Assembly (NCBI GenBank): GCA_019232625.1
Contig: JAFANP010000037.1
Location: forward strand, 1-53,829
Reading direction: 5' to 3'
Length of the DNA stretch: 53,829 nucleotides
Source of the DNA: Alphaproteobacteria bacterium
Lineage (GTDB): Bacteria > Pseudomonadota > Alphaproteobacteria > Sphingomonadales > Sphingomonadaceae
Made by a program: the position numbers and the translations under genes. Below the pieces are notes generated by a model that was not told the origin of the DNA, did not search any database, and saw only the letters and a list, made by a program, of their open reading frames with translations. This document shows, in pieces, positions 1 through 53,829 of the stretch. The number at the start of each line of letters is the position of its first letter. The stretch's first letter is position 1.

Positions 1-1913
<1,913 letters not shown>

Positions 1914-2123
1914 CAAAACCCCTTGGGACCTCCGGACGGAGCGGGACGGATTCGGGCCGGCGGGCGGCGGATTGGCGCGGCTTATAGGCAAGCCGCCCCG
2001 CCGCCTCAACCTCTCTTCTCGACGGGCTTTTCGAGGCCTCGCGCCGCCTCTCCGCGCGCCAGGTTGCGGGGGGTGCGGGCGGCGCTTATCTGGCGAAACG
2101 TCAAGGGCGAAGGGGCGGATGCG

Positions 2124-2708
2124 ATGAGTGAAGACGAGATACTCGCCGAGTTCCACGCCGCCGACGCCCTCCTGGAGGGCCATTTCGTCCTCTCCTCCGG
2201 CCTCCACAGCCCCCGCTACCTCCAGTGCGCGCGAGTCCTGATGGATCCCGCGCGCGCCTCGCGCCTCGCCTCCGCCCTCGCCCACGGCCTTCCGCTCGAG
2301 GTGCGCAGCCAGGTGTCCATCGTCGTCTCGCCGGCAATGGGCGGAGTCATCGTCGGCCACGAAATGGGCCGCTCGCTCGGGCTCGAGGCCGTCTTCCTCG
2401 AGCGGCCGACCGGGACGTTCGAGCTGCGCCGCGGCTTCCGCCTCGCCGCCGGGCAGAAGGCGCTGCTGGTCGAGGACGTCGTCACCACCGGCCTCAGCTC
2501 CCGCGAGGCGATCGCCGCGGTCGCGGCCGCGGGCGGCCGGGTCGTCGCCGCCGCCGCCCTCGTCGACCGGTCGAACGGCCTCGCCGATCTCGGCGTGCCC
2601 TTCTTCCCCCTCCTGCGCCTCGACGTACCGGTCTACGAGCCGGAGGCGGTCCCCCCCGATCTCGCCGCTTTGCCGGTCGAGAAGCCCGGGAGCCGGCGCG
2701 CGGCATGA
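2124..2708 (+). CDS. pyrE: Orotate phosphoribosyltransferase
   Basis: This enzyme joins orotate to PRPP to give orotidine 5-monophosphate in pyrimidine synthesis. The protein has 194 residues, a normal size. The PRPP-binding signature [11 protein letters not shown] lies at about 113-123, and [12 protein letters not shown] near residue 21 fits the family N-terminus. The start ATG at 2124 follows AAGGGGCGG. The frame is open far upstream, but that part is antisense to ctaC and was rejected. Its stop overlaps the pdxJ start (ATGA), so the two are translationally coupled. It is the first gene of a plus-strand operon that continues to the permease at 5862, and it diverges from ctaC across about 210 bases. 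Confidence 0.95.
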
Positions 2709-3433
2709 CCCATCGCCTCCGCCTCGGCGTCAACATCGACCATGTCGCGACGATCCGGAACGCGCGCGGCGGCGATCATCCCGATCCGGTCCAGGCCGCC
2801 CTCGCCGCCGCCAGGGCGGGCGCGGACGGCATCACCGCCCACCTGCGCGAGGACCGGCGCCACATACGCGACGAGGATATCGCCGCGCTGACGGGCGAGC
2901 TCAGGATCCCGCTGAACCTCGAGATGGCGGCGACCGACGAGATGCTGGAGATCGCGCTTCGCCACCGCCCGCACGCCGCCTGCATCGTCCCCGAGAAGCG
3001 CGAGGAGCGGACGACCGAGGGCGGCCTCGACGCCGCCGGCCAGGACGATCTGCTGATGCGCGTCGTCGAGCGGCTCTCCGGCGCCGACATCCGCGTCAGC
3101 CTGTTCATCGAGCCCGACCCGCGCCAGGTCGCAGCGGCGATCCGCCTCAAGGCGCCGGTGGTCGAGCTCCACACCGGCCGCTACGCCCATCTCGACGGCG
3201 AGGCGCGCGCCGCCGAGCTGCGCCGCATCGCCGACGCCGCCGCGCTCGCCGCAAGGAACGGCATCGAGCCGCATGCCGGCCACGGCCTCACCTTCGACAA
3301 CGTCCAGCCCATCGCCGCCATCCCGCACCTGAGGGAGCTCAACATCGGCCACTTCCTGATCGGCGAGGCGATCTTCTGCGGCCTCGAAGCCAGCGTCGCC
3401 CGCATGCGCGCCCTGATGGACGAGGCGCGGTGA
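2705..3433 (+). CDS. pdxJ: Pyridoxine 5-phosphate synthase
   Basis: PdxJ condenses 1-deoxy-D-xylulose 5-phosphate with 3-amino-2-oxopropyl phosphate, the last step of de novo vitamin B6 synthesis. The protein has 242 residues. The N-terminal signature [18 protein letters not shown] is typical, as are [37 protein letters not shown] and the C-terminal HAGHGL and [12 protein letters not shown] motifs of the TIM barrel. The start overlaps the pyrE stop by four bases. PdxJ followed by acpS is a long-recognised bacterial neighbourhood, and acpS indeed comes next after 46 bases. No anomalies were seen. Confidence 0.97.
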
Positions 3434-3479
3434 GCGCCCGGCGCTTTCGCGATCCTCCCCGGCACGGGGAGGAATTCTC

Positions 3480-3896
3480 ATGATCCTCGGCATCGGCTCC
3501 GACCTGTGCAACATCGAGCGCATCCAGGCCTCGCTCGACCGCTTCGGCGAGCGCTTCGTCGCGCGCGTCTTCACCGAGGCGGAGCGCTCCAAGGCTGAGC
3601 GGCGGCCCTTCACCCGCGCCGGCACCTACGCCAAGAGGTTCGCCGCCAAGGAGGCCTTTTCGAAGGCTGTGGGGACCGGCTTCAGGCGCGGCGTCTTCAT
3701 GAAGGACATCGGCGTGGTCAACGCGCCGTCCGGCGCGCCGACCCTCGCCCTCACCGGGGGCGCGAAGGCGAGGCTTGACGCCATCACCCCGCCGGGCCAC
3801 TTCGCCGAGGTCCATCTGACGATGACCGACGATCATCCCTTCGCGCAGGCCTTCGTCGTGATCGCCGCAATCCCCCTCGAGAGGAGCCCAGGGTGA
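3480..3896 (+). CDS. acpS: Holo-[acyl-carrier-protein] synthase
   Basis: AcpS transfers 4-phosphopantetheine from CoA to a serine of acyl carrier protein, which activates it for fatty acid synthesis. The protein has 138 residues. The conserved opening is [14 protein letters not shown] with Asp8, a magnesium ligand. The second signature, [15 protein letters not shown], carries the catalytic Lys-Glu pair. A good ribosome site (GGGGAGGA) sits just before the ATG at 3480. The stop overlaps the GTG start of lepB. Its place between pdxJ and lepB is common in proteobacteria. Confidence 0.96.
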
Positions 3897-4795
3897 GTTC
3901 CAGCCCTCCCGCCGTCCCGACCCCCGATCCCGGCCCGCCGGCCGACGCGCCGGACGGCGCCGCCGCCGCCGACAAGCCGAAGGGCACCGACTGGTGGGGC
4001 GAGATCAAGGGCATATTCTGGCTGGTGCTCGCCGTGCTCGCCTTCCACAGCTTCGTCGCCAAGCCCTTCTACATCCCCTCCGAATCGATGATGCCGGCGC
4101 TGCTCACCGGCGACCGGCTCGTCGTCACCAAATATCCCTACGGCTGGTCGTGGGTGAGCCCGAGCTTCCATGTCCTGCCGCGCTGGCACGGGCGCCTGTT
4201 CGGCCGGCTCCCCGAACGGGGCGACATCGTCATCCTGACTCCGCCCGACCGGACCTCGGACCTGATCAAGCGCGTCATCGCCCTCCCCGGCGACACCGTC
4301 GAGATGGTCGACGGTACGCTCTATCTGAACGGCCGCGCGGTGAAGCGCGTCGCACGCCCGCCGGTGCGGATCCCGATCGACGCCAACTCGCCCTGCGACG
4401 GCAACCTCGTCGCCCACCAGGTGAGCGGCCCCGACGGCCACCTCTATTGCGAGCTGCCCGTCTACCGCGAGACCCTGCCCAACGGCCGCTCCTACGACAC
4501 GATCGACCTCGGCCTCACCGATCTCGACAATTTCTCCAAGGTCACCATCCCGGCCGGCCGGGTCTGGGTGATGGGCGACAATCGCGACAACAGCGCCGAC
4601 AGCCGGGTGCCGATATCGGAGGAGGGGCTGGGCGGGCCCATACCCTGGGAGAATATCGGCGGGCGTGCCGAGTTCATCACCTTCTCCCTCGACGGCACGT
4701 CGAGCTGGATCAATCCGCTCAGCTGGTTCACGGCGCTGCGCGGCGGCCGCGCCGGCACCTCGCTCCACCCCGCCCGCGAAGGCGCGTCGCGATGA
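3893..4795 (+). CDS. lepB: Signal peptidase I
   Basis: LepB is the membrane protease that removes signal peptides from secreted proteins. The start is a GTG at 3893 overlapping the acpS stop, with GAGGAG just upstream. A cytoplasmic Pro/Ala-rich head of about 35 residues precedes one membrane segment at about 40-58. The catalytic Ser lies in [14 protein letters not shown] (Ser65) and the general-base Lys in [12 protein letters not shown] (Lys127). The box E motif [11 protein letters not shown] follows. Length is 300 residues, normal for alphaproteobacteria with a large insert in the periplasmic domain. It is coupled to the next gene by an ATGA overlap. Confidence 0.95.
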
Positions 4796-5862
4796 GCGAG
4801 GAGGCCGCCGCCGAGCATGTCGAGCAGGTCGGCCCCACCGAGGTCCGCGATCCGCTCGTCCGGCAGGAGCTGAAGCGCGCCGCCGTCTGGTACGGCATGG
4901 CGCTCCTCATCCTCGGCGTGATCTTCCTCGCCCAGCCGCTTCTGCTCATCTTCGCGGGCATCGTCCTCGCCTCGATGCTCGACGGGGGCACGCGCCTGCT
5001 CGGCCGCGTGCTGCCGATCGGCCGCGGCTGGCGCCTCGCCATCGTCACCGTCTCCGCCATCGCCTTCGTCGCCTGGGCCTTCTACTTCGCCGGCGCGACC
5101 CTGGTCGGCCAGGCCGAGACGCTGCGCGTCGCGATCACCGCCCAGGTCAACCGCCTGCTCGCCTGGGGCAACGCGCTCGGCCTCGTCCAGGGCGGCGCCC
5201 AGATCGGCCAGCTCTCCAGCCAGCTCATGGGCACGCTGGGGCGGCTCGGCTCGGCCGTGTCGAGCGCGATCGGCGCGATCACCAGCCTCGTCATGATCCT
5301 CGTCATCGGCATCTTCATCGCCACCGAGCCGCGTCTCTATCAGCGCGGCTTCGCCTGGATGCTGCCGATGCGGCGGCGCGACGGCTTCTACGCCACCGGC
5401 ACGCGCATGGGCTTCACCCTGCGGCGGCTGATGGCGGGGCGCCTCGTCGGAATGGCGGTGGAGGGCGTGGGCACCTGGCTGCTGCTGATGCTCGGCGGCG
5501 TGCCGATGGCGGCGCTGCTCGGAATCATCACCGGGCTGCTCGCCTTCATCCCCAATATCGGCGCGATCATCTCGGGGGTGCTGATCGTCCTCGCCGGCTT
5601 CAGCGTCAGCACCAATGCCGGCCTGTGGGCGATCGGCGTCTATTTCGTCGTCCAGAACGTCGACGGCTATCTCGTCGTCCCCTACGTCGCCCGCCGCACC
5701 GTCGATCTCGCGCCGGCCCTGGTCCTGGGCGCGCAATTGCTGTTCGGCGCCCTCTTCGGACTGATGGGCCTGATGCTCGCCGATCCCATCGTCGCGATGA
5801 TCAAGGTCGCCCTCGAGGAACGCTCCAAGGCGGAGGAGGAACTGGGGACCGCTCCTCGATGA
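4792..5862 (+). CDS. AI-2E family (YdiK/PerM-type) membrane permease
   Basis: A polytopic inner-membrane protein of 356 residues with about seven or eight hydrophobic segments. The arrangement fits the AI-2E exporter-like/PerM superfamily: an N-terminal pair (MALLILGVIFLAQPLLLIFA), a central amphipathic region, then a C-terminal set with GGVPMAALLGIITGLLAFIP, followed by NIGAIISG, and a closing VVQNVDGYLVVPYVARRTVDLAP. That last stretch is typical of the family. The substrate is unknown; only a few members have been tied to autoinducer-2 or sodium/proton exchange. The start ATG overlaps the lepB stop, so it is the last gene of the pyrE operon. Confidence 0.88.
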   Translation: MSEEAAAEHVEQVGPTEVRDPLVRQELKRAAVWYGMALLILGVIFLAQPLLLIFAGIVLASMLDGGTRLLGRVLPIGRGWRLAIVTVSAIAFVAWAFYFAGATLVGQAETLRVAITAQVNRLLAWGNALGLVQGGAQIGQLSSQLMGTLGRLGSAVSSAIGAITSLVMILVIGIFIATEPRLYQRGFAWMLPMRRRDGFYATGTRMGFTLRRLMAGRLVGMAVEGVGTWLLLMLGGVPMAALLGIITGLLAFIPNIGAIISGVLIVLAGFSVSTNAGLWAIGVYFVVQNVDGYLVVPYVARRTVDLAPALVLGAQLLFGALFGLMGLMLADPIVAMIKVALEERSKAEEELGTAPR

Positions 5863-5937
5863 GGGCCGCAGGCCTCCGGCGAGCCGCTCCCTCCCCGTCA
5901 CCCCGGCGAAGGCCGGGATCTTCGTCCGTGTGGCGGC

Positions 5938-6519
5938 TTACCGGCCGCCCGGCGGAACCGGCGCGTCCGAGCCGGGTCCGCCGGGTCCGCCGGCGCCGCC
6001 CTGCTGCATCTGCTGCTGGAGCATCTGCTGCTGCATCATCGCCCGCATCGTCGCCTCGGGAATGACCTCGAGCGCGGCGACGTCGAATTCCAGCGCGGAA
6101 TTGGCGGGGATGGTGGGCGGCATGCCGCGCTCGCCATAAGCCAGCCGCGGCGGCAGGCGGAGGCGGTAGACGCCGCCCTTGCGCATCAGCCTCAGCCCTT
6201 CGGTGAAGCCCTTGATCATCGCGCCGTCGGAGGCGGGCATCGGCACCGGCTGCTGGCCGGCATTGCTGTCGAACACCTGCCCGTTCTCGAGCCGCCCGGT
6301 ATATTGGACGAAGACGACGTCGCTCGCCGTGGCGCGCGGCCCCTCGCCTTCCTTCAGCACGCGATATTGGAGGCCCGACGGGGTGGTCTGATAGATGTAG
6401 CGCGCCGTCCCGGCCCAGGCGGCGCCGACGGCGACGAGCAGGAGCAAAGCGAGGCCGAGCCACAGCTTCATCACCGAGCCCTTCCTGATCGGGCGGAGCG
6501 GAACGGCGGTGATGGACAT
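5938..6519 (-). CDS. Membrane-anchored FKBP-type peptidyl-prolyl isomerase
   Basis: This is predicted to speed cis-trans isomerisation of prolyl bonds in the periplasm. The 193-residue protein has one N-terminal hydrophobic anchor (about 17-36), then an FKBP fold. Family marks are GLQYRVLKEGEGP, VFVQYTGRLENGQVFDSN, VPMPASDGAMIKGFTEGL and YRLRLPPRLAYGE. A Gln/Met-rich and Gly/Pro-rich tail ends it. Two starts are possible: ATG 6519 (MSITAVPLRP), with AGGGG upstream, and ATG 6471 (MKLWLGL), with AGGAAGGG seven bases upstream. I prefer 6519 because a similar TAVPLRP head occurs in related sphingomonad proteins as far as I recall. Confidence 0.9.
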   Translation of the reverse strand: MSITAVPLRPIRKGSVMKLWLGLALLLLVAVGAAWAGTARYIYQTTPSGLQYRVLKEGEGPRATASDVVFVQYTGRLENGQVFDSNAGQQPVPMPASDGAMIKGFTEGLRLMRKGGVYRLRLPPRLAYGERGMPPTIPANSALEFDVAALEVIPEATMRAMMQQQMLQQQMQQGGAGGPGGPGSDAPVPPGGR

Positions 6520-6568
6520 GGGCGACCCCTGGCTTGAGACGGCAACAATGCCGGCGCGTAGAAACGCC

Positions 6569-6596
6569 GAGGGCGGCGATATGCATCGCCGCCCTC
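6569..6596 (-). terminator. Hairpin terminator downstream of rpsU
   Basis: A perfect 12-bp stem (GAGGGCGGCGAT and its complement) with a 4-base loop lies 40 bases after the rpsU stop. On the minus strand it is followed by GGCGTTTCT, a short T run. The strong stem and position between rpsU and the FKBP gene suggest transcription termination or attenuation. The T tract is weak, so it may be only partly efficient. Confidence 0.55.
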
Positions 6597-6635
6597 CGCT
6601 TTAGCAAGCCGGCTCGGACCGGCGACGGTCGATCC

Positions 6636-6848
6636 CTAGCGGGCCGCGCCCCCGTCGCGCTCCGCCCGCTTGCGCTCGAGCTTGCGGGCGCGGCGAATCG
6701 CCGCGGCGCGCTCGCGGGCGCGCTTCTCGGACGGCTTCTCGTAATGGCGGCGGAGCTTCATCTCGCGATAGACGCCTTCGCGCTGCAGCTTCTTCTTGAG
6801 CGCGCGCAGCGCCTGGTCGACATTGTTGTCGCGAACGATGATTTGCAT
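6636..6848 (-). CDS. rpsU: 30S ribosomal protein S21
   Basis: S21 is a small basic protein of the 30S subunit that helps start translation. The 70-residue protein begins [20 protein letters not shown], the standard S21 opening, and continues with [20 protein letters not shown] and a Lys/Arg-rich C-terminus. The start is ATG at 6848. The frame is open far upstream, but the S21 N-terminus fixes the start. It is monocistronic here: a hairpin follows and a 368-base non-coding stretch precedes it. Confidence 0.95.
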
Positions 6849-7216
6849 AAAGTCTCGCCACTCTCCGGTTCGAAAGGCTTTGCGCGGCAGGGGCCTCCCC
6901 CCGCCTTCGATGCGCGTGCCGATAGCATAAAATTCGGTTCGCCGCGAGCCACTTCCCGCGCCGTCGCGGCCGGGCCTGTAGCAAAGGCGGCCGCGGCGTT
7001 CAATAGGTGAGGCTCTCGAAGACGGCCCGGCGCGGCAGGAAGAACAAAAAAAGAACTTCCCCGGAGCGCCGGAATGGGCGATGATCGGCCGATGGCGAAT
7101 CGCGCTCTTCACGGCCGGATCCAGGCGCAACGGGGGAAGGTCCGCTTCCCCTGAGCATAAGGATTTTCTTCTGCGAACCGCGTGACTTTCGTGAACTTCG
7201 AACCTTCCGCGACGCG
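6849..7216. other. Non-coding stretch between rpsU and the crotonase gene
   Basis: No convincing gene was seen in this stretch. It must hold the rpsU promoter; TTGAAC (6998-7003 on the minus strand) with TACAGG 17 bases downstream (6975-6980) is a candidate of modest quality. A possible terminator for the crotonase gene lies near 7042-7074. Around 7134-7155 is a short stem (GGGGAAG/CTTCCCC) of unknown meaning. Confidence 0.4.
7042..7074 (-). terminator. Possible terminator of the crotonase gene
   Basis: On the minus strand a short stem (TTCC/GGAA with inner GG/CC pairing) is followed by GTTC and seven Ts. It lies about 145 bases after the crotonase stop. The T run is good but the stem is short and has a bulge, so confidence is limited. 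Confidence 0.4.
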
Positions 7217-8032
7217 CTATTCGGCCAGGTCCTTGAACTCGGGGGCCGTCTTCGCCAGCCGCGCCTGCACCGCTGCCGTCAGGTCGGCGCTGACGAGGGC
7301 GCCCGCATTCCACAAGGCGACGTGGCGCAGCCCCTCCTCCACCGTCCGCCCGCGGCTGTAGTTGAGGCTCATCTTCGCGCCGGCGACGGCGAGCGGCGAC
7401 TTCGCGGCGATGGCGCGGGCCAGATCGAGCCCGGCGGCGATCGCCGCGTCGCGGTCCGGCGCGATCCGGTTGAGGAGGCCGAGGCGGAGCGCCTCCTCCG
7501 CCTCCATCCGACGGCCGGTATAGGCGAGCTCGCGCACGATCCCTTCCGGGAGGAGGTGGGTGAGGCGCTGCAGCGTGCCGAGATCGGCGGTGATCGCGAC
7601 GTCGACCTCCGCCACCTGGAAGAAGGCGTCGGCGGCGGCGAGACGGATGTCGCAGGCGCTGGCGAGGTCGACGCCGGCGCCGATGCAGCCGCCGTGCAGC
7701 GCCGCGATCACCGGCGGGCGCGCCTCCTCGACGGCGGTGAAGCAGTCCTGCAGCCATTTTATATGTCGGAGCCGCGCCTCCGCCGCCCGGCCCGGATCCT
7801 CGCTCGGCGGGAATTGCGCGCCGGCATATTGGAGGTCCAGCCCCGCGGTGAAGTGGCGGCCGCGCCCGGTCAGCACGATGGCGCGGACGGAGGAGTCGCT
7901 GCCGAGGCTGCGGAACGCCTCGCCGATCGCGCCGAACATCTCGCCGTCCATGGCGTTCAGGCGGTCCTCGCGGGCGAGCTCGACATGGGCGACGCCGCCC
8001 TCCCGGCGAATCGCGATCCTGTCGCTTCCCAT
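7217..8032 (-). CDS. Crotonase/enoyl-CoA hydratase family protein
   Basis: A 271-residue crotonase-fold enzyme acting on acyl-CoA substrates. Near the N-terminus is [18 protein letters not shown]. The oxyanion-hole segments are [11 protein letters not shown] and [37 protein letters not shown] is close to dienoyl-CoA isomerases (ECH1-like), in which an Asp replaces one of the two hydratase glutamates. So delta3,5-delta2,4-dienoyl-CoA isomerase is possible, but the exact reaction is inference. I chose ATG 8032 because GAGGGAGGG sits just before it. The upstream ATG at 8065 overlaps the start of the divergent gene and is less likely. Confidence 0.88.
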
Positions 8033-8063
8033 GGCGCCCTCCCTCCCTCTATCAGCTTCGGCC

Positions 8064-8618
8064 ATGACCCGCTTTACCGTGAACGGCCAGCCCGTCCACT
8101 ACCGGCTCGATCCGGCCACGCCCCTGCTCTGGGCGCTGCGCGACGCGTCCAACCTGACGGGGACGAAATATGGCTGCGGCACCGGCCATTGCGGCGCCTG
8201 CACGGTGCATCTCGACGGCCAGGCGGCGCTGAGCTGCCTGCTGCCGATCGGCGAGCTCGAGGGCCGGACCGTGACCACCATCGAGGCTCTGTCGCCCGAC
8301 CGGTCGCACCCCGTGCAGCAGGCCTGGGTGGCGGAGAGCGTGCCGCAATGCGGCTTCTGCCAGCCGGGCATGATCATGGCCGTCGCCGCCCTGCTCGACC
8401 GGATCCCCGATCCCACCGACGCCGACATGGACGCGGCGATCGCCAACATCTGCCGCTGCGGCACCTATCCGCGCGTCCGCGCGGCGATCCGGCGGGCGGC
8501 GCGGGCGCGGCGCGGGGAGGAGCCGCTCGCCGCCGCGCCGCCGCCGGGGATCGCGCCCGCCGACGCGGCCCGCGCCGTCCCCGCGCTTCGGCCGCCGCCG
8601 CCCGGTCGGAAGCCCTGA
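8064..8618 (+). CDS. [2Fe-2S] small subunit of a molybdenum hydroxylase (orphan)
   Basis: This 184-residue protein matches the small electron-transfer subunit of xanthine oxidase-family enzymes such as isoquinoline 1-oxidoreductase. The plant-type ferredoxin cluster is [20 protein letters not shown] with a later Cys in LSCLLP. The second cluster domain has [10 protein letters not shown] and [15 protein letters not shown]. The C-terminal 35-40 residues are Ala/Pro/Arg-rich and lie outside the family. The usual partner, a molybdopterin-binding large subunit, is not next to it: upstream is a divergent crotonase and downstream an RcnB-like gene. It may serve a large subunit encoded elsewhere. Confidence 0.93.
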
Positions 8619-8729
8619 AACCTTTCAGGCGGCTGACCGCCCAGTTCAGCAACGGCTCATCCGCATTCGGGCACATCCCGTCCCCATCGGAGGCGGCTTT
8701 CGCGCCGGCCGGGAGAAGGAGTTTTTCGG

Positions 8730-9641
8730 ATGCGCAAGGCGTTGATAGGTATTTTGATGGCGGCGACGGCGGCGACGCCGGTCGCGGCCCAGGACGGCAA
8801 TTGGCGAGGCCGCTACGAGCGGGCCGCGGAGCGCAACGCCGAGCGTTCCGAGCGCCAGCAGGCGCGGCAGGAGCAGCGGCAGGAGCGCCAGGAGGCACGG
8901 CCGGAGCGGGCCGAGCGCCAGCAGCGCTTCGAGCAGCGCCAGGTGCAGGTCCAACAGGTCCAGCAGCAGCAGCAAGCGGAGGTCCGCACCCAGGCCGAGG
9001 GCCAGCGTTCCTGGCGCGGCGGCTCGGGCGGCACCTGGCAGGGCCGCGGCAATTGGCAGGGCGGCGACCGCAGCGCCGAGCGCGAGGCGATGCAGCGCCA
9101 GATCGAGGCCACCCGCGACGCGTCGCGCGCCAACCAGCAGCAGCTTTCCGGCCGCTACCGGGAACAGGCGCAGCGCAACCAGCAGCGCTACGAGCAGCAG
9201 GTCCGCCAGGACTATCGCCGCGACGACGGCCGCCGCGGCGGCGGCGACTGGCGCCGGGGCGACCGCAACGGCAGCTGGGGCAATAACGGCGGCTGGAGCA
9301 ATGACCGCGGCTACAATGACGGCCGCCGGGCCGACTGGAGCCGCAACTGGCGCAACGACAATCGCTACGATTGGCAGCGCTACCGCTCGGCCAACCGCAA
9401 CCTCTACCGCTGGGGCCAATATTACTCGCCCTATCGCGGCTACGACTATCGCCGCCTGTCGGTCGGCCTGTTCCTGGACTCGCTGTTCTACTCGCAGCGT
9501 TACTGGATCAGCGATCCCTGGCAGTACCGGCTGCCGGCGGCGCCCTACGGCACCCAGTGGGTGCGCTACTGGAACGACGCCCTCCTCGTCGACGAATATA
9601 CGGGCGAGGTGATCGACGTGATCTACGACTTCTTCTGGTAG
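8730..9641 (+). CDS. RcnB-like periplasmic protein with Gln/Arg-rich middle
   Basis: A 303-residue secreted protein. The signal peptide (MRKALIGILMAATAATPVAAQ) is clear, and GAGAAGGAG precedes the start. Residues about 22-200 are rich in Arg, Gln, Glu and Gly and likely disordered or coiled. The last 90 residues form an RcnB-type domain with YRWGQYYSPYRGYDYRRLSVG and the closing WNDALLVDEYTGEVIDVIYD. Family knowledge: E. coli RcnB affects nickel/cobalt balance. Whether this protein handles metals is inference. A strong terminator lies 22 bases downstream, so it is probably transcribed alone. Confidence 0.82.
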   Translation: MRKALIGILMAATAATPVAAQDGNWRGRYERAAERNAERSERQQARQEQRQERQEARPERAERQQRFEQRQVQVQQVQQQQQAEVRTQAEGQRSWRGGSGGTWQGRGNWQGGDRSAEREAMQRQIEATRDASRANQQQLSGRYREQAQRNQQRYEQQVRQDYRRDDGRRGGGDWRRGDRNGSWGNNGGWSNDRGYNDGRRADWSRNWRNDNRYDWQRYRSANRNLYRWGQYYSPYRGYDYRRLSVGLFLDSLFYSQRYWISDPWQYRLPAAPYGTQWVRYWNDALLVDEYTGEVIDVIYDFFW

Positions 9642-9663
9642 GCGGAAGAAGCGCATGAGCAGC

Positions 9664-9697
9664 AAAGGCCCGGGGCGCGAAGGCGCTCCGGGCTTTT
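9664..9697 (+). terminator. Rho-independent terminator of the RcnB-like gene
   Basis: An 11-bp stem (GCCCGGGGCGC with GCGCTCCGGGC, one G-T pair) and a 4-base loop are preceded by AAA and followed by TTTT. It lies 22 bases after the stop codon. It separates the RcnB-like gene from the amidohydrolase operon. Confidence 0.8.
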
Positions 9698-9759
9698 CGC
9701 TTGCGCGGGCGTGGCGGCAATCGCATGGAACGGGCCGGTTCGTGCCGAAGGGATCGACG

Positions 9760-11037
9760 ATGCGCCGCCTCCTCCCGCTTCTCAGCCTCCTGCTCCTCGC
9801 CTTCTCCGCTCCCGCCGCCGCCGCCGAGACGGTGGTGATCCATGCGGGCCGCCTCATCGCCGAGGCCGGCAAGCCCGCCGCCGGCCCGTCGACCATCGTC
9901 GTCGCCGACGGCCGCATCGTCTCCGTCGCCCCCGGCCTGGCGCCGCCGCCGGCCGGCGCGCGGCTGATCGATCTCTCGACCAAGACGGTGCTACCGGGCC
10001 TGATCGACACCCATGTCCACCTCACCGGCAATCCCGGCGAGCCCTTCTGGAAGGAAGCGGTCGAGCCGGACGAATGGAGCACCCTGGTCGGCGCCCACAA
10101 CGCCCTGGTGACGGCGCGGGCCGGCTTCACCACGGTGCGCGACCTCGGCTCCGGCCGGCTGAACGGCTTCGCGCTGCGCCGCGCGCTCGACGAAGGGCTG
10201 ATACCCGGGCCGCGCCTGCTCGCCGCGGGCCAGGCCCTCTCCACCATCGGCGGCCATGGCGACGTCTCCGGTTTCCGCCCGGAGGTCGCCGCCGCGCTCG
10301 ACGGTCACAATACCTGCACCGGCCCCGACGAATGCGCGGCCAAGGTGCGCGAGGCGGCCAAGCTCGGCGCCGACGTCATCAAGTTCCACGCCACGGGCGG
10401 CGTCCTCAGCCAAGGCGACAAGAGCCTAGGCCAGGCCTTCACCGACGCCGAGATGCGCGCGATCGTCGAGACCGCGCACAATCTCGGCCTCAAGGTCGCC
10501 GCGCACGCCCATGCCGATGCCGGCATCGCCGCCGCGGTCCGCGCCGGCGTCGATTCGATCGAGCACGGCACCTTCGCCAGCGCCGCGACGATCCAGCTGA
10601 TGAAGCAGCGCGGCACCGTGCTGGTGCCGACGCTGATGGCCTTTACGGGCATACGCGAGCGGCTCGGGCGCGGCATCTACACGCCGATCGTCGAGGACAA
10701 GGTGCGGATGACCTTGAGCGAGGTCGGCAAGGCGGCGCGGCTCGCCCGCGCCGCGGGCGTGCCGATCGTCTTCGGCACCGACGCGGGGGTCTACGAGCAT
10801 GGCCGCAACGCCGGCGAGTTCGCCCAGCTCGTCGAGATCGTCGGCATGAGCCCCGCCGAGGCGCTCGCCGCCGCGACCACGGGCGCGGCGAAGCTGCTCG
10901 GGCTCGATCGCGAGATCGGCCGCATCGCGCCCGGCTATTCGGCCGACCTCATCGCCGTTTCCGGCGACCCGCTGCGCGACGTGCGCGTGCTGGAGCATGT
11001 CGACTATGTGATGGTGAAGGGACGCACGATCCAATGA
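9760..11037 (+). CDS. Exported metal-dependent amidohydrolase (dipeptidase-like)
   Basis: A 425-residue member of the amidohydrolase superfamily (COG1228 type), which includes imidazolonepropionase-like enzymes and Xaa-Pro or Xaa-Arg/Lys dipeptidases. A signal peptide covers about residues 1-22. Metal ligands are visible: His85 and His87 in DTHVHL, the carbamylated Lys208 in VIKFHATGG, His249/His251 in AAHAHAD, His269 in IEHGTF and Asp341 in FGTDAG. The start ATG at 9760 fits the signal peptide; the frame also opens at 9655, but that part runs through the terminator. Its stop overlaps the 2OG oxygenase start (ATGA). A periplasmic dipeptidase is the best guess. Confidence 0.87.
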   Translation: MRRLLPLLSLLLLAFSAPAAAAETVVIHAGRLIAEAGKPAAGPSTIVVADGRIVSVAPGLAPPPAGARLIDLSTKTVLPGLIDTHVHLTGNPGEPFWKEAVEPDEWSTLVGAHNALVTARAGFTTVRDLGSGRLNGFALRRALDEGLIPGPRLLAAGQALSTIGGHGDVSGFRPEVAAALDGHNTCTGPDECAAKVREAAKLGADVIKFHATGGVLSQGDKSLGQAFTDAEMRAIVETAHNLGLKVAAHAHADAGIAAAVRAGVDSIEHGTFASAATIQLMKQRGTVLVPTLMAFTGIRERLGRGIYTPIVEDKVRMTLSEVGKAARLARAAGVPIVFGTDAGVYEHGRNAGEFAQLVEIVGMSPAEALAAATTGAAKLLGLDREIGRIAPGYSADLIAVSGDPLRDVRVLEHVDYVMVKGRTIQ

Positions 11038-11744
11038 GCACCAACGTCGGCGATCCGGCCGCTCTCTACCGGATGCAGATCGGCGCCTATGTGAAGGGGC
11101 GCCTGCTCCGCACGCCGGGGGCCTTCAAGGTCCCCGCCCAGGGCCTCGACATCTTCATCGTCCGCGATTTCCTCAGCCGCGAGGAGTGCGCCGCGGTGAT
11201 CGCGCTGATCGACAAGGACCGCCAGCCCTCGGGCCTCCTCGCCGAGACTCCGGATCCCGAGTTCCGCACCAGCGAAAGCTGCAACCTGCGGCTCACCGAC
11301 CCGATAAACATCAAGGTGGAGGCCAAGATCAACGCCCTGACCGGCATCGATCCGCGCCACGGCGAGACCATCCAGGGGCAGCGTTACGCGGTCGGGCAGC
11401 AGTTCAAGGAGCATCACGACTTCTTCTACACGAGCGAGCCCTACTGGCCCGAGCAGGAGCGGCAGGGCGGGCAGCGGACCTGGACGGCGATGATCTTCCT
11501 CAACGAGCCCGAGGGCGGCGGCCAGACCTTCTTCCCCAAGGCCAACGTGCGGGTGACCCCGCGCACCGGCAACCTCCTCGCCTGGAACAACCTCACCGAA
11601 TATGGCGAGCCCAACACCTTCTCCCTCCACACCGGCTGCCCGGTCGCGGGCGGGGTCAAATATATCATCACCAAATGGTACCGGGAGCGCCCGTGGGGCT
11701 GGTACGCGCAGCACGGCTACACCCCTCCCGGCAGCCCGACTTGA
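11034..11744 (+). CDS. Prolyl 4-hydroxylase-like 2-oxoglutarate/Fe(II) oxygenase
   Basis: A 236-residue cytoplasmic protein with the double-stranded beta-helix of P4H-type dioxygenases. The iron triad is His127-x-Asp129 (in KEHHDFF) and His199 (in SLHTGCPV). Lys209 in GVKYIITKWYR is the likely 2-oxoglutarate anchor. GGGQTFFP and FLNEPEGG are typical of bacterial P4H-like members. The substrate is unknown; proline in peptides or a free amino acid are both possible. The start overlaps the amidohydrolase stop, and the DUF885 gene begins 13 bases after its stop, so all three are likely one transcript. Confidence 0.9.
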   Translation: MSTNVGDPAALYRMQIGAYVKGRLLRTPGAFKVPAQGLDIFIVRDFLSREECAAVIALIDKDRQPSGLLAETPDPEFRTSESCNLRLTDPINIKVEAKINALTGIDPRHGETIQGQRYAVGQQFKEHHDFFYTSEPYWPEQERQGGQRTWTAMIFLNEPEGGGQTFFPKANVRVTPRTGNLLAWNNLTEYGEPNTFSLHTGCPVAGGVKYIITKWYRERPWGWYAQHGYTPPGSPT

Positions 11745-11757
11745 AGGTCACCGCCCC

Positions 11758-13572
11758 ATGAAGCACCTCGCCCTCCTCCTCGCCGCCTCGACGCTGGCCG
11801 CGCCCGCCCTCGCCGCGCCGGCCCACCGGGCCGCCCCCGCCGCGTCCCGAACGAGCGAGGGGCAGAAGCTCGCGCGGCTGTTCCGGGAGAGCGACGAGGC
11901 GAGCCTCCGCCGCAACCCGATCCAGGCGCTGTTCCGCGGCGACATGCGCTACGCCCCGCAGTTCGGCGACTATATCACCGACGCCTATTTGGCCGGCGAG
12001 AAGGCCGCCGCCGAGGCGGACCTCGCGGCCCTGGCGCGGATCGACCGCGCCCGCCTCTCCGCCGAGGACCGCATCTCCTACGACGTCTTCAAGTGGCAGA
12101 CGGAGATGACGCTGAGGGGCTTCGCGCCGGAGCTGCTGCGGGCCTCGATCGACCGGCCGATAGACCATTTCAGCGGCTTCCAGGTGTTCGTGCCGGACCT
12201 CAGCTCCGGCGAGGGGGCGGCGCCGTTCAAGACGGTTGCCGACTACGAGAACAACCTGGAGCGCCTCGACGGCTACATTCTCTATCTCGATCGCGCGATC
12301 GGGCGGATGCGGCAGGGCCTGGCGGACGGCATCGTCCAGCCCAGGCTCGTCATGCAGAACGTCGTCGGCCAGCTCGACGCGATCATCGGCGACAGCGTCG
12401 AAGCCTCCGCCTTCTACAAGCCGGTCGCCACCTTCCCCGCCGGCATCCCGGCCGCCGAGCAGGCGCGGCTGCGCGCCGCCTACGCCGCCTTCATCCGCGA
12501 TCGACTGAACCCAGCCCATGCGCGGCTGCGCGACTTCATCAAGACCGAATATCTTCCCAAGGCGCGCGAATCGGTCGGCCTCGGCGGCATGAAGGGCGGC
12601 CCCGCCCTCTACCGCTACCTCGTCGAGCAGAACACGACGACGTCGATGACCCCCGAGGAGATCCACCAGCTCGGCCTGCGCGAGGTGGACCGGATCCACG
12701 GCGAGATGGAGAAGGTGAAGGCCGAGGTCGGCTTCAAGGGCGACCTCCATCAGTTCGCCGACTTCCTCCGCTCGGACCCGCGCTTCAAGCCCGCCTCCGC
12801 CCAGGCGATGCGCGACGCCTTCCTCGACATCGACCGGCGCGTCGGCCTGGTCGTCGGCCGCGACTTCTCGGTCATCCCCAAGTCGCCGCTCGAGGTCCGG
12901 CCCGATCCGCCCTATCGCGAGAAGACCGCCGCCGGAGGCGAGTATCAGCAGGGGACGCCCGACGGCTCGCGGCCGGGGGTCTTCTTCTACAACAGCTACG
13001 ACCTGCCCTCGCGCTACACCTGGGGCTACGAGACTCTCTTCCTCCACGAGGGCCGACCCGGCCACCATTTCCAGATCAGCCTGGCGCAGGAGAATGAGAA
13101 GCTGCCGCCCTTCCAGCGCTTCGGCGGCAACACCGCCTTCGTCGAAGGCTGGGCGCTCTATTCGGAAAGCCTCGGCTACGAGCTCGGCTTCTTCACCGAT
13201 CCCTATCAGAATTACGGCCATCTGAACGACGAGATATTGCGCGCCATGCGCCTCGTCGTCGACACCGGCCTTCATTCCAAGGGCTGGGGCCGCGACCAGG
13301 CGATCAAGTACATGCTCGACAATTCGGCGATGAGCCCGACCGACGCGACCGCCGAGGTGGAGCGCTACATCGCCATTCCGGGCCAGGCGCTCGCCTACAA
13401 GGTCGGCCAGCTCACCATCCGCCGCCTTCGCACGCGGGCGGAGCAGGCGCTCGGCCCGCGCTTCGACGTGCGCGCGTTCCACGCCCAGGTGCTGATGTCG
13501 GGCGCGCTGCCGATGAAGATCCTGGAGGAGAAGATCGACGCCTGGATCGCGGCGAAGAAGCGCGGCGGCTGA
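11758..13572 (+). CDS. Exported DUF885 family putative metallopeptidase
   Basis: A 604-residue protein with a signal peptide (MKHLALLLAASTLAAPALAA). The DUF885 fold is marked by the zinc-site motif LHEGRPGHHFQI (His430-Glu431 and His436) and by FVEGWALYSESLGYELG shortly after. The C-terminal YIAIPGQALAYKVGQLTI is also conserved in the family. DUF885 proteins are distant relatives of zinc carboxypeptidases/oligopeptidases; the substrate is not known. It is the third gene of the run starting at 9760, next to a putative dipeptidase and a prolyl-hydroxylase-like enzyme, which suggests peptide metabolism. That link is inference. Confidence 0.9.
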   Translation: MKHLALLLAASTLAAPALAAPAHRAAPAASRTSEGQKLARLFRESDEASLRRNPIQALFRGDMRYAPQFGDYITDAYLAGEKAAAEADLAALARIDRARLSAEDRISYDVFKWQTEMTLRGFAPELLRASIDRPIDHFSGFQVFVPDLSSGEGAAPFKTVADYENNLERLDGYILYLDRAIGRMRQGLADGIVQPRLVMQNVVGQLDAIIGDSVEASAFYKPVATFPAGIPAAEQARLRAAYAAFIRDRLNPAHARLRDFIKTEYLPKARESVGLGGMKGGPALYRYLVEQNTTTSMTPEEIHQLGLREVDRIHGEMEKVKAEVGFKGDLHQFADFLRSDPRFKPASAQAMRDAFLDIDRRVGLVVGRDFSVIPKSPLEVRPDPPYREKTAAGGEYQQGTPDGSRPGVFFYNSYDLPSRYTWGYETLFLHEGRPGHHFQISLAQENEKLPPFQRFGGNTAFVEGWALYSESLGYELGFFTDPYQNYGHLNDEILRAMRLVVDTGLHSKGWGRDQAIKYMLDNSAMSPTDATAEVERYIAIPGQALAYKVGQLTIRRLRTRAEQALGPRFDVRAFHAQVLMSGALPMKILEEKIDAWIAAKKRGG

Positions 13573-13600
13573 CCGCGCGTCCGCCGGCCTCTCGAACGCC

Positions 13601-14614
13601 ATGCCCGGCCCGGACTCGACCGGCCGCCGTCCGCCGCGGCTCCTCAAGATCCAGTATCTGAGAGGGGCGGCGGCGACCGGCGTGCTGGCCTATCATGCCG
13701 GCCTCGCCACCGGCCTGCGCTTCGATCCGGGCGCGTTCGGCGTCCAGCTCTTCTTCGTGATCAGCGGCTTCCTGATGGTCGCCATCACCGACTCCGGCAC
13801 CCGCCCGCTCGCCTTCCTGCGCGACCGGATCGCCCGCGTCGTGCCGCTCTACTGGATCGCGACCGCCGCCGCGCTCGCCCTCGGCGCCCTGCTTTCCGCG
13901 CCGCGGCCGGGGGCGGCCGGCATCGCCGCCTCCTTCCTGTTCCTCCCCTGGGGCGACGGCGGCGGCGGCGGCCATTACTTCCCAGCGCTCAAGGTCGGCT
14001 GGACGCTGAACTACGAGATGCTCTTCTACCTTCTGTTCGCCGCCCTCCTCGCTTTCCCCCGCTACGCCTTGCTGCCGGCCCTCGCTCTGTCCTTCGCCTT
14101 CCTGTCCTGGCTGCGCGTCCATGGCGGCGGGCTGCCGTGGGACTTCTGGGGCAATCCGATCATCTACTGCTTCCTCGCCGGCGCCCTGCTCGGCCTGCTC
14201 TGGCAGAGCTCCCGGCCCCGCCCGGCGCTCGCCGTCGCCACCCTCGCCTCGGCCGCGGCGCTGGCCGTCCTGCTGCTCGCCCCCGGCCGCCACACGGGCA
14301 TGCTGGTCCCCGCTTCGGCCCTCGTCGCAGCCATCTTGTGGCTGGAGCTCCTCCTCGGCCCCCGTCCGCGCCTCCGGCTTCCGCTCCTTCTCGGCGAGGC
14401 GAGCTACTCCATCTACCTGTGGCACACGCTCGCGCTCGCGCTCGCCCAGGCCCTGATCGGCCGGCTGCTTCCGCCGGCGCTCGGCTTCGCGCTCTACATG
14501 GCCGTCGGCCTGGCCGCGGGCGTCGGCCTCCACCTCCTCCTCGAGCGGCCGCTGGTCGCGTGGTTCCGCCGCCCCACCTGGCGCCACGGCGCACCGGTTC
14601 CGGGCGGCGTCTGA
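13601..14614 (+). CDS. Acyltransferase 3 family membrane protein (OafA-like)
   Basis: A 337-residue integral membrane acyltransferase with about ten hydrophobic segments. Family marks are KIQYLRGAAATGVLAYHAG, with the catalytic His of the first loop, then GVQLFFVISGFLM and RDRIARVVPLYWIATAAAL. A Gly-rich loop (DGGGGGHY) precedes VGWTLNYEMLFYLLF. Members acylate surface sugars or lipids; the acceptor here is unknown. It starts 28 bases after the DUF885 stop, so it may belong to that operon. It converges with the Lrp-type regulator, six bases away. Confidence 0.92.
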   Translation: MPGPDSTGRRPPRLLKIQYLRGAAATGVLAYHAGLATGLRFDPGAFGVQLFFVISGFLMVAITDSGTRPLAFLRDRIARVVPLYWIATAAALALGALLSAPRPGAAGIAASFLFLPWGDGGGGGHYFPALKVGWTLNYEMLFYLLFAALLAFPRYALLPALALSFAFLSWLRVHGGGLPWDFWGNPIIYCFLAGALLGLLWQSSRPRPALAVATLASAAALAVLLLAPGRHTGMLVPASALVAAILWLELLLGPRPRLRLPLLLGEASYSIYLWHTLALALAQALIGRLLPPALGFALYMAVGLAAGVGLHLLLERPLVAWFRRPTWRHGAPVPGGV

Positions 14615-14620
14615 CCCGCC

Positions 14621-15109
14621 TCAGCGCGAGATGTCGCCCTCGTCGAGGCGGACGACCGGCCGGTTCTTGATCTCGGCCTTGACGAAGCTCGTCTCGTAGC
14701 GCCGCACGGCGGGATCGGCGGCGAAGTGGCGGTCGGCGAACGCGTTGAACTCGCGCATGCTTCGCGTGACCACCAGCACCATGAGGTCGACCGCGCCGGC
14801 GACGTTGAGCAGCAGCTGCACCTCGGGCGCGGCGGCGAGGCGGGCGCGCAGCGCCGCGATCCCCTTCTCCTCCGCATGCTCGTGGACCTGCACCTGCACC
14901 ATGGCCCGCAGCCGGTCGGCGGCGAGCTCGGGCGCGAGGACGGCCATGTCGGCGGCGATCATGCCGTCCTCGCGCAGCGACCGCACCCGCCGCGCGATCG
15001 CCGAGGGCGAGAGCGGCACCGCCCGCGCCAGCCGCTCCGCCGTGGCGAGATTGTCGGCCTGGAGCAGGTTGAGCAGCGCGATGTCGAACCCGTCGAGTTT
15101 CCTGGCCAT
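14621..15109 (-). CDS. Lrp/AsnC family transcriptional regulator
   Basis: A 162-residue regulator with an N-terminal winged helix (about 1-60, DIALLNLLQADNLATAERLA then LSPSAIARRVRSLREDG) and a C-terminal RAM ligand-binding domain (VQVQVHEHAEE and GAVDLMVLVVTRSMREF). Such proteins usually sense amino acids and often control a divergent neighbour. The divergent neighbour here is the S41 peptidase gene, 121 bases away, so control of that gene is plausible. The start ATG at 15109 gives the usual length; the open frame continues to 15361 but that part is antisense to the peptidase. Confidence 0.92.
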   Translation of the reverse strand: MARKLDGFDIALLNLLQADNLATAERLARAVPLSPSAIARRVRSLREDGMIAADMAVLAPELAADRLRAMVQVQVHEHAEEKGIAALRARLAAAPEVQLLLNVAGAVDLMVLVVTRSMREFNAFADRHFAADPAVRRYETSFVKAEIKNRPVVRLDEGDISR

Positions 15110-15230
15110 GTCGCTCCGGCGCCTTTCCCGCGCGTTATTGGCATGGGAGGCCGGGGAAAATCGCGCAAAAAGCGCGGCCGATGGTACATAAGGCAGCGGG
15201 ATGAGCGACCCGTTTCCTGTGGGAGGGACG

Positions 15231-16391
15231 ATGGACAGGATGAAGACGATCGCCGCCTTGCTGCTGGCCGCCGCGGCGGGCCCCGCTGCGGCGCAGGACG
15301 CTCCCGCGGGCGCGCCGGCCCAGGCTCCCGCGCCGCCTCGGGCGGAGGACGTCGACGTCACCGCTGCCGAGGCGCGGGCGACGGCGACCGAGCTCGCCGG
15401 CGAGCTCGAGGAGAATTACGTCTTCCCCGACATTGCCGGCCGCTATGCGGCGGCGCTCCGCAAGGCCGCCGCGGCCGGTGCCTACGACGCGATCGGCTCC
15501 GGTCGCGCCCTCGCCGAGCGGCTGACCGCGGACCTGCGCGCCGTCTCCCCGGACAACCATCTGCGCGTCCGACTGCGGCCTCCGGCGCCGGAGCGCGCCC
15601 CCGGCGCCCCATCGGCGCAGGCCGCCGCCGCCCCTCCGGTGCCGCGCCTGCCGTTCGAGCCGATCGAGGAGGCGCGCTGGCTCGCGCCGGGCATCGCCTA
15701 CATCCGCTTCAACATCTTCACCGGCAGCCCGGAGGAGGTGGCGGCGGTCACCAGGTTCATGGCCGAGCATGCCGCGGCGAAGACGATCATCTTCGACAAC
15801 CGCACCCACCATGGCGGCGGCCTCGACGAGATGAACGCGATGTTCCCCTACCTCTTCGCCAAGCCGACCACGCTGGTGATGATGGACACCCGCACCTCCG
15901 TCGCCCGCGCCGGCGGCGACCCGGTCGGCGAGGATGCGCGGCTCCGGCTCGTGCCCACCGGCGAGGACGTCGTCCGCCGCGCCCATTACGTCGAGCCGAG
16001 CCGCACCGAGAAGCGGCTGTTCCGCGCCAAGCTGTTCGTGCTCACCTCGGGCGCCACCGCCTCGGCGGCCGAGCATATGACGCTGGCATTGAAGCGCACC
16101 CATCGCGCCACCATCGTCGGAGAGCCGACCGCGGGGGCGGGCCATTATGGCGGACAGGTGACGATCGGCGACAAGTTCGTCGTCTTCATTCCGGTCGGCC
16201 GGACCTTCGATCCCGACACGGGCAAGGGCTGGGAGGGGGACGGCATCGCCCCCGACGTCGCCGTTCCGGCCGCCGAGGCCCTTACCGAGGCGCTGGTCCG
16301 TGCCGGGCTGGGGCGCGACGAGGCCACGCGCATCTCCGCCGGGGTGAAGCCCACCGGCTCCATGGCCCGCCGCACCCCCCGCCCCTCCTGA
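15231..16391 (+). CDS. Secreted S41 family peptidase
   Basis: A 386-residue protein with a signal peptide (MKTIAALLLAAAAGPAAAQ from the second ATG). An N-terminal helical cap (about 40-120) precedes the tail-specific protease fold. The S41 core is visible as YIRFNIFTGSPEEV, IIFDNRTHHGGGLDEM, LFVLTSGATASAAEHM with the catalytic Ser, and IVGEPTAGAGHYGG. There is no PDZ domain, as in the IRBP/peptidase subgroup. ATG 15231 is preceded by GGGAGGG; ATG 15240 and ATG 15201 are alternatives. It diverges from the Lrp regulator. Confidence 0.9.
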   Translation: MDRMKTIAALLLAAAAGPAAAQDAPAGAPAQAPAPPRAEDVDVTAAEARATATELAGELEENYVFPDIAGRYAAALRKAAAAGAYDAIGSGRALAERLTADLRAVSPDNHLRVRLRPPAPERAPGAPSAQAAAAPPVPRLPFEPIEEARWLAPGIAYIRFNIFTGSPEEVAAVTRFMAEHAAAKTIIFDNRTHHGGGLDEMNAMFPYLFAKPTTLVMMDTRTSVARAGGDPVGEDARLRLVPTGEDVVRRAHYVEPSRTEKRLFRAKLFVLTSGATASAAEHMTLALKRTHRATIVGEPTAGAGHYGGQVTIGDKFVVFIPVGRTFDPDTGKGWEGDGIAPDVAVPAAEALTEALVRAGLGRDEATRISAGVKPTGSMARRTPRPS

Positions 16392-16538
16392 AGGGCAGCG
16401 GCGGGCGACGCCAGGAGCTCGAGCATGACCAGCAGGTGCCGCCCGTCCTCGTCGAGCCCTCTTATCGTCCCCGCATCCGCGGCTTGAAGAAGGTGGATCC
16501 CGGCGAGCCGGGGACGACGTCCGATCGTGACCGCGGCC

Positions 16539-16658
16539 CTAGGCGCCCCCGCCGGCGGCCGCGATGAGGCCGCTGTCGATCCATAGCTGCGCGATCAGCA
16601 AGAAGAGCGTCACGCAGGTGACGCCGCAGAAACCCGCCATGAACCGATCGACGCGCAT
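16539..16658 (-). CDS. Possible 39-residue single-span membrane miniprotein
   Basis: A short frame encoding MRVDRFMAGFCGV then a hydrophobic run (VTLFLLIAQLW) and a short GAAAGGGA-type tail. It reads as one membrane-spanning helix with a basic, N-in head. The upstream sequence has GGGGG and GGAAG, but the spacing to the ATG is not ideal. It overlaps by 49 bases the 3-prime end of the secreted gene at 16610-17665, whose last 50 residues look non-coding. I do not recognise a family. It could be a real small gene or chance. Confidence 0.35.
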   Translation of the reverse strand: MRVDRFMAGFCGVTCVTLFLLIAQLWIDSGLIAAAGGGA

Positions 16659-17665
16659 CTTCCAAACCCCCGTAGCGATGCCTTGGGACTAGCCGCGACG
16701 GACGCGGGCCGCGACGGGCGAGTTCGGCAAATATCCGCTTTCGGACCGGACAAACTGTCACGAGGGCGCGACGGGTTCAGCCCCCTTTCCGGCGCGACCC
16801 CGCCTGGACGTCCGGAGGCGCAATATTCCTTGTCGTCGGCCGACAGGTCCCCGCCGGCGCGGCAGCGTCTCGCCGCCTCCTCGACCGGGATCAGGCGGAG
16901 CGGCTCGGAGCGGGCATCGCGCCGGTCGATCAGGTCCTTCAAGGCCTCGAAATAGCCGAGGAAGGCTCGCTTTCGCTTCGCCTCCTGGATTTCCTCGAAG
17001 TTCAGCACCTGGTGGCCGAGGCCGCTCGGCGTCGTCGCCCCGACCTTCTCCTCGGGCACCGGGACGTTCAGCGGCGAGAGGTCCAGCCCCGCAAGCAGCG
17101 CCTTGGCCTCCTCGAACCGCTTCAGCTCGCGCAGCCCGTTCGCCGCCCGGCCCTGCATCGCCAGCCAGTCGCCGGCATCGCCGGCCCTCGGCAAGGCGCG
17201 GATCAGCGCGACATATTCCGTCTGGTAGCGGGCCTTGAGCTCGGGCCGGGCGTCGGCCTGCCAGCTCGCCTGCACGATCATCCAGGCGACGTCGATGTCG
17301 GGCCGCCCGAGCCGCTTCATCAGCCACGCGGCGAGATAATAATTGGTCTCCTTGTCCAGCATGGCGCGATATTCGGCGCTGGCGACGAGCGGCTCGAGGC
17401 GCTTCACCTCCTCGGCCGTGAATCGGTCGAAGACGACCAGGCCGTTGCCGGGGCAGCGCGGCAGCTCCAGGGGAAAGTCCCAGCTGCCATAGGGCTTGCC
17501 GTCGGGTCGCGTGCCCCAGGTGCTGTACGAGGCGGTGGTGGTGTAGGTGAAGCTCTTGCCGCCGATCGGGCATTTCATCTGCGCCTCGACCGGCATCCCG
17601 GCCCGGGCCGGCGGACCTAGGATCGCCGCCGCCGCGATAAGCCCTGCCAAAGCCGCCCGGCCCAT
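16610..17665 (-). CDS. Secreted protein of unknown function with Cys/Gly motif
   Basis: A protein of up to 351 residues with a signal peptide (MGRAALAGLIAAAAILGPPARA). After cleavage comes MKCPIGGKSFTYTTTASYSTW and then LELPRCPGNGLVVF, which loosely recalls the zinc-ribbon-like DUF2225 proteins. A helical region follows with NYYLAAWLMKRLG and ALIRALPRAGDAGDW, possibly TPR-like. Residues up to about ADDKEYCASG look coding; the last 50-60 are Arg/Ser/Pro-rich and read like translated non-coding DNA, so the true C-terminus may be shorter or a frameshift may exist near 16780. I do not assign a function. Confidence 0.7.
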   Translation of the reverse strand: MGRAALAGLIAAAAILGPPARAGMPVEAQMKCPIGGKSFTYTTTASYSTWGTRPDGKPYGSWDFPLELPRCPGNGLVVFDRFTAEEVKRLEPLVASAEYRAMLDKETNYYLAAWLMKRLGRPDIDVAWMIVQASWQADARPELKARYQTEYVALIRALPRAGDAGDWLAMQGRAANGLRELKRFEEAKALLAGLDLSPLNVPVPEEKVGATTPSGLGHQVLNFEEIQEAKRKRAFLGYFEALKDLIDRRDARSEPLRLIPVEEAARRCRAGGDLSADDKEYCASGRPGGVAPERGLNPSRPRDSLSGPKADICRTRPSRPASVAASPKASLRGFGRCASIGSWRVSAASPA

Positions 17666-17732
17666 ATCCTTTCTCCCGCGGCACGAGGCTATGGCCGGGG
17701 CGCGGGCAAGTCAAACGGCCGGCCCTAGACCA

Positions 17733-17783
17733 TGATTCACGCCTCGGGTTGAAACGCCACCGGCGTTTCGACCTGAGACGATC
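17733..17783 (+). repeat. 51-bp palindromic intergenic repeat, copy 1
   Basis: The sequence centres on GGTTGAAACGCC-ACC-GGCGTTTCGACC, a 12-bp stem with one mismatch. A second copy lies at 48957-49007 in the opposite orientation, with 48 of 51 bases identical. It sits between the lysS stop (17789) and the next minus-strand gene. It is probably a REP-like element and could also act as an RNA-end hairpin for lysS. Confidence 0.85.
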
Positions 17784-17788
17784 GGGCT

Positions 17789-19393
17789 CTAGCTGGCGGC
17801 GGCGAGAGCCTCGGCGATCAGGCGGCGGCTGTTGTCGATGCCGTAGAGGGCGATGAAGCTGCCCATGCGCGGCCCCTGCTCGCTGCCGAGCAGGGTCTCG
17901 TAGAGCACCTTGAACCAGTCGCGCAGCCGCTCCTTCCCGTAGCGCGCCTTGCCGATCTCGTAGATGTGGTTCTGGAGGACCACCGCCGGATCCTCGTCCT
18001 CCCGCCCCGTGCCGTCGTCGGCCGCGAGGAGCGCGTCCAGCTCGCGCAGGGCGTCGGCCTCTTCGGGCGTAGGCGGCCGCCGCCGGAGCGCCGGCGCGAC
18101 GAAGCGGCACCCATAGGCCACGGCATAATCGACGAGCCGGTCCAGCTCGGGGCTCGCCTCGGGAGTGAGGGCGGGATCGTAGCGGTGGAGGAAGCTCCAG
18201 ATCGTCTCGCGGTCGCCGACGCCCGGAAGGCTGGCGACATTGAGCAGCAAGGCGAAGGTGATCGGCAGGCGCGCTTCCGGCGGCCTCCCCGCATGGACGT
18301 GGTGGACCGGATTGCCCAGCTTCTGCTCGATCGGCTGGTTCGGATAGGCGGCGAGGAACTGGTGATATTCGTCCACCGCCTTGGGGATGATCCCGAACGA
18401 GAGCTGCTTCGCCTTCCTCGGCTCGCGATAGAGGTAGAAGACGAGGCTCTCCTGGGGTGCGTAGGTCAGCCATTCGTCGAGGGTGACGCCGTTGCCCTTG
18501 GTCTTCGAGATCTTCTCGCCATTCTCGTCGAGGAAGAGCTCGTAGTTGAACCCTTCCGGCGGGCGGGCGCCGAGGATGCGGGCGATCTTCGAGCTCTGGG
18601 TGACGGAGTCGATCAGGTCCTTGCCCGACATCTCATAGTCGACGCCGAGCGCCACCCAGCGCATCGCCCAGTCGACCTTCCACTGCAGCTTGGCGCCGCC
18701 GGAGAGGATCGACTGCTCCACCGCCTCGCCCGTCGCCGGATCGGCGTAGCGCACCAGCCCCGCCTCGGCGTCCAGCACGGTGACCGGCACCTGCAGCACC
18801 TTGCCGCTTTCCGGGCTGATCGGCAGGATCGGAGAATAGGTCTGCCGCCGCTCCTCCCGAAGGGTCGGCAGCATCACCTCCATGATCTGGTCGTAGCGCC
18901 GCAGCACCTGGCGCAGCGCCTCGTCGAAGCGTCCCGAGCCGTAGCAGTCCGACGAGGCGAGGAACTCGTAATCGAAGCCGAACCGGTCTAGGAACTGGCG
19001 CAGCAGGTTGTTGTTGTGCGCGGCGTAGCTGTCGTGGCCGCAGCCATAGGGGTCGGGCACGCGGCTCAGCGGCTGGTCGAGATGGGCGTGCATCATGTCC
19101 TGCGCGGGCACGCCGGGCGGCACCTTGCGCATCCCGTCCATGTCGTCGGAAAAGGCGATCAGGCGGCTCGGCCAGTCGGTCATCTCGGCGAGCGCGTGCC
19201 GCACCATCAGCGTCCGCGCCACCTCCTGGAAGGTGCCGAGATGCGGCAGGCCGGAAGGGCCGTAGCCGGTCTCGAAGACGATGGCCTTGTCGCCGGGCCC
19301 GTCTGGATAGCGCTTGAGCAGCTTGCGGGCTTCCTCATAGGGCCAAGCCTTTGAGACGAGCGCGGCGGCGCGAAGGGCTTCGGGATCGAACAT
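17789..19393 (-). CDS. lysS: Lysyl-tRNA synthetase, class I
   Basis: This enzyme charges tRNA-Lys. The 534-residue protein is of the class I type found in archaea, alphaproteobacteria and a few other bacteria, not the common class II LysRS. The nucleotide-binding signature is GYGPSGLPHLGTF (HLGT at 51-54, the HIGH equivalent) and the KMSKS equivalent is KISKTKG (294-300). Between them are FSDDMDGMRKVP and DVYEMSGKDL-like substrate segments (here VDYEMSGKDL). The start ATG at 19393 fits the family. It diverges from the cupin gene across about 48 bases. Confidence 0.95.
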   Translation of the reverse strand: MFDPEALRAAALVSKAWPYEEARKLLKRYPDGPGDKAIVFETGYGPSGLPHLGTFQEVARTLMVRHALAEMTDWPSRLIAFSDDMDGMRKVPPGVPAQDMMHAHLDQPLSRVPDPYGCGHDSYAAHNNNLLRQFLDRFGFDYEFLASSDCYGSGRFDEALRQVLRRYDQIMEVMLPTLREERRQTYSPILPISPESGKVLQVPVTVLDAEAGLVRYADPATGEAVEQSILSGGAKLQWKVDWAMRWVALGVDYEMSGKDLIDSVTQSSKIARILGARPPEGFNYELFLDENGEKISKTKGNGVTLDEWLTYAPQESLVFYLYREPRKAKQLSFGIIPKAVDEYHQFLAAYPNQPIEQKLGNPVHHVHAGRPPEARLPITFALLLNVASLPGVGDRETIWSFLHRYDPALTPEASPELDRLVDYAVAYGCRFVAPALRRRPPTPEEADALRELDALLAADDGTGREDEDPAVVLQNHIYEIGKARYGKERLRDWFKVLYETLLGSEQGPRMGSFIALYGIDNSRRLIAEALAAAS

Positions 19394-19441
19394 GTCGCGC
19401 TCCTAGCCGAGGCGGGGGCGCTCGGCTAGAAGAGGTCGCCG

Positions 19442-20458
19442 ATGGGCCCTCTTCCCACCGTCCCCGAATATCGAGGCGTCGACCGCGCCCGCTTCGAGGC
19501 GGAGATCGTCGCCGCCGGGCGCCCCGCCGTGCTGCGCGGCCTTTGCGCCGGCTGGCCCCTGGTCGAGGCGGGCCGAGCCGGCCCCGAGGCCCTCGCCGCG
19601 GCGCTGCGGGCGAGTGCGGGCGAGGCGCCGTTCGAAGCCTGGTTCGGAAGCCCGGAGATCGGCGGTCGGTTCGGCTACTCGCCCGATTTCTCCGGCTTCA
19701 ACCACGACCGGCGCCTCGCCACGGTCGATCAGCTCCTGGACCTGCTGCTGCGCCAGCGAGGCCATCCCAGCCCCTTCTCCATCTATGCCGGCGCCATCCC
19801 GGTCGCCCGGCACCTCCCGGGCCTGATGCCGGGCCTCGCCATGCCGCTGCTGGCGCCGGACCGGCCGCGCCTCGTGTCGCTGTGGCTCGGCAACCGCACC
19901 CGGACGGCGGCCCATTGGGACCTGCCCCAGAACCTCGCCTGCGTCGTCGCGGGCCGGCGGCGCTTCACCCTCTTCCCCACCGACCAGGTGCGCAACCTCT
20001 ATGTCGGGCCGCTCGACTTCACCCTGGCCGGCCAGCCGATCAGCCTCGTCGACGTCGACCGTCCCGACTTCGAGGCCCATCCCCGCTTCCGCGACGCGCT
20101 GGCCGCAGCGGAGACGGCGACGCTCGGGCCCGGCGACGCCCTCTATCTGCCGAGCCTCTGGTTCCACGCGGTCGAAAGCCTCGACGAGGTCGGCGCGATG
20201 GTGAACATCTGGTGGCGCGACGGGCCCGCCCCGCTGCTGACGCCGCTCAACGCCCTCTACCACGCGATCATGACGATGCAGACGCTGCCGCCGCGCGAGC
20301 TCGCCGCCTGGCGAAGCCTCTTCGACCATTATGTCTTCAACGACCATGGCGACCCTGCCGCCCACCTTCCCGAAGGCGCGCGCGGCATCCTCGGCCGGCG
20401 CTCGGCGGAGACCGTGGCGCGCCTGAAGGCGCTGCTCCTGCAGGCGCTCGGCCGCTAA
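19442..20458 (+). CDS. Cupin-like (JmjC-type) Fe(II)/2-oxoglutarate hydroxylase
   Basis: A 338-residue protein of the cupin_8/JmjC-like group, related to the FIH-type asparaginyl and tRNA-wybutosine hydroxylases. The iron triad is His158-x-Asp160 (in TAAHWDLPQN) and His242 (in LWFHAVESL). RRRFTLFPTDQVRNLYVGP and GDALYLPSLWFHAV are typical. The N-terminal segment with FGYSPDFSGFNHD is common in proteobacterial members. The substrate is not known. It begins a three-gene run (cupin, helicase, SixA-like) with gaps of 20 and 7 bases. Confidence 0.87.
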   Translation: MGPLPTVPEYRGVDRARFEAEIVAAGRPAVLRGLCAGWPLVEAGRAGPEALAAALRASAGEAPFEAWFGSPEIGGRFGYSPDFSGFNHDRRLATVDQLLDLLLRQRGHPSPFSIYAGAIPVARHLPGLMPGLAMPLLAPDRPRLVSLWLGNRTRTAAHWDLPQNLACVVAGRRRFTLFPTDQVRNLYVGPLDFTLAGQPISLVDVDRPDFEAHPRFRDALAAAETATLGPGDALYLPSLWFHAVESLDEVGAMVNIWWRDGPAPLLTPLNALYHAIMTMQTLPPRELAAWRSLFDHYVFNDHGDPAAHLPEGARGILGRRSAETVARLKALLLQALGR

Positions 20459-20478
20459 TCCGCGTTTCCCTTTCGTTC

Positions 20479-23214
20479 ATGGCCGATTATAGCGGGCTCA
20501 TGCCCCCGCCACTGCCCTACCCGGCGCTCCACGCAACCCATGGCGGGATCTGGCTCGCGGCGCCGGACGGCGAGACCCGGGCGCTCGGCCGGGGCGAGGC
20601 GATCGCACGCGCCGCCGAGACTCCGACCATCATGCTCAACGCGCCGCTCGTCGGGCAGCGGCTCGGCTATCCCGAGCTGTCGGGGCTGGACCTGCTCGAG
20701 CTCTTCGCCTTCCTCCATCCGGCGCGGTTCGCGGTGCCCACCCCCAAGGGTATCGCGGAAGCGCTTGGAATCGAACCTCCCTCGGGCGACTCCGAGGCGC
20801 CGGCCTTCCTGCTGAAGGCGGCCGGCGCGATGCTCCGGACGCTCGAGGCCGACTGGCCGGAGCGCGAGGGTGCCTGGGCTTCGGCCCAGTCGCTCCATCG
20901 CCTGCGCTGGACATGGTCCCCCGCCGTCGCCCAGCGCCTCGCGCGGCCTGAGCGGGACGAACGCTGGCTCTTCTCGCGCCTGCCGGAATGGGAGGAGGCG
21001 GCGTCCCGTCCCGCCCCGGCCACGGTGAGGATCGCTGCGGATCATGCGGTCGAACGGCTGGCGCGCCTCGTCGGTCCGGGCGCCGAGGTGCGCGACGGCC
21101 AGCGCGATTATGCCGCCGCCGCCGCGCAGGTTTTCGGCCCGCGCGCCGCGGAGGACCGGCCGAACTTCCTGCTCGCCGAGGCCGGCACCGGGATTGGCAA
21201 GACGCTGGGCTATCTCGCTCCCGCCTCCCTGTGGGCGGAGCGGGCGGGGGGCGCGGTGTGGGTCTCCACCTTCACCAAGGCGCTCCAGCGGCAGCTCGAC
21301 AAGGAGGGGACCCGCCTGTTCCCCGACGCCGCCGAGCGGCGGCGCAAGGTGGTGGTGAGGAAGGGGCGCGAAAATTATCTCTGCCTGCTCAACCTCGAAG
21401 ACGCGCTTCAGGGCGGCTTCGCCGGGCGCGCCGCGATCCTCGCCCAGCTCGTCGCGCGCTGGGCCGCCTATACGCGGGACGGCGACATGGTGGGGGGCGA
21501 CCTGCCGGGCTGGCTCACCAGCCTGTTCCGCCGCGCCGGCTCGACCGCCCTCACCGACCGGCGGGGCGAGTGCGTCTACGCGGGCTGCCCGCATTACCGC
21601 AAATGCTTCATCGAGCGGGCATCGCGCGCCAGCCGGGAGGCGGACATCGTCATCGCCAACCACGCGCTGGTCATGGTCAATGCGGCACGGGGACGCGAGG
21701 AGGGCCACGCCCCCACCCGCATCGTCTTCGACGAAGGGCACCACCTGTTCGACGCGGCCGATTCCACCTTCGCCGCCGCGCTGACCGGCCAGGAGACGAT
21801 CGAGCTGCGCCGCTGGATCGTCGGGCCGGAAGGCAGGAACCGCGGCCGGCGGCGCGGCCTTTCGGCGCGCCTGGTGGACGTCGCCTCCTACGACGAGGCG
21901 GGGGCCGCCGCGCTCGACGCCGCGGTGCAGGCGGCGCAGCTGCTGCCGGGGGACGGCTGGCTTGCCCGCATCGCCGAGGGCTTGCCGTTCGGACCGATCG
22001 AGAAGTTGCTCGCCGCCGTGCGCGCCGCCGTCTACGCCCGCGCCGCCTCGCAGGATGCCGGCTACGGGCTCGAGACGGAGGTCGCGGAGCTGGACGGATC
22101 GCTGGTCGAGGCCGCGGCGCCGGCGGTCGAGGCGCTGGAGCTGATGATGCGGCCGCTGGTGACTCTCGCGGGCCGGCTCCAGGCGGTGATGGAGGACGCG
22201 CCGGACTGGCTCGACGCGCCGGCCCGGGCCCGGATCGAGGGCGCGATAGGCGGACTCACCTGGCGCACCCAGACCCTCGCCGCCTGGACCGGCCTTGCCG
22301 CCCGTCTCGGCGGCCCGGCCGACCCGGATTTCGTCGACTGGCTCGCGGTCGACCGGATCGACGGGCGCGAGTTCGACATCGGCCTCCACCGCCATTGGCT
22401 CGATCCGACGCGGCCGCTGGCACAGGCCGTGCTGAAGCCCGCCCACAGCGTGCTGGTCACCTCCGCCACCCTGCGCGGCGCCGACGGCTGGGAGGCCGCG
22501 GAAGCGCGCACCGGCGCCGCTCACCTCGACGGCCCCGCCCGGCGCTTCGACGCGGAGAGCCCGTTCGATTACGCCGCCCGCAGCGAGGTCTTGATCGTCA
22601 CCGACCTGAAGCGCGGCGACCTGCCGCAGCTCGCCGGAGCCTATGCCCGGCTCATAGAGGCGGCGGGCGGCGGGACGCTCGGGCTCTTCACCGCCATCCA
22701 GCGGCTGAAGGCGGTCCACGCCCGCATCGCCGACCGGCTCGCCCGGGCGGGCCTGCCCCTCTACGCGCAGCATGTCGACCCGATCGACACCGGCACCCTG
22801 GTGGACATCTTCCGGGACGATCCGCGCGCCTCGCTGCTCGGCACCGACGCGCTTCGCGACGGCGTCGACGTGCCGGGCGAATCGCTCCGGCTGGTGGTGA
22901 TGGAAGGCACGCCCTGGCCGCGCCCCACCGTCCTCCACGCCGCCCGCAAGGCCGCGGGCGGCGGCACCGCCTATGACGACAGGGTGGTGCGGGCACGCCT
23001 TGCCCAGGCCTTCGGGCGGCTGATCCGACGGCAGGGCGACCGCGGCCTCTTCGTCCTTCTCTCGGCCGCCGTGCCGAGCCGCCTGCTCAACGCCTTCCCT
23101 GCGGGCGTGCCGATCCGCCGGCTGCCGCTCGACCAGGCGATCGCGAGGGTGAGATCGCAACTTCCCAGCCCCGCCGCTTTAGGGCATCAGCCCGAGCCGG
23201 AGAGGCTGTCCTAG
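20479..23214 (+). CDS. DinG/XPD-like ATP-dependent DNA helicase with Fe-S cluster
   Basis: A 911-residue superfamily 2 helicase. A lineage-specific N-terminal region (about 1-200) precedes the motor. Motif I is AEAGTGIGKTLGY (near residue 236), motif II VFDEGHHLF, motif Ia VSTFTKALQRQLD. Between motifs Ia and II are four Cys (ENYLC, then C-x5-C-x5-C in RGECVYAGCPHYRKC), the 4Fe-4S site of XPD/DinG/Rad3 helicases. Late motifs are SATLRG, GTDALRDGVDVPG and RLAQAFGRLIRR. ATG 20479 is used; ATG 20500 (MPPPLPYP) is possible. Members act on R-loops, forks or recombination intermediates. Confidence 0.92.
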   Translation: MADYSGLMPPPLPYPALHATHGGIWLAAPDGETRALGRGEAIARAAETPTIMLNAPLVGQRLGYPELSGLDLLELFAFLHPARFAVPTPKGIAEALGIEPPSGDSEAPAFLLKAAGAMLRTLEADWPEREGAWASAQSLHRLRWTWSPAVAQRLARPERDERWLFSRLPEWEEAASRPAPATVRIAADHAVERLARLVGPGAEVRDGQRDYAAAAAQVFGPRAAEDRPNFLLAEAGTGIGKTLGYLAPASLWAERAGGAVWVSTFTKALQRQLDKEGTRLFPDAAERRRKVVVRKGRENYLCLLNLEDALQGGFAGRAAILAQLVARWAAYTRDGDMVGGDLPGWLTSLFRRAGSTALTDRRGECVYAGCPHYRKCFIERASRASREADIVIANHALVMVNAARGREEGHAPTRIVFDEGHHLFDAADSTFAAALTGQETIELRRWIVGPEGRNRGRRRGLSARLVDVASYDEAGAAALDAAVQAAQLLPGDGWLARIAEGLPFGPIEKLLAAVRAAVYARAASQDAGYGLETEVAELDGSLVEAAAPAVEALELMMRPLVTLAGRLQAVMEDAPDWLDAPARARIEGAIGGLTWRTQTLAAWTGLAARLGGPADPDFVDWLAVDRIDGREFDIGLHRHWLDPTRPLAQAVLKPAHSVLVTSATLRGADGWEAAEARTGAAHLDGPARRFDAESPFDYAARSEVLIVTDLKRGDLPQLAGAYARLIEAAGGGTLGLFTAIQRLKAVHARIADRLARAGLPLYAQHVDPIDTGTLVDIFRDDPRASLLGTDALRDGVDVPGESLRLVVMEGTPWPRPTVLHAARKAAGGGTAYDDRVVRARLAQAFGRLIRRQGDRGLFVLLSAAVPSRLLNAFPAGVPIRRLPLDQAIARVRSQLPSPAALGHQPEPERLS

Positions 23215-23221
23215 AGGTCGG

Positions 23222-23749
23222 ATGAAGACCCTTATCCTGCTGCGCCATGCCAAGTCCGGCTGGGACGATCCCATCCTGCGGGATTTCGACCGGCCGCTCA
23301 ACCCGCGCGGCCGCCGCGCCGCCGCGACGGTGGCGCGGGAGATGCAGCGGCTCGGCCTGTCCTTCGATCGCGTCCTCGCCTCGCCCGCGCGGCGTGTGGT
23401 GGAGACGATCGACGCGCTCGGCGACGTCCTCGGCGCCCTGTCCCCGCACTACGACCGTCAGCTCTATCTGGCCTCGCCGGAGACGCTCCTCGAGGCGGTG
23501 CGGGCGGCGCCCGACGGGGCCGAGCGCCTGCTCCTCGTCGGCCACAGCCCGGGGATCGAGATGCTCGCTTTGGCGCTGTCGGCGGGCGGGACGCTGCGCG
23601 CCGAGATCGAGGTCAAATATCCGACGGCGAGCCTCGCCGAGATCGCCCTGCCGGCGGCGGGATGGTCGCAGGTCAGGGAGGGCAGCGGCGAGCTGCGCCG
23701 CTTCATCCGTCCGCGCGACCTCGACCCGGCGCTCGGTCCGGACGAGTGA
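23222..23749 (+). CDS. SixA-like histidine phosphatase
   Basis: A 175-residue histidine phosphatase. The catalytic LRHAKSGWDD motif opens the protein (Arg8-His9), LASPARRVVETID supplies a second Arg and LLLVGHSPGIEML the second catalytic His. E. coli SixA removes phosphate from phosphohistidine on PTS or phosphorelay proteins; the target here is unknown. It starts 7 bases after the helicase stop, so it is very likely co-transcribed. Confidence 0.9.
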   Translation: MKTLILLRHAKSGWDDPILRDFDRPLNPRGRRAAATVAREMQRLGLSFDRVLASPARRVVETIDALGDVLGALSPHYDRQLYLASPETLLEAVRAAPDGAERLLLVGHSPGIEMLALALSAGGTLRAEIEVKYPTASLAEIALPAAGWSQVREGSGELRRFIRPRDLDPALGPDE

Positions 23750-23800
23750 CCGCGCCGACGGGCGCCCGCACGGCACCTACCGGAAACGCATTGTCTCCGT

Positions 23801-23870
23801 CGCTCTGAGCTTGTCAAAGCCCACTCCTTTCTCCTTCGAGAAAGAAGGCCCTTCGACAGGCTCAGGGCGA
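23801..23870 (+). repeat. Imperfect inverted repeat of the GACAGGCTCAGGGCGA type
   Basis: The left arm CGCTCTGAGCTTGTCAAAGC pairs imperfectly with the right arm GCCCTTCGACAGGCTCAGGG. Such motifs are widespread as intergenic REP-like elements in GC-rich proteobacterial genomes. It lies between two convergent genes (SixA-like and merR), where it may fold in both transcripts. Confidence 0.7.
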
Positions 23871-23904
23871 ACGGGTGGAGTGATTCGACCTGATCGCTCG
23901 ATGC

Positions 23905-24291
23905 CTAGAGGCTGGGCTCCAGCGCCTCGGCGAGGGTCCGGCGGATGGCGCGAAGCTCGTCGAGGGGCAGCGCGCCCGGCCGGGCGGGCGCCGCCGCGGG
24001 GGCCGGATCCGTGGCGGACTCGGCCTCCCCGGGATCGCGCGCGCCGCTTTCGAGGAGCTGCTGGACGCCGCGGATCGTGTAGCCGTCCTTGCTGAGGAGG
24101 CGGTGGATGCGATGGGCGAGCGCGACGTCGGCGGGCCTGTAGTAACGCCGGTTGCCGGCGCGCTGCAGCGGCCGCAGCTGCGGGAAGCGCGTCTCCCAGT
24201 AACGCAATATGTGCTGCGGGACGCCGAGGTCGCTGGCGAGCTCCCCGATCGTCCGGAAGGCCTGGTCGCTCTTGCGGGGCGCGTCCGCCAT
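23905..24291 (-). CDS. MerR family transcriptional regulator
   Basis: A 128-residue regulator. The MerR helix-turn-helix lies at about 12-80: [20 protein letters not shown], then [10 protein letters not shown] and [19 protein letters not shown]. The rest is an Ala/Pro-rich linker and a short helical end; there are no metal-binding Cys. This MerR-like gene directly after ihfA is a stable arrangement in alphaproteobacteria. It starts 7 bases after the ihfA stop. The target and signal are unknown. Confidence 0.9.
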
Positions 24292-24298
24292 GGCTGGC

Positions 24299-24622
24299 TC
24301 AGCCGCCGCTGGCGATCCGCTCGCGCATGATCTGGCTGGCGCGGAAGGTCAGCACCCGGCGCGGCGCGATCGGGACCTCGACCCCGGTCTTCGGGTTGCG
24401 GCCCACCCGCTCGCCCTTGTCGCGCAGGATGAAGCTGCCGAAGCCGGAGATCTTGACGTTCTCGCCGTCGGACAAAGCGTGGCACATATGGTGGAGGATG
24501 CGCTCCACGATCCCCGCCGATTCGGCCCGCGACAGGCCGATCTCCTGATGCACGACGTCCGCGAGATCCGCACGGGTCAACGTGCCCGCGTCAACGCGCC
24601 TGATCGTTCCTGCGTCGGCCAT
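24299..24622 (-). CDS. ihfA: Integration host factor subunit alpha
   Basis: IHF-alpha pairs with IHF-beta to bend DNA at specific sites. The 107-residue protein has the family layout: [22 protein letters not shown] at the N-terminus, [13 protein letters not shown], then [12 protein letters not shown] with the intercalating Pro in the beta arm, and [14 protein letters not shown]. The start ATG at 24622 is preceded by GGGGAGGGAACGG; an upstream in-frame ATG at 24688 is not needed. It follows fabH by 83 bases and has its own promoter there. Confidence 0.95.
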
Positions 24623-24653
24623 TTTCCGTTCCCTCCCCCAGAGGCTAGATAAA

Positions 24654-24682
24654 AACATAGTCCAGCTTGCACTTATGTGCAA
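24654..24682 (-). promoter_or_regulatory. Promoter and palindromic operator upstream of ihfA
   Basis: On the minus strand TTGCAC (24677-24682) and TATGTT (24654-24659) are 17 bases apart, a good match to a housekeeping promoter. The -35 box is half of a perfect palindrome, TTGCAC-4-GTGCAA (24667-24682), which could be an operator. This would let ihfA-merR be expressed apart from the upstream plsX-fabH genes. It is a prediction from sequence only. Confidence 0.5.
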
Positions 24683-24705
24683 ATCCACGCTGCGACCGTC
24701 CGGCC

Positions 24706-25668
24706 CTAATAACGGACGACGGCCGCGCCCCAGGTGAAGCCGCCGCCCATCGCCTCCAGCACGATCAGGTCTCCCGCCTTGATCCGCCCGTCCCTGACGG
24801 CGGTGTCGAGGGCGAGCGGGACCGAGGCGGCGGAGGTGTTGGCATGCTGGTCCACGGTGACGATGACTCGGGCCGGATCGAGGCCGAGCTTACGCGCGGT
24901 GGCGTCGAGGATGCGCTTGTTGGCCTGGTGGGGCACCACCCAGTCGACCTCGTCCGAGCGGTGGCCGGCGGCGGCGAGCACTTCGTTCAGCACGTCGGCG
25001 AGATTGACGACGGCGTGGCGGAAGACCTCCTTCCCCTTCATCCGCAGCTTGCCCACCGTCCCGGTCGTCGAGACGCCGCCGTCGACGTAGAGCAGGTCGT
25101 TGTGCCGGCCGTCGGCGTGCAGCCGGGTGGCGAGCACGCCTTTGTCCTGCGCCTCCTCGGCGTGGAGGAGGACGGCGCCGGCGCCGTCGCCGAACAGCAC
25201 GCAGGTCGCGCGGTCGTCCCAGTCGAGGATGCGGCTGAACGTCTCCGAGCCGATGACGAGCGCATAGTCCGCCATCCCGCCCTTCACCATGTTGTCGGCG
25301 ACCGAGAGGGCGTAGAGGAAGCCGGTGCAGACGGCGGCGACGTCGAAGGCGATGCAATCGTCTATGCCCAGCGCCGTCTGAACGCGGGTGGCGCTGGCCG
25401 GAAAGGTCTGGTCCGGGGTCGCGGTGGCGAGGACGATCAGTCCCACCTGGTCGGCGGCGACTCCGGCGGCGTCGAGCGCCTTCCTGGCCGCCTCGGTGGC
25501 GAGGGTGGCGGTCGTCTCGCCGTCGCCGGCAATGTGGCGCGCCTCGATTCCGGTGCGCTCGACGATCCATTCGTGGCTGGTCTGGACCCGCTCGGCGAGC
25601 TCGGCATTGGTGACCCGGCGCGGCGGCAATGCGGAGCCGGTCCCGACGATGACGGCGCGCCGGTTCAC
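24706..25668 (-). CDS. fabH: 3-oxoacyl-[acyl-carrier-protein] synthase III
   Basis: FabH condenses acetyl-CoA with malonyl-ACP to start fatty acid synthesis. The 320-residue protein has the catalytic triad: Cys114 in [11 protein letters not shown], His247 in VPHQANKRI and Asn277 in [15 protein letters not shown]. The N-terminus ([16 protein letters not shown]) and C-terminus ([17 protein letters not shown]) are typical. Its start overlaps the plsX stop by four bases. It is part of rpmF-plsX-fabH-ihfA-merR. Confidence 0.97.
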
Positions 25669-26732
25669 TTGGCCGCCGCCGCCGCCGCCGAGCGATGCGC
25701 GGCGATGTTGTCGAGATCCTCGATGATCTTGCGGGTGAGGTCTTCGCGGACCATTCGGGCGGCGACCCGGATGGCGTTGGCGACCCCTTTCTCGGTGGCG
25801 CCGCCGTGGCTCTTCACGACGAGACCGTTGAGGCCGAGGAAGACCGCGCCGTTATGGTTGTTGGGGTCGAGATGGTGGCGCAGCAGCTCGGTGGCCGGCC
25901 GCGAGATGAGGAAGCCGATCTTGGAGCGCACCGAGCTCTGGAAGGCGCGGCGGAGAAGATCGGTGACGAAGCGGGCGGTGCCCTCGAGCGACTTGAGCGC
26001 GATGTTGCCCGAGAAGCCGTCGGTGACGACGACGTCGACGTCGCCGCGCGACAGCTTGTCGCCCTCGATGAAGCCGTCGAACCGCATGCCGAGATAGTCG
26101 GCGTCCCTCAGGATGGCCGCGGCTTCCTTCAGCTCGTCGGTCCCCTTCATCTCCTCGGTGCCGATGTTGAGCAGCTGCACCCGCGGCCGCTCCAGGTCGA
26201 GGATCACCCGGGCGTAGGCGGCGCCCATCACCGCGAACTGGACGAGGTTGCGGGCGTCGGATTCGGTGTTGGCGCCGAGGTCGAGCATCACGAGGTCGTT
26301 CGAGCCGAGCGTCGGAAGCAGCGCCGCGAGCGCCGGCCGGTCGATCCCGGGCATGGTCCTCAAGGCGAGCTTCGCCATCGCCATCAGCGCGCCGGTATTG
26401 CCGGCCGAGACCGCGGCCTGGGCGTCGCCGGCCTTCACGGCGGCGATGGCGCGGCCCATCGAGGTGGTCTTGGCGCGGCGGATCGCCTGGCTCGGCTTGT
26501 CCTCGGCCGCGATCACGTCGTCGCAGTGGACGATCTCGGCGATGCCGGCCAGGCCGTCATGGGCGGCGAGCTCGCGCTTCAGCGCCGGCCCGTCGCCGAA
26601 CAGGAGGAACGAGAGGTCGTCGCGCCGGCGGTAGGCGAGCGCAGCGCCGGCCAGCATCACGGCGGGCCCCACGTCGCCACCCATCGCGTCGATTGCGATA
26701 CGTGGCGCGCTGCCCACCTTACTCCTCTCCAC
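25665..26732 (-). CDS. plsX: Phosphate acyltransferase PlsX
   Basis: PlsX makes acyl-phosphate from acyl-ACP, feeding PlsY in phospholipid synthesis. The 355-residue protein has [19 protein letters not shown] at the N-terminus, then [22 protein letters not shown] and [32 protein letters not shown], and [17 protein letters not shown]. All are family signatures. It is followed by fabH with a four-base overlap and preceded by rpmF, the classical lipid-gene neighbourhood. Confidence 0.97.
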
Positions 26733-26753
26733 TTCAGTCAGGCGTGTCGGCTC

Positions 26754-26933
26754 TTACGCCTCGACGGGCCGAATTTCACGCCCGTTATAGTGGCCGCAGC
26801 CGGCGCACAGATTGTGCGGAAGGCGAAGCTCGCCGCAATTCGGGCATTCCTGATAGTTTACCGGCTTCAGCGCATGATGGCTGCGGCGCATGTTGCGCTT
26901 CGACGGCGAGGTTTTTCTTTTGGGGACGGCCAT
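26754..26933 (-). CDS. rpmF: 50S ribosomal protein L32
   Basis: A 59-residue ribosomal protein of the large subunit. It begins [20 protein letters not shown], the standard L32 head. The zinc ribbon is complete: C-x2-C in CPNCGE and C-x2-C in CAGCGHY. The C-terminus is [10 protein letters not shown]. The start ATG is at 26933 and the gene is 21 bases upstream of plsX, the usual order. Confidence 0.95.
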
Positions 26934-27048
26934 CCTGGCACCTGTTCCAATAGTCTAGGGTTCGCGATGTGGCGAGCGCGGAGCCAAAGGTCAACGGCGG
27001 GAGGGCCGCGGGCCATGGCGGCCGGAGCGCTCGCTTCGAGCGTCGCCG

Positions 27049-27076
27049 CCTATAGCTCATTCGCTCCGAGTTGCAA
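27049..27076 (-). promoter_or_regulatory. Possible promoter of the rpmF-plsX-fabH operon
   Basis: On the minus strand TTGCAA (27071-27076) and TATAGG (27049-27054) are 16 bases apart. This would give a 5-prime leader of about 110 bases before rpmF. It lies in the spacer between rpmF and the divergent MAPEG gene and is the best-looking candidate there. Unsupported beyond the boxes. Confidence 0.3.
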
Positions 27077-27127
27077 GCGCCGCCGCGCCATGGCACCTCT
27101 GCCGGGCCCGAGCGGAGGGGCGCGCCG

Positions 27128-27568
27128 ATGATTTTGCCGATCAGCCTCACCATCGCGGGCGCGGCCGCCCTGCTCAACCTCTGGATCGCGCGGCGGGTCG
27201 GCCAGGCGCGGGTGGCGCACAAGGTGTCGATCGGCGACGGGGGGCAGGAGGCGCTCACCGCCCGCATGCGCGCCCATTCCAACTATGTGGAATATACCCC
27301 CTTCTTCCTGGTCCTTCTCGTCCTCACCGAGCTGGCGGTGGGGCAGGCGATCTGGCTTTGGGCGGTGGGCGCCCTCTACATGCTCGGCCGGGTGGCCCAC
27401 GCCTTCGGCATGGACAGGCCGCTCCCCGATCGGCTGCACCTCAGGATGATCGGAATCGGCGTCACCCTGCTTGTCCTGTTCGGGCTGGCTGTGGTCGCGA
27501 TCGCGCTGGCCTACATGCATCCCGGCACGGCGCACGGCCTGCGCTACGCGGCCCTCGCTCACGACTGA
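27128..27568 (+). CDS. MAPEG family membrane protein
   Basis: A 146-residue protein with about four membrane segments, like microsomal glutathione S-transferase and related eicosanoid/glutathione enzymes. Visible signatures are RVAHKVSIGDGG, ARMRAHSNYVEYTPFFLVLL and YMLGRVAHAFGM. The bacterial function is mostly unknown; glutathione-linked detoxification is the family expectation. The start ATG at 27128 follows GGAGGGG. Its last 10 bases overlap the end of the convergent cation efflux gene. Confidence 0.9.
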   Translation: MILPISLTIAGAAALLNLWIARRVGQARVAHKVSIGDGGQEALTARMRAHSNYVEYTPFFLVLLVLTELAVGQAIWLWAVGALYMLGRVAHAFGMDRPLPDRLHLRMIGIGVTLLVLFGLAVVAIALAYMHPGTAHGLRYAALAHD

Positions 27569-28479
27569 TCGGGGGGCACGAAGCTCAGCTGGGCGAGGCG
27601 CCAGCTGCGCTCCGGCTCGCCCGGCCACAAGGCTTCGAGATCCTGCCGACGGTCGGGCTCCACCCCGCAGACTTCGGCATGGATGTAGCGCCCGGTCTCG
27701 CGCAGGCGGATCTCGGCATCCGGATATTGCTTCTGCAGCTTGCCCACCAGCCGCTTCGCCTCGGGATCGGGACGGGTGCTGCCGAGCTCGCGCGGGGTGC
27801 CGTCGATCAGCTCGGCGATGGCGATCCGCATCGCCTTCCAGCCGTCCGAGATGATGCCGACCGAGATGAAGGCGGCCGCCGCCGCGTCGGCCCACCACCA
27901 GCCGAGGCCGAGCCCGATGATGCCGGCGATCCCCGCCGCGCCGGTCTGCCAGTTCGCCTTGTTCATCTTGGCGTCGGTGAACAGCACCTCGTCCTGCATC
28001 CGCGTCGCGAGCGGCAGCTCGAGGCGGCCGATGACGAGAGGCGGGACGATCGAATAGACCTGGGCGGCGATCATCAGCCAGCCGAGCCAGAAACCATGGC
28101 CGAAGAGGTGGATGGTGCCGACCGTGGCATGCTCCCGCCGCACCAGCGTGGTCGCCGAATCCCACAGCAGCGAGGCGCCCACCGTCGCCAGCGCCACCGC
28201 CGCGATCAGGAAGGAAAGGCTGTGGACCCGGTGGAATCCGAAGCGATAGTCGCGCGTCGGCCGCTTCCTTTCGAAATGGGCGGAGAGGAGGAAGACGGCG
28301 GGCGGGACGAGGCCGAGCGTGTCCTCGATCCACGCGGTCTTCATCGTCTGGCTGTTGCCGAGCACCAGGCCCATGACCAGGATGATCGAGAGGGTGAGGC
28401 CGATATTCCACCATTCGAGGCGGATCGCCCGCTTCATGTCCTTGCGGATAGGGGCTGGAACGGTGGCGAAGCTGCTCAT
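27559..28479 (-). CDS. Cation diffusion facilitator family transporter
   Basis: A 306-residue inner-membrane proton/divalent-metal antiporter. About six membrane segments are visible. LVRREHATVGTIHLFGHG and MNKANWQTGAAGIAGIIGLG lie in the membrane domain, the latter next to LFTDAKMNK, and the C-terminal cytoplasmic domain includes RETGRYIHAEVCGVEP. The metal is not clear; the common HxxxD-HxxxD zinc site is altered. The upstream lipoprotein gene overlaps it by four bases, so the two are coupled. Confidence 0.85.
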   Translation of the reverse strand: MSSFATVPAPIRKDMKRAIRLEWWNIGLTLSIILVMGLVLGNSQTMKTAWIEDTLGLVPPAVFLLSAHFERKRPTRDYRFGFHRVHSLSFLIAAVALATVGASLLWDSATTLVRREHATVGTIHLFGHGFWLGWLMIAAQVYSIVPPLVIGRLELPLATRMQDEVLFTDAKMNKANWQTGAAGIAGIIGLGLGWWWADAAAAAFISVGIISDGWKAMRIAIAELIDGTPRELGSTRPDPEAKRLVGKLQKQYPDAEIRLRETGRYIHAEVCGVEPDRRQDLEALWPGEPERSWRLAQLSFVPPDQS

Positions 28480-28922
28480 GCTTCGCCCGCGGCGGCGCTG
28501 TCCGCCTCGCGCTCAAGCAGCATGATCCAGCGATTCTCGCCGTTGCGCGCGATCGGGCTGACGAGAAGGTGCTGCGGCGCCGCGCTCTCGGCGAGCGGAT
28601 GCAGGATGGCGACCTCGGCCGCCCACGGGCTGTCGGGGGAGACGGTGCCGAGGACGAGGTCCAGCTTGCCGGCCTCGAGGTCGAGCAGGAGCGCCTCGGA
28701 GGCGCCCCTGCGGAGGGCCGGCCGGGCGCCGGTGGCGCGGGCCACCCTCCCGAGGAAGGCCGAGGCGGCGCCCAGTCCCGGTCCTTCCCCGCCGTCGGCG
28801 ATGACTCCGACCCGGATCAGCTTCTCCGAGCGGACCCGCTCGAGCGTATGGTCCGGGTCGCGCGGCAGCGAATCACATCCGGCGAGCGACAGGCCCAGGC
28901 AGCCGAGGAGGAGTCGCTTCAT
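28476..28922 (-). CDS. Small lipoprotein resembling half of a solute-binding protein
   Basis: A 148-residue protein with a lipobox (LSLAGC, Cys16). The sequence RSEKLIRVGVIADG and LLLDLEAGKLDLVLGTVSPDSPW look like lobe 1 of an extracellular amino-acid-binding protein (SBP_bac_3), but the second lobe is missing. Bacterial solute-binding proteins usually have 230-280 residues. It overlaps the metal efflux gene by four bases, so it may be co-expressed with it. A role in ligand sensing or metal handling is inference. Confidence 0.78.
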   Translation of the reverse strand: MKRLLLGCLGLSLAGCDSLPRDPDHTLERVRSEKLIRVGVIADGGEGPGLGAASAFLGRVARATGARPALRRGASEALLLDLEAGKLDLVLGTVSPDSPWAAEVAILHPLAESAAPQHLLVSPIARNGENRWIMLLEREADSAAAGEA

Positions 28923-28968
28923 TACGGCCCCATAACGCTGCGGGGCGGCGCGGCGTTCCTTGTCGGGA

Positions 28969-29640
28969 TCAGGAGGAGGCGGCGCCGGCCAGCACCCGGT
29001 CGCCGACGAACGGATTGGTCATACGCTCCTGCCCGAACGTGCTCATCGGGCCGTGGCCGGGCACGAAATGCGTGTCGCTGCCGAGCGGCCAGAGTCGGCC
29101 CGTAATGGCGTCGATCAGGTCCTGGTGATTGCCCATCGGAAAATCGGTGCGGCCGATGGAGCCGCGGAACAGGACGTCGCCGACGATCGCCAGCTTCGAG
29201 GCGGGATGGTGGAAGACGACATGGCCGGGCGTGTGGCCCGGGCAATGATAGACGTCGAGGACCAGCTCGCCCACCGTCACCCGGTCTCCGTTCACCAGCC
29301 AGCGATCCGATTCGAACACCTTCCCGGTGATGCCGTAGCTGCGCCCGTCATCCTCAAGCCGCGCGATCCAGAAGCGATCGTCCTCGTGCGGGCCCTCGAT
29401 CGGCACGCCGAGCTCGTCGGCCAGGATCTTGGCGGAGCCGCAATGGTCGATATGGCCGTGGGTGAGGAGGATCTTCTCGACGGTCACGCCGTTCTGAAGG
29501 GCCGCCGCCTTCAGACGGTCGAGGTCGCCGCCCGGATCGGTGAAGGCGCCCTTCATCGTCTTCGTGCACCACAGGAGGGTCGAGTTCTGCTGGAGGGGCG
29601 TCACCGGGACGATGACGGCCTGGAGGGGCGGCTGGCTCAT
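28969..29640 (-). CDS. MBL-fold hydrolase (glyoxalase II-like)
   Basis: A 223-residue metallo-beta-lactamase fold hydrolase. The metal motif is [11 protein letters not shown] (His61-x-His63-x-Asp65-His66), with later ligands in [28 protein letters not shown] and [14 protein letters not shown]. It is close to GloB-like and YcbL-type enzymes, which cleave thioesters of glutathione. The start is ATG 29640; ATG 29652 is an alternative. It diverges from cysD with about 67 bases between. Confidence 0.9.
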
Positions 29641-29707
29641 GGGCGGCGACATGGCGGGCCGGGCGCTAAGTTGCAACCGGCGGGAGGCGCCCGCTAGGAG
29701 GGGCGCG

Positions 29708-30604
29708 ATGACGCTCACCCACCTCCAGCGGCTCGAGGCCGAGGCGATCCACATCCTGCGGGAGGCGGTCGCCGAGAGCGAGCGGCCGGTGCTGCTCTAT
29801 TCGGCCGGCAAGGACAGCTCGGTGCTGCTCCATCTCGCCAGGCTCGCCTTCGCCCCGGCGCCGCCGCCTTTTCCCCTTCTCCATGTCGACACGACGTGGA
29901 AGTTCCGCTCGATGTACGCGTTGCGGGACGAGGCGGCGGTCGCCGCGGGTATGAAGCTGATCGTCCATCGCAACCCGGAGGCGGAGGCTCGGGGCATCAA
30001 TCCGCTCGACCACGGCTCCGCCCTCCACACCCAGATGTGGAAGACGGACGGCCTCAAGCAGGCCCTGGAAGCGGGCGGTTTCGACGCGGCGATCGGCGGC
30101 GCCCGCCGCGACGAGGAGCGGGTACGCGCGAAGGAGCGCGTCTTCTCCTTCCGCGCCGCCCGCGAGCGCTGGGATCCCAAGCGGCAGCGGCCGGAGCTGT
30201 GGCGCCTCTACAACGCGCGCAAGGCCAAGGGGGAGAGCTTCCGCATCTTCCCCCTCTCCAACTGGACCGAGCTCGACGTCTGGACCTATGTCGAGGCGAA
30301 GGGGATCCAAGTCTCCGACCTCTATTTCGCGGCGCCGCGGCCCACCGTCGTGCGCGACGGAACGATCCTGATGGTCGACGATGAGCGCCTGCGCGTGGCG
30401 CCGGAGGAAGTGGAGGAGCGTTGGATCCGCTTCCGAACCTTGGGGTGCTACCCGCTCTCGGGCGCGATCGAGAGCCGCGCCGCCAGCGTCCCCGAGCTGA
30501 TCGAGGAGATGCGGCGCGACCGGCTCTCCGAGCGCCAGGGGCGGATCATCGACCGCGACGGCGCCGCCTCGATGGAGCGCAAGAAACGCGAGGGCTATTT
30601 CTGA
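29708..30604 (+). CDS. cysD: Sulfate adenylyltransferase subunit 2
   Basis: CysD is the ATP-pyrophosphatase half of the enzyme that makes adenosine 5-phosphosulfate from sulfate and ATP. The 298-residue protein has the PP-loop [13 protein letters not shown] and the typical [33 protein letters not shown] and [13 protein letters not shown]. The C-terminus [20 protein letters not shown] is diagnostic. The start ATG 29708 follows AGGAGGGG. The stop shares a base with the cysNC start (TGATG). Confidence 0.97.
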
Positions 30605-32454
30605 TGCGCCTCTTCCGCCGGCGCCAGACACGCTCCGATCCTCCGGCGAAGCCGGAAAAGACGCTGCTGCGCTTCATCACCTGCGGCTCGGTGGACGACG
30701 GCAAGTCGAGCCTGCTCGGCCGCCTCCTCTACGAGACCGGCTCGGCCTTCGAGGACGAGCTCGCCCAATGCGGCGGCGACCTGTCGCGGCTGGTCGACGG
30801 GCTCGAGGCGGAGCGCGAGCAGGGGATCACGATCGACGTCGCCTGGCGCTTCTTCGAGACGGAGACCCGCAAGTTCATCGTCGCCGACGCGCCCGGCCAC
30901 GAGCAATATACGCGCAACCTCGTCACCGGCGCCTCGACGGCCGAGCTCGCCCTCGTGCTCGTCGACGCGCGGCAGGGCGTGCTGACCCAGACCCGCCGCC
31001 ACGCCTTCCTCTGCCGGCTGCTCGGCGTCCGCAGCCTCGCGCTCGTCGTCAACAAGATGGACCTGGTCGGCTACGACCGCGCCGTCTTCGACCGCATCGT
31101 CGAGGAATTCCGCCCGTTCGCCGACGCGTTCCTCCCCATCCCGGTCTCCGCCACGGCGGGCGACAACGTGACCCGCCGGTCGGACGCCATGGCCTGGTAC
31201 GAGGGGCCGACGCTCCTCGGCCATCTCGAGGCGGCGGAGCCCGAGGCCGCCCGCACCGACGACCGCTTCTGGCTGCCGGTCCAGGCGGCGATACGCGAGC
31301 CGGGCTTCCGCGGGGTGGCCGGCCTCGTGGTCAACGGCTCGGTGCGGCCGCGCGACAGCGTCTTCATCCTGCCGGCGGGCACGGCCACGCGCGTCGAGAG
31401 GGTGCTCGTCGCGGGCGCCGAGGCCGAGAGCGCCCGCGCCGGACAGTCGGTGACCCTCACCTTCTCGAGCGAGGTGGACTGCTCGCGCGGCGACCTCGTG
31501 TCGAGCTACGGGACTCCGGACGTCGCCGACCAGTTCGAGGCGACGATCGTCTGGATGGGGAGCGAGGAGCTCGTGCCGGGGCGCCAATATGCCCTGAAGC
31601 TCGCCACCCAGACCTGCCTCGCCACGCTGCAGCCGCCCAAGCACGAGATCGACATGGCGACGCTCGAGCCGGCGCCCGCCAAGACGCTGGCGCTGAACGG
31701 CATCGGCCTGTGCGACCTGTGGACCGACCGGCCGCTCGTCTTCGCGCCCTACGAGGAGAATCGCGACCTCGGCGGCTTCATCCTCATCGACCGGGTGACC
31801 AACGACACGGTCGGCGCCGGCCTCATCCGCCACGCCTTGCGGCGCTCCCACAACATCCACGCGCAGCCGCTGCAGGTGTCGCGCGAGGCCCGTGCCGGCC
31901 TCAAGGAGCAGAAGCCGCGGCTGCTCTGGTTCACCGGCCTGTCCGGCGCCGGCAAGTCGACCATCGCCAATCTGGTGGAGGCGAAGCTCCACGCGCGCGG
32001 ACGCCACACCTTCCTGCTCGACGGCGACAACGTCCGCCTCGGCCTCAACCGCGACCTCGGCTTCGGCGAGGCCGACCGGGCGGAGAATATCCGCCGCGTC
32101 GGCGAGACCGCGAAGCTGATGCTGGAGGCCGGCCTCATCGTCCTCGCCGCCTTCATCAGCCCGTTCCGCGCGGAACGAAGGATGGTGCGCGAGATGCTGC
32201 CGGAGGGCGAGTTCGTCGAGATCTTCGTCGACGTTCCGCTCTCCGAAGCGGAGCGGCGCGACCCCAAGGGCCTCTACGCCAAGGCCCGGGACGGGCAGAT
32301 CCCCAATTTCACCGGCATCGGCTCGCCCTATGAGCCGCCGGAGCGGCCGGACATCCGCATCGACACCACGGCGACGAGCGCGGAGGAAGCGGCCGACGCG
32401 ATTCTCCGATACTTGCTCGATCCTCCCCGCCGCCCCGCAGGGGACCGCGCGTAA
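30604..32454 (+). CDS. cysNC: Fused sulfate adenylyltransferase GTPase/APS kinase
   Basis: A bifunctional protein of 616 residues. Residues about 1-430 are the CysN GTPase: G1 GSVDDGKSSLLG, G3 DAPGHEQYT, G4 NKMD, and the elongation-factor-like beta barrels. Residues about 435-616 are the CysC kinase: P-loop GLSGAGKSTIAN, LDGDNVRLGLNRDLGF and ISPFRAERRMVREML. It makes APS then PAPS. It is coupled to cysD, and no reductase genes (cysH, cysIJ) are in the window, so PAPS might serve assimilation or sulfation. Confidence 0.97.
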   Translation: MRLFRRRQTRSDPPAKPEKTLLRFITCGSVDDGKSSLLGRLLYETGSAFEDELAQCGGDLSRLVDGLEAEREQGITIDVAWRFFETETRKFIVADAPGHEQYTRNLVTGASTAELALVLVDARQGVLTQTRRHAFLCRLLGVRSLALVVNKMDLVGYDRAVFDRIVEEFRPFADAFLPIPVSATAGDNVTRRSDAMAWYEGPTLLGHLEAAEPEAARTDDRFWLPVQAAIREPGFRGVAGLVVNGSVRPRDSVFILPAGTATRVERVLVAGAEAESARAGQSVTLTFSSEVDCSRGDLVSSYGTPDVADQFEATIVWMGSEELVPGRQYALKLATQTCLATLQPPKHEIDMATLEPAPAKTLALNGIGLCDLWTDRPLVFAPYEENRDLGGFILIDRVTNDTVGAGLIRHALRRSHNIHAQPLQVSREARAGLKEQKPRLLWFTGLSGAGKSTIANLVEAKLHARGRHTFLLDGDNVRLGLNRDLGFGEADRAENIRRVGETAKLMLEAGLIVLAAFISPFRAERRMVREMLPEGEFVEIFVDVPLSEAERRDPKGLYAKARDGQIPNFTGIGSPYEPPERPDIRIDTTATSAEEAADAILRYLLDPPRRPAGDRA

Positions 32455-32548
32455 CGCCGACAAGGCGCCCGGCGGGCCGGGACCGGTTGCGGGCGCACGC
32501 CTGTGCTGTAGACTGGCCGGCCCCCCGGCGACCCACGGAGCTCCACCC

Positions 32549-32899
32549 ATGCGAAACGCGATCATGATGGCCGGCGCCGTCCTCCTGGCCGCGCCCTCGG
32601 CCGCCTCCGCCAACGCCGAGGCCGACGCGGTGAAGGCGGTGGTGAAGGCGGTCGCCCACGGCGAGGACATGGCCGCCGCTTTCCCGGGCGCGGTCACCCC
32701 CCGCGAAGCCGCGTCGCTGCGGCGTCTGGCGAAATGCGCGGCGCACAATCTGATGAGGCAGGCGAAGGGCCGCTACACCGTCGTCTGGGTCTGCGGCCAT
32801 GCGGGCGCGCTCGGCATGGAGGTCGTCGTGACGGACGGCCGGGTGAGCTCGGTCTCGACCATGGAGGTGGTGGCTCGGCCCGCGCTCGAGCCGCGCTGA
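32549..32899 (+). CDS. Small secreted protein of unknown function
   Basis: A 116-residue protein with a signal peptide (MRNAIMMAGAVLLAAPSAASA). The mature part contains AVKAVVKAVAHGEDMAAAFP, two Cys (KCAAHN and VCGHAG), and a C-terminal TMEVVARPALEPR. I do not recognise a family. The frame opens upstream at 32330 inside cysNC, but the signal peptide supports ATG 32549. It converges with the M49-like peptidase gene 10 bases away. Confidence 0.7.
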   Translation: MRNAIMMAGAVLLAAPSAASANAEADAVKAVVKAVAHGEDMAAAFPGAVTPREAASLRRLAKCAAHNLMRQAKGRYTVVWVCGHAGALGMEVVVTDGRVSSVSTMEVVARPALEPR

Positions 32900-32909
32900 C
32901 CGCCTTTTC

Positions 32910-34676
32910 CTACCCGGTCACCGCCGCATAGTCGAACAATCTGAACCGATAACGCTGCTGGGCGCGGATGTTGGCCGCAAGCCTGCCGTGCAGCCCGTCG
33001 TCCCAGCCTCCCCAGCGGGTGATGAACGCCTCCGCTGCGGCGCGGTCGCCGCCTTCCTGGAGCGCGATCACCTGCTTCAGCAGGTCGCCGACGGCGGCGT
33101 GGTAGCGATCATAGTCGATCGACAGCCTGGCGGTCGCGGGGTCGAAGCTGAGCACCTTGCGGTCGAGGAACCAGTTCATCTGCATGAGCTGCATCATGTT
33201 GTAGGGCTGCTCGCGCCGCGGCCTGTTGTTCTGGAGGGTCCTCAATATCCCGCTGGCATAGAGCGAGCGGAGCTGGTCGGCGGTGTAATAGCCGCGCTGC
33301 TGGAGCGCCTTGCCGACGTAGAGCGAGACGAGATCCGCCTTCATCTCCTCGAGCAGGCCGGCATCGGCGCCGAGCGCGGTGTTGAGCTCGCGTCCGTCGC
33401 GGGTGGTGTCGGGGCCGAGATAATGGCCGACCTCGTGCCACAGCGTCCGGTAGAAACCGGAGTCGGCGGTGAGATGGGGAACGAAGCCGGGCGCCACCGC
33501 CGCGCTCCACACGTCCCCCGAGCCTTTGAAGATGTCGGGATTGCGCATGATGTTGGCGCGCAGCAGGATGGTGCTGCCGTAGCGGGCGGCGGAATAGGCC
33601 TCGTTGGGGAGGTTGGTGGCGGTATTGCCGCCGCGCGTCTGGCCGAAATCGGCGACGACGTCGTAGACTCCCACCGGGATGTTCTCGATCACCTGCTTGT
33701 GCCGATCGTAGGGCAGGCTGTCTTCCAGCGCCTGCATCCCCTTCATCGCTTGGCGGAGTGCCGCCGATTCGGCGTTGCGGGTGGCGAGAAGGCTGAGCCC
33801 GTAGAAGGTGCGGGTGCCGTAAAGCTCGTCGTCATAGGTTTCGTAGGCGCCGATCTGGGCGTTGAGGTTCTTGAACCGGCCCGTGATCCACGCCGCGTCG
33901 CCGCTCTCGTAATCGTCGGAAAGCAGGTCCCGCGCGCGGTTGCGCAGATAGCGGGCGAACTGCCAGTCCGAAGCCTCGACCGAGTCGGCCGCCTCGTTGA
34001 GCAGGGCGTGGCTTCGGACCATCTCGTCCGCATAAGCGAGCGAATAGGGGACGGCGTAGAGCGTCGCCCGATCGGGCGCGCGGTGAAGCGCCTCGATCCG
34101 CTGGCGCAGGCCCGGGTGAAGCGTGTCGAGCACCGGATATTGGCGCAGCTTGGCGAGGTCGCGCTTCAGCACCGCCAGTTCGGCGCGGCGGACGACCGAG
34201 CGAAGGTCGGTGAGGCGGGCGCTCTCGGCGGGATGGGCGGCGAGATAGGCGTCGAACTCCGCCCGGGTGAGGCCCCAGGGGTAGACGTTCTTGCCCGGCG
34301 GCGCGTCGGGCACCGCCAGGAAGGGCTCGCGGCCGTTGGCGAGGTTGGTCGCGATCGGCCCCTGGTTGAGCCGGTAGAGGCGCTGCAGAGCGCGCCCGTC
34401 GGCATCGGTGCGGCGGAACAAGGCGGCGCGGGCGACCCGCGCATCGCGGTGGCGCTGCTGCTCGTAGATATCCTGGAAGATGCGGCCGACCTCGATCAGC
34501 TTCGCCACCGCCGTGCGCTCTCCCGCCGAGAGATGGTCGAGCGACGGCGCGAGGCGGATCGTCTGAGTCTTGTCGAGCACCTCGCGCACCTGGTCCGCCG
34601 ACCATTCGCGCGGCGCCTGCGCAGCGGCCGGCGCGACCGCGATCAGCGCGGCAAGGGAATAAGCGAGAGCCTTCAC
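32910..34676 (-). CDS. Secreted zinc metallopeptidase, DPP III (M49)-like
   Basis: A 588-residue protein with a signal peptide (MKALAYSLAALIAVAPAAAQ). The zinc site is LWHEVGHYLGP (HExxH) with a later Glu-Asp motif LLEEMKADLVSLY, which recalls the M49 family (dipeptidyl peptidase III). VGVYDVVADFGQTRGG and GFVPHLTADSG also fit that family. The start is chosen as GTG 34676 because GGAGG lies five bases upstream; the GTG at 34682 leaves no spacing. The nested inverted-repeat element begins 72 bases upstream. Confidence 0.85.
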   Translation of the reverse strand: MKALAYSLAALIAVAPAAAQAPREWSADQVREVLDKTQTIRLAPSLDHLSAGERTAVAKLIEVGRIFQDIYEQQRHRDARVARAALFRRTDADGRALQRLYRLNQGPIATNLANGREPFLAVPDAPPGKNVYPWGLTRAEFDAYLAAHPAESARLTDLRSVVRRAELAVLKRDLAKLRQYPVLDTLHPGLRQRIEALHRAPDRATLYAVPYSLAYADEMVRSHALLNEAADSVEASDWQFARYLRNRARDLLSDDYESGDAAWITGRFKNLNAQIGAYETYDDELYGTRTFYGLSLLATRNAESAALRQAMKGMQALEDSLPYDRHKQVIENIPVGVYDVVADFGQTRGGNTATNLPNEAYSAARYGSTILLRANIMRNPDIFKGSGDVWSAAVAPGFVPHLTADSGFYRTLWHEVGHYLGPDTTRDGRELNTALGADAGLLEEMKADLVSLYVGKALQQRGYYTADQLRSLYASGILRTLQNNRPRREQPYNMMQLMQMNWFLDRKVLSFDPATARLSIDYDRYHAAVGDLLKQVIALQEGGDRAAAEAFITRWGGWDDGLHGRLAANIRAQQRYRFRLFDYAAVTG

Positions 34677-34748
34677 GCACACCTCCGATCCTGTCGCGAG
34701 CGACCTTGGCAGGTGAAATCCGCTTAGGAAATGGCGGATTTGCAGGCG

Positions 34749-35050
34749 CTAGGGTCCGTACTCGATACCGGCAACGGCCGTGACGGAGTCGAGTATGGGT
34801 CAGGGCGAGGAGCGAGGAGGGAGCGATGCTGACGCATCGTGACCGACGAGGGACGAAGCCCTGGCCCATAATCGGCCCGCCGCCCTGAGCGGCTGCTGCA
34901 AGCAGCCAGCCGAAGGGCGGTCGCCCGGAGAAGGCCGCCGGCTACGTCGAATGGCTTGTCCGGGCAACCAGCCCGGCCTGCGCCATCCTCCTTGCCGGCG
35001 GCCTTCTCCGGGCGATCCCGACCATTGCCGGTATCGAGTACGGACCCTAG
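34749..35050. repeat. 302-bp nested inverted-repeat element (MITE-like)
   Basis: Both ends carry a perfect 26-bp inverted repeat (34749-34774 and 35025-35050), each ending in CTAG. Inside is a second perfect 22-bp inverted repeat (34921-34942 and 34994-35015), a 12-of-13 inverted pair (34794-34806 and 34858-34870), and hairpins at about 34824-34840 and 34889-34907. No reading frame is convincing. The left end is 72 bases before the M49-like gene and the right end 9 bases before the beta-lactamase-like gene. CTAG at both ends fits insertion at a CTAG target, as known for IS630-type elements. Confidence 0.8.
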
Positions 35051-35059
35051 GCTGCGGCC

Positions 35060-36253
35060 ATGATCCGGCGCCTCTCTCTTTTCCTGCTCCCGCTCGCCGC
35101 GGCCTGCGCGACGCCCGCGCCGCCGGCCGCCCCGCCGGCGGCGGCGAGCTGGGCCTGGGCTACGTTCGACGCGCGCGGAGTCCGCGCCGCCGGGGCGTCC
35201 GGCCTCGCCGACCGCGCGAACGGCCGCGTCCTCACCATCCGCGACCCGGTCCGCATCGCCTCGATCACCAAGCTCCACGTCGCCTTGGGCGCGATGCGGC
35301 TGGTCGAGGCGGGCAAGCTAGACCTCGATCGCGACGTTTCCGACTATCTCGGCTGGACGCTGCGCAACCCCGCCTTCCCGGATGCGCCGATCACGCTCCG
35401 CCTCCTCCTCTCGCACCGCTCCAGCATCCGCGACGGCATCGATTACTGGCTGATCCCCGCCACCGGCCGACTCCAGGATTCCCTGCGCGACCCGAAGGCC
35501 TGGGACGCCGCGCACCGCCCGGGCACCTATTTCCAATATTCCAACCTCGGCTTTCCGGTGGTGGCGAGCGTGATGGAGGCGGCGACGGGCGAGCGGTTCG
35601 ACGGCCTCATGCAGCGCCTGGTCTTCACGCCGCTGAAGCTGGACGCGTGCCTCAACTGGACCACCTGCAGCGACGAGACGGTGGCGCGCGCCGTCGTCCT
35701 CTACGGGATCGACGGAAGCGTCCGGAAGGACGACCTGCGCGGCCGGCGCCCGGACTGCCCCGGCGTCGCCGCGCCCGACGGGGGCTGCGACCTCACGGGC
35801 TACAGGCCCGGCACCAACGGCGCGATCTTCTCGCCGCAGGGCGGGCTGCGCATCTCGATCGCCGACCTCGCCAAGGTCGGCGGACTGCTCCTCCGCCGCG
35901 GCCGGCTCCCCGACGGCTCCCGCTTCCTCTCCGAGGCGAGCCTCGAGGAGATGGAGCGGCTCCACTGGCGGTTCGACGGGGCGAACGGCGAGACGGAGGA
36001 GCATTTCTATTGCGGCTACGGCCTTGCCGTGCAGCGCCTCGCCCAATGCCCGCCGGCCGACGACCCGTTCGGCGACGGCCGCCCGCGGCTGGGCCATGCC
36101 AGCGAGGCCTACGGCCTTCGCGGCGGCCTGTGGATCGACCCGGCGAGCGGCCGCGGCATCGCCTATTTCGCCACCGGCCTCGCCGACGACCCGCCGCGCG
36201 GCCGCTCCTCCTACCGTGCCATCGAGGAATGGCTGGCGGCGAAGCTCCGCTAG
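35060..36253 (+). CDS. Beta-lactamase-family serine hydrolase (lipoprotein)
   Basis: A 397-residue enzyme of the class C/EstB-like group. A lipoprotein-type signal is visible (LAAAC, Cys16). The active-site Ser is in SITK (Ser68-Lys71), the Tyr in FQYSNLGF (Tyr160-x-Asn162), and a third motif is LGHASEAYGLRGG, where the usual HxG is altered to HAS. It is more likely an esterase or D-amino-acid hydrolase than an antibiotic lactamase. The start codon lies 9 bases from the right end of the 302-bp element, so the element may supply or block its promoter. Confidence 0.88.
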   Translation: MIRRLSLFLLPLAAACATPAPPAAPPAAASWAWATFDARGVRAAGASGLADRANGRVLTIRDPVRIASITKLHVALGAMRLVEAGKLDLDRDVSDYLGWTLRNPAFPDAPITLRLLLSHRSSIRDGIDYWLIPATGRLQDSLRDPKAWDAAHRPGTYFQYSNLGFPVVASVMEAATGERFDGLMQRLVFTPLKLDACLNWTTCSDETVARAVVLYGIDGSVRKDDLRGRRPDCPGVAAPDGGCDLTGYRPGTNGAIFSPQGGLRISIADLAKVGGLLLRRGRLPDGSRFLSEASLEEMERLHWRFDGANGETEEHFYCGYGLAVQRLAQCPPADDPFGDGRPRLGHASEAYGLRGGLWIDPASGRGIAYFATGLADDPPRGRSSYRAIEEWLAAKLR

Positions 36254-36256
36254 CCT

Positions 36257-36280
36257 CCCCTCCCTGCGCGCAGGGAAGGG
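36257..36280. repeat. CCCTCCCTGCRYGCAGGGAGGG palindromic repeat, copy 1
   Basis: A 24-bp near-perfect palindrome (CTCCCTGCGCGCAGGGA core) between the convergent serine-hydrolase and S9-peptidase genes. The same motif occurs at 51479-51502 and 51560-51583. It could act as a bidirectional transcript-end hairpin. Confidence 0.75.
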
Positions 36281-36281
36281 C

Positions 36282-38213
36282 TCAGTTGCCGCCGAACAGG
36301 TTGCGCTGCCAGAAGAGCAGGCTCGCCCAGAAGGCGAAATCCTGGTTGGCCTTCTTCGCGAAGCCGTGGCCTTCGTCCTGGGCGAGCAGGTGCCATGCGG
36401 GGACGCCGTTGGCGCGCACCGCCTTCACCATCTGCTCCGCCTCGGACGGCGGCACGCGCGGATCGTTGCCGCCGGTCTGGACCATCAGGGGGATTCGCAG
36501 TTCCTTGGCGCGGCTGAGCGGCGAGATCTCCGTAAGCCGCGCGCGCTGGGCGGGATCGCGCTCGTCGCCATATTCGACCCGCCTGAGGTCGCGGCGATAG
36601 CTCTGGGTGTTCTCGAGGAAGGTCACCCAGTTGGAGATTGCGACGATGCAATTGGCCGCCTTGAGGCGGTCGCCGTAGCGGATCGCGCTCGCATAGCACA
36701 TGTAGCCGCCGTAGCTGCCGCCCGTCACCGCCATGCGCGCCGGATCGACCGCGGGGTCTCGCGCCAATGTGTCGAGGAAGGCCCCTATGTCCTTGACCGA
36801 GTTCTCCCGCAGGGAGGGGCCGTTGTCGAGCGCGACGAAGCGCTTGCCGAAGCCCGTGGAGCCGCGGACGTTGGGGTAGAAGAGGGCGACGCCGAGCTCG
36901 TTCAGATAATAATTGTTGCGGCCCTGGAAGCCGGGGCGGGACTGTCCCTCGGGCCCGCCGTGGATGTTGACGAGCAGCGGGCGCTTGCCCGGGAAGCGCG
37001 CCGGGTCGGGCCGGTAGAGGAAGCCGGAGACGGTCTCGCCGTCGAAGCTCCGCACCTGGACGAGCTGCGGCTCGACGTTGACGAGCGGATCGAGCCCGCC
37101 CGTTTCCGACTGGGTCCAGCGGCGGACGGCGAGGCTGGCCGGGTTCACCGAATAGGCGTCGGCGGGGGAGCGGGCGGAGGAGAGGGTGAGGCCGATCTCG
37201 CCCCACGGGGACACTTCGAGCCCCGACACCACCCTGACCGGCAGCTTGGCCACCGCGCGCGCCTTGCCGGTGCGCGGATCGAGCAGGCGCAGCCGGCTGG
37301 TGCCCGCCTCGTTGACGACATAGGCGATGAAGCGGCCGTCCTCCGAAACGTCGAAGCTCTCGACGTCCCAGCGCGTCTCGGGGGCGACGGCGGTGAACCG
37401 GCCGGTGGCCGGGTCGAGGCGGCCGAGCCGCTGGAAGTCGGAGCCTTCGTCGGACGTCACCCACAGCGTGCCGTTGGGGGCGAATTGCGCCGCGCCGTAG
37501 GAGATCGGCTTGGAATGGTCGCCGATCGGGGTCATCCGGCCGGTGGCGAGATCGAGCCGGTAGAGGTCGGTCTTGTTGACGGAGATGTAGTTGGCGACCA
37601 CGGCGCTCCCGCCGTCCGGCGCGAAGTCGGCGACCGCCCAGCCGCCGCCCTTCACCTGCGCCACCATGCGGTTGCTCGACGGGTTGCGCGGGTCGACGAC
37701 GTAGAGGTCGCTGTCGGCGCCGTTGCGGCGTGTGGAGGTGTAGGCGAGCCAGCGGCCGTCATGGCTCCAGGTGTTGATCTCGTTGCGGCTCTTGCCGTCG
37801 GTGAGGAGGATGAGGCGCCCGCGCTCGAGCCGGTAGAGCTGCCAGAACTCGCTGCCGCCGACATCCTTCTGGACGACCATCACATCGCCCACCTTGGGCG
37901 CGTAGGAGGCGCCGGCGATGGCGTCCTGCTCGAACGTGACCTGCCGCCGCATCGCCCCCGGCGAGGCCACCTCGTGCACCTGGTTGACGTTGCCGAAGCG
38001 CGTCGAGACCGCGATGCCGCGAGTCTGCGGATTCCAGCCGAGGAAGCCGGCGGTGCGAAATTCCATGTAGGGGCGCGTCGCCGCGGCGAGCTCGTCGGGT
38101 ATCGGCGGCACCCCGTCGGCGACCATCGCCGCCGGCTTGTCCACGTCGGCGAAGGCGGGAACGGCGAGGGCGGCTGCGGAGGCGGCGGCGAGCAGGAACA
38201 AGGCGTGACGCAT
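36282..38213 (-). CDS. Secreted S9 family peptidase (prolyl oligopeptidase-like)
   Basis: A 643-residue secreted serine peptidase. After a signal peptide (about 1-22) come WD-like beta-propeller repeats with strands such as EINTWSHDGRWLAYTSTR and DVESFDVSEDGRFIAYV. The alpha/beta-hydrolase domain begins near PLLVNIHGGPEGQ. The catalytic Ser is in VTGGSYGGYM, the Asp in TGGNDPRVPP and the His in QDEGHGF. It probably trims peptides in the periplasm. Its start is 63 bases from the antitoxin stop on the same strand. Confidence 0.93.
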   Translation of the reverse strand: MRHALFLLAAASAAALAVPAFADVDKPAAMVADGVPPIPDELAAATRPYMEFRTAGFLGWNPQTRGIAVSTRFGNVNQVHEVASPGAMRRQVTFEQDAIAGASYAPKVGDVMVVQKDVGGSEFWQLYRLERGRLILLTDGKSRNEINTWSHDGRWLAYTSTRRNGADSDLYVVDPRNPSSNRMVAQVKGGGWAVADFAPDGGSAVVANYISVNKTDLYRLDLATGRMTPIGDHSKPISYGAAQFAPNGTLWVTSDEGSDFQRLGRLDPATGRFTAVAPETRWDVESFDVSEDGRFIAYVVNEAGTSRLRLLDPRTGKARAVAKLPVRVVSGLEVSPWGEIGLTLSSARSPADAYSVNPASLAVRRWTQSETGGLDPLVNVEPQLVQVRSFDGETVSGFLYRPDPARFPGKRPLLVNIHGGPEGQSRPGFQGRNNYYLNELGVALFYPNVRGSTGFGKRFVALDNGPSLRENSVKDIGAFLDTLARDPAVDPARMAVTGGSYGGYMCYASAIRYGDRLKAANCIVAISNWVTFLENTQSYRRDLRRVEYGDERDPAQRARLTEISPLSRAKELRIPLMVQTGGNDPRVPPSEAEQMVKAVRANGVPAWHLLAQDEGHGFAKKANQDFAFWASLLFWQRNLFGGN

Positions 38214-38275
38214 GGAGGTCCCCTGTCGTTGAGCCCGCGGACGCTAGGGAGCCGGGTGCGCGGGAGCAAGCCGCT

Positions 38276-38575
38276 TCAAATAAGCTCCACCGACAGCCGC
38301 CGCCCCAGCACCTTTGCGGCACGGGTCAGCGAGTCCAGAGTCACATTGTGCTCGTCCGGATCAAGGATGCGCGCGAGCTGAGCCCGACTCGTCTCCATCA
38401 ACTCCGCCATCCGCGCTTTTGTCAGCTTCTGGTCCGCCATCGCCTGCTGCAGCTGCATGGCTATCACGCGCTTGATGACCCGGGCGGTGACCTCTTCCCG
38501 AATACTTTCCTCATCAAGGAAGTCGTCGAGAGACCTAAGCCCCTCGTACGAACGGACATTATCCGTTTCAGGCAT
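38276..38575 (-). CDS. HigA-type XRE antitoxin
   Basis: A 99-residue helix-turn-helix protein. After an acidic head (LDDFLDEESIREEV) comes the HTH: MADQKLTKARMAELMETSRA and QLARILDPDEHNVTLDSLTRAA, closing in LGRRLSVELI. This is the usual antitoxin next to phage Gp49-like/HigB toxins. Base composition is more AT-rich than its neighbours, which suggests transfer. The start ATG is at 38575, 13 bases after the original toxin stop. The toxin frame is open into this gene because of a frameshift. Confidence 0.85.
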   Translation of the reverse strand: MPETDNVRSYEGLRSLDDFLDEESIREEVTARVIKRVIAMQLQQAMADQKLTKARMAELMETSRAQLARILDPDEHNVTLDSLTRAAKVLGRRLSVELI

Positions 38576-38588
38576 GTCTATATTCCTC

Positions 38589-38923
38589 TTACCGAAATTC
38601 CTCCTTTCGCTTTCGAGCCAGGTCGAGATCGGCCTTTGGAAGCTTGGCGCTCTTCTTGAAAATCGCGTGAACCACCAGAGGGCTTGGCGATCGCGATCGA
38701 AGTAGAAGATGAGCCGGAACTCGCGCTTCGAAGGCAGCGACGATCTTACCTCGTAAAGCCCATCGCCGAGAGGGCGGCACAGCGGCAAACCCATGGGAAA
38801 ACCTATCTGAACCGTCTTTAGATCCTCCCCGACGACCTTCTTCTCCTCGGCCGAAAGCTGACGGACGAAATCGAGGACAATCTCATTTCCCGACGCAGTC
38901 TCGTAGAACACAACTTCGAACAT
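38589..38923 (-). pseudogene. HigB/Gp49-like toxin, frameshifted and fused in frame to antitoxin
   Basis: The first 82 codons encode a RelE/HigB-type toxin (MFEVVFYETASGNEIVLDFV to KREFRLIFYFDRDRQAL). The conserved C-terminal end VVHAIFKKSAKLPKADLDLA and ARKRKEEFR then lies in another frame, from 38675 to the stop at 38589. Skipping two bases at 38676-38677, next to a duplicated AG (CT on the coding strand), restores a 110-residue toxin. As it stands the frame instead runs into the antitoxin and gives one 215-residue product ending at 38276. It may be a dead toxin, a sequencing error or a real fusion. Confidence 0.8.
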
Positions 38924-39050
38924 GAGGGGTATCCCTCCCCTCGCACGTTATGGCCATCGGTGCTCTCCGGGTAGGTTGCCGGATGCTTCGGACTTTCGCC
39001 CGAAGAGTCGGTAGTATCATATTTGGTACGACTGTAAATGGGCTGCGTGC

Positions 39051-40430
39051 TCAGCACTCCACGACGTTGACGGCGAGGCCGCCGAGCGACGTCTCCTTGT
39101 AGCGCTCGTTCATGTCGAGGCCGGTGCGCCGCATCGTCTCGATCACCTGGTCGAGGCTGACGAGATGCGAGCCGTCGCCGGCCAGCGCCAGCCGCGACGC
39201 CTCGATCGCCTTGACCGCGCCGACGGCGTTGCGCTCGATGCACGGCACCTGGACGAGCCCGGCGACCGGATCGCAGGTGAGGCCGAGATTGTGCTCCATG
39301 CCGATCTCGGCGGCATTCTCGATCTGCCGCGGCGTTCCGCCGAGCGCCGCGGTGAGGCCCGCCGCGGCCATCGAGCAGGCGACCCCGACCTCGCCCTGGC
39401 AGCCGACCTCGGCGCCGGAGATGGAGGCGTTCTCCTTGAACAGCGAGCCGACCGCGGCGGCGGTGAGGAGGAAGACGCGCACGCCCTCGTCGGTCGAATG
39501 GGGGGTGAAGCGCTGATAGTAGCGCAGGATCGCCGGGACGATGCCTGCCGCGCCGTTGGTGGGCGCGGTGACGACCCGGCCGCCGGCGGCATTCTCCTCG
39601 TTCACGGCGAGCGCCCACAGGTTCACCCAGTCGAGCACGGTCAGCGGGTCCGACAGGGTGCGCTCGGCTCGGTCGATCAGCCGCTTGTGGAGCCCGGGCG
39701 CCCGCCGCCTGACGCGCAGCCCGCCCGGCAGCTCGCCCTCGATGCCCATGCCGCGGTCGATGCAGGCCGACATCGCGCCGGCGATGCCGGCGAGGCGCGC
39801 GTCAATCTCCTCCTCGGAGAGGTGGGCGCGCTCGTTGGCGCGGGCGATGTCGGCGATGCTCAGCCGCTCCCGCTCGACGATGGCGAGCAGCTCGTCGGCC
39901 GAGCGATAATTATAGGGTATGTCCCAGACGCCGTCGGGCGGCGCGTTGCGGGCGATCGCCGCCTCGTCGACCACCGCGCCGCCGCCGGTCGAATAATAGA
40001 CTCGCTCGAGGAGGGCGCCGCCGCCGGCGTCGAAGGCGCAGAAGCGCATGCCGTTGGAATGATGCGGCAGCCGCTCGCGCTGGAGGAACTTGAGGTCCTG
40101 CGCCTCGTCGAAGGCGATCTCGCGGCGGCCGTTCAGGCGCAGGCGCCGATGCGCGCGTATGTCGGCGACGATCGCGTCGGCGGCGTCGGGATCGACCCCG
40201 TCCGGCCGCTCCCCCGACAGGCCGAGGAGGATGGCGCGGTCGGTGGCGTGGCCCTTCCCGGTCAGCGCGAGCGACCCGTAGAGGGCGACCTCCACCCGCG
40301 CGGCGCGTTCCAGCAGCCCGCCCTGCGCCAGCGTCTCGACAAACCGGCAGGCGGCCGTCATCGGACCCATGGTGTGGGAGCTCGAGGGGCCGACGCCGAT
40401 CTTGAAGAGGTCGAAAACGCTGGAAACCAT
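39051..40430 (-). CDS. sdaA: L-serine dehydratase (iron-sulfur type)
   Basis: This enzyme turns L-serine into pyruvate and ammonia. The 459-residue single-chain protein has both beta and alpha parts: N-terminal [20 protein letters not shown] and GHATDRA, then [33 protein letters not shown], and [19 protein letters not shown], where the Cys residues hold a 4Fe-4S cluster. The N-terminus fixes the start at 40430. That start codon overlaps the start codon of pabBC on the other strand. Confidence 0.96.
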
Positions 40431-42189
40431 GGACTCTCCTGACCGGCCGCGAGATGGGCCTCCCGCCGGCTTCTGGCAAGCGGGCAGGGCCTTGGTGCTC
40501 CTCGACGACCAGCGGCCCGGCGGGACGGCGCGGCTCTACCGGGATCCGGTCGGGACGATCGAGGCCGCGACGCTGCCGGAGGTCGGGCCGGCGCTGGAGC
40601 GGCTGCGCGGATGCGGCCGGCACGCCGCCGGCTTCCTCGCCTATGAAGCGGGCTTCGCGCTCGAGCGGAAGCTTTCCGGCCTGCCGGCGGGCGACGGGCC
40701 GCTTTTGTGGTTCGGCCTGTTCGAGACGTGGGAGGAGGAGGCCGATATCGCCGCGCTTCTCCCCGACCCGGCCGGCGCCTGGGCCTCGGCGCCCCGGCCG
40801 CTGGTCGCGCGAGAGGCGCACGAGGCGGCCGTCGCCGAGGCGCGGCGCCTGATCTTCGCCGGCGAGATCTACCAGGCGAACCTCACCTTCCCCGCCGAGG
40901 TGGCGGTGGCCGGCCATCCGCTCGCCCTCTACGCCGCGCTCCGCGGCCGCGCGCGCGGCGGATGGGGCGGCGTCGTCTTCACCGGCACCACCTGGCTGCT
41001 CTCCTTTTCGCCCGAACTGTTCTTCACCCTCGAGGGGCGGCGGGTGACGGCGAGGCCGATGAAGGGCACGCTGCCGGCCGGCGCGGCGCCCGCGGCGCTC
41101 TCGGAAGACCCCAAGCAGCGCGCCGAAAATCTGATGATCGTCGACCTCATCCGCAACGACCTCTCCCGCGTATCTGTGCCGGGGACCGTCAAGGTCCCGG
41201 AGCTGTTCGCCGTGGAGACCTACCCGACCGTGCTGCAGATGACCTCCACCGTCACCGCCGAGCTCGACCCGGATTCAGGGCCGGTGGACCTGCTCGCGGC
41301 CGCTTTCCCGTGCGGCTCGGTGACGGGCGCGCCGAAAATCCGGGCGATGGAGGCGATCGCGGCGCTCGAGCGCGGTCCGCGCGGCGCCTATACGGGCAGC
41401 CTCGGCAGGCTTGCGCCGGACGGTGAAGCGGCGTTCAATGTGGCGATCCGGACGCTCGTGCTTCCCCAAAGCGCGTCCCGTGCCCGGATCGGTCTCGGCT
41501 CGGGGATCGTTGCGGACAGCGAGCCGGCGGCGGAGTGGCGCGAGTGCCTGGCGAAGGGAGCCTTTGTGGAGACGCGCCGCAGCTTCGATCTCATCGAGAC
41601 GATGCGCTTCGACCCTGAGGAGGGGATTGCGGAGCTGGAGCGCCATCTCGCCCGCATGCGGCGCAGCGCCGAGGCGCTCGGCTTCGCCTTCGACCGCCAC
41701 AATGCCCGCAACGAGCTTCAGGCGGCCACCTTCTTCCTGCGCGCGCCGCGCAAGCTGCGCCTGCGCCTGTCGCGGACCGGAGCGATCGCGATCGAGGCGC
41801 GCCCGCTGCCGGCGACGCCGCCCGGGCCGGTGGCGGTGCGCATCGCGCGCCTTCCGGTCGAGGCGGAGGATTTCCGGCTCCGCCACAAGACCAGCGACCG
41901 TGGCTTCTACGACGCGGCGCGCGGCGGCGCTTTCGAGACGATCTTCGAGGATCGACACGGCTTCCTTACCGAGGGAAGCTTCACAAGCCTCTTCGCCGAG
42001 CGGGACGGGAGGCTGCTCACGCCGCCGCTGGCGCGCGGCCTGCTGCCCGGCGTGCTGCGCGAAAGACTGATCGAGGAGGGACGCGCCATTGAAGCGGACC
42101 TCACCGTCGACCATCTCGGCAAGGGCTTCTTCATCGGCAATTCGCTGCGCGGCCTCATCCCCGCCCGGCTAAGCGGAGACTCGACATGA
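40429..42189 (+). CDS. pabB: Fused aminodeoxychorismate synthase I/lyase (PabB-PabC)
   Basis: A bifunctional enzyme of 586 residues for p-aminobenzoate and folate synthesis. Residues about 20-385 are Pab[63 protein letters not shown]. Residues about 390-585 are the class IV aminotransferase Pab[28 protein letters not shown] and [13 protein letters not shown]. The ATG at 40429 overlaps the sdaA start. A GTG at 40495 (VLLDDQ) with AGGG upstream is a good alternative, because codons before it look non-coding. It overlaps msrA by four bases. Confidence 0.9.
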
Positions 42190-42860
42190 ATGGACGCTTC
42201 ACGCTCGCCGCGATGGCAGGAATGGCCGCGCTCGCCGCCGGCGGATTCCTGCTCGCGTCCGGCCCGACCGCCTCGCCCGCCGAAGCTTCGGCCGCGCCCG
42301 CCCCGAAGGTCGACGTCCCGGCGACGGCGGGAAACCAGGTGGCGGTGCTCGCAGGCGGCTGCTTCTGGGGCATGGAAGGCGTGTTCGAGCATGTGAAGGG
42401 CGTTCGCGACGTCGTCTCCGGCTATGCCGGCGGCCGCGCCGCCGACGCGACCTACGAGAAGGTGGGGGGCGAGGGGACCGGCCACGCGGAATCGGTGCGC
42501 ATCGTCTTCGACCCCAGGGTGGTCAGCTATGGCCAGCTGCTGCGCATCTATTTCTCGTCGCACGATCCGACCCAGCTCAACCGCCAGACCCCGGACAGCG
42601 GCCCCAGCTACCGGTCGGCCATCTTCCCCCAGAATGCGGCGCAGCGCCGCGCCGCTGCGGCCTACATCGCCCAGCTCAACGCCGCCAAGGCGTTCCCGGC
42701 GCCGGTCGTGACCCGAATCGAGAGCGGCGGCTTCTTCCCCGCCGAGGCTTATCACCAGGATTTCGAGCGGCTCCACCCGGACCACCCCTATATCCGCCGC
42801 TGGGACGCTCCCAAGCTCGCCGCGCTCAAGGCCAATTTCCCGGGCCTGTATCGCGGCTGA
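42186..42860 (+). CDS. msrA: Exported peptide methionine sulfoxide reductase A
   Basis: MsrA repairs methionine-S-sulfoxide. The 224-residue protein begins with a hydrophobic signal or anchor (about 5-25), so it acts outside the cytoplasm. The catalytic Cys59 is in AGGCFWGMEGVF. Other family marks are GYAGGRAADATYEKV, TGHAESVRIVFDP, HDPTQLNRQ and FFPAEAYHQDF. It starts four bases before the pabBC stop, so it is translated with it, which is an unusual functional pairing. Confidence 0.95.
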   Translation: MNGRFTLAAMAGMAALAAGGFLLASGPTASPAEASAAPAPKVDVPATAGNQVAVLAGGCFWGMEGVFEHVKGVRDVVSGYAGGRAADATYEKVGGEGTGHAESVRIVFDPRVVSYGQLLRIYFSSHDPTQLNRQTPDSGPSYRSAIFPQNAAQRRAAAAYIAQLNAAKAFPAPVVTRIESGGFFPAEAYHQDFERLHPDHPYIRRWDAPKLAALKANFPGLYRG

Positions 42861-42892
42861 CCGATCGCGCCGCCTTCTCGCCGCCGGGCGGG

Positions 42893-43555
42893 TCAGGCGG
42901 CGATGGGGAACCTCAGCAGCCTGTCCGCCACCGGCACCAGCGCTTCGGCCGCGCCGCCGACGGCGCGCGCGATCTCCGGATGGTCGGCATCCAGCCCGCC
43001 GGTGAGCGCCCCGAAGGCGGGAAGGATCAGCTTGCGCTCGGTCGCCACGAAGCAGCGGCGGGAGACGCGGCGGCCGCGATGGGTGATGCGCAGCTTGGGA
43101 TGGAAGTGCCCGGAGATTTCAGGGCGCGTCTCGCCCGGCTCGGCCTCGTGGCGGAGGAGGAGGCCGTTCACCTCCGCTTCCTCGACGATCCGGCCGCCGC
43201 AATGGTCGAGGATGCCGGAATCGTGGTTGCCGGTGATCCAGGTCCAGCGCGTCGCCGCGGTGAGCGCCGTCAGCATCTCCCGCGCCCGCGCCGGCAGGCG
43301 TTCGCAGCCGAAGCGGTCGTGGAAGCTGTCGCCGAGGCACCATATCTCCTCGGCGCCGGTCGAGACGGCGAGCGCCGTGAGGTCGGCGAGGGTCGCGATC
43401 GAATCGTAGGGCGGCAGCATCTGGCCGAGCCGCGCGAACCAGCTCGCCTTTTCAAGGTGAAGGTCGGCGAGGAGGAGGGCGCGCCGGCCCGGCAGGAACA
43501 GCGCCCCCTGCGGGAGGGCGAGCATCTCGTGCCCACAGAACGAAAAGCGAACCAT
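42893..43555 (-). CDS. pdeM: Ligase-associated DNA damage response endonuclease PdeM
   Basis: A 220-residue calcineurin-like phosphoesterase. Metal ligands are Asp31 and His33 (LLADLHLEKASWF), Asp76 (CLGDSFHD), Asn110-His111 (TGNHDSG) and His150/His152 (SGHFHPK). The family is usually found beside an Lhr-like helicase, an MBL exonuclease and an ATP-dependent ligase. Here the helicase (49071) and exonuclease (51845) are 5.5 kb and more away, with hsp20, a kinase and others between. Confidence 0.92.
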   Translation of the reverse strand: MVRFSFCGHEMLALPQGALFLPGRRALLLADLHLEKASWFARLGQMLPPYDSIATLADLTALAVSTGAEEIWCLGDSFHDRFGCERLPARAREMLTALTAATRWTWITGNHDSGILDHCGGRIVEEAEVNGLLLRHEAEPGETRPEISGHFHPKLRITHRGRRVSRRCFVATERKLILPAFGALTGGLDADHPEIARAVGGAAEALVPVADRLLRFPIAA

Positions 43556-43595
43556 CGGCGACCGCTATAGCGGCCCCGGGCGGCGCATCAAGCGC

Positions 43596-43757
43596 TCAGC
43601 GCGTCAGCTCGGCGAGGATCGCTTCGGACTGCGCCGTGGCGCCCGCCGTGTTGGGATGCAGCACCACCGGGTTGGCGGCGATGAAGACCAGCGCCACGGC
43701 CAGGAAACCCTCGACGGCGAGGGCGAAGGGATGGCCGAACTTCTTCATGAACTTCAT
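43596..43757 (-). CDS. Small single-span membrane protein
   Basis: A 53-residue frame: a basic head (MKFMKKFGH), one hydrophobic segment (about 11-32, FALAVEGFLAVALVFIAANP) and a polar tail ending EAILAELTR. Codon use fits the chromosome. The start is ATG 43757; ATG 43748 is also possible. The ribosome site is weak. I do not recognise a family; the charge pattern and position between pdeM and hsp20 support a real gene. Confidence 0.55.
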   Translation of the reverse strand: MKFMKKFGHPFALAVEGFLAVALVFIAANPVVLHPNTAGATAQSEAILAELTR

Positions 43758-43856
43758 AGCTGCGCCGCGGCTCGAGCCGTGCCTCCATTCGGGGAACGAG
43801 AGCCGAAATAGGTTGCACAGCGCAACTTACAACCGGAAAGTCCGGGCAGTTGGCGC

Positions 43857-43893
43857 AAAAAACCGGCGCCGGTCGTAACCTCCCGGCGCCGGT
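43857..43893 (-). terminator. Rho-independent terminator of hsp20
   Basis: On the minus strand a perfect 11-bp stem (ACCGGCGCCGG and CCGGCGCCGGT) with a 10-base loop is followed by six Ts. It lies 25 bases after the hsp20 stop. It is the strongest intrinsic terminator in the window. Confidence 0.88.
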
Positions 43894-43917
43894 CCGTAGC
43901 CAGCCGCCAAAAAGCGG

Positions 43918-44409
43918 TCAGGCGGCTGCGTGCTCCTCCTCGGCCGAGGCGCGCTCGGCGCCCGCCTCGGCTTCGAGCGTGCGCGGCGCCGCGCCGTTGA
44001 TCTCGATCTTGCGCGGCTTCATCGCGTCCGGGATCTCCCGGACGAGCTCGACCGACAGGAGGCCGTCCTTCATGTCGGCATCCTCGACGCGCACGAAGTC
44101 CGCCAGCTCGAAGCGGCGCTCGAAGGCGCGGGTGGCGATGCCCATGTGGACGAAGCTGCCGTCGCGGCTGCGATTCTCGGCCTTGCGGCCGGTGATCGTC
44201 AGCAGGTTCTGGCGCGCGGTGATGTCGATGTCGTTGGGGCTGAAGCCCGCGACCGCGAGCGTGATCCGGTAGCGATCGTCGCTCAGCTTCTCGATGTCGT
44301 AGGGCGGATAATTGTCGCCCTGCTCGCGATTGGCGTTTTCCAGGAATTCGAACAGCCGGTCGAAGCCGATGGTCGAACGGCGATAGGGGGTGAAATCGAA
44401 GCTTCTCAT
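43918..44409 (-). CDS. Hsp20/IbpA-type small heat shock protein
   Basis: A 163-residue ATP-independent chaperone that holds unfolded proteins. It opens MRSFDFTPYRRSTIGFDRLF, as in IbpA-like proteins. The alpha-crystallin domain spans about 33-135 (YDIEKLSDDRYRITLAVAGF, NLLTITGRKAENR, FERRFELADFVRVEDADMKD). The C-terminal IEI tripeptide in RKIEING fits the I-x-I anchor. An acidic tail ends it. It has an RpoH-type promoter and a ROSE-like hairpin over its ribosome site. A strong terminator follows. Confidence 0.95.
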   Translation of the reverse strand: MRSFDFTPYRRSTIGFDRLFEFLENANREQGDNYPPYDIEKLSDDRYRITLAVAGFSPNDIDITARQNLLTITGRKAENRSRDGSFVHMGIATRAFERRFELADFVRVEDADMKDGLLSVELVREIPDAMKPRKIEINGAAPRTLEAEAGAERASAEEEHAAA

Positions 44410-44414
44410 GGTCC

Positions 44415-44435
44415 ATGTCCTCCGTTGAGCAACAT
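44415..44435 (-). ncRNA. ROSE-like RNA thermometer over the hsp20 ribosome site
   Basis: In the leader the strand AUGUUGCU pairs with GGAGGACAU across a CAAC loop. This masks the GGAGG ribosome site five bases before the start region. The pairing gives AUGU/ACAU, a U-G pair, then a G facing a G, a bulged A, and C-G and U-G pairs, the same style as the UYGCU hairpin of ROSE elements, which melt in heat shock. Upstream leader sequence (to about 44510) can form further stems. Confidence 0.6.
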
Positions 44436-44516
44436 TGCATGAGGGGCGCCGCCCAAGAGCCGGAGCCCCCCGCGGGTACAGGCCCGGCACCGCGAAAAGG
44501 TCGCCGGACGACGGCG

Positions 44517-44544
44517 ATCTAGGAAGCGAAAATGCGGGTTCAAG
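44517..44544 (-). promoter_or_regulatory. RpoH (sigma-32)-type promoter of hsp20
   Basis: On the minus strand CCCCTTG (44541-44547) and CCTAGAT (44517-44523) are separated so that CTTG and CCTAGAT are 17 bases apart. This closely matches the alphaproteobacterial RpoH pattern (CTTG, 17 bases, CYTATNT). It lies 31 bases after the kinase stop and about 108 bases before the hsp20 start, so it would give a leader that includes the ROSE-like hairpin. Confidence 0.62.
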
Positions 44545-44574
44545 GGGCCCGGAGGACGCGGGGGCAAGGGGCGC

Positions 44575-47115
44575 TCAGGCGTCCGGGCGAGCTCCGCCGC
44601 GGTCGCGCTCCGGAGCCAGATTCCCCTCCACCGCGGCGGCCAGCTCGGCGATCGTGAAGGGCTTCCTCAGCACCGGCACGTCCGGCCCCACCGCCCGCTC
44701 GATCTGCTCGCTTTCCGCATAGCCGGTGACGAAGACGATCGGCAGCCGCGGATATCTCTGCCGGGCGGTGCGGGCGACCTCGGCGCCGTGCATTCCCGGC
44801 ATGGCATAGTCGACCAGGACGAGATCCGCCGGCCACTCCTCCAGCCTGGCCAGGCCCTCCTCCCCCGATTCGAGCGCGAGGACGAGATGTCCGAGGCCCT
44901 GAAGCGAGTCGGCGAGGAAGGCGCGCACGTCGCCGTCGTCGTCGATGACCATGATCCGCGCCCGGCGCCGCGGACCCGCTTCCGGCACCGCCTCGCCGCG
45001 CTCGCCGTCGCCGCGGCCTTCGGGCGGCGCGGTAGCGGGAAGGAGGAGGTGGACGGAGGTGCCGCGGCCGAGGGCGCTTTCGATCTGCAGGGTCCCGCCC
45101 GACTGGCGCGCGATCCCGTAGACCTGCGCGAGGCCGAGGCCGGTCCCCTTCCCCAGCGGCTTGGTCGAGTAGAAGGGCTCGGTGGCGCGGGCGATCACTT
45201 CCGGCGCCATGCCGTGGCCCGTGTCGGTCACCGTCACGCGCACGAACTCTCCGGCCTCGTGATCCGGCCCGGCGGCAAGGTCGAGGCGGCGCGTGGCGAT
45301 GGTGAGCAGGCCGCCCTCCGGCATCGCGTCGCGCCCGTTGATCGCGAGGTTGAGGATGGCGTTCTCGAGCTGGTTTGCATCGCACAGCGCGTGCCCCGCC
45401 TCGGGATCGAGCCGCGTCTCGATGGTCACGGCGCGCCCGATCGTGTGGTGAAGCAGGGTCTGCATCGTCTCGATGACGCCGTTCACCGCCACCGCGTTCA
45501 TGCTGATCCGCTGGATGCGGGAGAAAGCCAGGAGCTGGCTGGTGAGCTTCGCGCCGCGGCGCGCCGATTCGAGCGCCGTCTCGGCCAGCCGCTTCAGCCT
45601 GGGCTCCTCGACGCGGCCGGCGATGAGCTCGAGCCCGCCCATGATCGGCGTCAGCAGGTTGTTGAAATCGTGGGCGATGCCGCCGGTGAGCTGGCCGACC
45701 GCCTCCATCTTCTGCGCTTGGCGCAGCGCCTCCTCGGCGCGCAGGCGCTCACCCACCTCCGCCTGCAGCCGGTCGAGCGCCGCGCTGAGGTCGCCGGTGC
45801 GCTCGGCGACCCGCCGCTCGAGCGTCTCGTTGACCTCGCGAAGCGCCGCTTCGCCGCGCTTGAGCTCAGTCACGTCGTGGGCGACGCCGATGAAGCCGAC
45901 ATGCTCCCCCTGGGCCCCCCAGCGCGGCTGCGAGACCGAGCGAATCCAGCGCCACTCGCCATGGCTCCGGTAGCGGCCGACCAGCTCGAACCGTTCGAGC
46001 CTCGCCTCGCCCGCGAGCGATTCGGCGAGGATGCGGGGGGCGTCCTCGGGATGGATGACCGTGCGCCAGTCGAAGCTGATCGCTTCCTCGTAGCTGATGC
46101 CGAGGAACTCGACATAGGCCCGGTTGACGAAGCTTCGCGTGCGGTCGAGCCGCGTCACCCACATCGGCACCGGCGCCGAATCGGCGATCAGGCGGAACCG
46201 CGCCTCGCTCTCGCGCAGCGCCTCCTCGGCGACGTGGCGCTCGGTGACGTCGTAGCCCTCGGCGAAGATGCCGCTGACGGAGCCGTCCGCGTCGGTGATC
46301 GGCTGGAAGACGAAATCGACGAGGCGCTCCTCCGCGGGGGCGCCGGGCTCGCGCTGGAGCTGGATGGGTATGCCCAGCCCGGTGAACGCCTCGCCGCTGC
46401 GATAGACCTCGTCGAGCAGTTCGAAGAAGCCCTGCCCCTCCACCTCCGGAAGCGCCTCGCGCACCGGCTTGCCGACGAGGTCGCGGTGCCCGACGAGCTG
46501 CAGGTAGGACGCGTTCATCATCTCGAAGACGAGGTCGGGTCCGCGCAGCACCGCCATGAAGCTCGGCGCATGGTCGAACAGCCGGCGCAGGCGCTCGGCC
46601 TCGCTGACCCGGCGCCGGGCGGCGAGGACGGTGTCGGTCGTCTCCACGCAGGCGCAAAACATCCCCTCCACCTCGCCGCCGTCGCCGCGCAGCGGGCTGT
46701 AGGAGAAGGTGAACCAGGTCTGCTCCTCATAGCCCTTGCGGGTCATGGTGAGGGGCAGATTCTCCCAATAGGTCGCCTCGCCCGCGAGCGCGCGCTGGAC
46801 GAGCGGATGGATATCGCTCCAGATCTCCGCCCAGATGTCCTCGAAGGCGTGGCCGAGCGCCGCCGGATGCTTGCCGCCGAGCACGTCGACATAAGCGTCG
46901 TTGTAGAGGAAGCGCAGCTCCGCCCCCCAGGCGAGGAACATCGGGAATTTGGAGCTGAGCAGGATGCCGACGGCCGTCTTCAGCGCCTGCGGCCAGCCCG
47001 CCGGCGGCCCGAGCGGCGTCGAGGCCCAGTCGTAGCCCCGGATCCGCTCTCCCATCTCGCCGCCCTCGGCGAGGACGGCCAGGCTGTCGCACGGCACTTC
47101 GGGAACGGACGCCAT
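44575..47115 (-). CDS. Hybrid PAS-domain sensor histidine kinase with receiver
   Basis: An 846-residue cytoplasmic hybrid kinase with no membrane segments. An N-terminal PAS-like region of the DWASTPLGP type (about 25-150) is followed by two more PAS domains (about 165-290 and 295-420). The H-box is GGIAHDFNNLLTP, with the phosphorylated His. The ATPase domain has NLAINGRDAM and GTGLGLAQVYGIA. A receiver domain ends it: MVIDDDGDVRAFL, VLVDYAMPGMHG (phospho-Asp) and VLRKPFT. The start is ATG 47115. No separate response regulator lies next to it. The signal may be light, redox or a small ligand. Confidence 0.92.
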   Translation of the reverse strand: MASVPEVPCDSLAVLAEGGEMGERIRGYDWASTPLGPPAGWPQALKTAVGILLSSKFPMFLAWGAELRFLYNDAYVDVLGGKHPAALGHAFEDIWAEIWSDIHPLVQRALAGEATYWENLPLTMTRKGYEEQTWFTFSYSPLRGDGGEVEGMFCACVETTDTVLAARRRVSEAERLRRLFDHAPSFMAVLRGPDLVFEMMNASYLQLVGHRDLVGKPVREALPEVEGQGFFELLDEVYRSGEAFTGLGIPIQLQREPGAPAEERLVDFVFQPITDADGSVSGIFAEGYDVTERHVAEEALRESEARFRLIADSAPVPMWVTRLDRTRSFVNRAYVEFLGISYEEAISFDWRTVIHPEDAPRILAESLAGEARLERFELVGRYRSHGEWRWIRSVSQPRWGAQGEHVGFIGVAHDVTELKRGEAALREVNETLERRVAERTGDLSAALDRLQAEVGERLRAEEALRQAQKMEAVGQLTGGIAHDFNNLLTPIMGGLELIAGRVEEPRLKRLAETALESARRGAKLTSQLLAFSRIQRISMNAVAVNGVIETMQTLLHHTIGRAVTIETRLDPEAGHALCDANQLENAILNLAINGRDAMPEGGLLTIATRRLDLAAGPDHEAGEFVRVTVTDTGHGMAPEVIARATEPFYSTKPLGKGTGLGLAQVYGIARQSGGTLQIESALGRGTSVHLLLPATAPPEGRGDGERGEAVPEAGPRRRARIMVIDDDGDVRAFLADSLQGLGHLVLALESGEEGLARLEEWPADLVLVDYAMPGMHGAEVARTARQRYPRLPIVFVTGYAESEQIERAVGPDVPVLRKPFTIAELAAAVEGNLAPERDRGGARPDA

Positions 47116-47219
47116 AGACTCGAATTTGCTCCCTCGGCCGCCCCCCGGCCGGCGCGGCGCAGACACTAGCGGCCGCCTCGCGCCGGGTCTATCCTCCGGC
47201 GGCAAGAGAGGAGAGCCGC

Positions 47220-47765
47220 ATGTTCACCGACATGAGGAACGGCACCGCCGGCGACTGGGCGCACATCGCCGCCGAGCACGGCCGGCACCAGAAGAGCGCC
47301 GCGGCGCGTCAGATCATGGACAGCCTCGCCCGGCTGAAGGAGATCGAGGTCGGCTTCGCGGCGGACCAGCTGACCCACTCGCTGATGGCCGGCACCCTCG
47401 CCCGCCGCGCCGGCGCCTCGGACGAGGAGGTGGTGGCGGCCTTGTGCCACGACCTCGGCAAACTCTTCTCCATCCCCAATCACGGCGCCATCGCCGCGGA
47501 GATGCTCAAGCCCTACGTGCGCGAAGACCTCTACCACGCGATCTACTGGCACCAGGAATTCCAGGGCCGCTATTATTTCGAGCACCTCGGCAAGGACCCG
47601 GAGGGCCGGGAGCGTTTCCGGGACGAGCCCTGGTATGCCTTCGCCGAGAAGCTGGTCGACGAATGGGACGCCCCCGCTTTCGACCCTTCGTTCGACGTGG
47701 ATCCGCTGGAAAGCTTCGAGCCGGAGGTGACGCGGGTCTTCTCCAACCCGCGGGCGATGGTGTGA
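47220..47765 (+). CDS. HD-domain protein, possibly a PhnZ-like diiron enzyme
   Basis: A 181-residue HD-domain protein. The metal site is visible as QLTHSLMAGTLARRAG, VAALCHDLGKLFSIPNHGAI and YHAIYWHQEFQGRYYF. The layout recalls the HD-type oxygenases PhnZ/TmpB (which cleave phosphonates) more than a nucleotide phosphohydrolase, but the resemblance is only partial. EKLVDEWDAPAFDPSFDVDP also fits that group. Function is not assigned. It diverges from the kinase across about 104 bases. Confidence 0.82.
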   Translation: MFTDMRNGTAGDWAHIAAEHGRHQKSAAARQIMDSLARLKEIEVGFAADQLTHSLMAGTLARRAGASDEEVVAALCHDLGKLFSIPNHGAIAAEMLKPYVREDLYHAIYWHQEFQGRYYFEHLGKDPEGRERFRDEPWYAFAEKLVDEWDAPAFDPSFDVDPLESFEPEVTRVFSNPRAMV

Positions 47766-47774
47766 GGCTGAAGA

Positions 47775-47842
47775 GGGGACAGTTACCGATCCACAGGCCG
47801 CCGAGAGTTCTCGAAAGCGCTCGTGGATCGGTAACCGTCCCC
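47775..47842. repeat. GGGGACAGTTACC-type palindromic repeat
   Basis: Two 20-base arms (47775-47794, GGGGACAGTTACCGATCCAC; 47823-47842) are inverted with one mismatch, with 28 bases between. The motif resembles REP/BIME elements that are often tied to RAYT transposases. It lies in the spacer after the HD gene and before the YihY gene. Confidence 0.8.
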
Positions 47843-47892
47843 AGCCGGCGCCGGTAACGGAACCCCCGCCTTCGCGCCCGGTTCTCGCCGCC

Positions 47893-48951
47893 ATGGCAAT
47901 CCAACCCGTCCGCTGGCCCGCCTGGTCGCAATGGCGACAGGTCCTCGTCCGCACCTGGAAGGAAGCCGGCGACGACAATGTCGGGTTCCTCGCCGCGGGC
48001 GTCGCCTTCTTCGCCTTCCTCGCCTTCGTGCCCCTGCTCGCCTCGGTGGTGCTGGTATACGGCCTCGCCGCCGATCCGCCGACGGTCGCCGAGCATATCG
48101 GCAAGCTGTTCGCCACCCTGCCGCGCGACGCGGCGTCCCTCATCTCCGACCAGCTCAAGAGCCTCACCCAGACCCCCAAATCCGCCAAGGGCCTGAGCCT
48201 GGCTGTGGCGATCGCGATCGCCGTCTACGGAGCGAGCAAGGGGGCCTCGGGCTTGGTCACCGCGCTCAACATCGCCTACGAGGTCAAGGAGACGCGGGGC
48301 TTCGTCAAGACCACCGCCGTGTCGCTGGCGATGACGGTGGGCGGGCTCCTCGTCCTGCTCCTCGCCGGGGCCGCGATCGCGGCGAGCGCGGCAATCGAGC
48401 GCCTCCTTCCCTTCTCCTCGCCGGTCGTCCACCTGCTGCTCCAGGCGCTGTTCTGGGGGCTGACGGCCTTCGCCGTCGCGCTCGGCCTCGCCGCCGTCTA
48501 TCGCTTCGCGCCCAGCCGACCGGACGCGCCCTGGATGTGGGTGACCCCGGGCTCGGCCGCGGCGACCCTGCTGTGGCTGCTCGGGACGATCGGCTTCGGC
48601 CTCTACGTCTCCCACTTCGGAAGCTACAACAAGACCTACGGCTCGCTCGGCGGCGTGGTCGTCTTCCTGACCTGGCTCTACCTCTCCGCCTACATCGTCA
48701 TCATGGGCGGCGAGCTGAACTCGGAGCTCGAGCGCCAGCAGGCGATGGAGGCGAAGGACGAGCCGGCCCTGGCCCCTGCCGCGACGCCCGCGCCCGCCGC
48801 GACCGCACCCGCCATCCCACCCGGCTCCCCAGCCCATCGCCGCCGCATCCCGGCCGCGGCCGCCATCCTCGGCGGACTCGTCGCCCTGCGGCTCCTCAAG
48901 CGGCGCGAGAAAAGCTACGACCGCCGCTTCGGCCCCGATTTCTCGGCCTAG
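47893..48951 (+). CDS. YihY/BrkB family membrane protein
   Basis: A 352-residue protein with about six membrane segments. Family signatures are ARAFLAAGVAFFAFLAFVP-like (here NVGFLAAGVAFFAFLAFVPL), VYGASKGASGLVTALNIAYEV, RDAPWMWVTPGSAAATLLWLL and KTYGSLGGVVVFLTWLYLSAY. A Pro/Ala-rich tail of about 60 residues ends it. The function is unproven, though the family is often labelled an inner-membrane transporter. It is not the tRNA-processing RNase BN, an old misname. Confidence 0.9.
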   Translation: MAIQPVRWPAWSQWRQVLVRTWKEAGDDNVGFLAAGVAFFAFLAFVPLLASVVLVYGLAADPPTVAEHIGKLFATLPRDAASLISDQLKSLTQTPKSAKGLSLAVAIAIAVYGASKGASGLVTALNIAYEVKETRGFVKTTAVSLAMTVGGLLVLLLAGAAIAASAAIERLLPFSSPVVHLLLQALFWGLTAFAVALGLAAVYRFAPSRPDAPWMWVTPGSAAATLLWLLGTIGFGLYVSHFGSYNKTYGSLGGVVVFLTWLYLSAYIVIMGGELNSELERQQAMEAKDEPALAPAATPAPAATAPAIPPGSPAHRRRIPAAAAILGGLVALRLLKRREKSYDRRFGPDFSA

Positions 48952-48956
48952 CGCCT

Positions 48957-49007
48957 GATCGTCTTAGGTTGAAACGCCGGTGGCGTTTCAACCTGAGGCG
49001 TGAATCA
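48957..49007 (-). repeat. 51-bp palindromic intergenic repeat, copy 2
   Basis: The opposite-strand copy of the repeat at 17733-17783, 48 of 51 bases identical. Its centre is a perfect 13-bp stem (AGGTTGAAACGCC and complement, loop GGT). It lies just after the yihY stop. Confidence 0.85.
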
Positions 49008-49027
49008 GGCTCTTGATATATGTCTGG

Positions 49028-49070
49028 ACCATGATCGCTTCAGGCTGATTCAGCCTGAAGCGATCATGGT
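49028..49070. repeat. 43-bp perfect palindrome at the helicase stop codon
   Basis: Two 21-base arms around a single base (ACCATGATCGCTTCAGGCTG and so on) form a perfect palindrome. It ends exactly where the helicase stop codon begins (49071). It could act as a transcript-end hairpin for yihY and helicase, or be a protein-binding site or repeat element. Confidence 0.85.
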
Positions 49071-51554
49071 CTAGTCGCGCCGCATGGCGATCTCGGCGAG
49101 GCTCTCCGCCTCGATCAGCAGCTGGTCGTCCGCCGTCCCGGTGGCGGTCGCCTCGCGCCCGACGATGACCAGGACCGGGACCGCCATCGGCGAGACCCGG
49201 TCCAGCGCGACATGGACCATCGTGCCCTGAGCCCGGTCGAGCAGGCGGGCGAGGCGGCCGACCTCGGTCAGCTTGCCCTTGGCGTCCTCCCAGGCGGCGC
49301 GGAGCAGCAGGTGGTCGGGCTCGTAGCGGCGCAGCACGTCGTAGATGAGGTCGGTCGAGAAGGTGACCTGGCGCCCGGACTTGCGCTTGCCGGGATGGTG
49401 GCGCTCGACCAGCCCGCCGATCACCGCCACCTCGCGGAAGGCGCGCTTGAGGAGGTTCGAGCCCTGCACCCACTCGACGAACTCGTCCTCGAGCAGGTCG
49501 GGCGAGAGCAAGGCGGCCGGGTCGGCGATCGGCTCCAGCCCGTAGCAGGCCAGCGCATAGTCGTTCGACACGAAGCCCAGCGGCTTCAGCCCCGCGCTCT
49601 CCATCCGCCGGGTGATCAGCATGCCGAGCGACTGGTGGGCGTTCCAGCCTTCGAAGCTGTAGCAGACCATGTAGTGGCGGTGCTCGTGCGGGAAGGTCTC
49701 GACGAGCAGCTGGTCGGGCCGCGGGAGGAGCGAGCGCTCGCCCTGCACCTCCAGCCAGTCGCGCACGTCGTCTGGGAAGCGCGGCCATTCGCCGCGGTCC
49801 CAGAGGAAGGCGCGGACCCGGTCGGCGAGGTTGGTGGTCATCGCCATTCGGGTGCCGACATAGGTCGGGATTCGCGCCGACTTGGTGGTCGCGCGCACGA
49901 TGAGGTCCGTGCCGTCGATCTTCTCCACCTCGAGCACCAGGCCGGCGAAGAAGAAGGTGTCGCCCGGCGACAGGGTGGAGGCGAAATATTCCTCGACCGT
50001 GCCGAGCTTGCGGCCGCGGCGGAAGCGGACGTCGAGGAGCGGCGCGTCGACGATGATGCCGGCGTTCATCCGGTGCTGCTGGACGAAGCGCGGATGGGAG
50101 ACCCGCCACGTCCCGTCGGCGCCGCGGGCGAGCCGGCGGAACCGGTCGTAGGCCCTGAGCGAATAGCCCCCATTCTCGATATAGGCGAGCACCTGGCCGA
50201 ACAGCGCCTCGGAAAGGCCGGCATAAGGCGCGGCGGAGCGCACCTCGGCCAGCATCGCCTCCTCGGTGAAGGGCGCCGCGCAGGCGGCCGCCATGACGTG
50301 CTGGGCGAGGACGTCGATCGCGCCGGGGCGGAAATGGTCCGGATCGAGCTCCCGGCGCTCGATCGCGTCGAGCGCGGCGCGCGCCTCCAGATATTCGAAT
50401 CGGTTGCCGGGGACCACGATCGCCTCGGAAGGCTCGTCGAGGCGATGGTTCGCCCGGCCGATGCGCTGGAGCAGGCGCGACGAGCCCTTGGGCGCCCCCA
50501 TCTGGATGACGAGGTCGATGTCCCCCCAGTCGATTCCGAGGTCGAGGCTGGCGGTGCAGACGAGGCCGCGCAGCCGTCCCGCCGCCATCGCCGACTCGAC
50601 CTTGCGTCGCGCCTCCACCGACAGCGAGCCGTGGTGGATGCCGATCGGCAGCCCCTCGTCGTTCACCGTCCACAAATCCTGGAAGATGAGCTCGGCGAGG
50701 CTGCGGGTGTTGCAGAAGACCAGGGTCATGCGGTGCCGGGCGATCTCGCGCATCACGTTCACGGCCGCCCAGCGCCCGCTATGGCCGGACCAGGGGATGC
50801 GCTCGTCTTCCGGCAGCATGATCGCGACCGAGGGCTCCGCCCCCGGATCGCCGACGACGAGGTCGACCAGCTCCGAATCGCCGTGCGGCGCAAGCCAGCC
50901 CTGATAGGCCTCCGGATCGGCGACGGTGGCGGACAAGGCCACCCGGCGCAGGTCCGGGACGAGGCGCTGCAGCCGGGCGAGGGAGAGCGACAGCAGGTCG
51001 CCCCTCTTGCCCGAGGCGAAGGCATGGACCTCGTCCACAACCACCGTCCGAAGCCCTGCGAACAGGCCGGGGCTGTCCTCGTGGCTGAGCAGAAGGCTGA
51101 GCGACTCGGGCGTGGTGAGGAGGATCTGCGGCGGCCGCACCCGCTGCCGCGCCTTGCGGTCGGCCGGCGTGTCGCCGGTGCGGGTCTCGACCCGGATGGG
51201 AAGGCCCATCTCCTCCACCGGGGTGAGGAGGTTTCGCTGGACGTCGACCGCCAGCGCCTTCAGCGGCGAGATGTAGAGCGTGTGGAGCCCGTCCGTCGGC
51301 CGCTCGGCGAGCTCGGCGATCGAGGGGAGGAAGCCGGCCAGGGTCTTGCCGGCCCCGGTCGGCGCGACGAGCAGCGCGCTGCGCCCGGCGCGCGCCGCGG
51401 CGAGCATCTCGAGCTGGTGCCGCCGCGGAGTCCAGCCCTTGGCCGCGAACCAGGATGTAATCGAGGCGGGGAGCGTCTCCCCTCCCTGCACGCAGGGAGG
51501 GGCCGGGGGTGGGTGAGTCTCCGGAAGATCACTGGCCTTCATCGACGTACCCAC
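49071..51554 (-). CDS. Ligase-associated DNA damage response DEXH helicase (Lhr-like)
   Basis: An 827-residue superfamily 2 helicase. Motif I is LLVAPTGAGKTLAGFLP, motif II VVVDEVHAFASG, motif III ALSATVADPEAY, motif VI LQRIGRANHRL. The C-terminal half contains an Lhr-core region and TFFFAGLVLEVEKIDGTDLIV. It is the family that groups with an MBL exonuclease, PdeM and an ATP-dependent ligase. Residues about 11-27 (THPPPAPPCVQGGETLP) are encoded by the CCCTCCCTGC repeat at 51479-51502 and its flank, so the native head probably starts near LPASITSW. The start ATG 51554 is the only convincing ATG. Confidence 0.9.
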   Translation of the reverse strand: MGTSMKASDLPETHPPPAPPCVQGGETLPASITSWFAAKGWTPRRHQLEMLAAARAGRSALLVAPTGAGKTLAGFLPSIAELAERPTDGLHTLYISPLKALAVDVQRNLLTPVEEMGLPIRVETRTGDTPADRKARQRVRPPQILLTTPESLSLLLSHEDSPGLFAGLRTVVVDEVHAFASGKRGDLLSLSLARLQRLVPDLRRVALSATVADPEAYQGWLAPHGDSELVDLVVGDPGAEPSVAIMLPEDERIPWSGHSGRWAAVNVMREIARHRMTLVFCNTRSLAELIFQDLWTVNDEGLPIGIHHGSLSVEARRKVESAMAAGRLRGLVCTASLDLGIDWGDIDLVIQMGAPKGSSRLLQRIGRANHRLDEPSEAIVVPGNRFEYLEARAALDAIERRELDPDHFRPGAIDVLAQHVMAAACAAPFTEEAMLAEVRSAAPYAGLSEALFGQVLAYIENGGYSLRAYDRFRRLARGADGTWRVSHPRFVQQHRMNAGIIVDAPLLDVRFRRGRKLGTVEEYFASTLSPGDTFFFAGLVLEVEKIDGTDLIVRATTKSARIPTYVGTRMAMTTNLADRVRAFLWDRGEWPRFPDDVRDWLEVQGERSLLPRPDQLLVETFPHEHRHYMVCYSFEGWNAHQSLGMLITRRMESAGLKPLGFVSNDYALACYGLEPIADPAALLSPDLLEDEFVEWVQGSNLLKRAFREVAVIGGLVERHHPGKRKSGRQVTFSTDLIYDVLRRYEPDHLLLRAAWEDAKGKLTEVGRLARLLDRAQGTMVHVALDRVSPMAVPVLVIVGREATATGTADDQLLIEAESLAEIAMRRD
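51479..51502. repeat. CCCTCCCTGCRYGCAGGGAGGG palindromic repeat, copy 2 (inside helicase)
   Basis: A 24-bp palindrome with the extension CCGGGGGTGGGT on its right. It lies inside the first 30 codons of the helicase, in frame, and is read there as Pro/Gly-rich residues. Confidence 0.8.
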
Positions 51555-51559
51555 CTCTA

Positions 51560-51583
51560 CCCCTCCCTGCGTGCAGGGAGGGG
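51560..51583. repeat. CCCTCCCTGCRYGCAGGGAGGG palindromic repeat, copy 3
   Basis: A 24-bp palindrome in the 33-base spacer between the helicase start and the stop of the 62-residue membrane protein gene. It is 58 bases from copy 2, in the same orientation, and may weaken helicase expression by hairpin formation near the ribosome site. Confidence 0.8.
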
Positions 51584-51587
51584 AGAA

Positions 51588-51776
51588 TTATTTCTCCTCC
51601 TCGCCGGTGCGGCGCACCCGCTCCGATTCGTCGTAGACCTCGCGGGCGCCGCGCTCGCTGCGGTCGACGTCGCGGCGCGAGCTGCGGTTCCTGAGGAAGG
51701 CCCAGAGCAGCACTGCGGCGAGCAGCAGCGGGCCGATGACGGTGATGAGACTCCAGTTGACGCCGGCCAGGTCCAT
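51588..51776 (-). CDS. Small membrane protein, unknown
   Basis: A 62-residue protein with one membrane segment (about 9-26, ITVIGPLLLAAVLLWAFL) and a charged Arg/Asp/Glu-rich tail (RNRSSRRDVDRSERGAREVY). It lies between the helicase and the exonuclease, on the helicase strand. AGGAG precedes the ATG. I recall similar short proteins in sphingomonad genomes but assign no function. Confidence 0.72.
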   Translation of the reverse strand: MDLAGVNWSLITVIGPLLLAAVLLWAFLRNRSSRRDVDRSERGAREVYDESERVRRTGEEEK

Positions 51777-51844
51777 GGCGCGAGCTCCTCTCGGCTTTGG
51801 GCCGCGCCTTGACGGCGGCGGCCGGGTTCCCCCTATAGCTCCCG

Positions 51845-52846
51845 ATGGCCCGCCTCGGTTCCTGGATCGAGCCTTTTCCCGAAGGCATATACGTCCGCCC
51901 CGCCGACGCGTGGGTCGATCCCGGCGACGCGAAGCCGCGGGCGCTCGTCACCCACGGCCATGCCGATCATGCCCGCGGCGGCCACGGCCAGGTGTGGGCG
52001 ACGCCCGAGACGCTCGCCATCATGGACTGCCGCTACGGGCCGCAGCCGGGCGGGACGGCGGCCGCCTATGGCGAGGTGATCCGCCTCGGCGAGGTGGACG
52101 TCAGCTTCGTCCCCGCCGGCCACGTCCTCGGCTCCGCCCAGATCGTGCTTGAGCATGCGGGCGAGCGGGTCGTCGTCTCGGGCGACTACAAGCGCCGCCC
52201 GGATCCGACCTGCGCCCCGTTCGAGCCGGTGCCCTGCGACATCTTCATCACCGAGGCGACCTTCGGCCTCCCCGTCTTCCGCCATCCCGACACCACGTCC
52301 GAGGTCGACCGCCTGCTCGGCCGGCTCCACGAAAATCCCGACCGCTGCGTCCTCGTGGGCGCCTATGCGCTCGGCAAGGCGCAGCGCCTGATCGCCGAGC
52401 TGCGGCTGCGCGGCCACGACGCGCCGGTCTACATCCATGGCGCCCTCCAGCGCCTCTGCGACCTCTACCGGGAGCACGGCGTCGCGCTGGGCGAGATTCG
52501 TCCCGCCACCGGCGCGTCGAAGGACGAGATGCGGGGACGGATCGTCGTCGCCCCGCCCGGCGCGCTCAACGACCGCTGGTCCCGCCGCCTGCCGGACCCG
52601 ATCACCGCGATGGCGTCGGGCTGGATGCGGGTGCGCCAGCGCGCCCGGCAGCGCAACGTCGAGCTGCCGCTGATCGTCTCCGACCATGCCGATTGGGACG
52701 AGCTGACCGCGACCGTCGCCGAGCTGCGGCCGCGCGAGGTGTGGATCACCCACGGCCGCGAGGACGCGCTGATGCACTGGTGCATGACCCGCCAGATCAA
52801 GGCGCGCGAGCTCAACCTCGTCGGCCGCGAGGACGAGGACGACTGA
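51845..52846 (+). CDS. Ligase-associated DNA damage response exonuclease (MBL fold)
   Basis: A 333-residue beta-CASP/MBL nuclease. Metal ligands are in VTHGHADHARGG (His37, His39, Asp41, His42), FVPAGHVLGSAQI, VSGDYKRRPD, and a late VSDHADWDEL. The family name comes from its place next to an ATP-dependent ligase and Lhr-like helicase. Here the helicase is divergent on the left, but the ligase gene, usually directly downstream, is absent; the next genes are VirB2-like and RHS. Confidence 0.92.
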   Translation: MARLGSWIEPFPEGIYVRPADAWVDPGDAKPRALVTHGHADHARGGHGQVWATPETLAIMDCRYGPQPGGTAAAYGEVIRLGEVDVSFVPAGHVLGSAQIVLEHAGERVVVSGDYKRRPDPTCAPFEPVPCDIFITEATFGLPVFRHPDTTSEVDRLLGRLHENPDRCVLVGAYALGKAQRLIAELRLRGHDAPVYIHGALQRLCDLYREHGVALGEIRPATGASKDEMRGRIVVAPPGALNDRWSRRLPDPITAMASGWMRVRQRARQRNVELPLIVSDHADWDELTATVAELRPREVWITHGREDALMHWCMTRQIKARELNLVGREDEDD

Positions 52847-52867
52847 GCCTCGCCTGCGCCCGCGGCT

Positions 52868-53269
52868 TCAGCGCGGCCCCGCGCTGGCCCCCGCATAGGG
52901 ATCGGCGGCGGGCGGCGCGGCGGGGGGCGGCGAGGCCGGAGCGGCCGGAGCGGCCGGGGCCGGGGCCGGGGCGGCGGGCGGCGGCAGCGGCGCCCAGGCG
53001 TCGCCGCCGGCGGCGGCGGAGCGAAGCCCGGCGGCGACGCTCCCGGCCCCGAACAGGATGAAGGCGCCGAGCGCGACCGTGGCGCCGCGCCGCCAGTCGA
53101 CCCGCCCGCTCAGCATGAGCAGCCCGACCGACGCGACGGCGACCGCAGCGACGCTCGTCGCCACGGTCCCGAGCAGCGTCCCCTCGATCCAGTCCATCGC
53201 CGCGACCAGCGTCCCGCCCCCGCCGGGGCCGGCGGGCGCATAGGCGTCGAGAAGGAGCATGTCGGACAC
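52868..53269 (-). CDS. Orphan TrbC/VirB2-like pilin-domain protein
   Basis: A 133-residue protein with the TrbC/VirB2 core: a first hydrophobic helix (about 31-56, IEGTLLGTVATSVAAVAVAS), then LLMLSGRVDWRRGATVALGAF with the usual charged turn, and a second helix (FILFGAGSVAAGL). VirB2 proteins are pilus subunits of type IV secretion. Unlike most, it has no long signal peptide and ends in a 45-residue Pro/Ala-rich tail. No other T4SS gene is seen in the window. Its pilin role is inference. Confidence 0.7.
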   Translation of the reverse strand: MSDMLLLDAYAPAGPGGGGTLVAAMDWIEGTLLGTVATSVAAVAVASVGLLMLSGRVDWRRGATVALGAFILFGAGSVAAGLRSAAAGGDAWAPLPPPAAPAPAPAAPAAPASPPPAAPPAADPYAGASAGPR

Positions 53270-53317
53270 CTCGGCCCTCTTACAAGGCCCCAGCCTCTCA
53301 CGCCCTCCCCTCGCGCG

Positions 53318-53829
53318 TCAAATGGAGACGGTCGCCCGGCGGAGGTGACGTGCCGGCGCAGCAGGACCTCCGGTGGCGGCGTCGGCGACGGCGACGATCG
53401 AGCCCTGGTGGTCGGCGTGGAGGAAGCGACGGTCCCAGCCGCCGCCGCCGACATTCTCAAGCCACATCAAGGGCTCGTCGGCGCCGGGGCCGTGGCGGTA
53501 GTAGCGCAGAAGCGTGCCCGCGCCGTCATGCTCCTCGATCAGCCTGTCGCCGTCATAGACGAACCGGGTGGTGCCGGAAGCGCCCGACACCTGCCACAGC
53601 CGGCCGAGCGGGTCGTAGGACAAGGTCGCGCTCCTCGCGCCGCTCGCCGACACCAGCCGGTTCTCCGCGTCGTAGACGAACGTCGTCGCGCCGTCGGACG
53701 TGAGATTGCCGTTCGCGTCGTAGGCGAAGGTCGCCGGGCCCGCGGCGGTATACTGGTTCAAGCCGTTGACGCTGTAGCTGCGCGTCACGGCATAGGCCGT
53801 GTTCGACGCATAAGAGTCGTTGCTCGAGG
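53318..53829 (-). CDS. RHS-repeat protein, C-terminal end (partial, truncated core)
   Basis: The gene enters at the right edge and runs to a stop at 53318, about 170 codons. YD-type repeats are visible: FAYDANGNLTSDGATTFVYD, AENRLVSASG, LSYDPLGRLWQVSG, FVYDGDRLIEEHDG. The core ends in RFLHADHQGSIVAVADA, where normal RHS proteins go on with an N-S-Y-x-x-Y-G stretch and the variable toxic tip. Here it stops 20-odd residues later in an Arg/Ala-rich end. It looks truncated or an orphan tip remnant. Confidence 0.85.
   Translation of the reverse strand, partial: SSNDSYASNTAYAVTRSYSVNGLNQYTAAGPATFAYDANGNLTSDGATTFVYDAENRLVSASGARSATLSYDPLGRLWQVSGASGTTRFVYDGDRLIEEHDGAGTLLRYYRHGPGADEPLMWLENVGGGGWDRRFLHADHQGSIVAVADAATGGPAAPARHLRRATVSI

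Follow-up and report, generated by a model that had tools for sequence, protein, structure and literature searches.

The window analysed here, a stretch of 53,829 nucleotides from a member of the Sphingomonadaceae, holds between two genes a 302-bp segment of nested inverted repeats, and the question that this locus raises is whether such a segment is a transposon, a structured nucleic acid or both and, if it moves, whose transposase moves it. On its left, at 32910-34682, the minus strand carries a zincin-like gene (PF18818 scores 24.5 bits, below the cut-off of 27.5), and on its right the plus strand carries a PF00144 serine hydrolase gene (35060-36253). The segment at 34749-35050 is a MITE, a non-autonomous transposon, of a family found in Sphingomonadaceae: it is short, bounded by terminal inverted repeats (TIRs) and without a transposase gene, and its relatives occur in multiple copies at different sites, with empty sites preserved in some genomes.

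Within its CTAG borders the element is laid out as a left arm, a small middle hairpin and a right arm (Table 1). An earlier note, made from the letters alone, had described perfect 26-bp inverted ends, CTAG at both borders and a distance of nine bases to the next start codon, and all of this is borne out: the terminal arms (34749-34774 and 35025-35050) match perfectly over 26 bp, and nine bases separate the right end at 35050 from the ATG at 35060. The internal 22-bp inverted pair it described is the right-arm pair, in which a perfect 22-bp stem can be followed by eye, and the 13-bp pair is present as the left-arm stem but is not perfect, one T/G mismatch leaving 12 of 13 positions paired. The RNA of the element strand folds at -216.2 kcal/mol (z -15.1) and the DNA at -120.7 (z -13.3), and because 0 of 200 dinucleotide shuffles reach the RNA energy of the element, the fold is not a product of chance. 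A simple scan of 34600-35150 found no promoter-like or terminator-like sites. Among 4227 Rfam models none matched the element, and a known Rfam RNA was rejected as its identity, the single match (E 0.99) falling outside it. A second GAGCGATGC in the window, at 25690, is probably there by chance.

Table 1. Parts of the element and its insertion point, in window coordinates.
Feature	Position	Strand	Remarks
Whole element including CTAG borders	34749-35050	.	302 bp
Left TA, interpreted as the first half of a 2-bp target duplication	34750-34751	.	
Left terminal inverted repeat GGGTCCGTACTCGATACCGGCAA	34752-34774	+	Outer part IS5/IS427-like
Left arm	34794-34870	+	Stem 34794-34806 with 34858-34870
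Tip hairpin GAGGAGGGAG / CGATGC TGAC GCATCG / TGACCGACGAG	34814-34850	+	Three tandem G.A motifs between Watson-Crick pairs
REP-like hairpin insert, ~34 nt, inside small middle hairpin	34883-34917	.	~270-bp copies lack the insert
Right arm	34921-35015	+	Looks by eye like a degenerate, inverted left arm lacking the G.A tip
Right terminal inverted repeat	35025-35047	-	
Insertion point, the downstream gene's CTAG...ATG stretch	35047-35062	+	CTAG 9-10 bases before ATG common to three element-free orthologs
Right TA, second target-duplication copy	35048-35049	.	

The genome search that the earlier note had called for revealed a multi-copy family, not a single-copy sequence. By BLASTN, the 302-bp sequence matches 23 of 60 genomes, own included, at least three of which (G002, G022 and G031) have a 34-nt REP-like insert as their sole match. 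A covariance model built from 29 copies found matches in 16 of 26 genus genomes, own included (E<=1e-4), and, under stricter filters, in 26 of 119 family genomes representing 23 of 96 genera (E<=0.01). Full copies elsewhere measure ~265-275 bp, and the window copy is longer because its middle stem contains the ~34-nt REP-like hairpin, identical or near-identical units of which stand free in G031, G002, G006 and G022. The own genome carries, in addition to the window copy, a 167-nt copy with one arm (C60), a partial match by BLAST (C7) and short matches on C41 and C3. For quantitative comparisons we used 114 copies, these being best-strand places chosen by hand with opposite-strand and very short matches left out (e.g. 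L173, L174, L176, L178, L182 and L183), and a further set for which 56 best-strand matches were chosen out of 128, truncated or weak ones being left out, and from which 4 identical to earlier copies were removed to leave 52. Of 12 short copies (<245 nt, alignment A2 only), 11 keep the left-arm stem and lose most of the right arm. Two matches overlap in G156 (L095), where one copy may have gone into or next to another. Sphingomonad-type copies also occur in a record named Bacillus sp. 2B10 (L334, L337 and L341; GC 0.67-0.68), which is probably mislabelled or contaminated. Searches for carriage on plasmids (queries: 39 nt of the L318 tip and the whole window element), on phages (the L305 element) and on viral contigs (the tip pattern) gave no match.

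Mobility is supported at the locus itself. Among 20 hydrolase loci compared, own included, the fetched flank contains the peptidase gene in four: the own locus, L061, L062 and L064. The last three are the relatives found to keep the gene pair, and the empty CTAG sites that the earlier note had proposed to look for are found in all three: the element is absent, and CTAG stands 9-10 bases before the ATG. L061 is the clearest case, its left flank also aligning, and L062 has a second CTAG farther upstream. A second insertion precedes a sodB-like gene in G016: the two conserved flanks are separated there by 381 bases, and in G002, G005 and G018, which lack the element at this place, by 91, 232 and 57 (distances from BLAST block ends, spacers inspected by eye). 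Junctions point to the same target. Across the 114 copies, TA abuts the left end in 63 (with 11 more one base off) and the right end in 66 (with 5 more), against a background of 1.4%, and a pyrimidine at -2 in 93 and a purine at +2 in 100 extend the target to YTAR. TA is found on both sides, in the main register, at 36 of 114 junctions, which is about the number expected for independent sides, and many copies are one-sided. The CTAG of the empty sites fits a TA duplication, but the identical sequence would result if the target were cut between T and A and not duplicated. Together, the multi-copy family, the empty sites and the junction statistics support the earlier note's claims of mobility and of a CTAG/TA target.

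Insertion at stop codons also seems common. TAG or TAA codons formed at junctions of the 114 copies end a frame open for at least 90 codons in 72 of 147 cases, compared with 66 of 294 control frames. An IS630 element of G024 (L108:974-2026) is inserted at a CTAG from which the upstream frame takes its stop codon, and the ends of this element resemble some MITE ends. As for start codons, 38 of the 114 copies have one within 40 nt of their right end alone and 7 have one equally close to their left end alone (both in 8, none in 57, 4 skipped), or 36 right and 7 left after clustering, and in the 52 further copies the counts are 11 right and 8 left (none in 27, 6 skipped). An orientation bias of the element towards start codons was therefore dropped, the bias of the first set (38 vs 7) being absent in the second (11 vs 8).

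Which transposase recognizes the ends? The earlier note had proposed an IS630/Tc1-type MITE, and the CTAG/TA target does fit IS630, although a TA target is common to IS5/IS427 as well. To compare ends directly, a library was drawn from 12 IS630 elements, found by domain and chosen by hand out of 35 loci scanned (IS630 identity by NF033545), and 16 IS5 elements, 10 found by domain and 6 by a pattern from the window element's own end. This pattern, CTAGGGTCCRNACYC, matches 49 of 397 family genomes; since the reversed pattern also matches 17 of 397, once each, single matches are weak, and the IS claim rests instead on inverted pairs round a transposase. Such GGGTCC-ended pairs, 850-874 bp apart, occur in G075, G362 and G029 and enclose an IS5-family transposase in two frames (NF033580, with PF13340 and PF01609; of five frames tested, two score slightly below the NF033580 cut-off), defining IS elements of 844-868 bp. 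When the 228 arms of the 114 copies were compared with the library, 120 matched an IS end at p<=0.001, where 0.23 would be expected. At p<=0.002, 61 copies are IS5-like, 17 are IS630-like and 36 match no library end; of the 61 IS5-like copies, 59 owe this assignment to IS5 elements picked up with the pattern from the window element's own end, L156 and L162 being the only copies that match IS5 elements found by protein domain.

The arms of the window copy are IS5-like (13/18, p 0.002; for L046 the match is 18/18), and the TIR shared with an autonomous element comprises the outer ~14-18 bases, not all 26, the IS having been found by the pattern from the window end. Against the 12 IS630 elements, by contrast, the same arms give p 0.67 and 0.86. 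Within the own genome, the sole PF13358 (IS630) domain found is that of L109, whose fetched stretch contains no TA-flanked pair of ends and no GGGTCC end, so that the IS630-type transposase with the same ends that the earlier note had suggested looking for did not turn up there. One possible end, TAGAGTGAGTCCTC at L109:1372, was noted in this stretch, and no partner end was found for it. PF13358 is found in 8 of 26 genus genomes and in none of the element carriers G004, G005, G006, G008, G011, G016 and G025. On the side of IS5, no GGGTCC-ended pair of IS size was seen in the own genus among the places listed, and PF13340 gave no match in the own genome at E<=1e-10. IS630 was rejected as the source of the window copy's ends, the GGGTCC-ended IS5 elements providing a fitting counterpart, and the IS427 group of the IS5 family is the likely source. 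Members of this group captured in Paracoccus are described as 832-865 bp long, with 13-21-bp repeats and two overlapping ORFs, and with direct repeats mostly of 2 bp (PMC3281130). The GGGTCC-ended elements agree with that description in size, short repeats and overlapping frames, and a 2-bp duplication, if the TA is read as one, would fit it as well (PMC3281130).

The proposal of an IS630/Tc1 origin nevertheless holds in part, for it fails for the window copy and finds support in its sisters, 17 of which have IS630-like ends; the IS630 element at a CTAG in G024 has the ends CTAGAGTCTTTCCG. Two genomes (G005 and G159) each carry both IS5-like and IS630-like copies, and 9 of the 52 further copies, 3 of them from the record labelled Bacillus, are identical by eye with the IS630 end L219 over its outer 16 bases, GAGCGGTTTCCGATCA. 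As a description of the element itself, an IS630/Tc1-type MITE is very improbable. To follow the two end types through the family, a tree was built from the cores of 74 full-length copies, with labels assigned at p<=0.012 (42 IS5, 19 IS630, 13 without label). On this tree the IS630 label has to change three times, with well-supported branches forcing three changes, and end labels overall need 12 changes compared with a shuffled mean of 28. End type thus mostly follows the core clade, and end switching is therefore rare. Nothing of the MITE core was seen in the IS5 and IS630 elements inspected.

The arms that make up the core differ in sequence among copies and yet keep their pairing. Over 29 copies and 88 pairs, 95.4% of cells are paired, double changes affect 64 of the 88 pairs as against 41.2 in shuffled alignments, and the covariation score is 0.474, compared with 0.151 when shuffled and at most 0.103 when the structure is slid, slid structures pairing at 45% or less. 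Covariation extends to all three long stems. It could be argued that the arms stay complementary only through mutual correction by template switching, with no selection on the structure, and mismatches in the 74 copies bear on this idea, counts being weakened by shared descent and misalignment. Those in the terminal stem are about balanced (G.T 74, A.C 64), as expected for a strand-blind DNA process, and equally as expected if a transposase needs both ends alike, that is, if two DNA ends must match. The left-arm stem, however, has G.T far in excess of A.C (78 vs 10), an excess due in part to inheritance within one lineage, and the skew of the right arm runs the opposite way (39 vs 79), which fits a right arm that is an inverted relative of the left arm. 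Moreover, correction between arms would make Watson-Crick pairs, whereas the mismatch-rich tip of the left arm is kept in sequence and recurs in other phyla. We consider the template-switching account very improbable and favor selection on the folded interior.

This tip is the most distinctive part of the fold. The end of the left arm reads GA-G-GA-GG-GA-G, then CGATGC, a loop and GCATCG, and finally T-GA-CC-GA-C-GA-G; read antiparallel, it forms three tandem G.A motifs split by Watson-Crick pairs, followed by a G.U pair and the stem. ViennaRNA, unprompted, predicts the identical ladder of one- and two-pair steps. A tip is present in 80 of 114 copies, the other 34 having no clear tip, and among the 80 the GA/GA arrangement is found at the first, second and third motif in 61, 62 and 42, at a fourth place in 22, and the G.T pair in 65. 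Column identity is 0.75 for the group of tip pairs, against 0.52 for the terminal repeat and 0.52-0.54 for the arm stems, and the small middle hairpin is conserved even better than the tip (0.84 over 10 columns). The tip is also strand-specific in its stability: in the window copy the tip strand folds at -30.5 kcal/mol (z -4.5) and its complement at -21.2 (z -2.5), and for L318 the values are -32.1 and -17.9. In a longer tip piece from L305 the ladder is present and is no more stable than shuffles (z -0.69, 48/200 as low). Retention of the hairpin in most copies of the family suggests that it has a job.

The tip also appears outside the family. Scanning a genome collection with GCGATGCN{2,8}GCATCGTGACCGACG matched at least 120 stretches, and the 80 listed include two Muribaculaceae MAGs, a Bacteroidales MAG, a Verrucomicrobiia MAG and two Aureimonas. 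The tip score is 20-21 in 13 of 14 loci examined (21 positions scored, about half of them fixed by the patterns), the exception being L312, cut at a contig end, with a score of 13; as seven genomes contribute all 14 loci, these do not count as independent of one another. Tip matches number 16 in the Bacteroidales MAG and 3 and 2 in the Muribaculaceae MAGs, and a slightly longer pattern did not match the Verrucomicrobiia MAG. Inspected by eye, the elements in Muribaculaceae, Bacteroidales and Verrucomicrobiia are bounded by their own inverted ends. In the Bacteroidales MAG, 15 of the 16 tips have a GAAACTGTTTAAATTT-type end nearby among the matches listed, and no IS-sized pair was seen among those listed of the 61 occurrences of this end (at most 1 mismatch). 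A match in Glycomyces without the flanking bases is probably due to chance. With the tip intact, L305, L325, L382 and L423 score 22.8, 23.0, 40.0 and 19.9 bits, respectively, in the sequence profile, and with the tip masked none of them gets a score; whole-element homology across phyla was therefore dropped as a claim, and the cross-phylum claim is confined to the tip. Judged from sequence, the tip recurs in inverted-repeat elements with other ends in Bacteroidota and in a Verrucomicrobiota MAG, where errors in MAG binning are possible.

Do these properties mark the element as primarily a structured RNA gene or leader whose mobility is incidental? Covariation in all three long stems, the G.A ladder predicted on one strand, the tip in other phyla and, in the first set, the nearness of right ends to start codons would all agree with such a role. 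The neighbours, however, are unrelated (43 clusters among 45 downstream proteins), the sites are found empty, the ends are transposon-like, the orientation bias was not repeated in the second set and no Rfam family matches the element, so that a primary RNA gene is unlikely. We consider it quite probable instead that the element is a MITE with IS5/IS427- or IS630-type ends whose interior is selected as a strand-specific folded module, be it RNA or single-stranded DNA. An IS5/IS427-type transposase, supplied in trans, would have cut the element out at its inverted ends, and the element would then have inserted at the CTAG nine bases before the hydrolase start codon, duplicating the TA. Selection would keep the interior as the folded module with its stacked tandem G.A motifs, and the family may have persisted by changing which transposase its ends match. 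It is possible, if somewhat doubtful, that what is truly selfish or useful here is the tip itself, which would act as a signal in RNA or ssDNA form and would have passed between phyla inside the inverted ends of whatever transposase was available (IS5/IS427, IS630 and others in Bacteroidota).

In ordinary MITEs, selection keeps the ends and the interior decays. Here it is the ends that vary by lineage, while most copies retain an internal hairpin that is found again in other phyla. If this reading is true, there is a structured nucleic acid, as yet uncharacterised, on which bacteria or their transposons depend and for which a partner could be fished directly, and the family would offer a testable case of a non-autonomous element that switches transposase family.

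Comparison with known repeat elements brings out both kinship and difference. ERIC and Correia (CREE) elements use a TA target, and REP elements consist of a conserved hairpin that is read on one strand. To our knowledge, neither ERIC nor CREE has been reported to have an interior common to several phyla or the ends of two transposase families. The window family also differs from both in sequence and length, and it differs from the IS5 family and its IS427 group in having no transposase. No literature on this MITE family was found in a search whose coverage left out most subscription journals. REP elements are described as GTAG- or CGTC-tagged units of 20-40 bp (PMC3733652); the present element, of ~270 bp and with long IS-like inverted repeats, is set apart from REP/BIME by size alone, and only inside the window copy has a short sphingomonad REP-like unit been inserted. 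In Porphyromonas gingivalis, MITEPgRS/MITE464 and BrickBuilt are described as combining IS5-type ends with a Bacteroidota MITE, and the window MITE resembles them in its IS5-like ends (PMC4596501). ERIC and Correia MITEs, finally, are characterized as intergenic and present in many copies, with transcripts that form stable stem-loops, and the window family resembles them in being intergenic, many-copy and endowed with stable stem-loops (PMC10969869).
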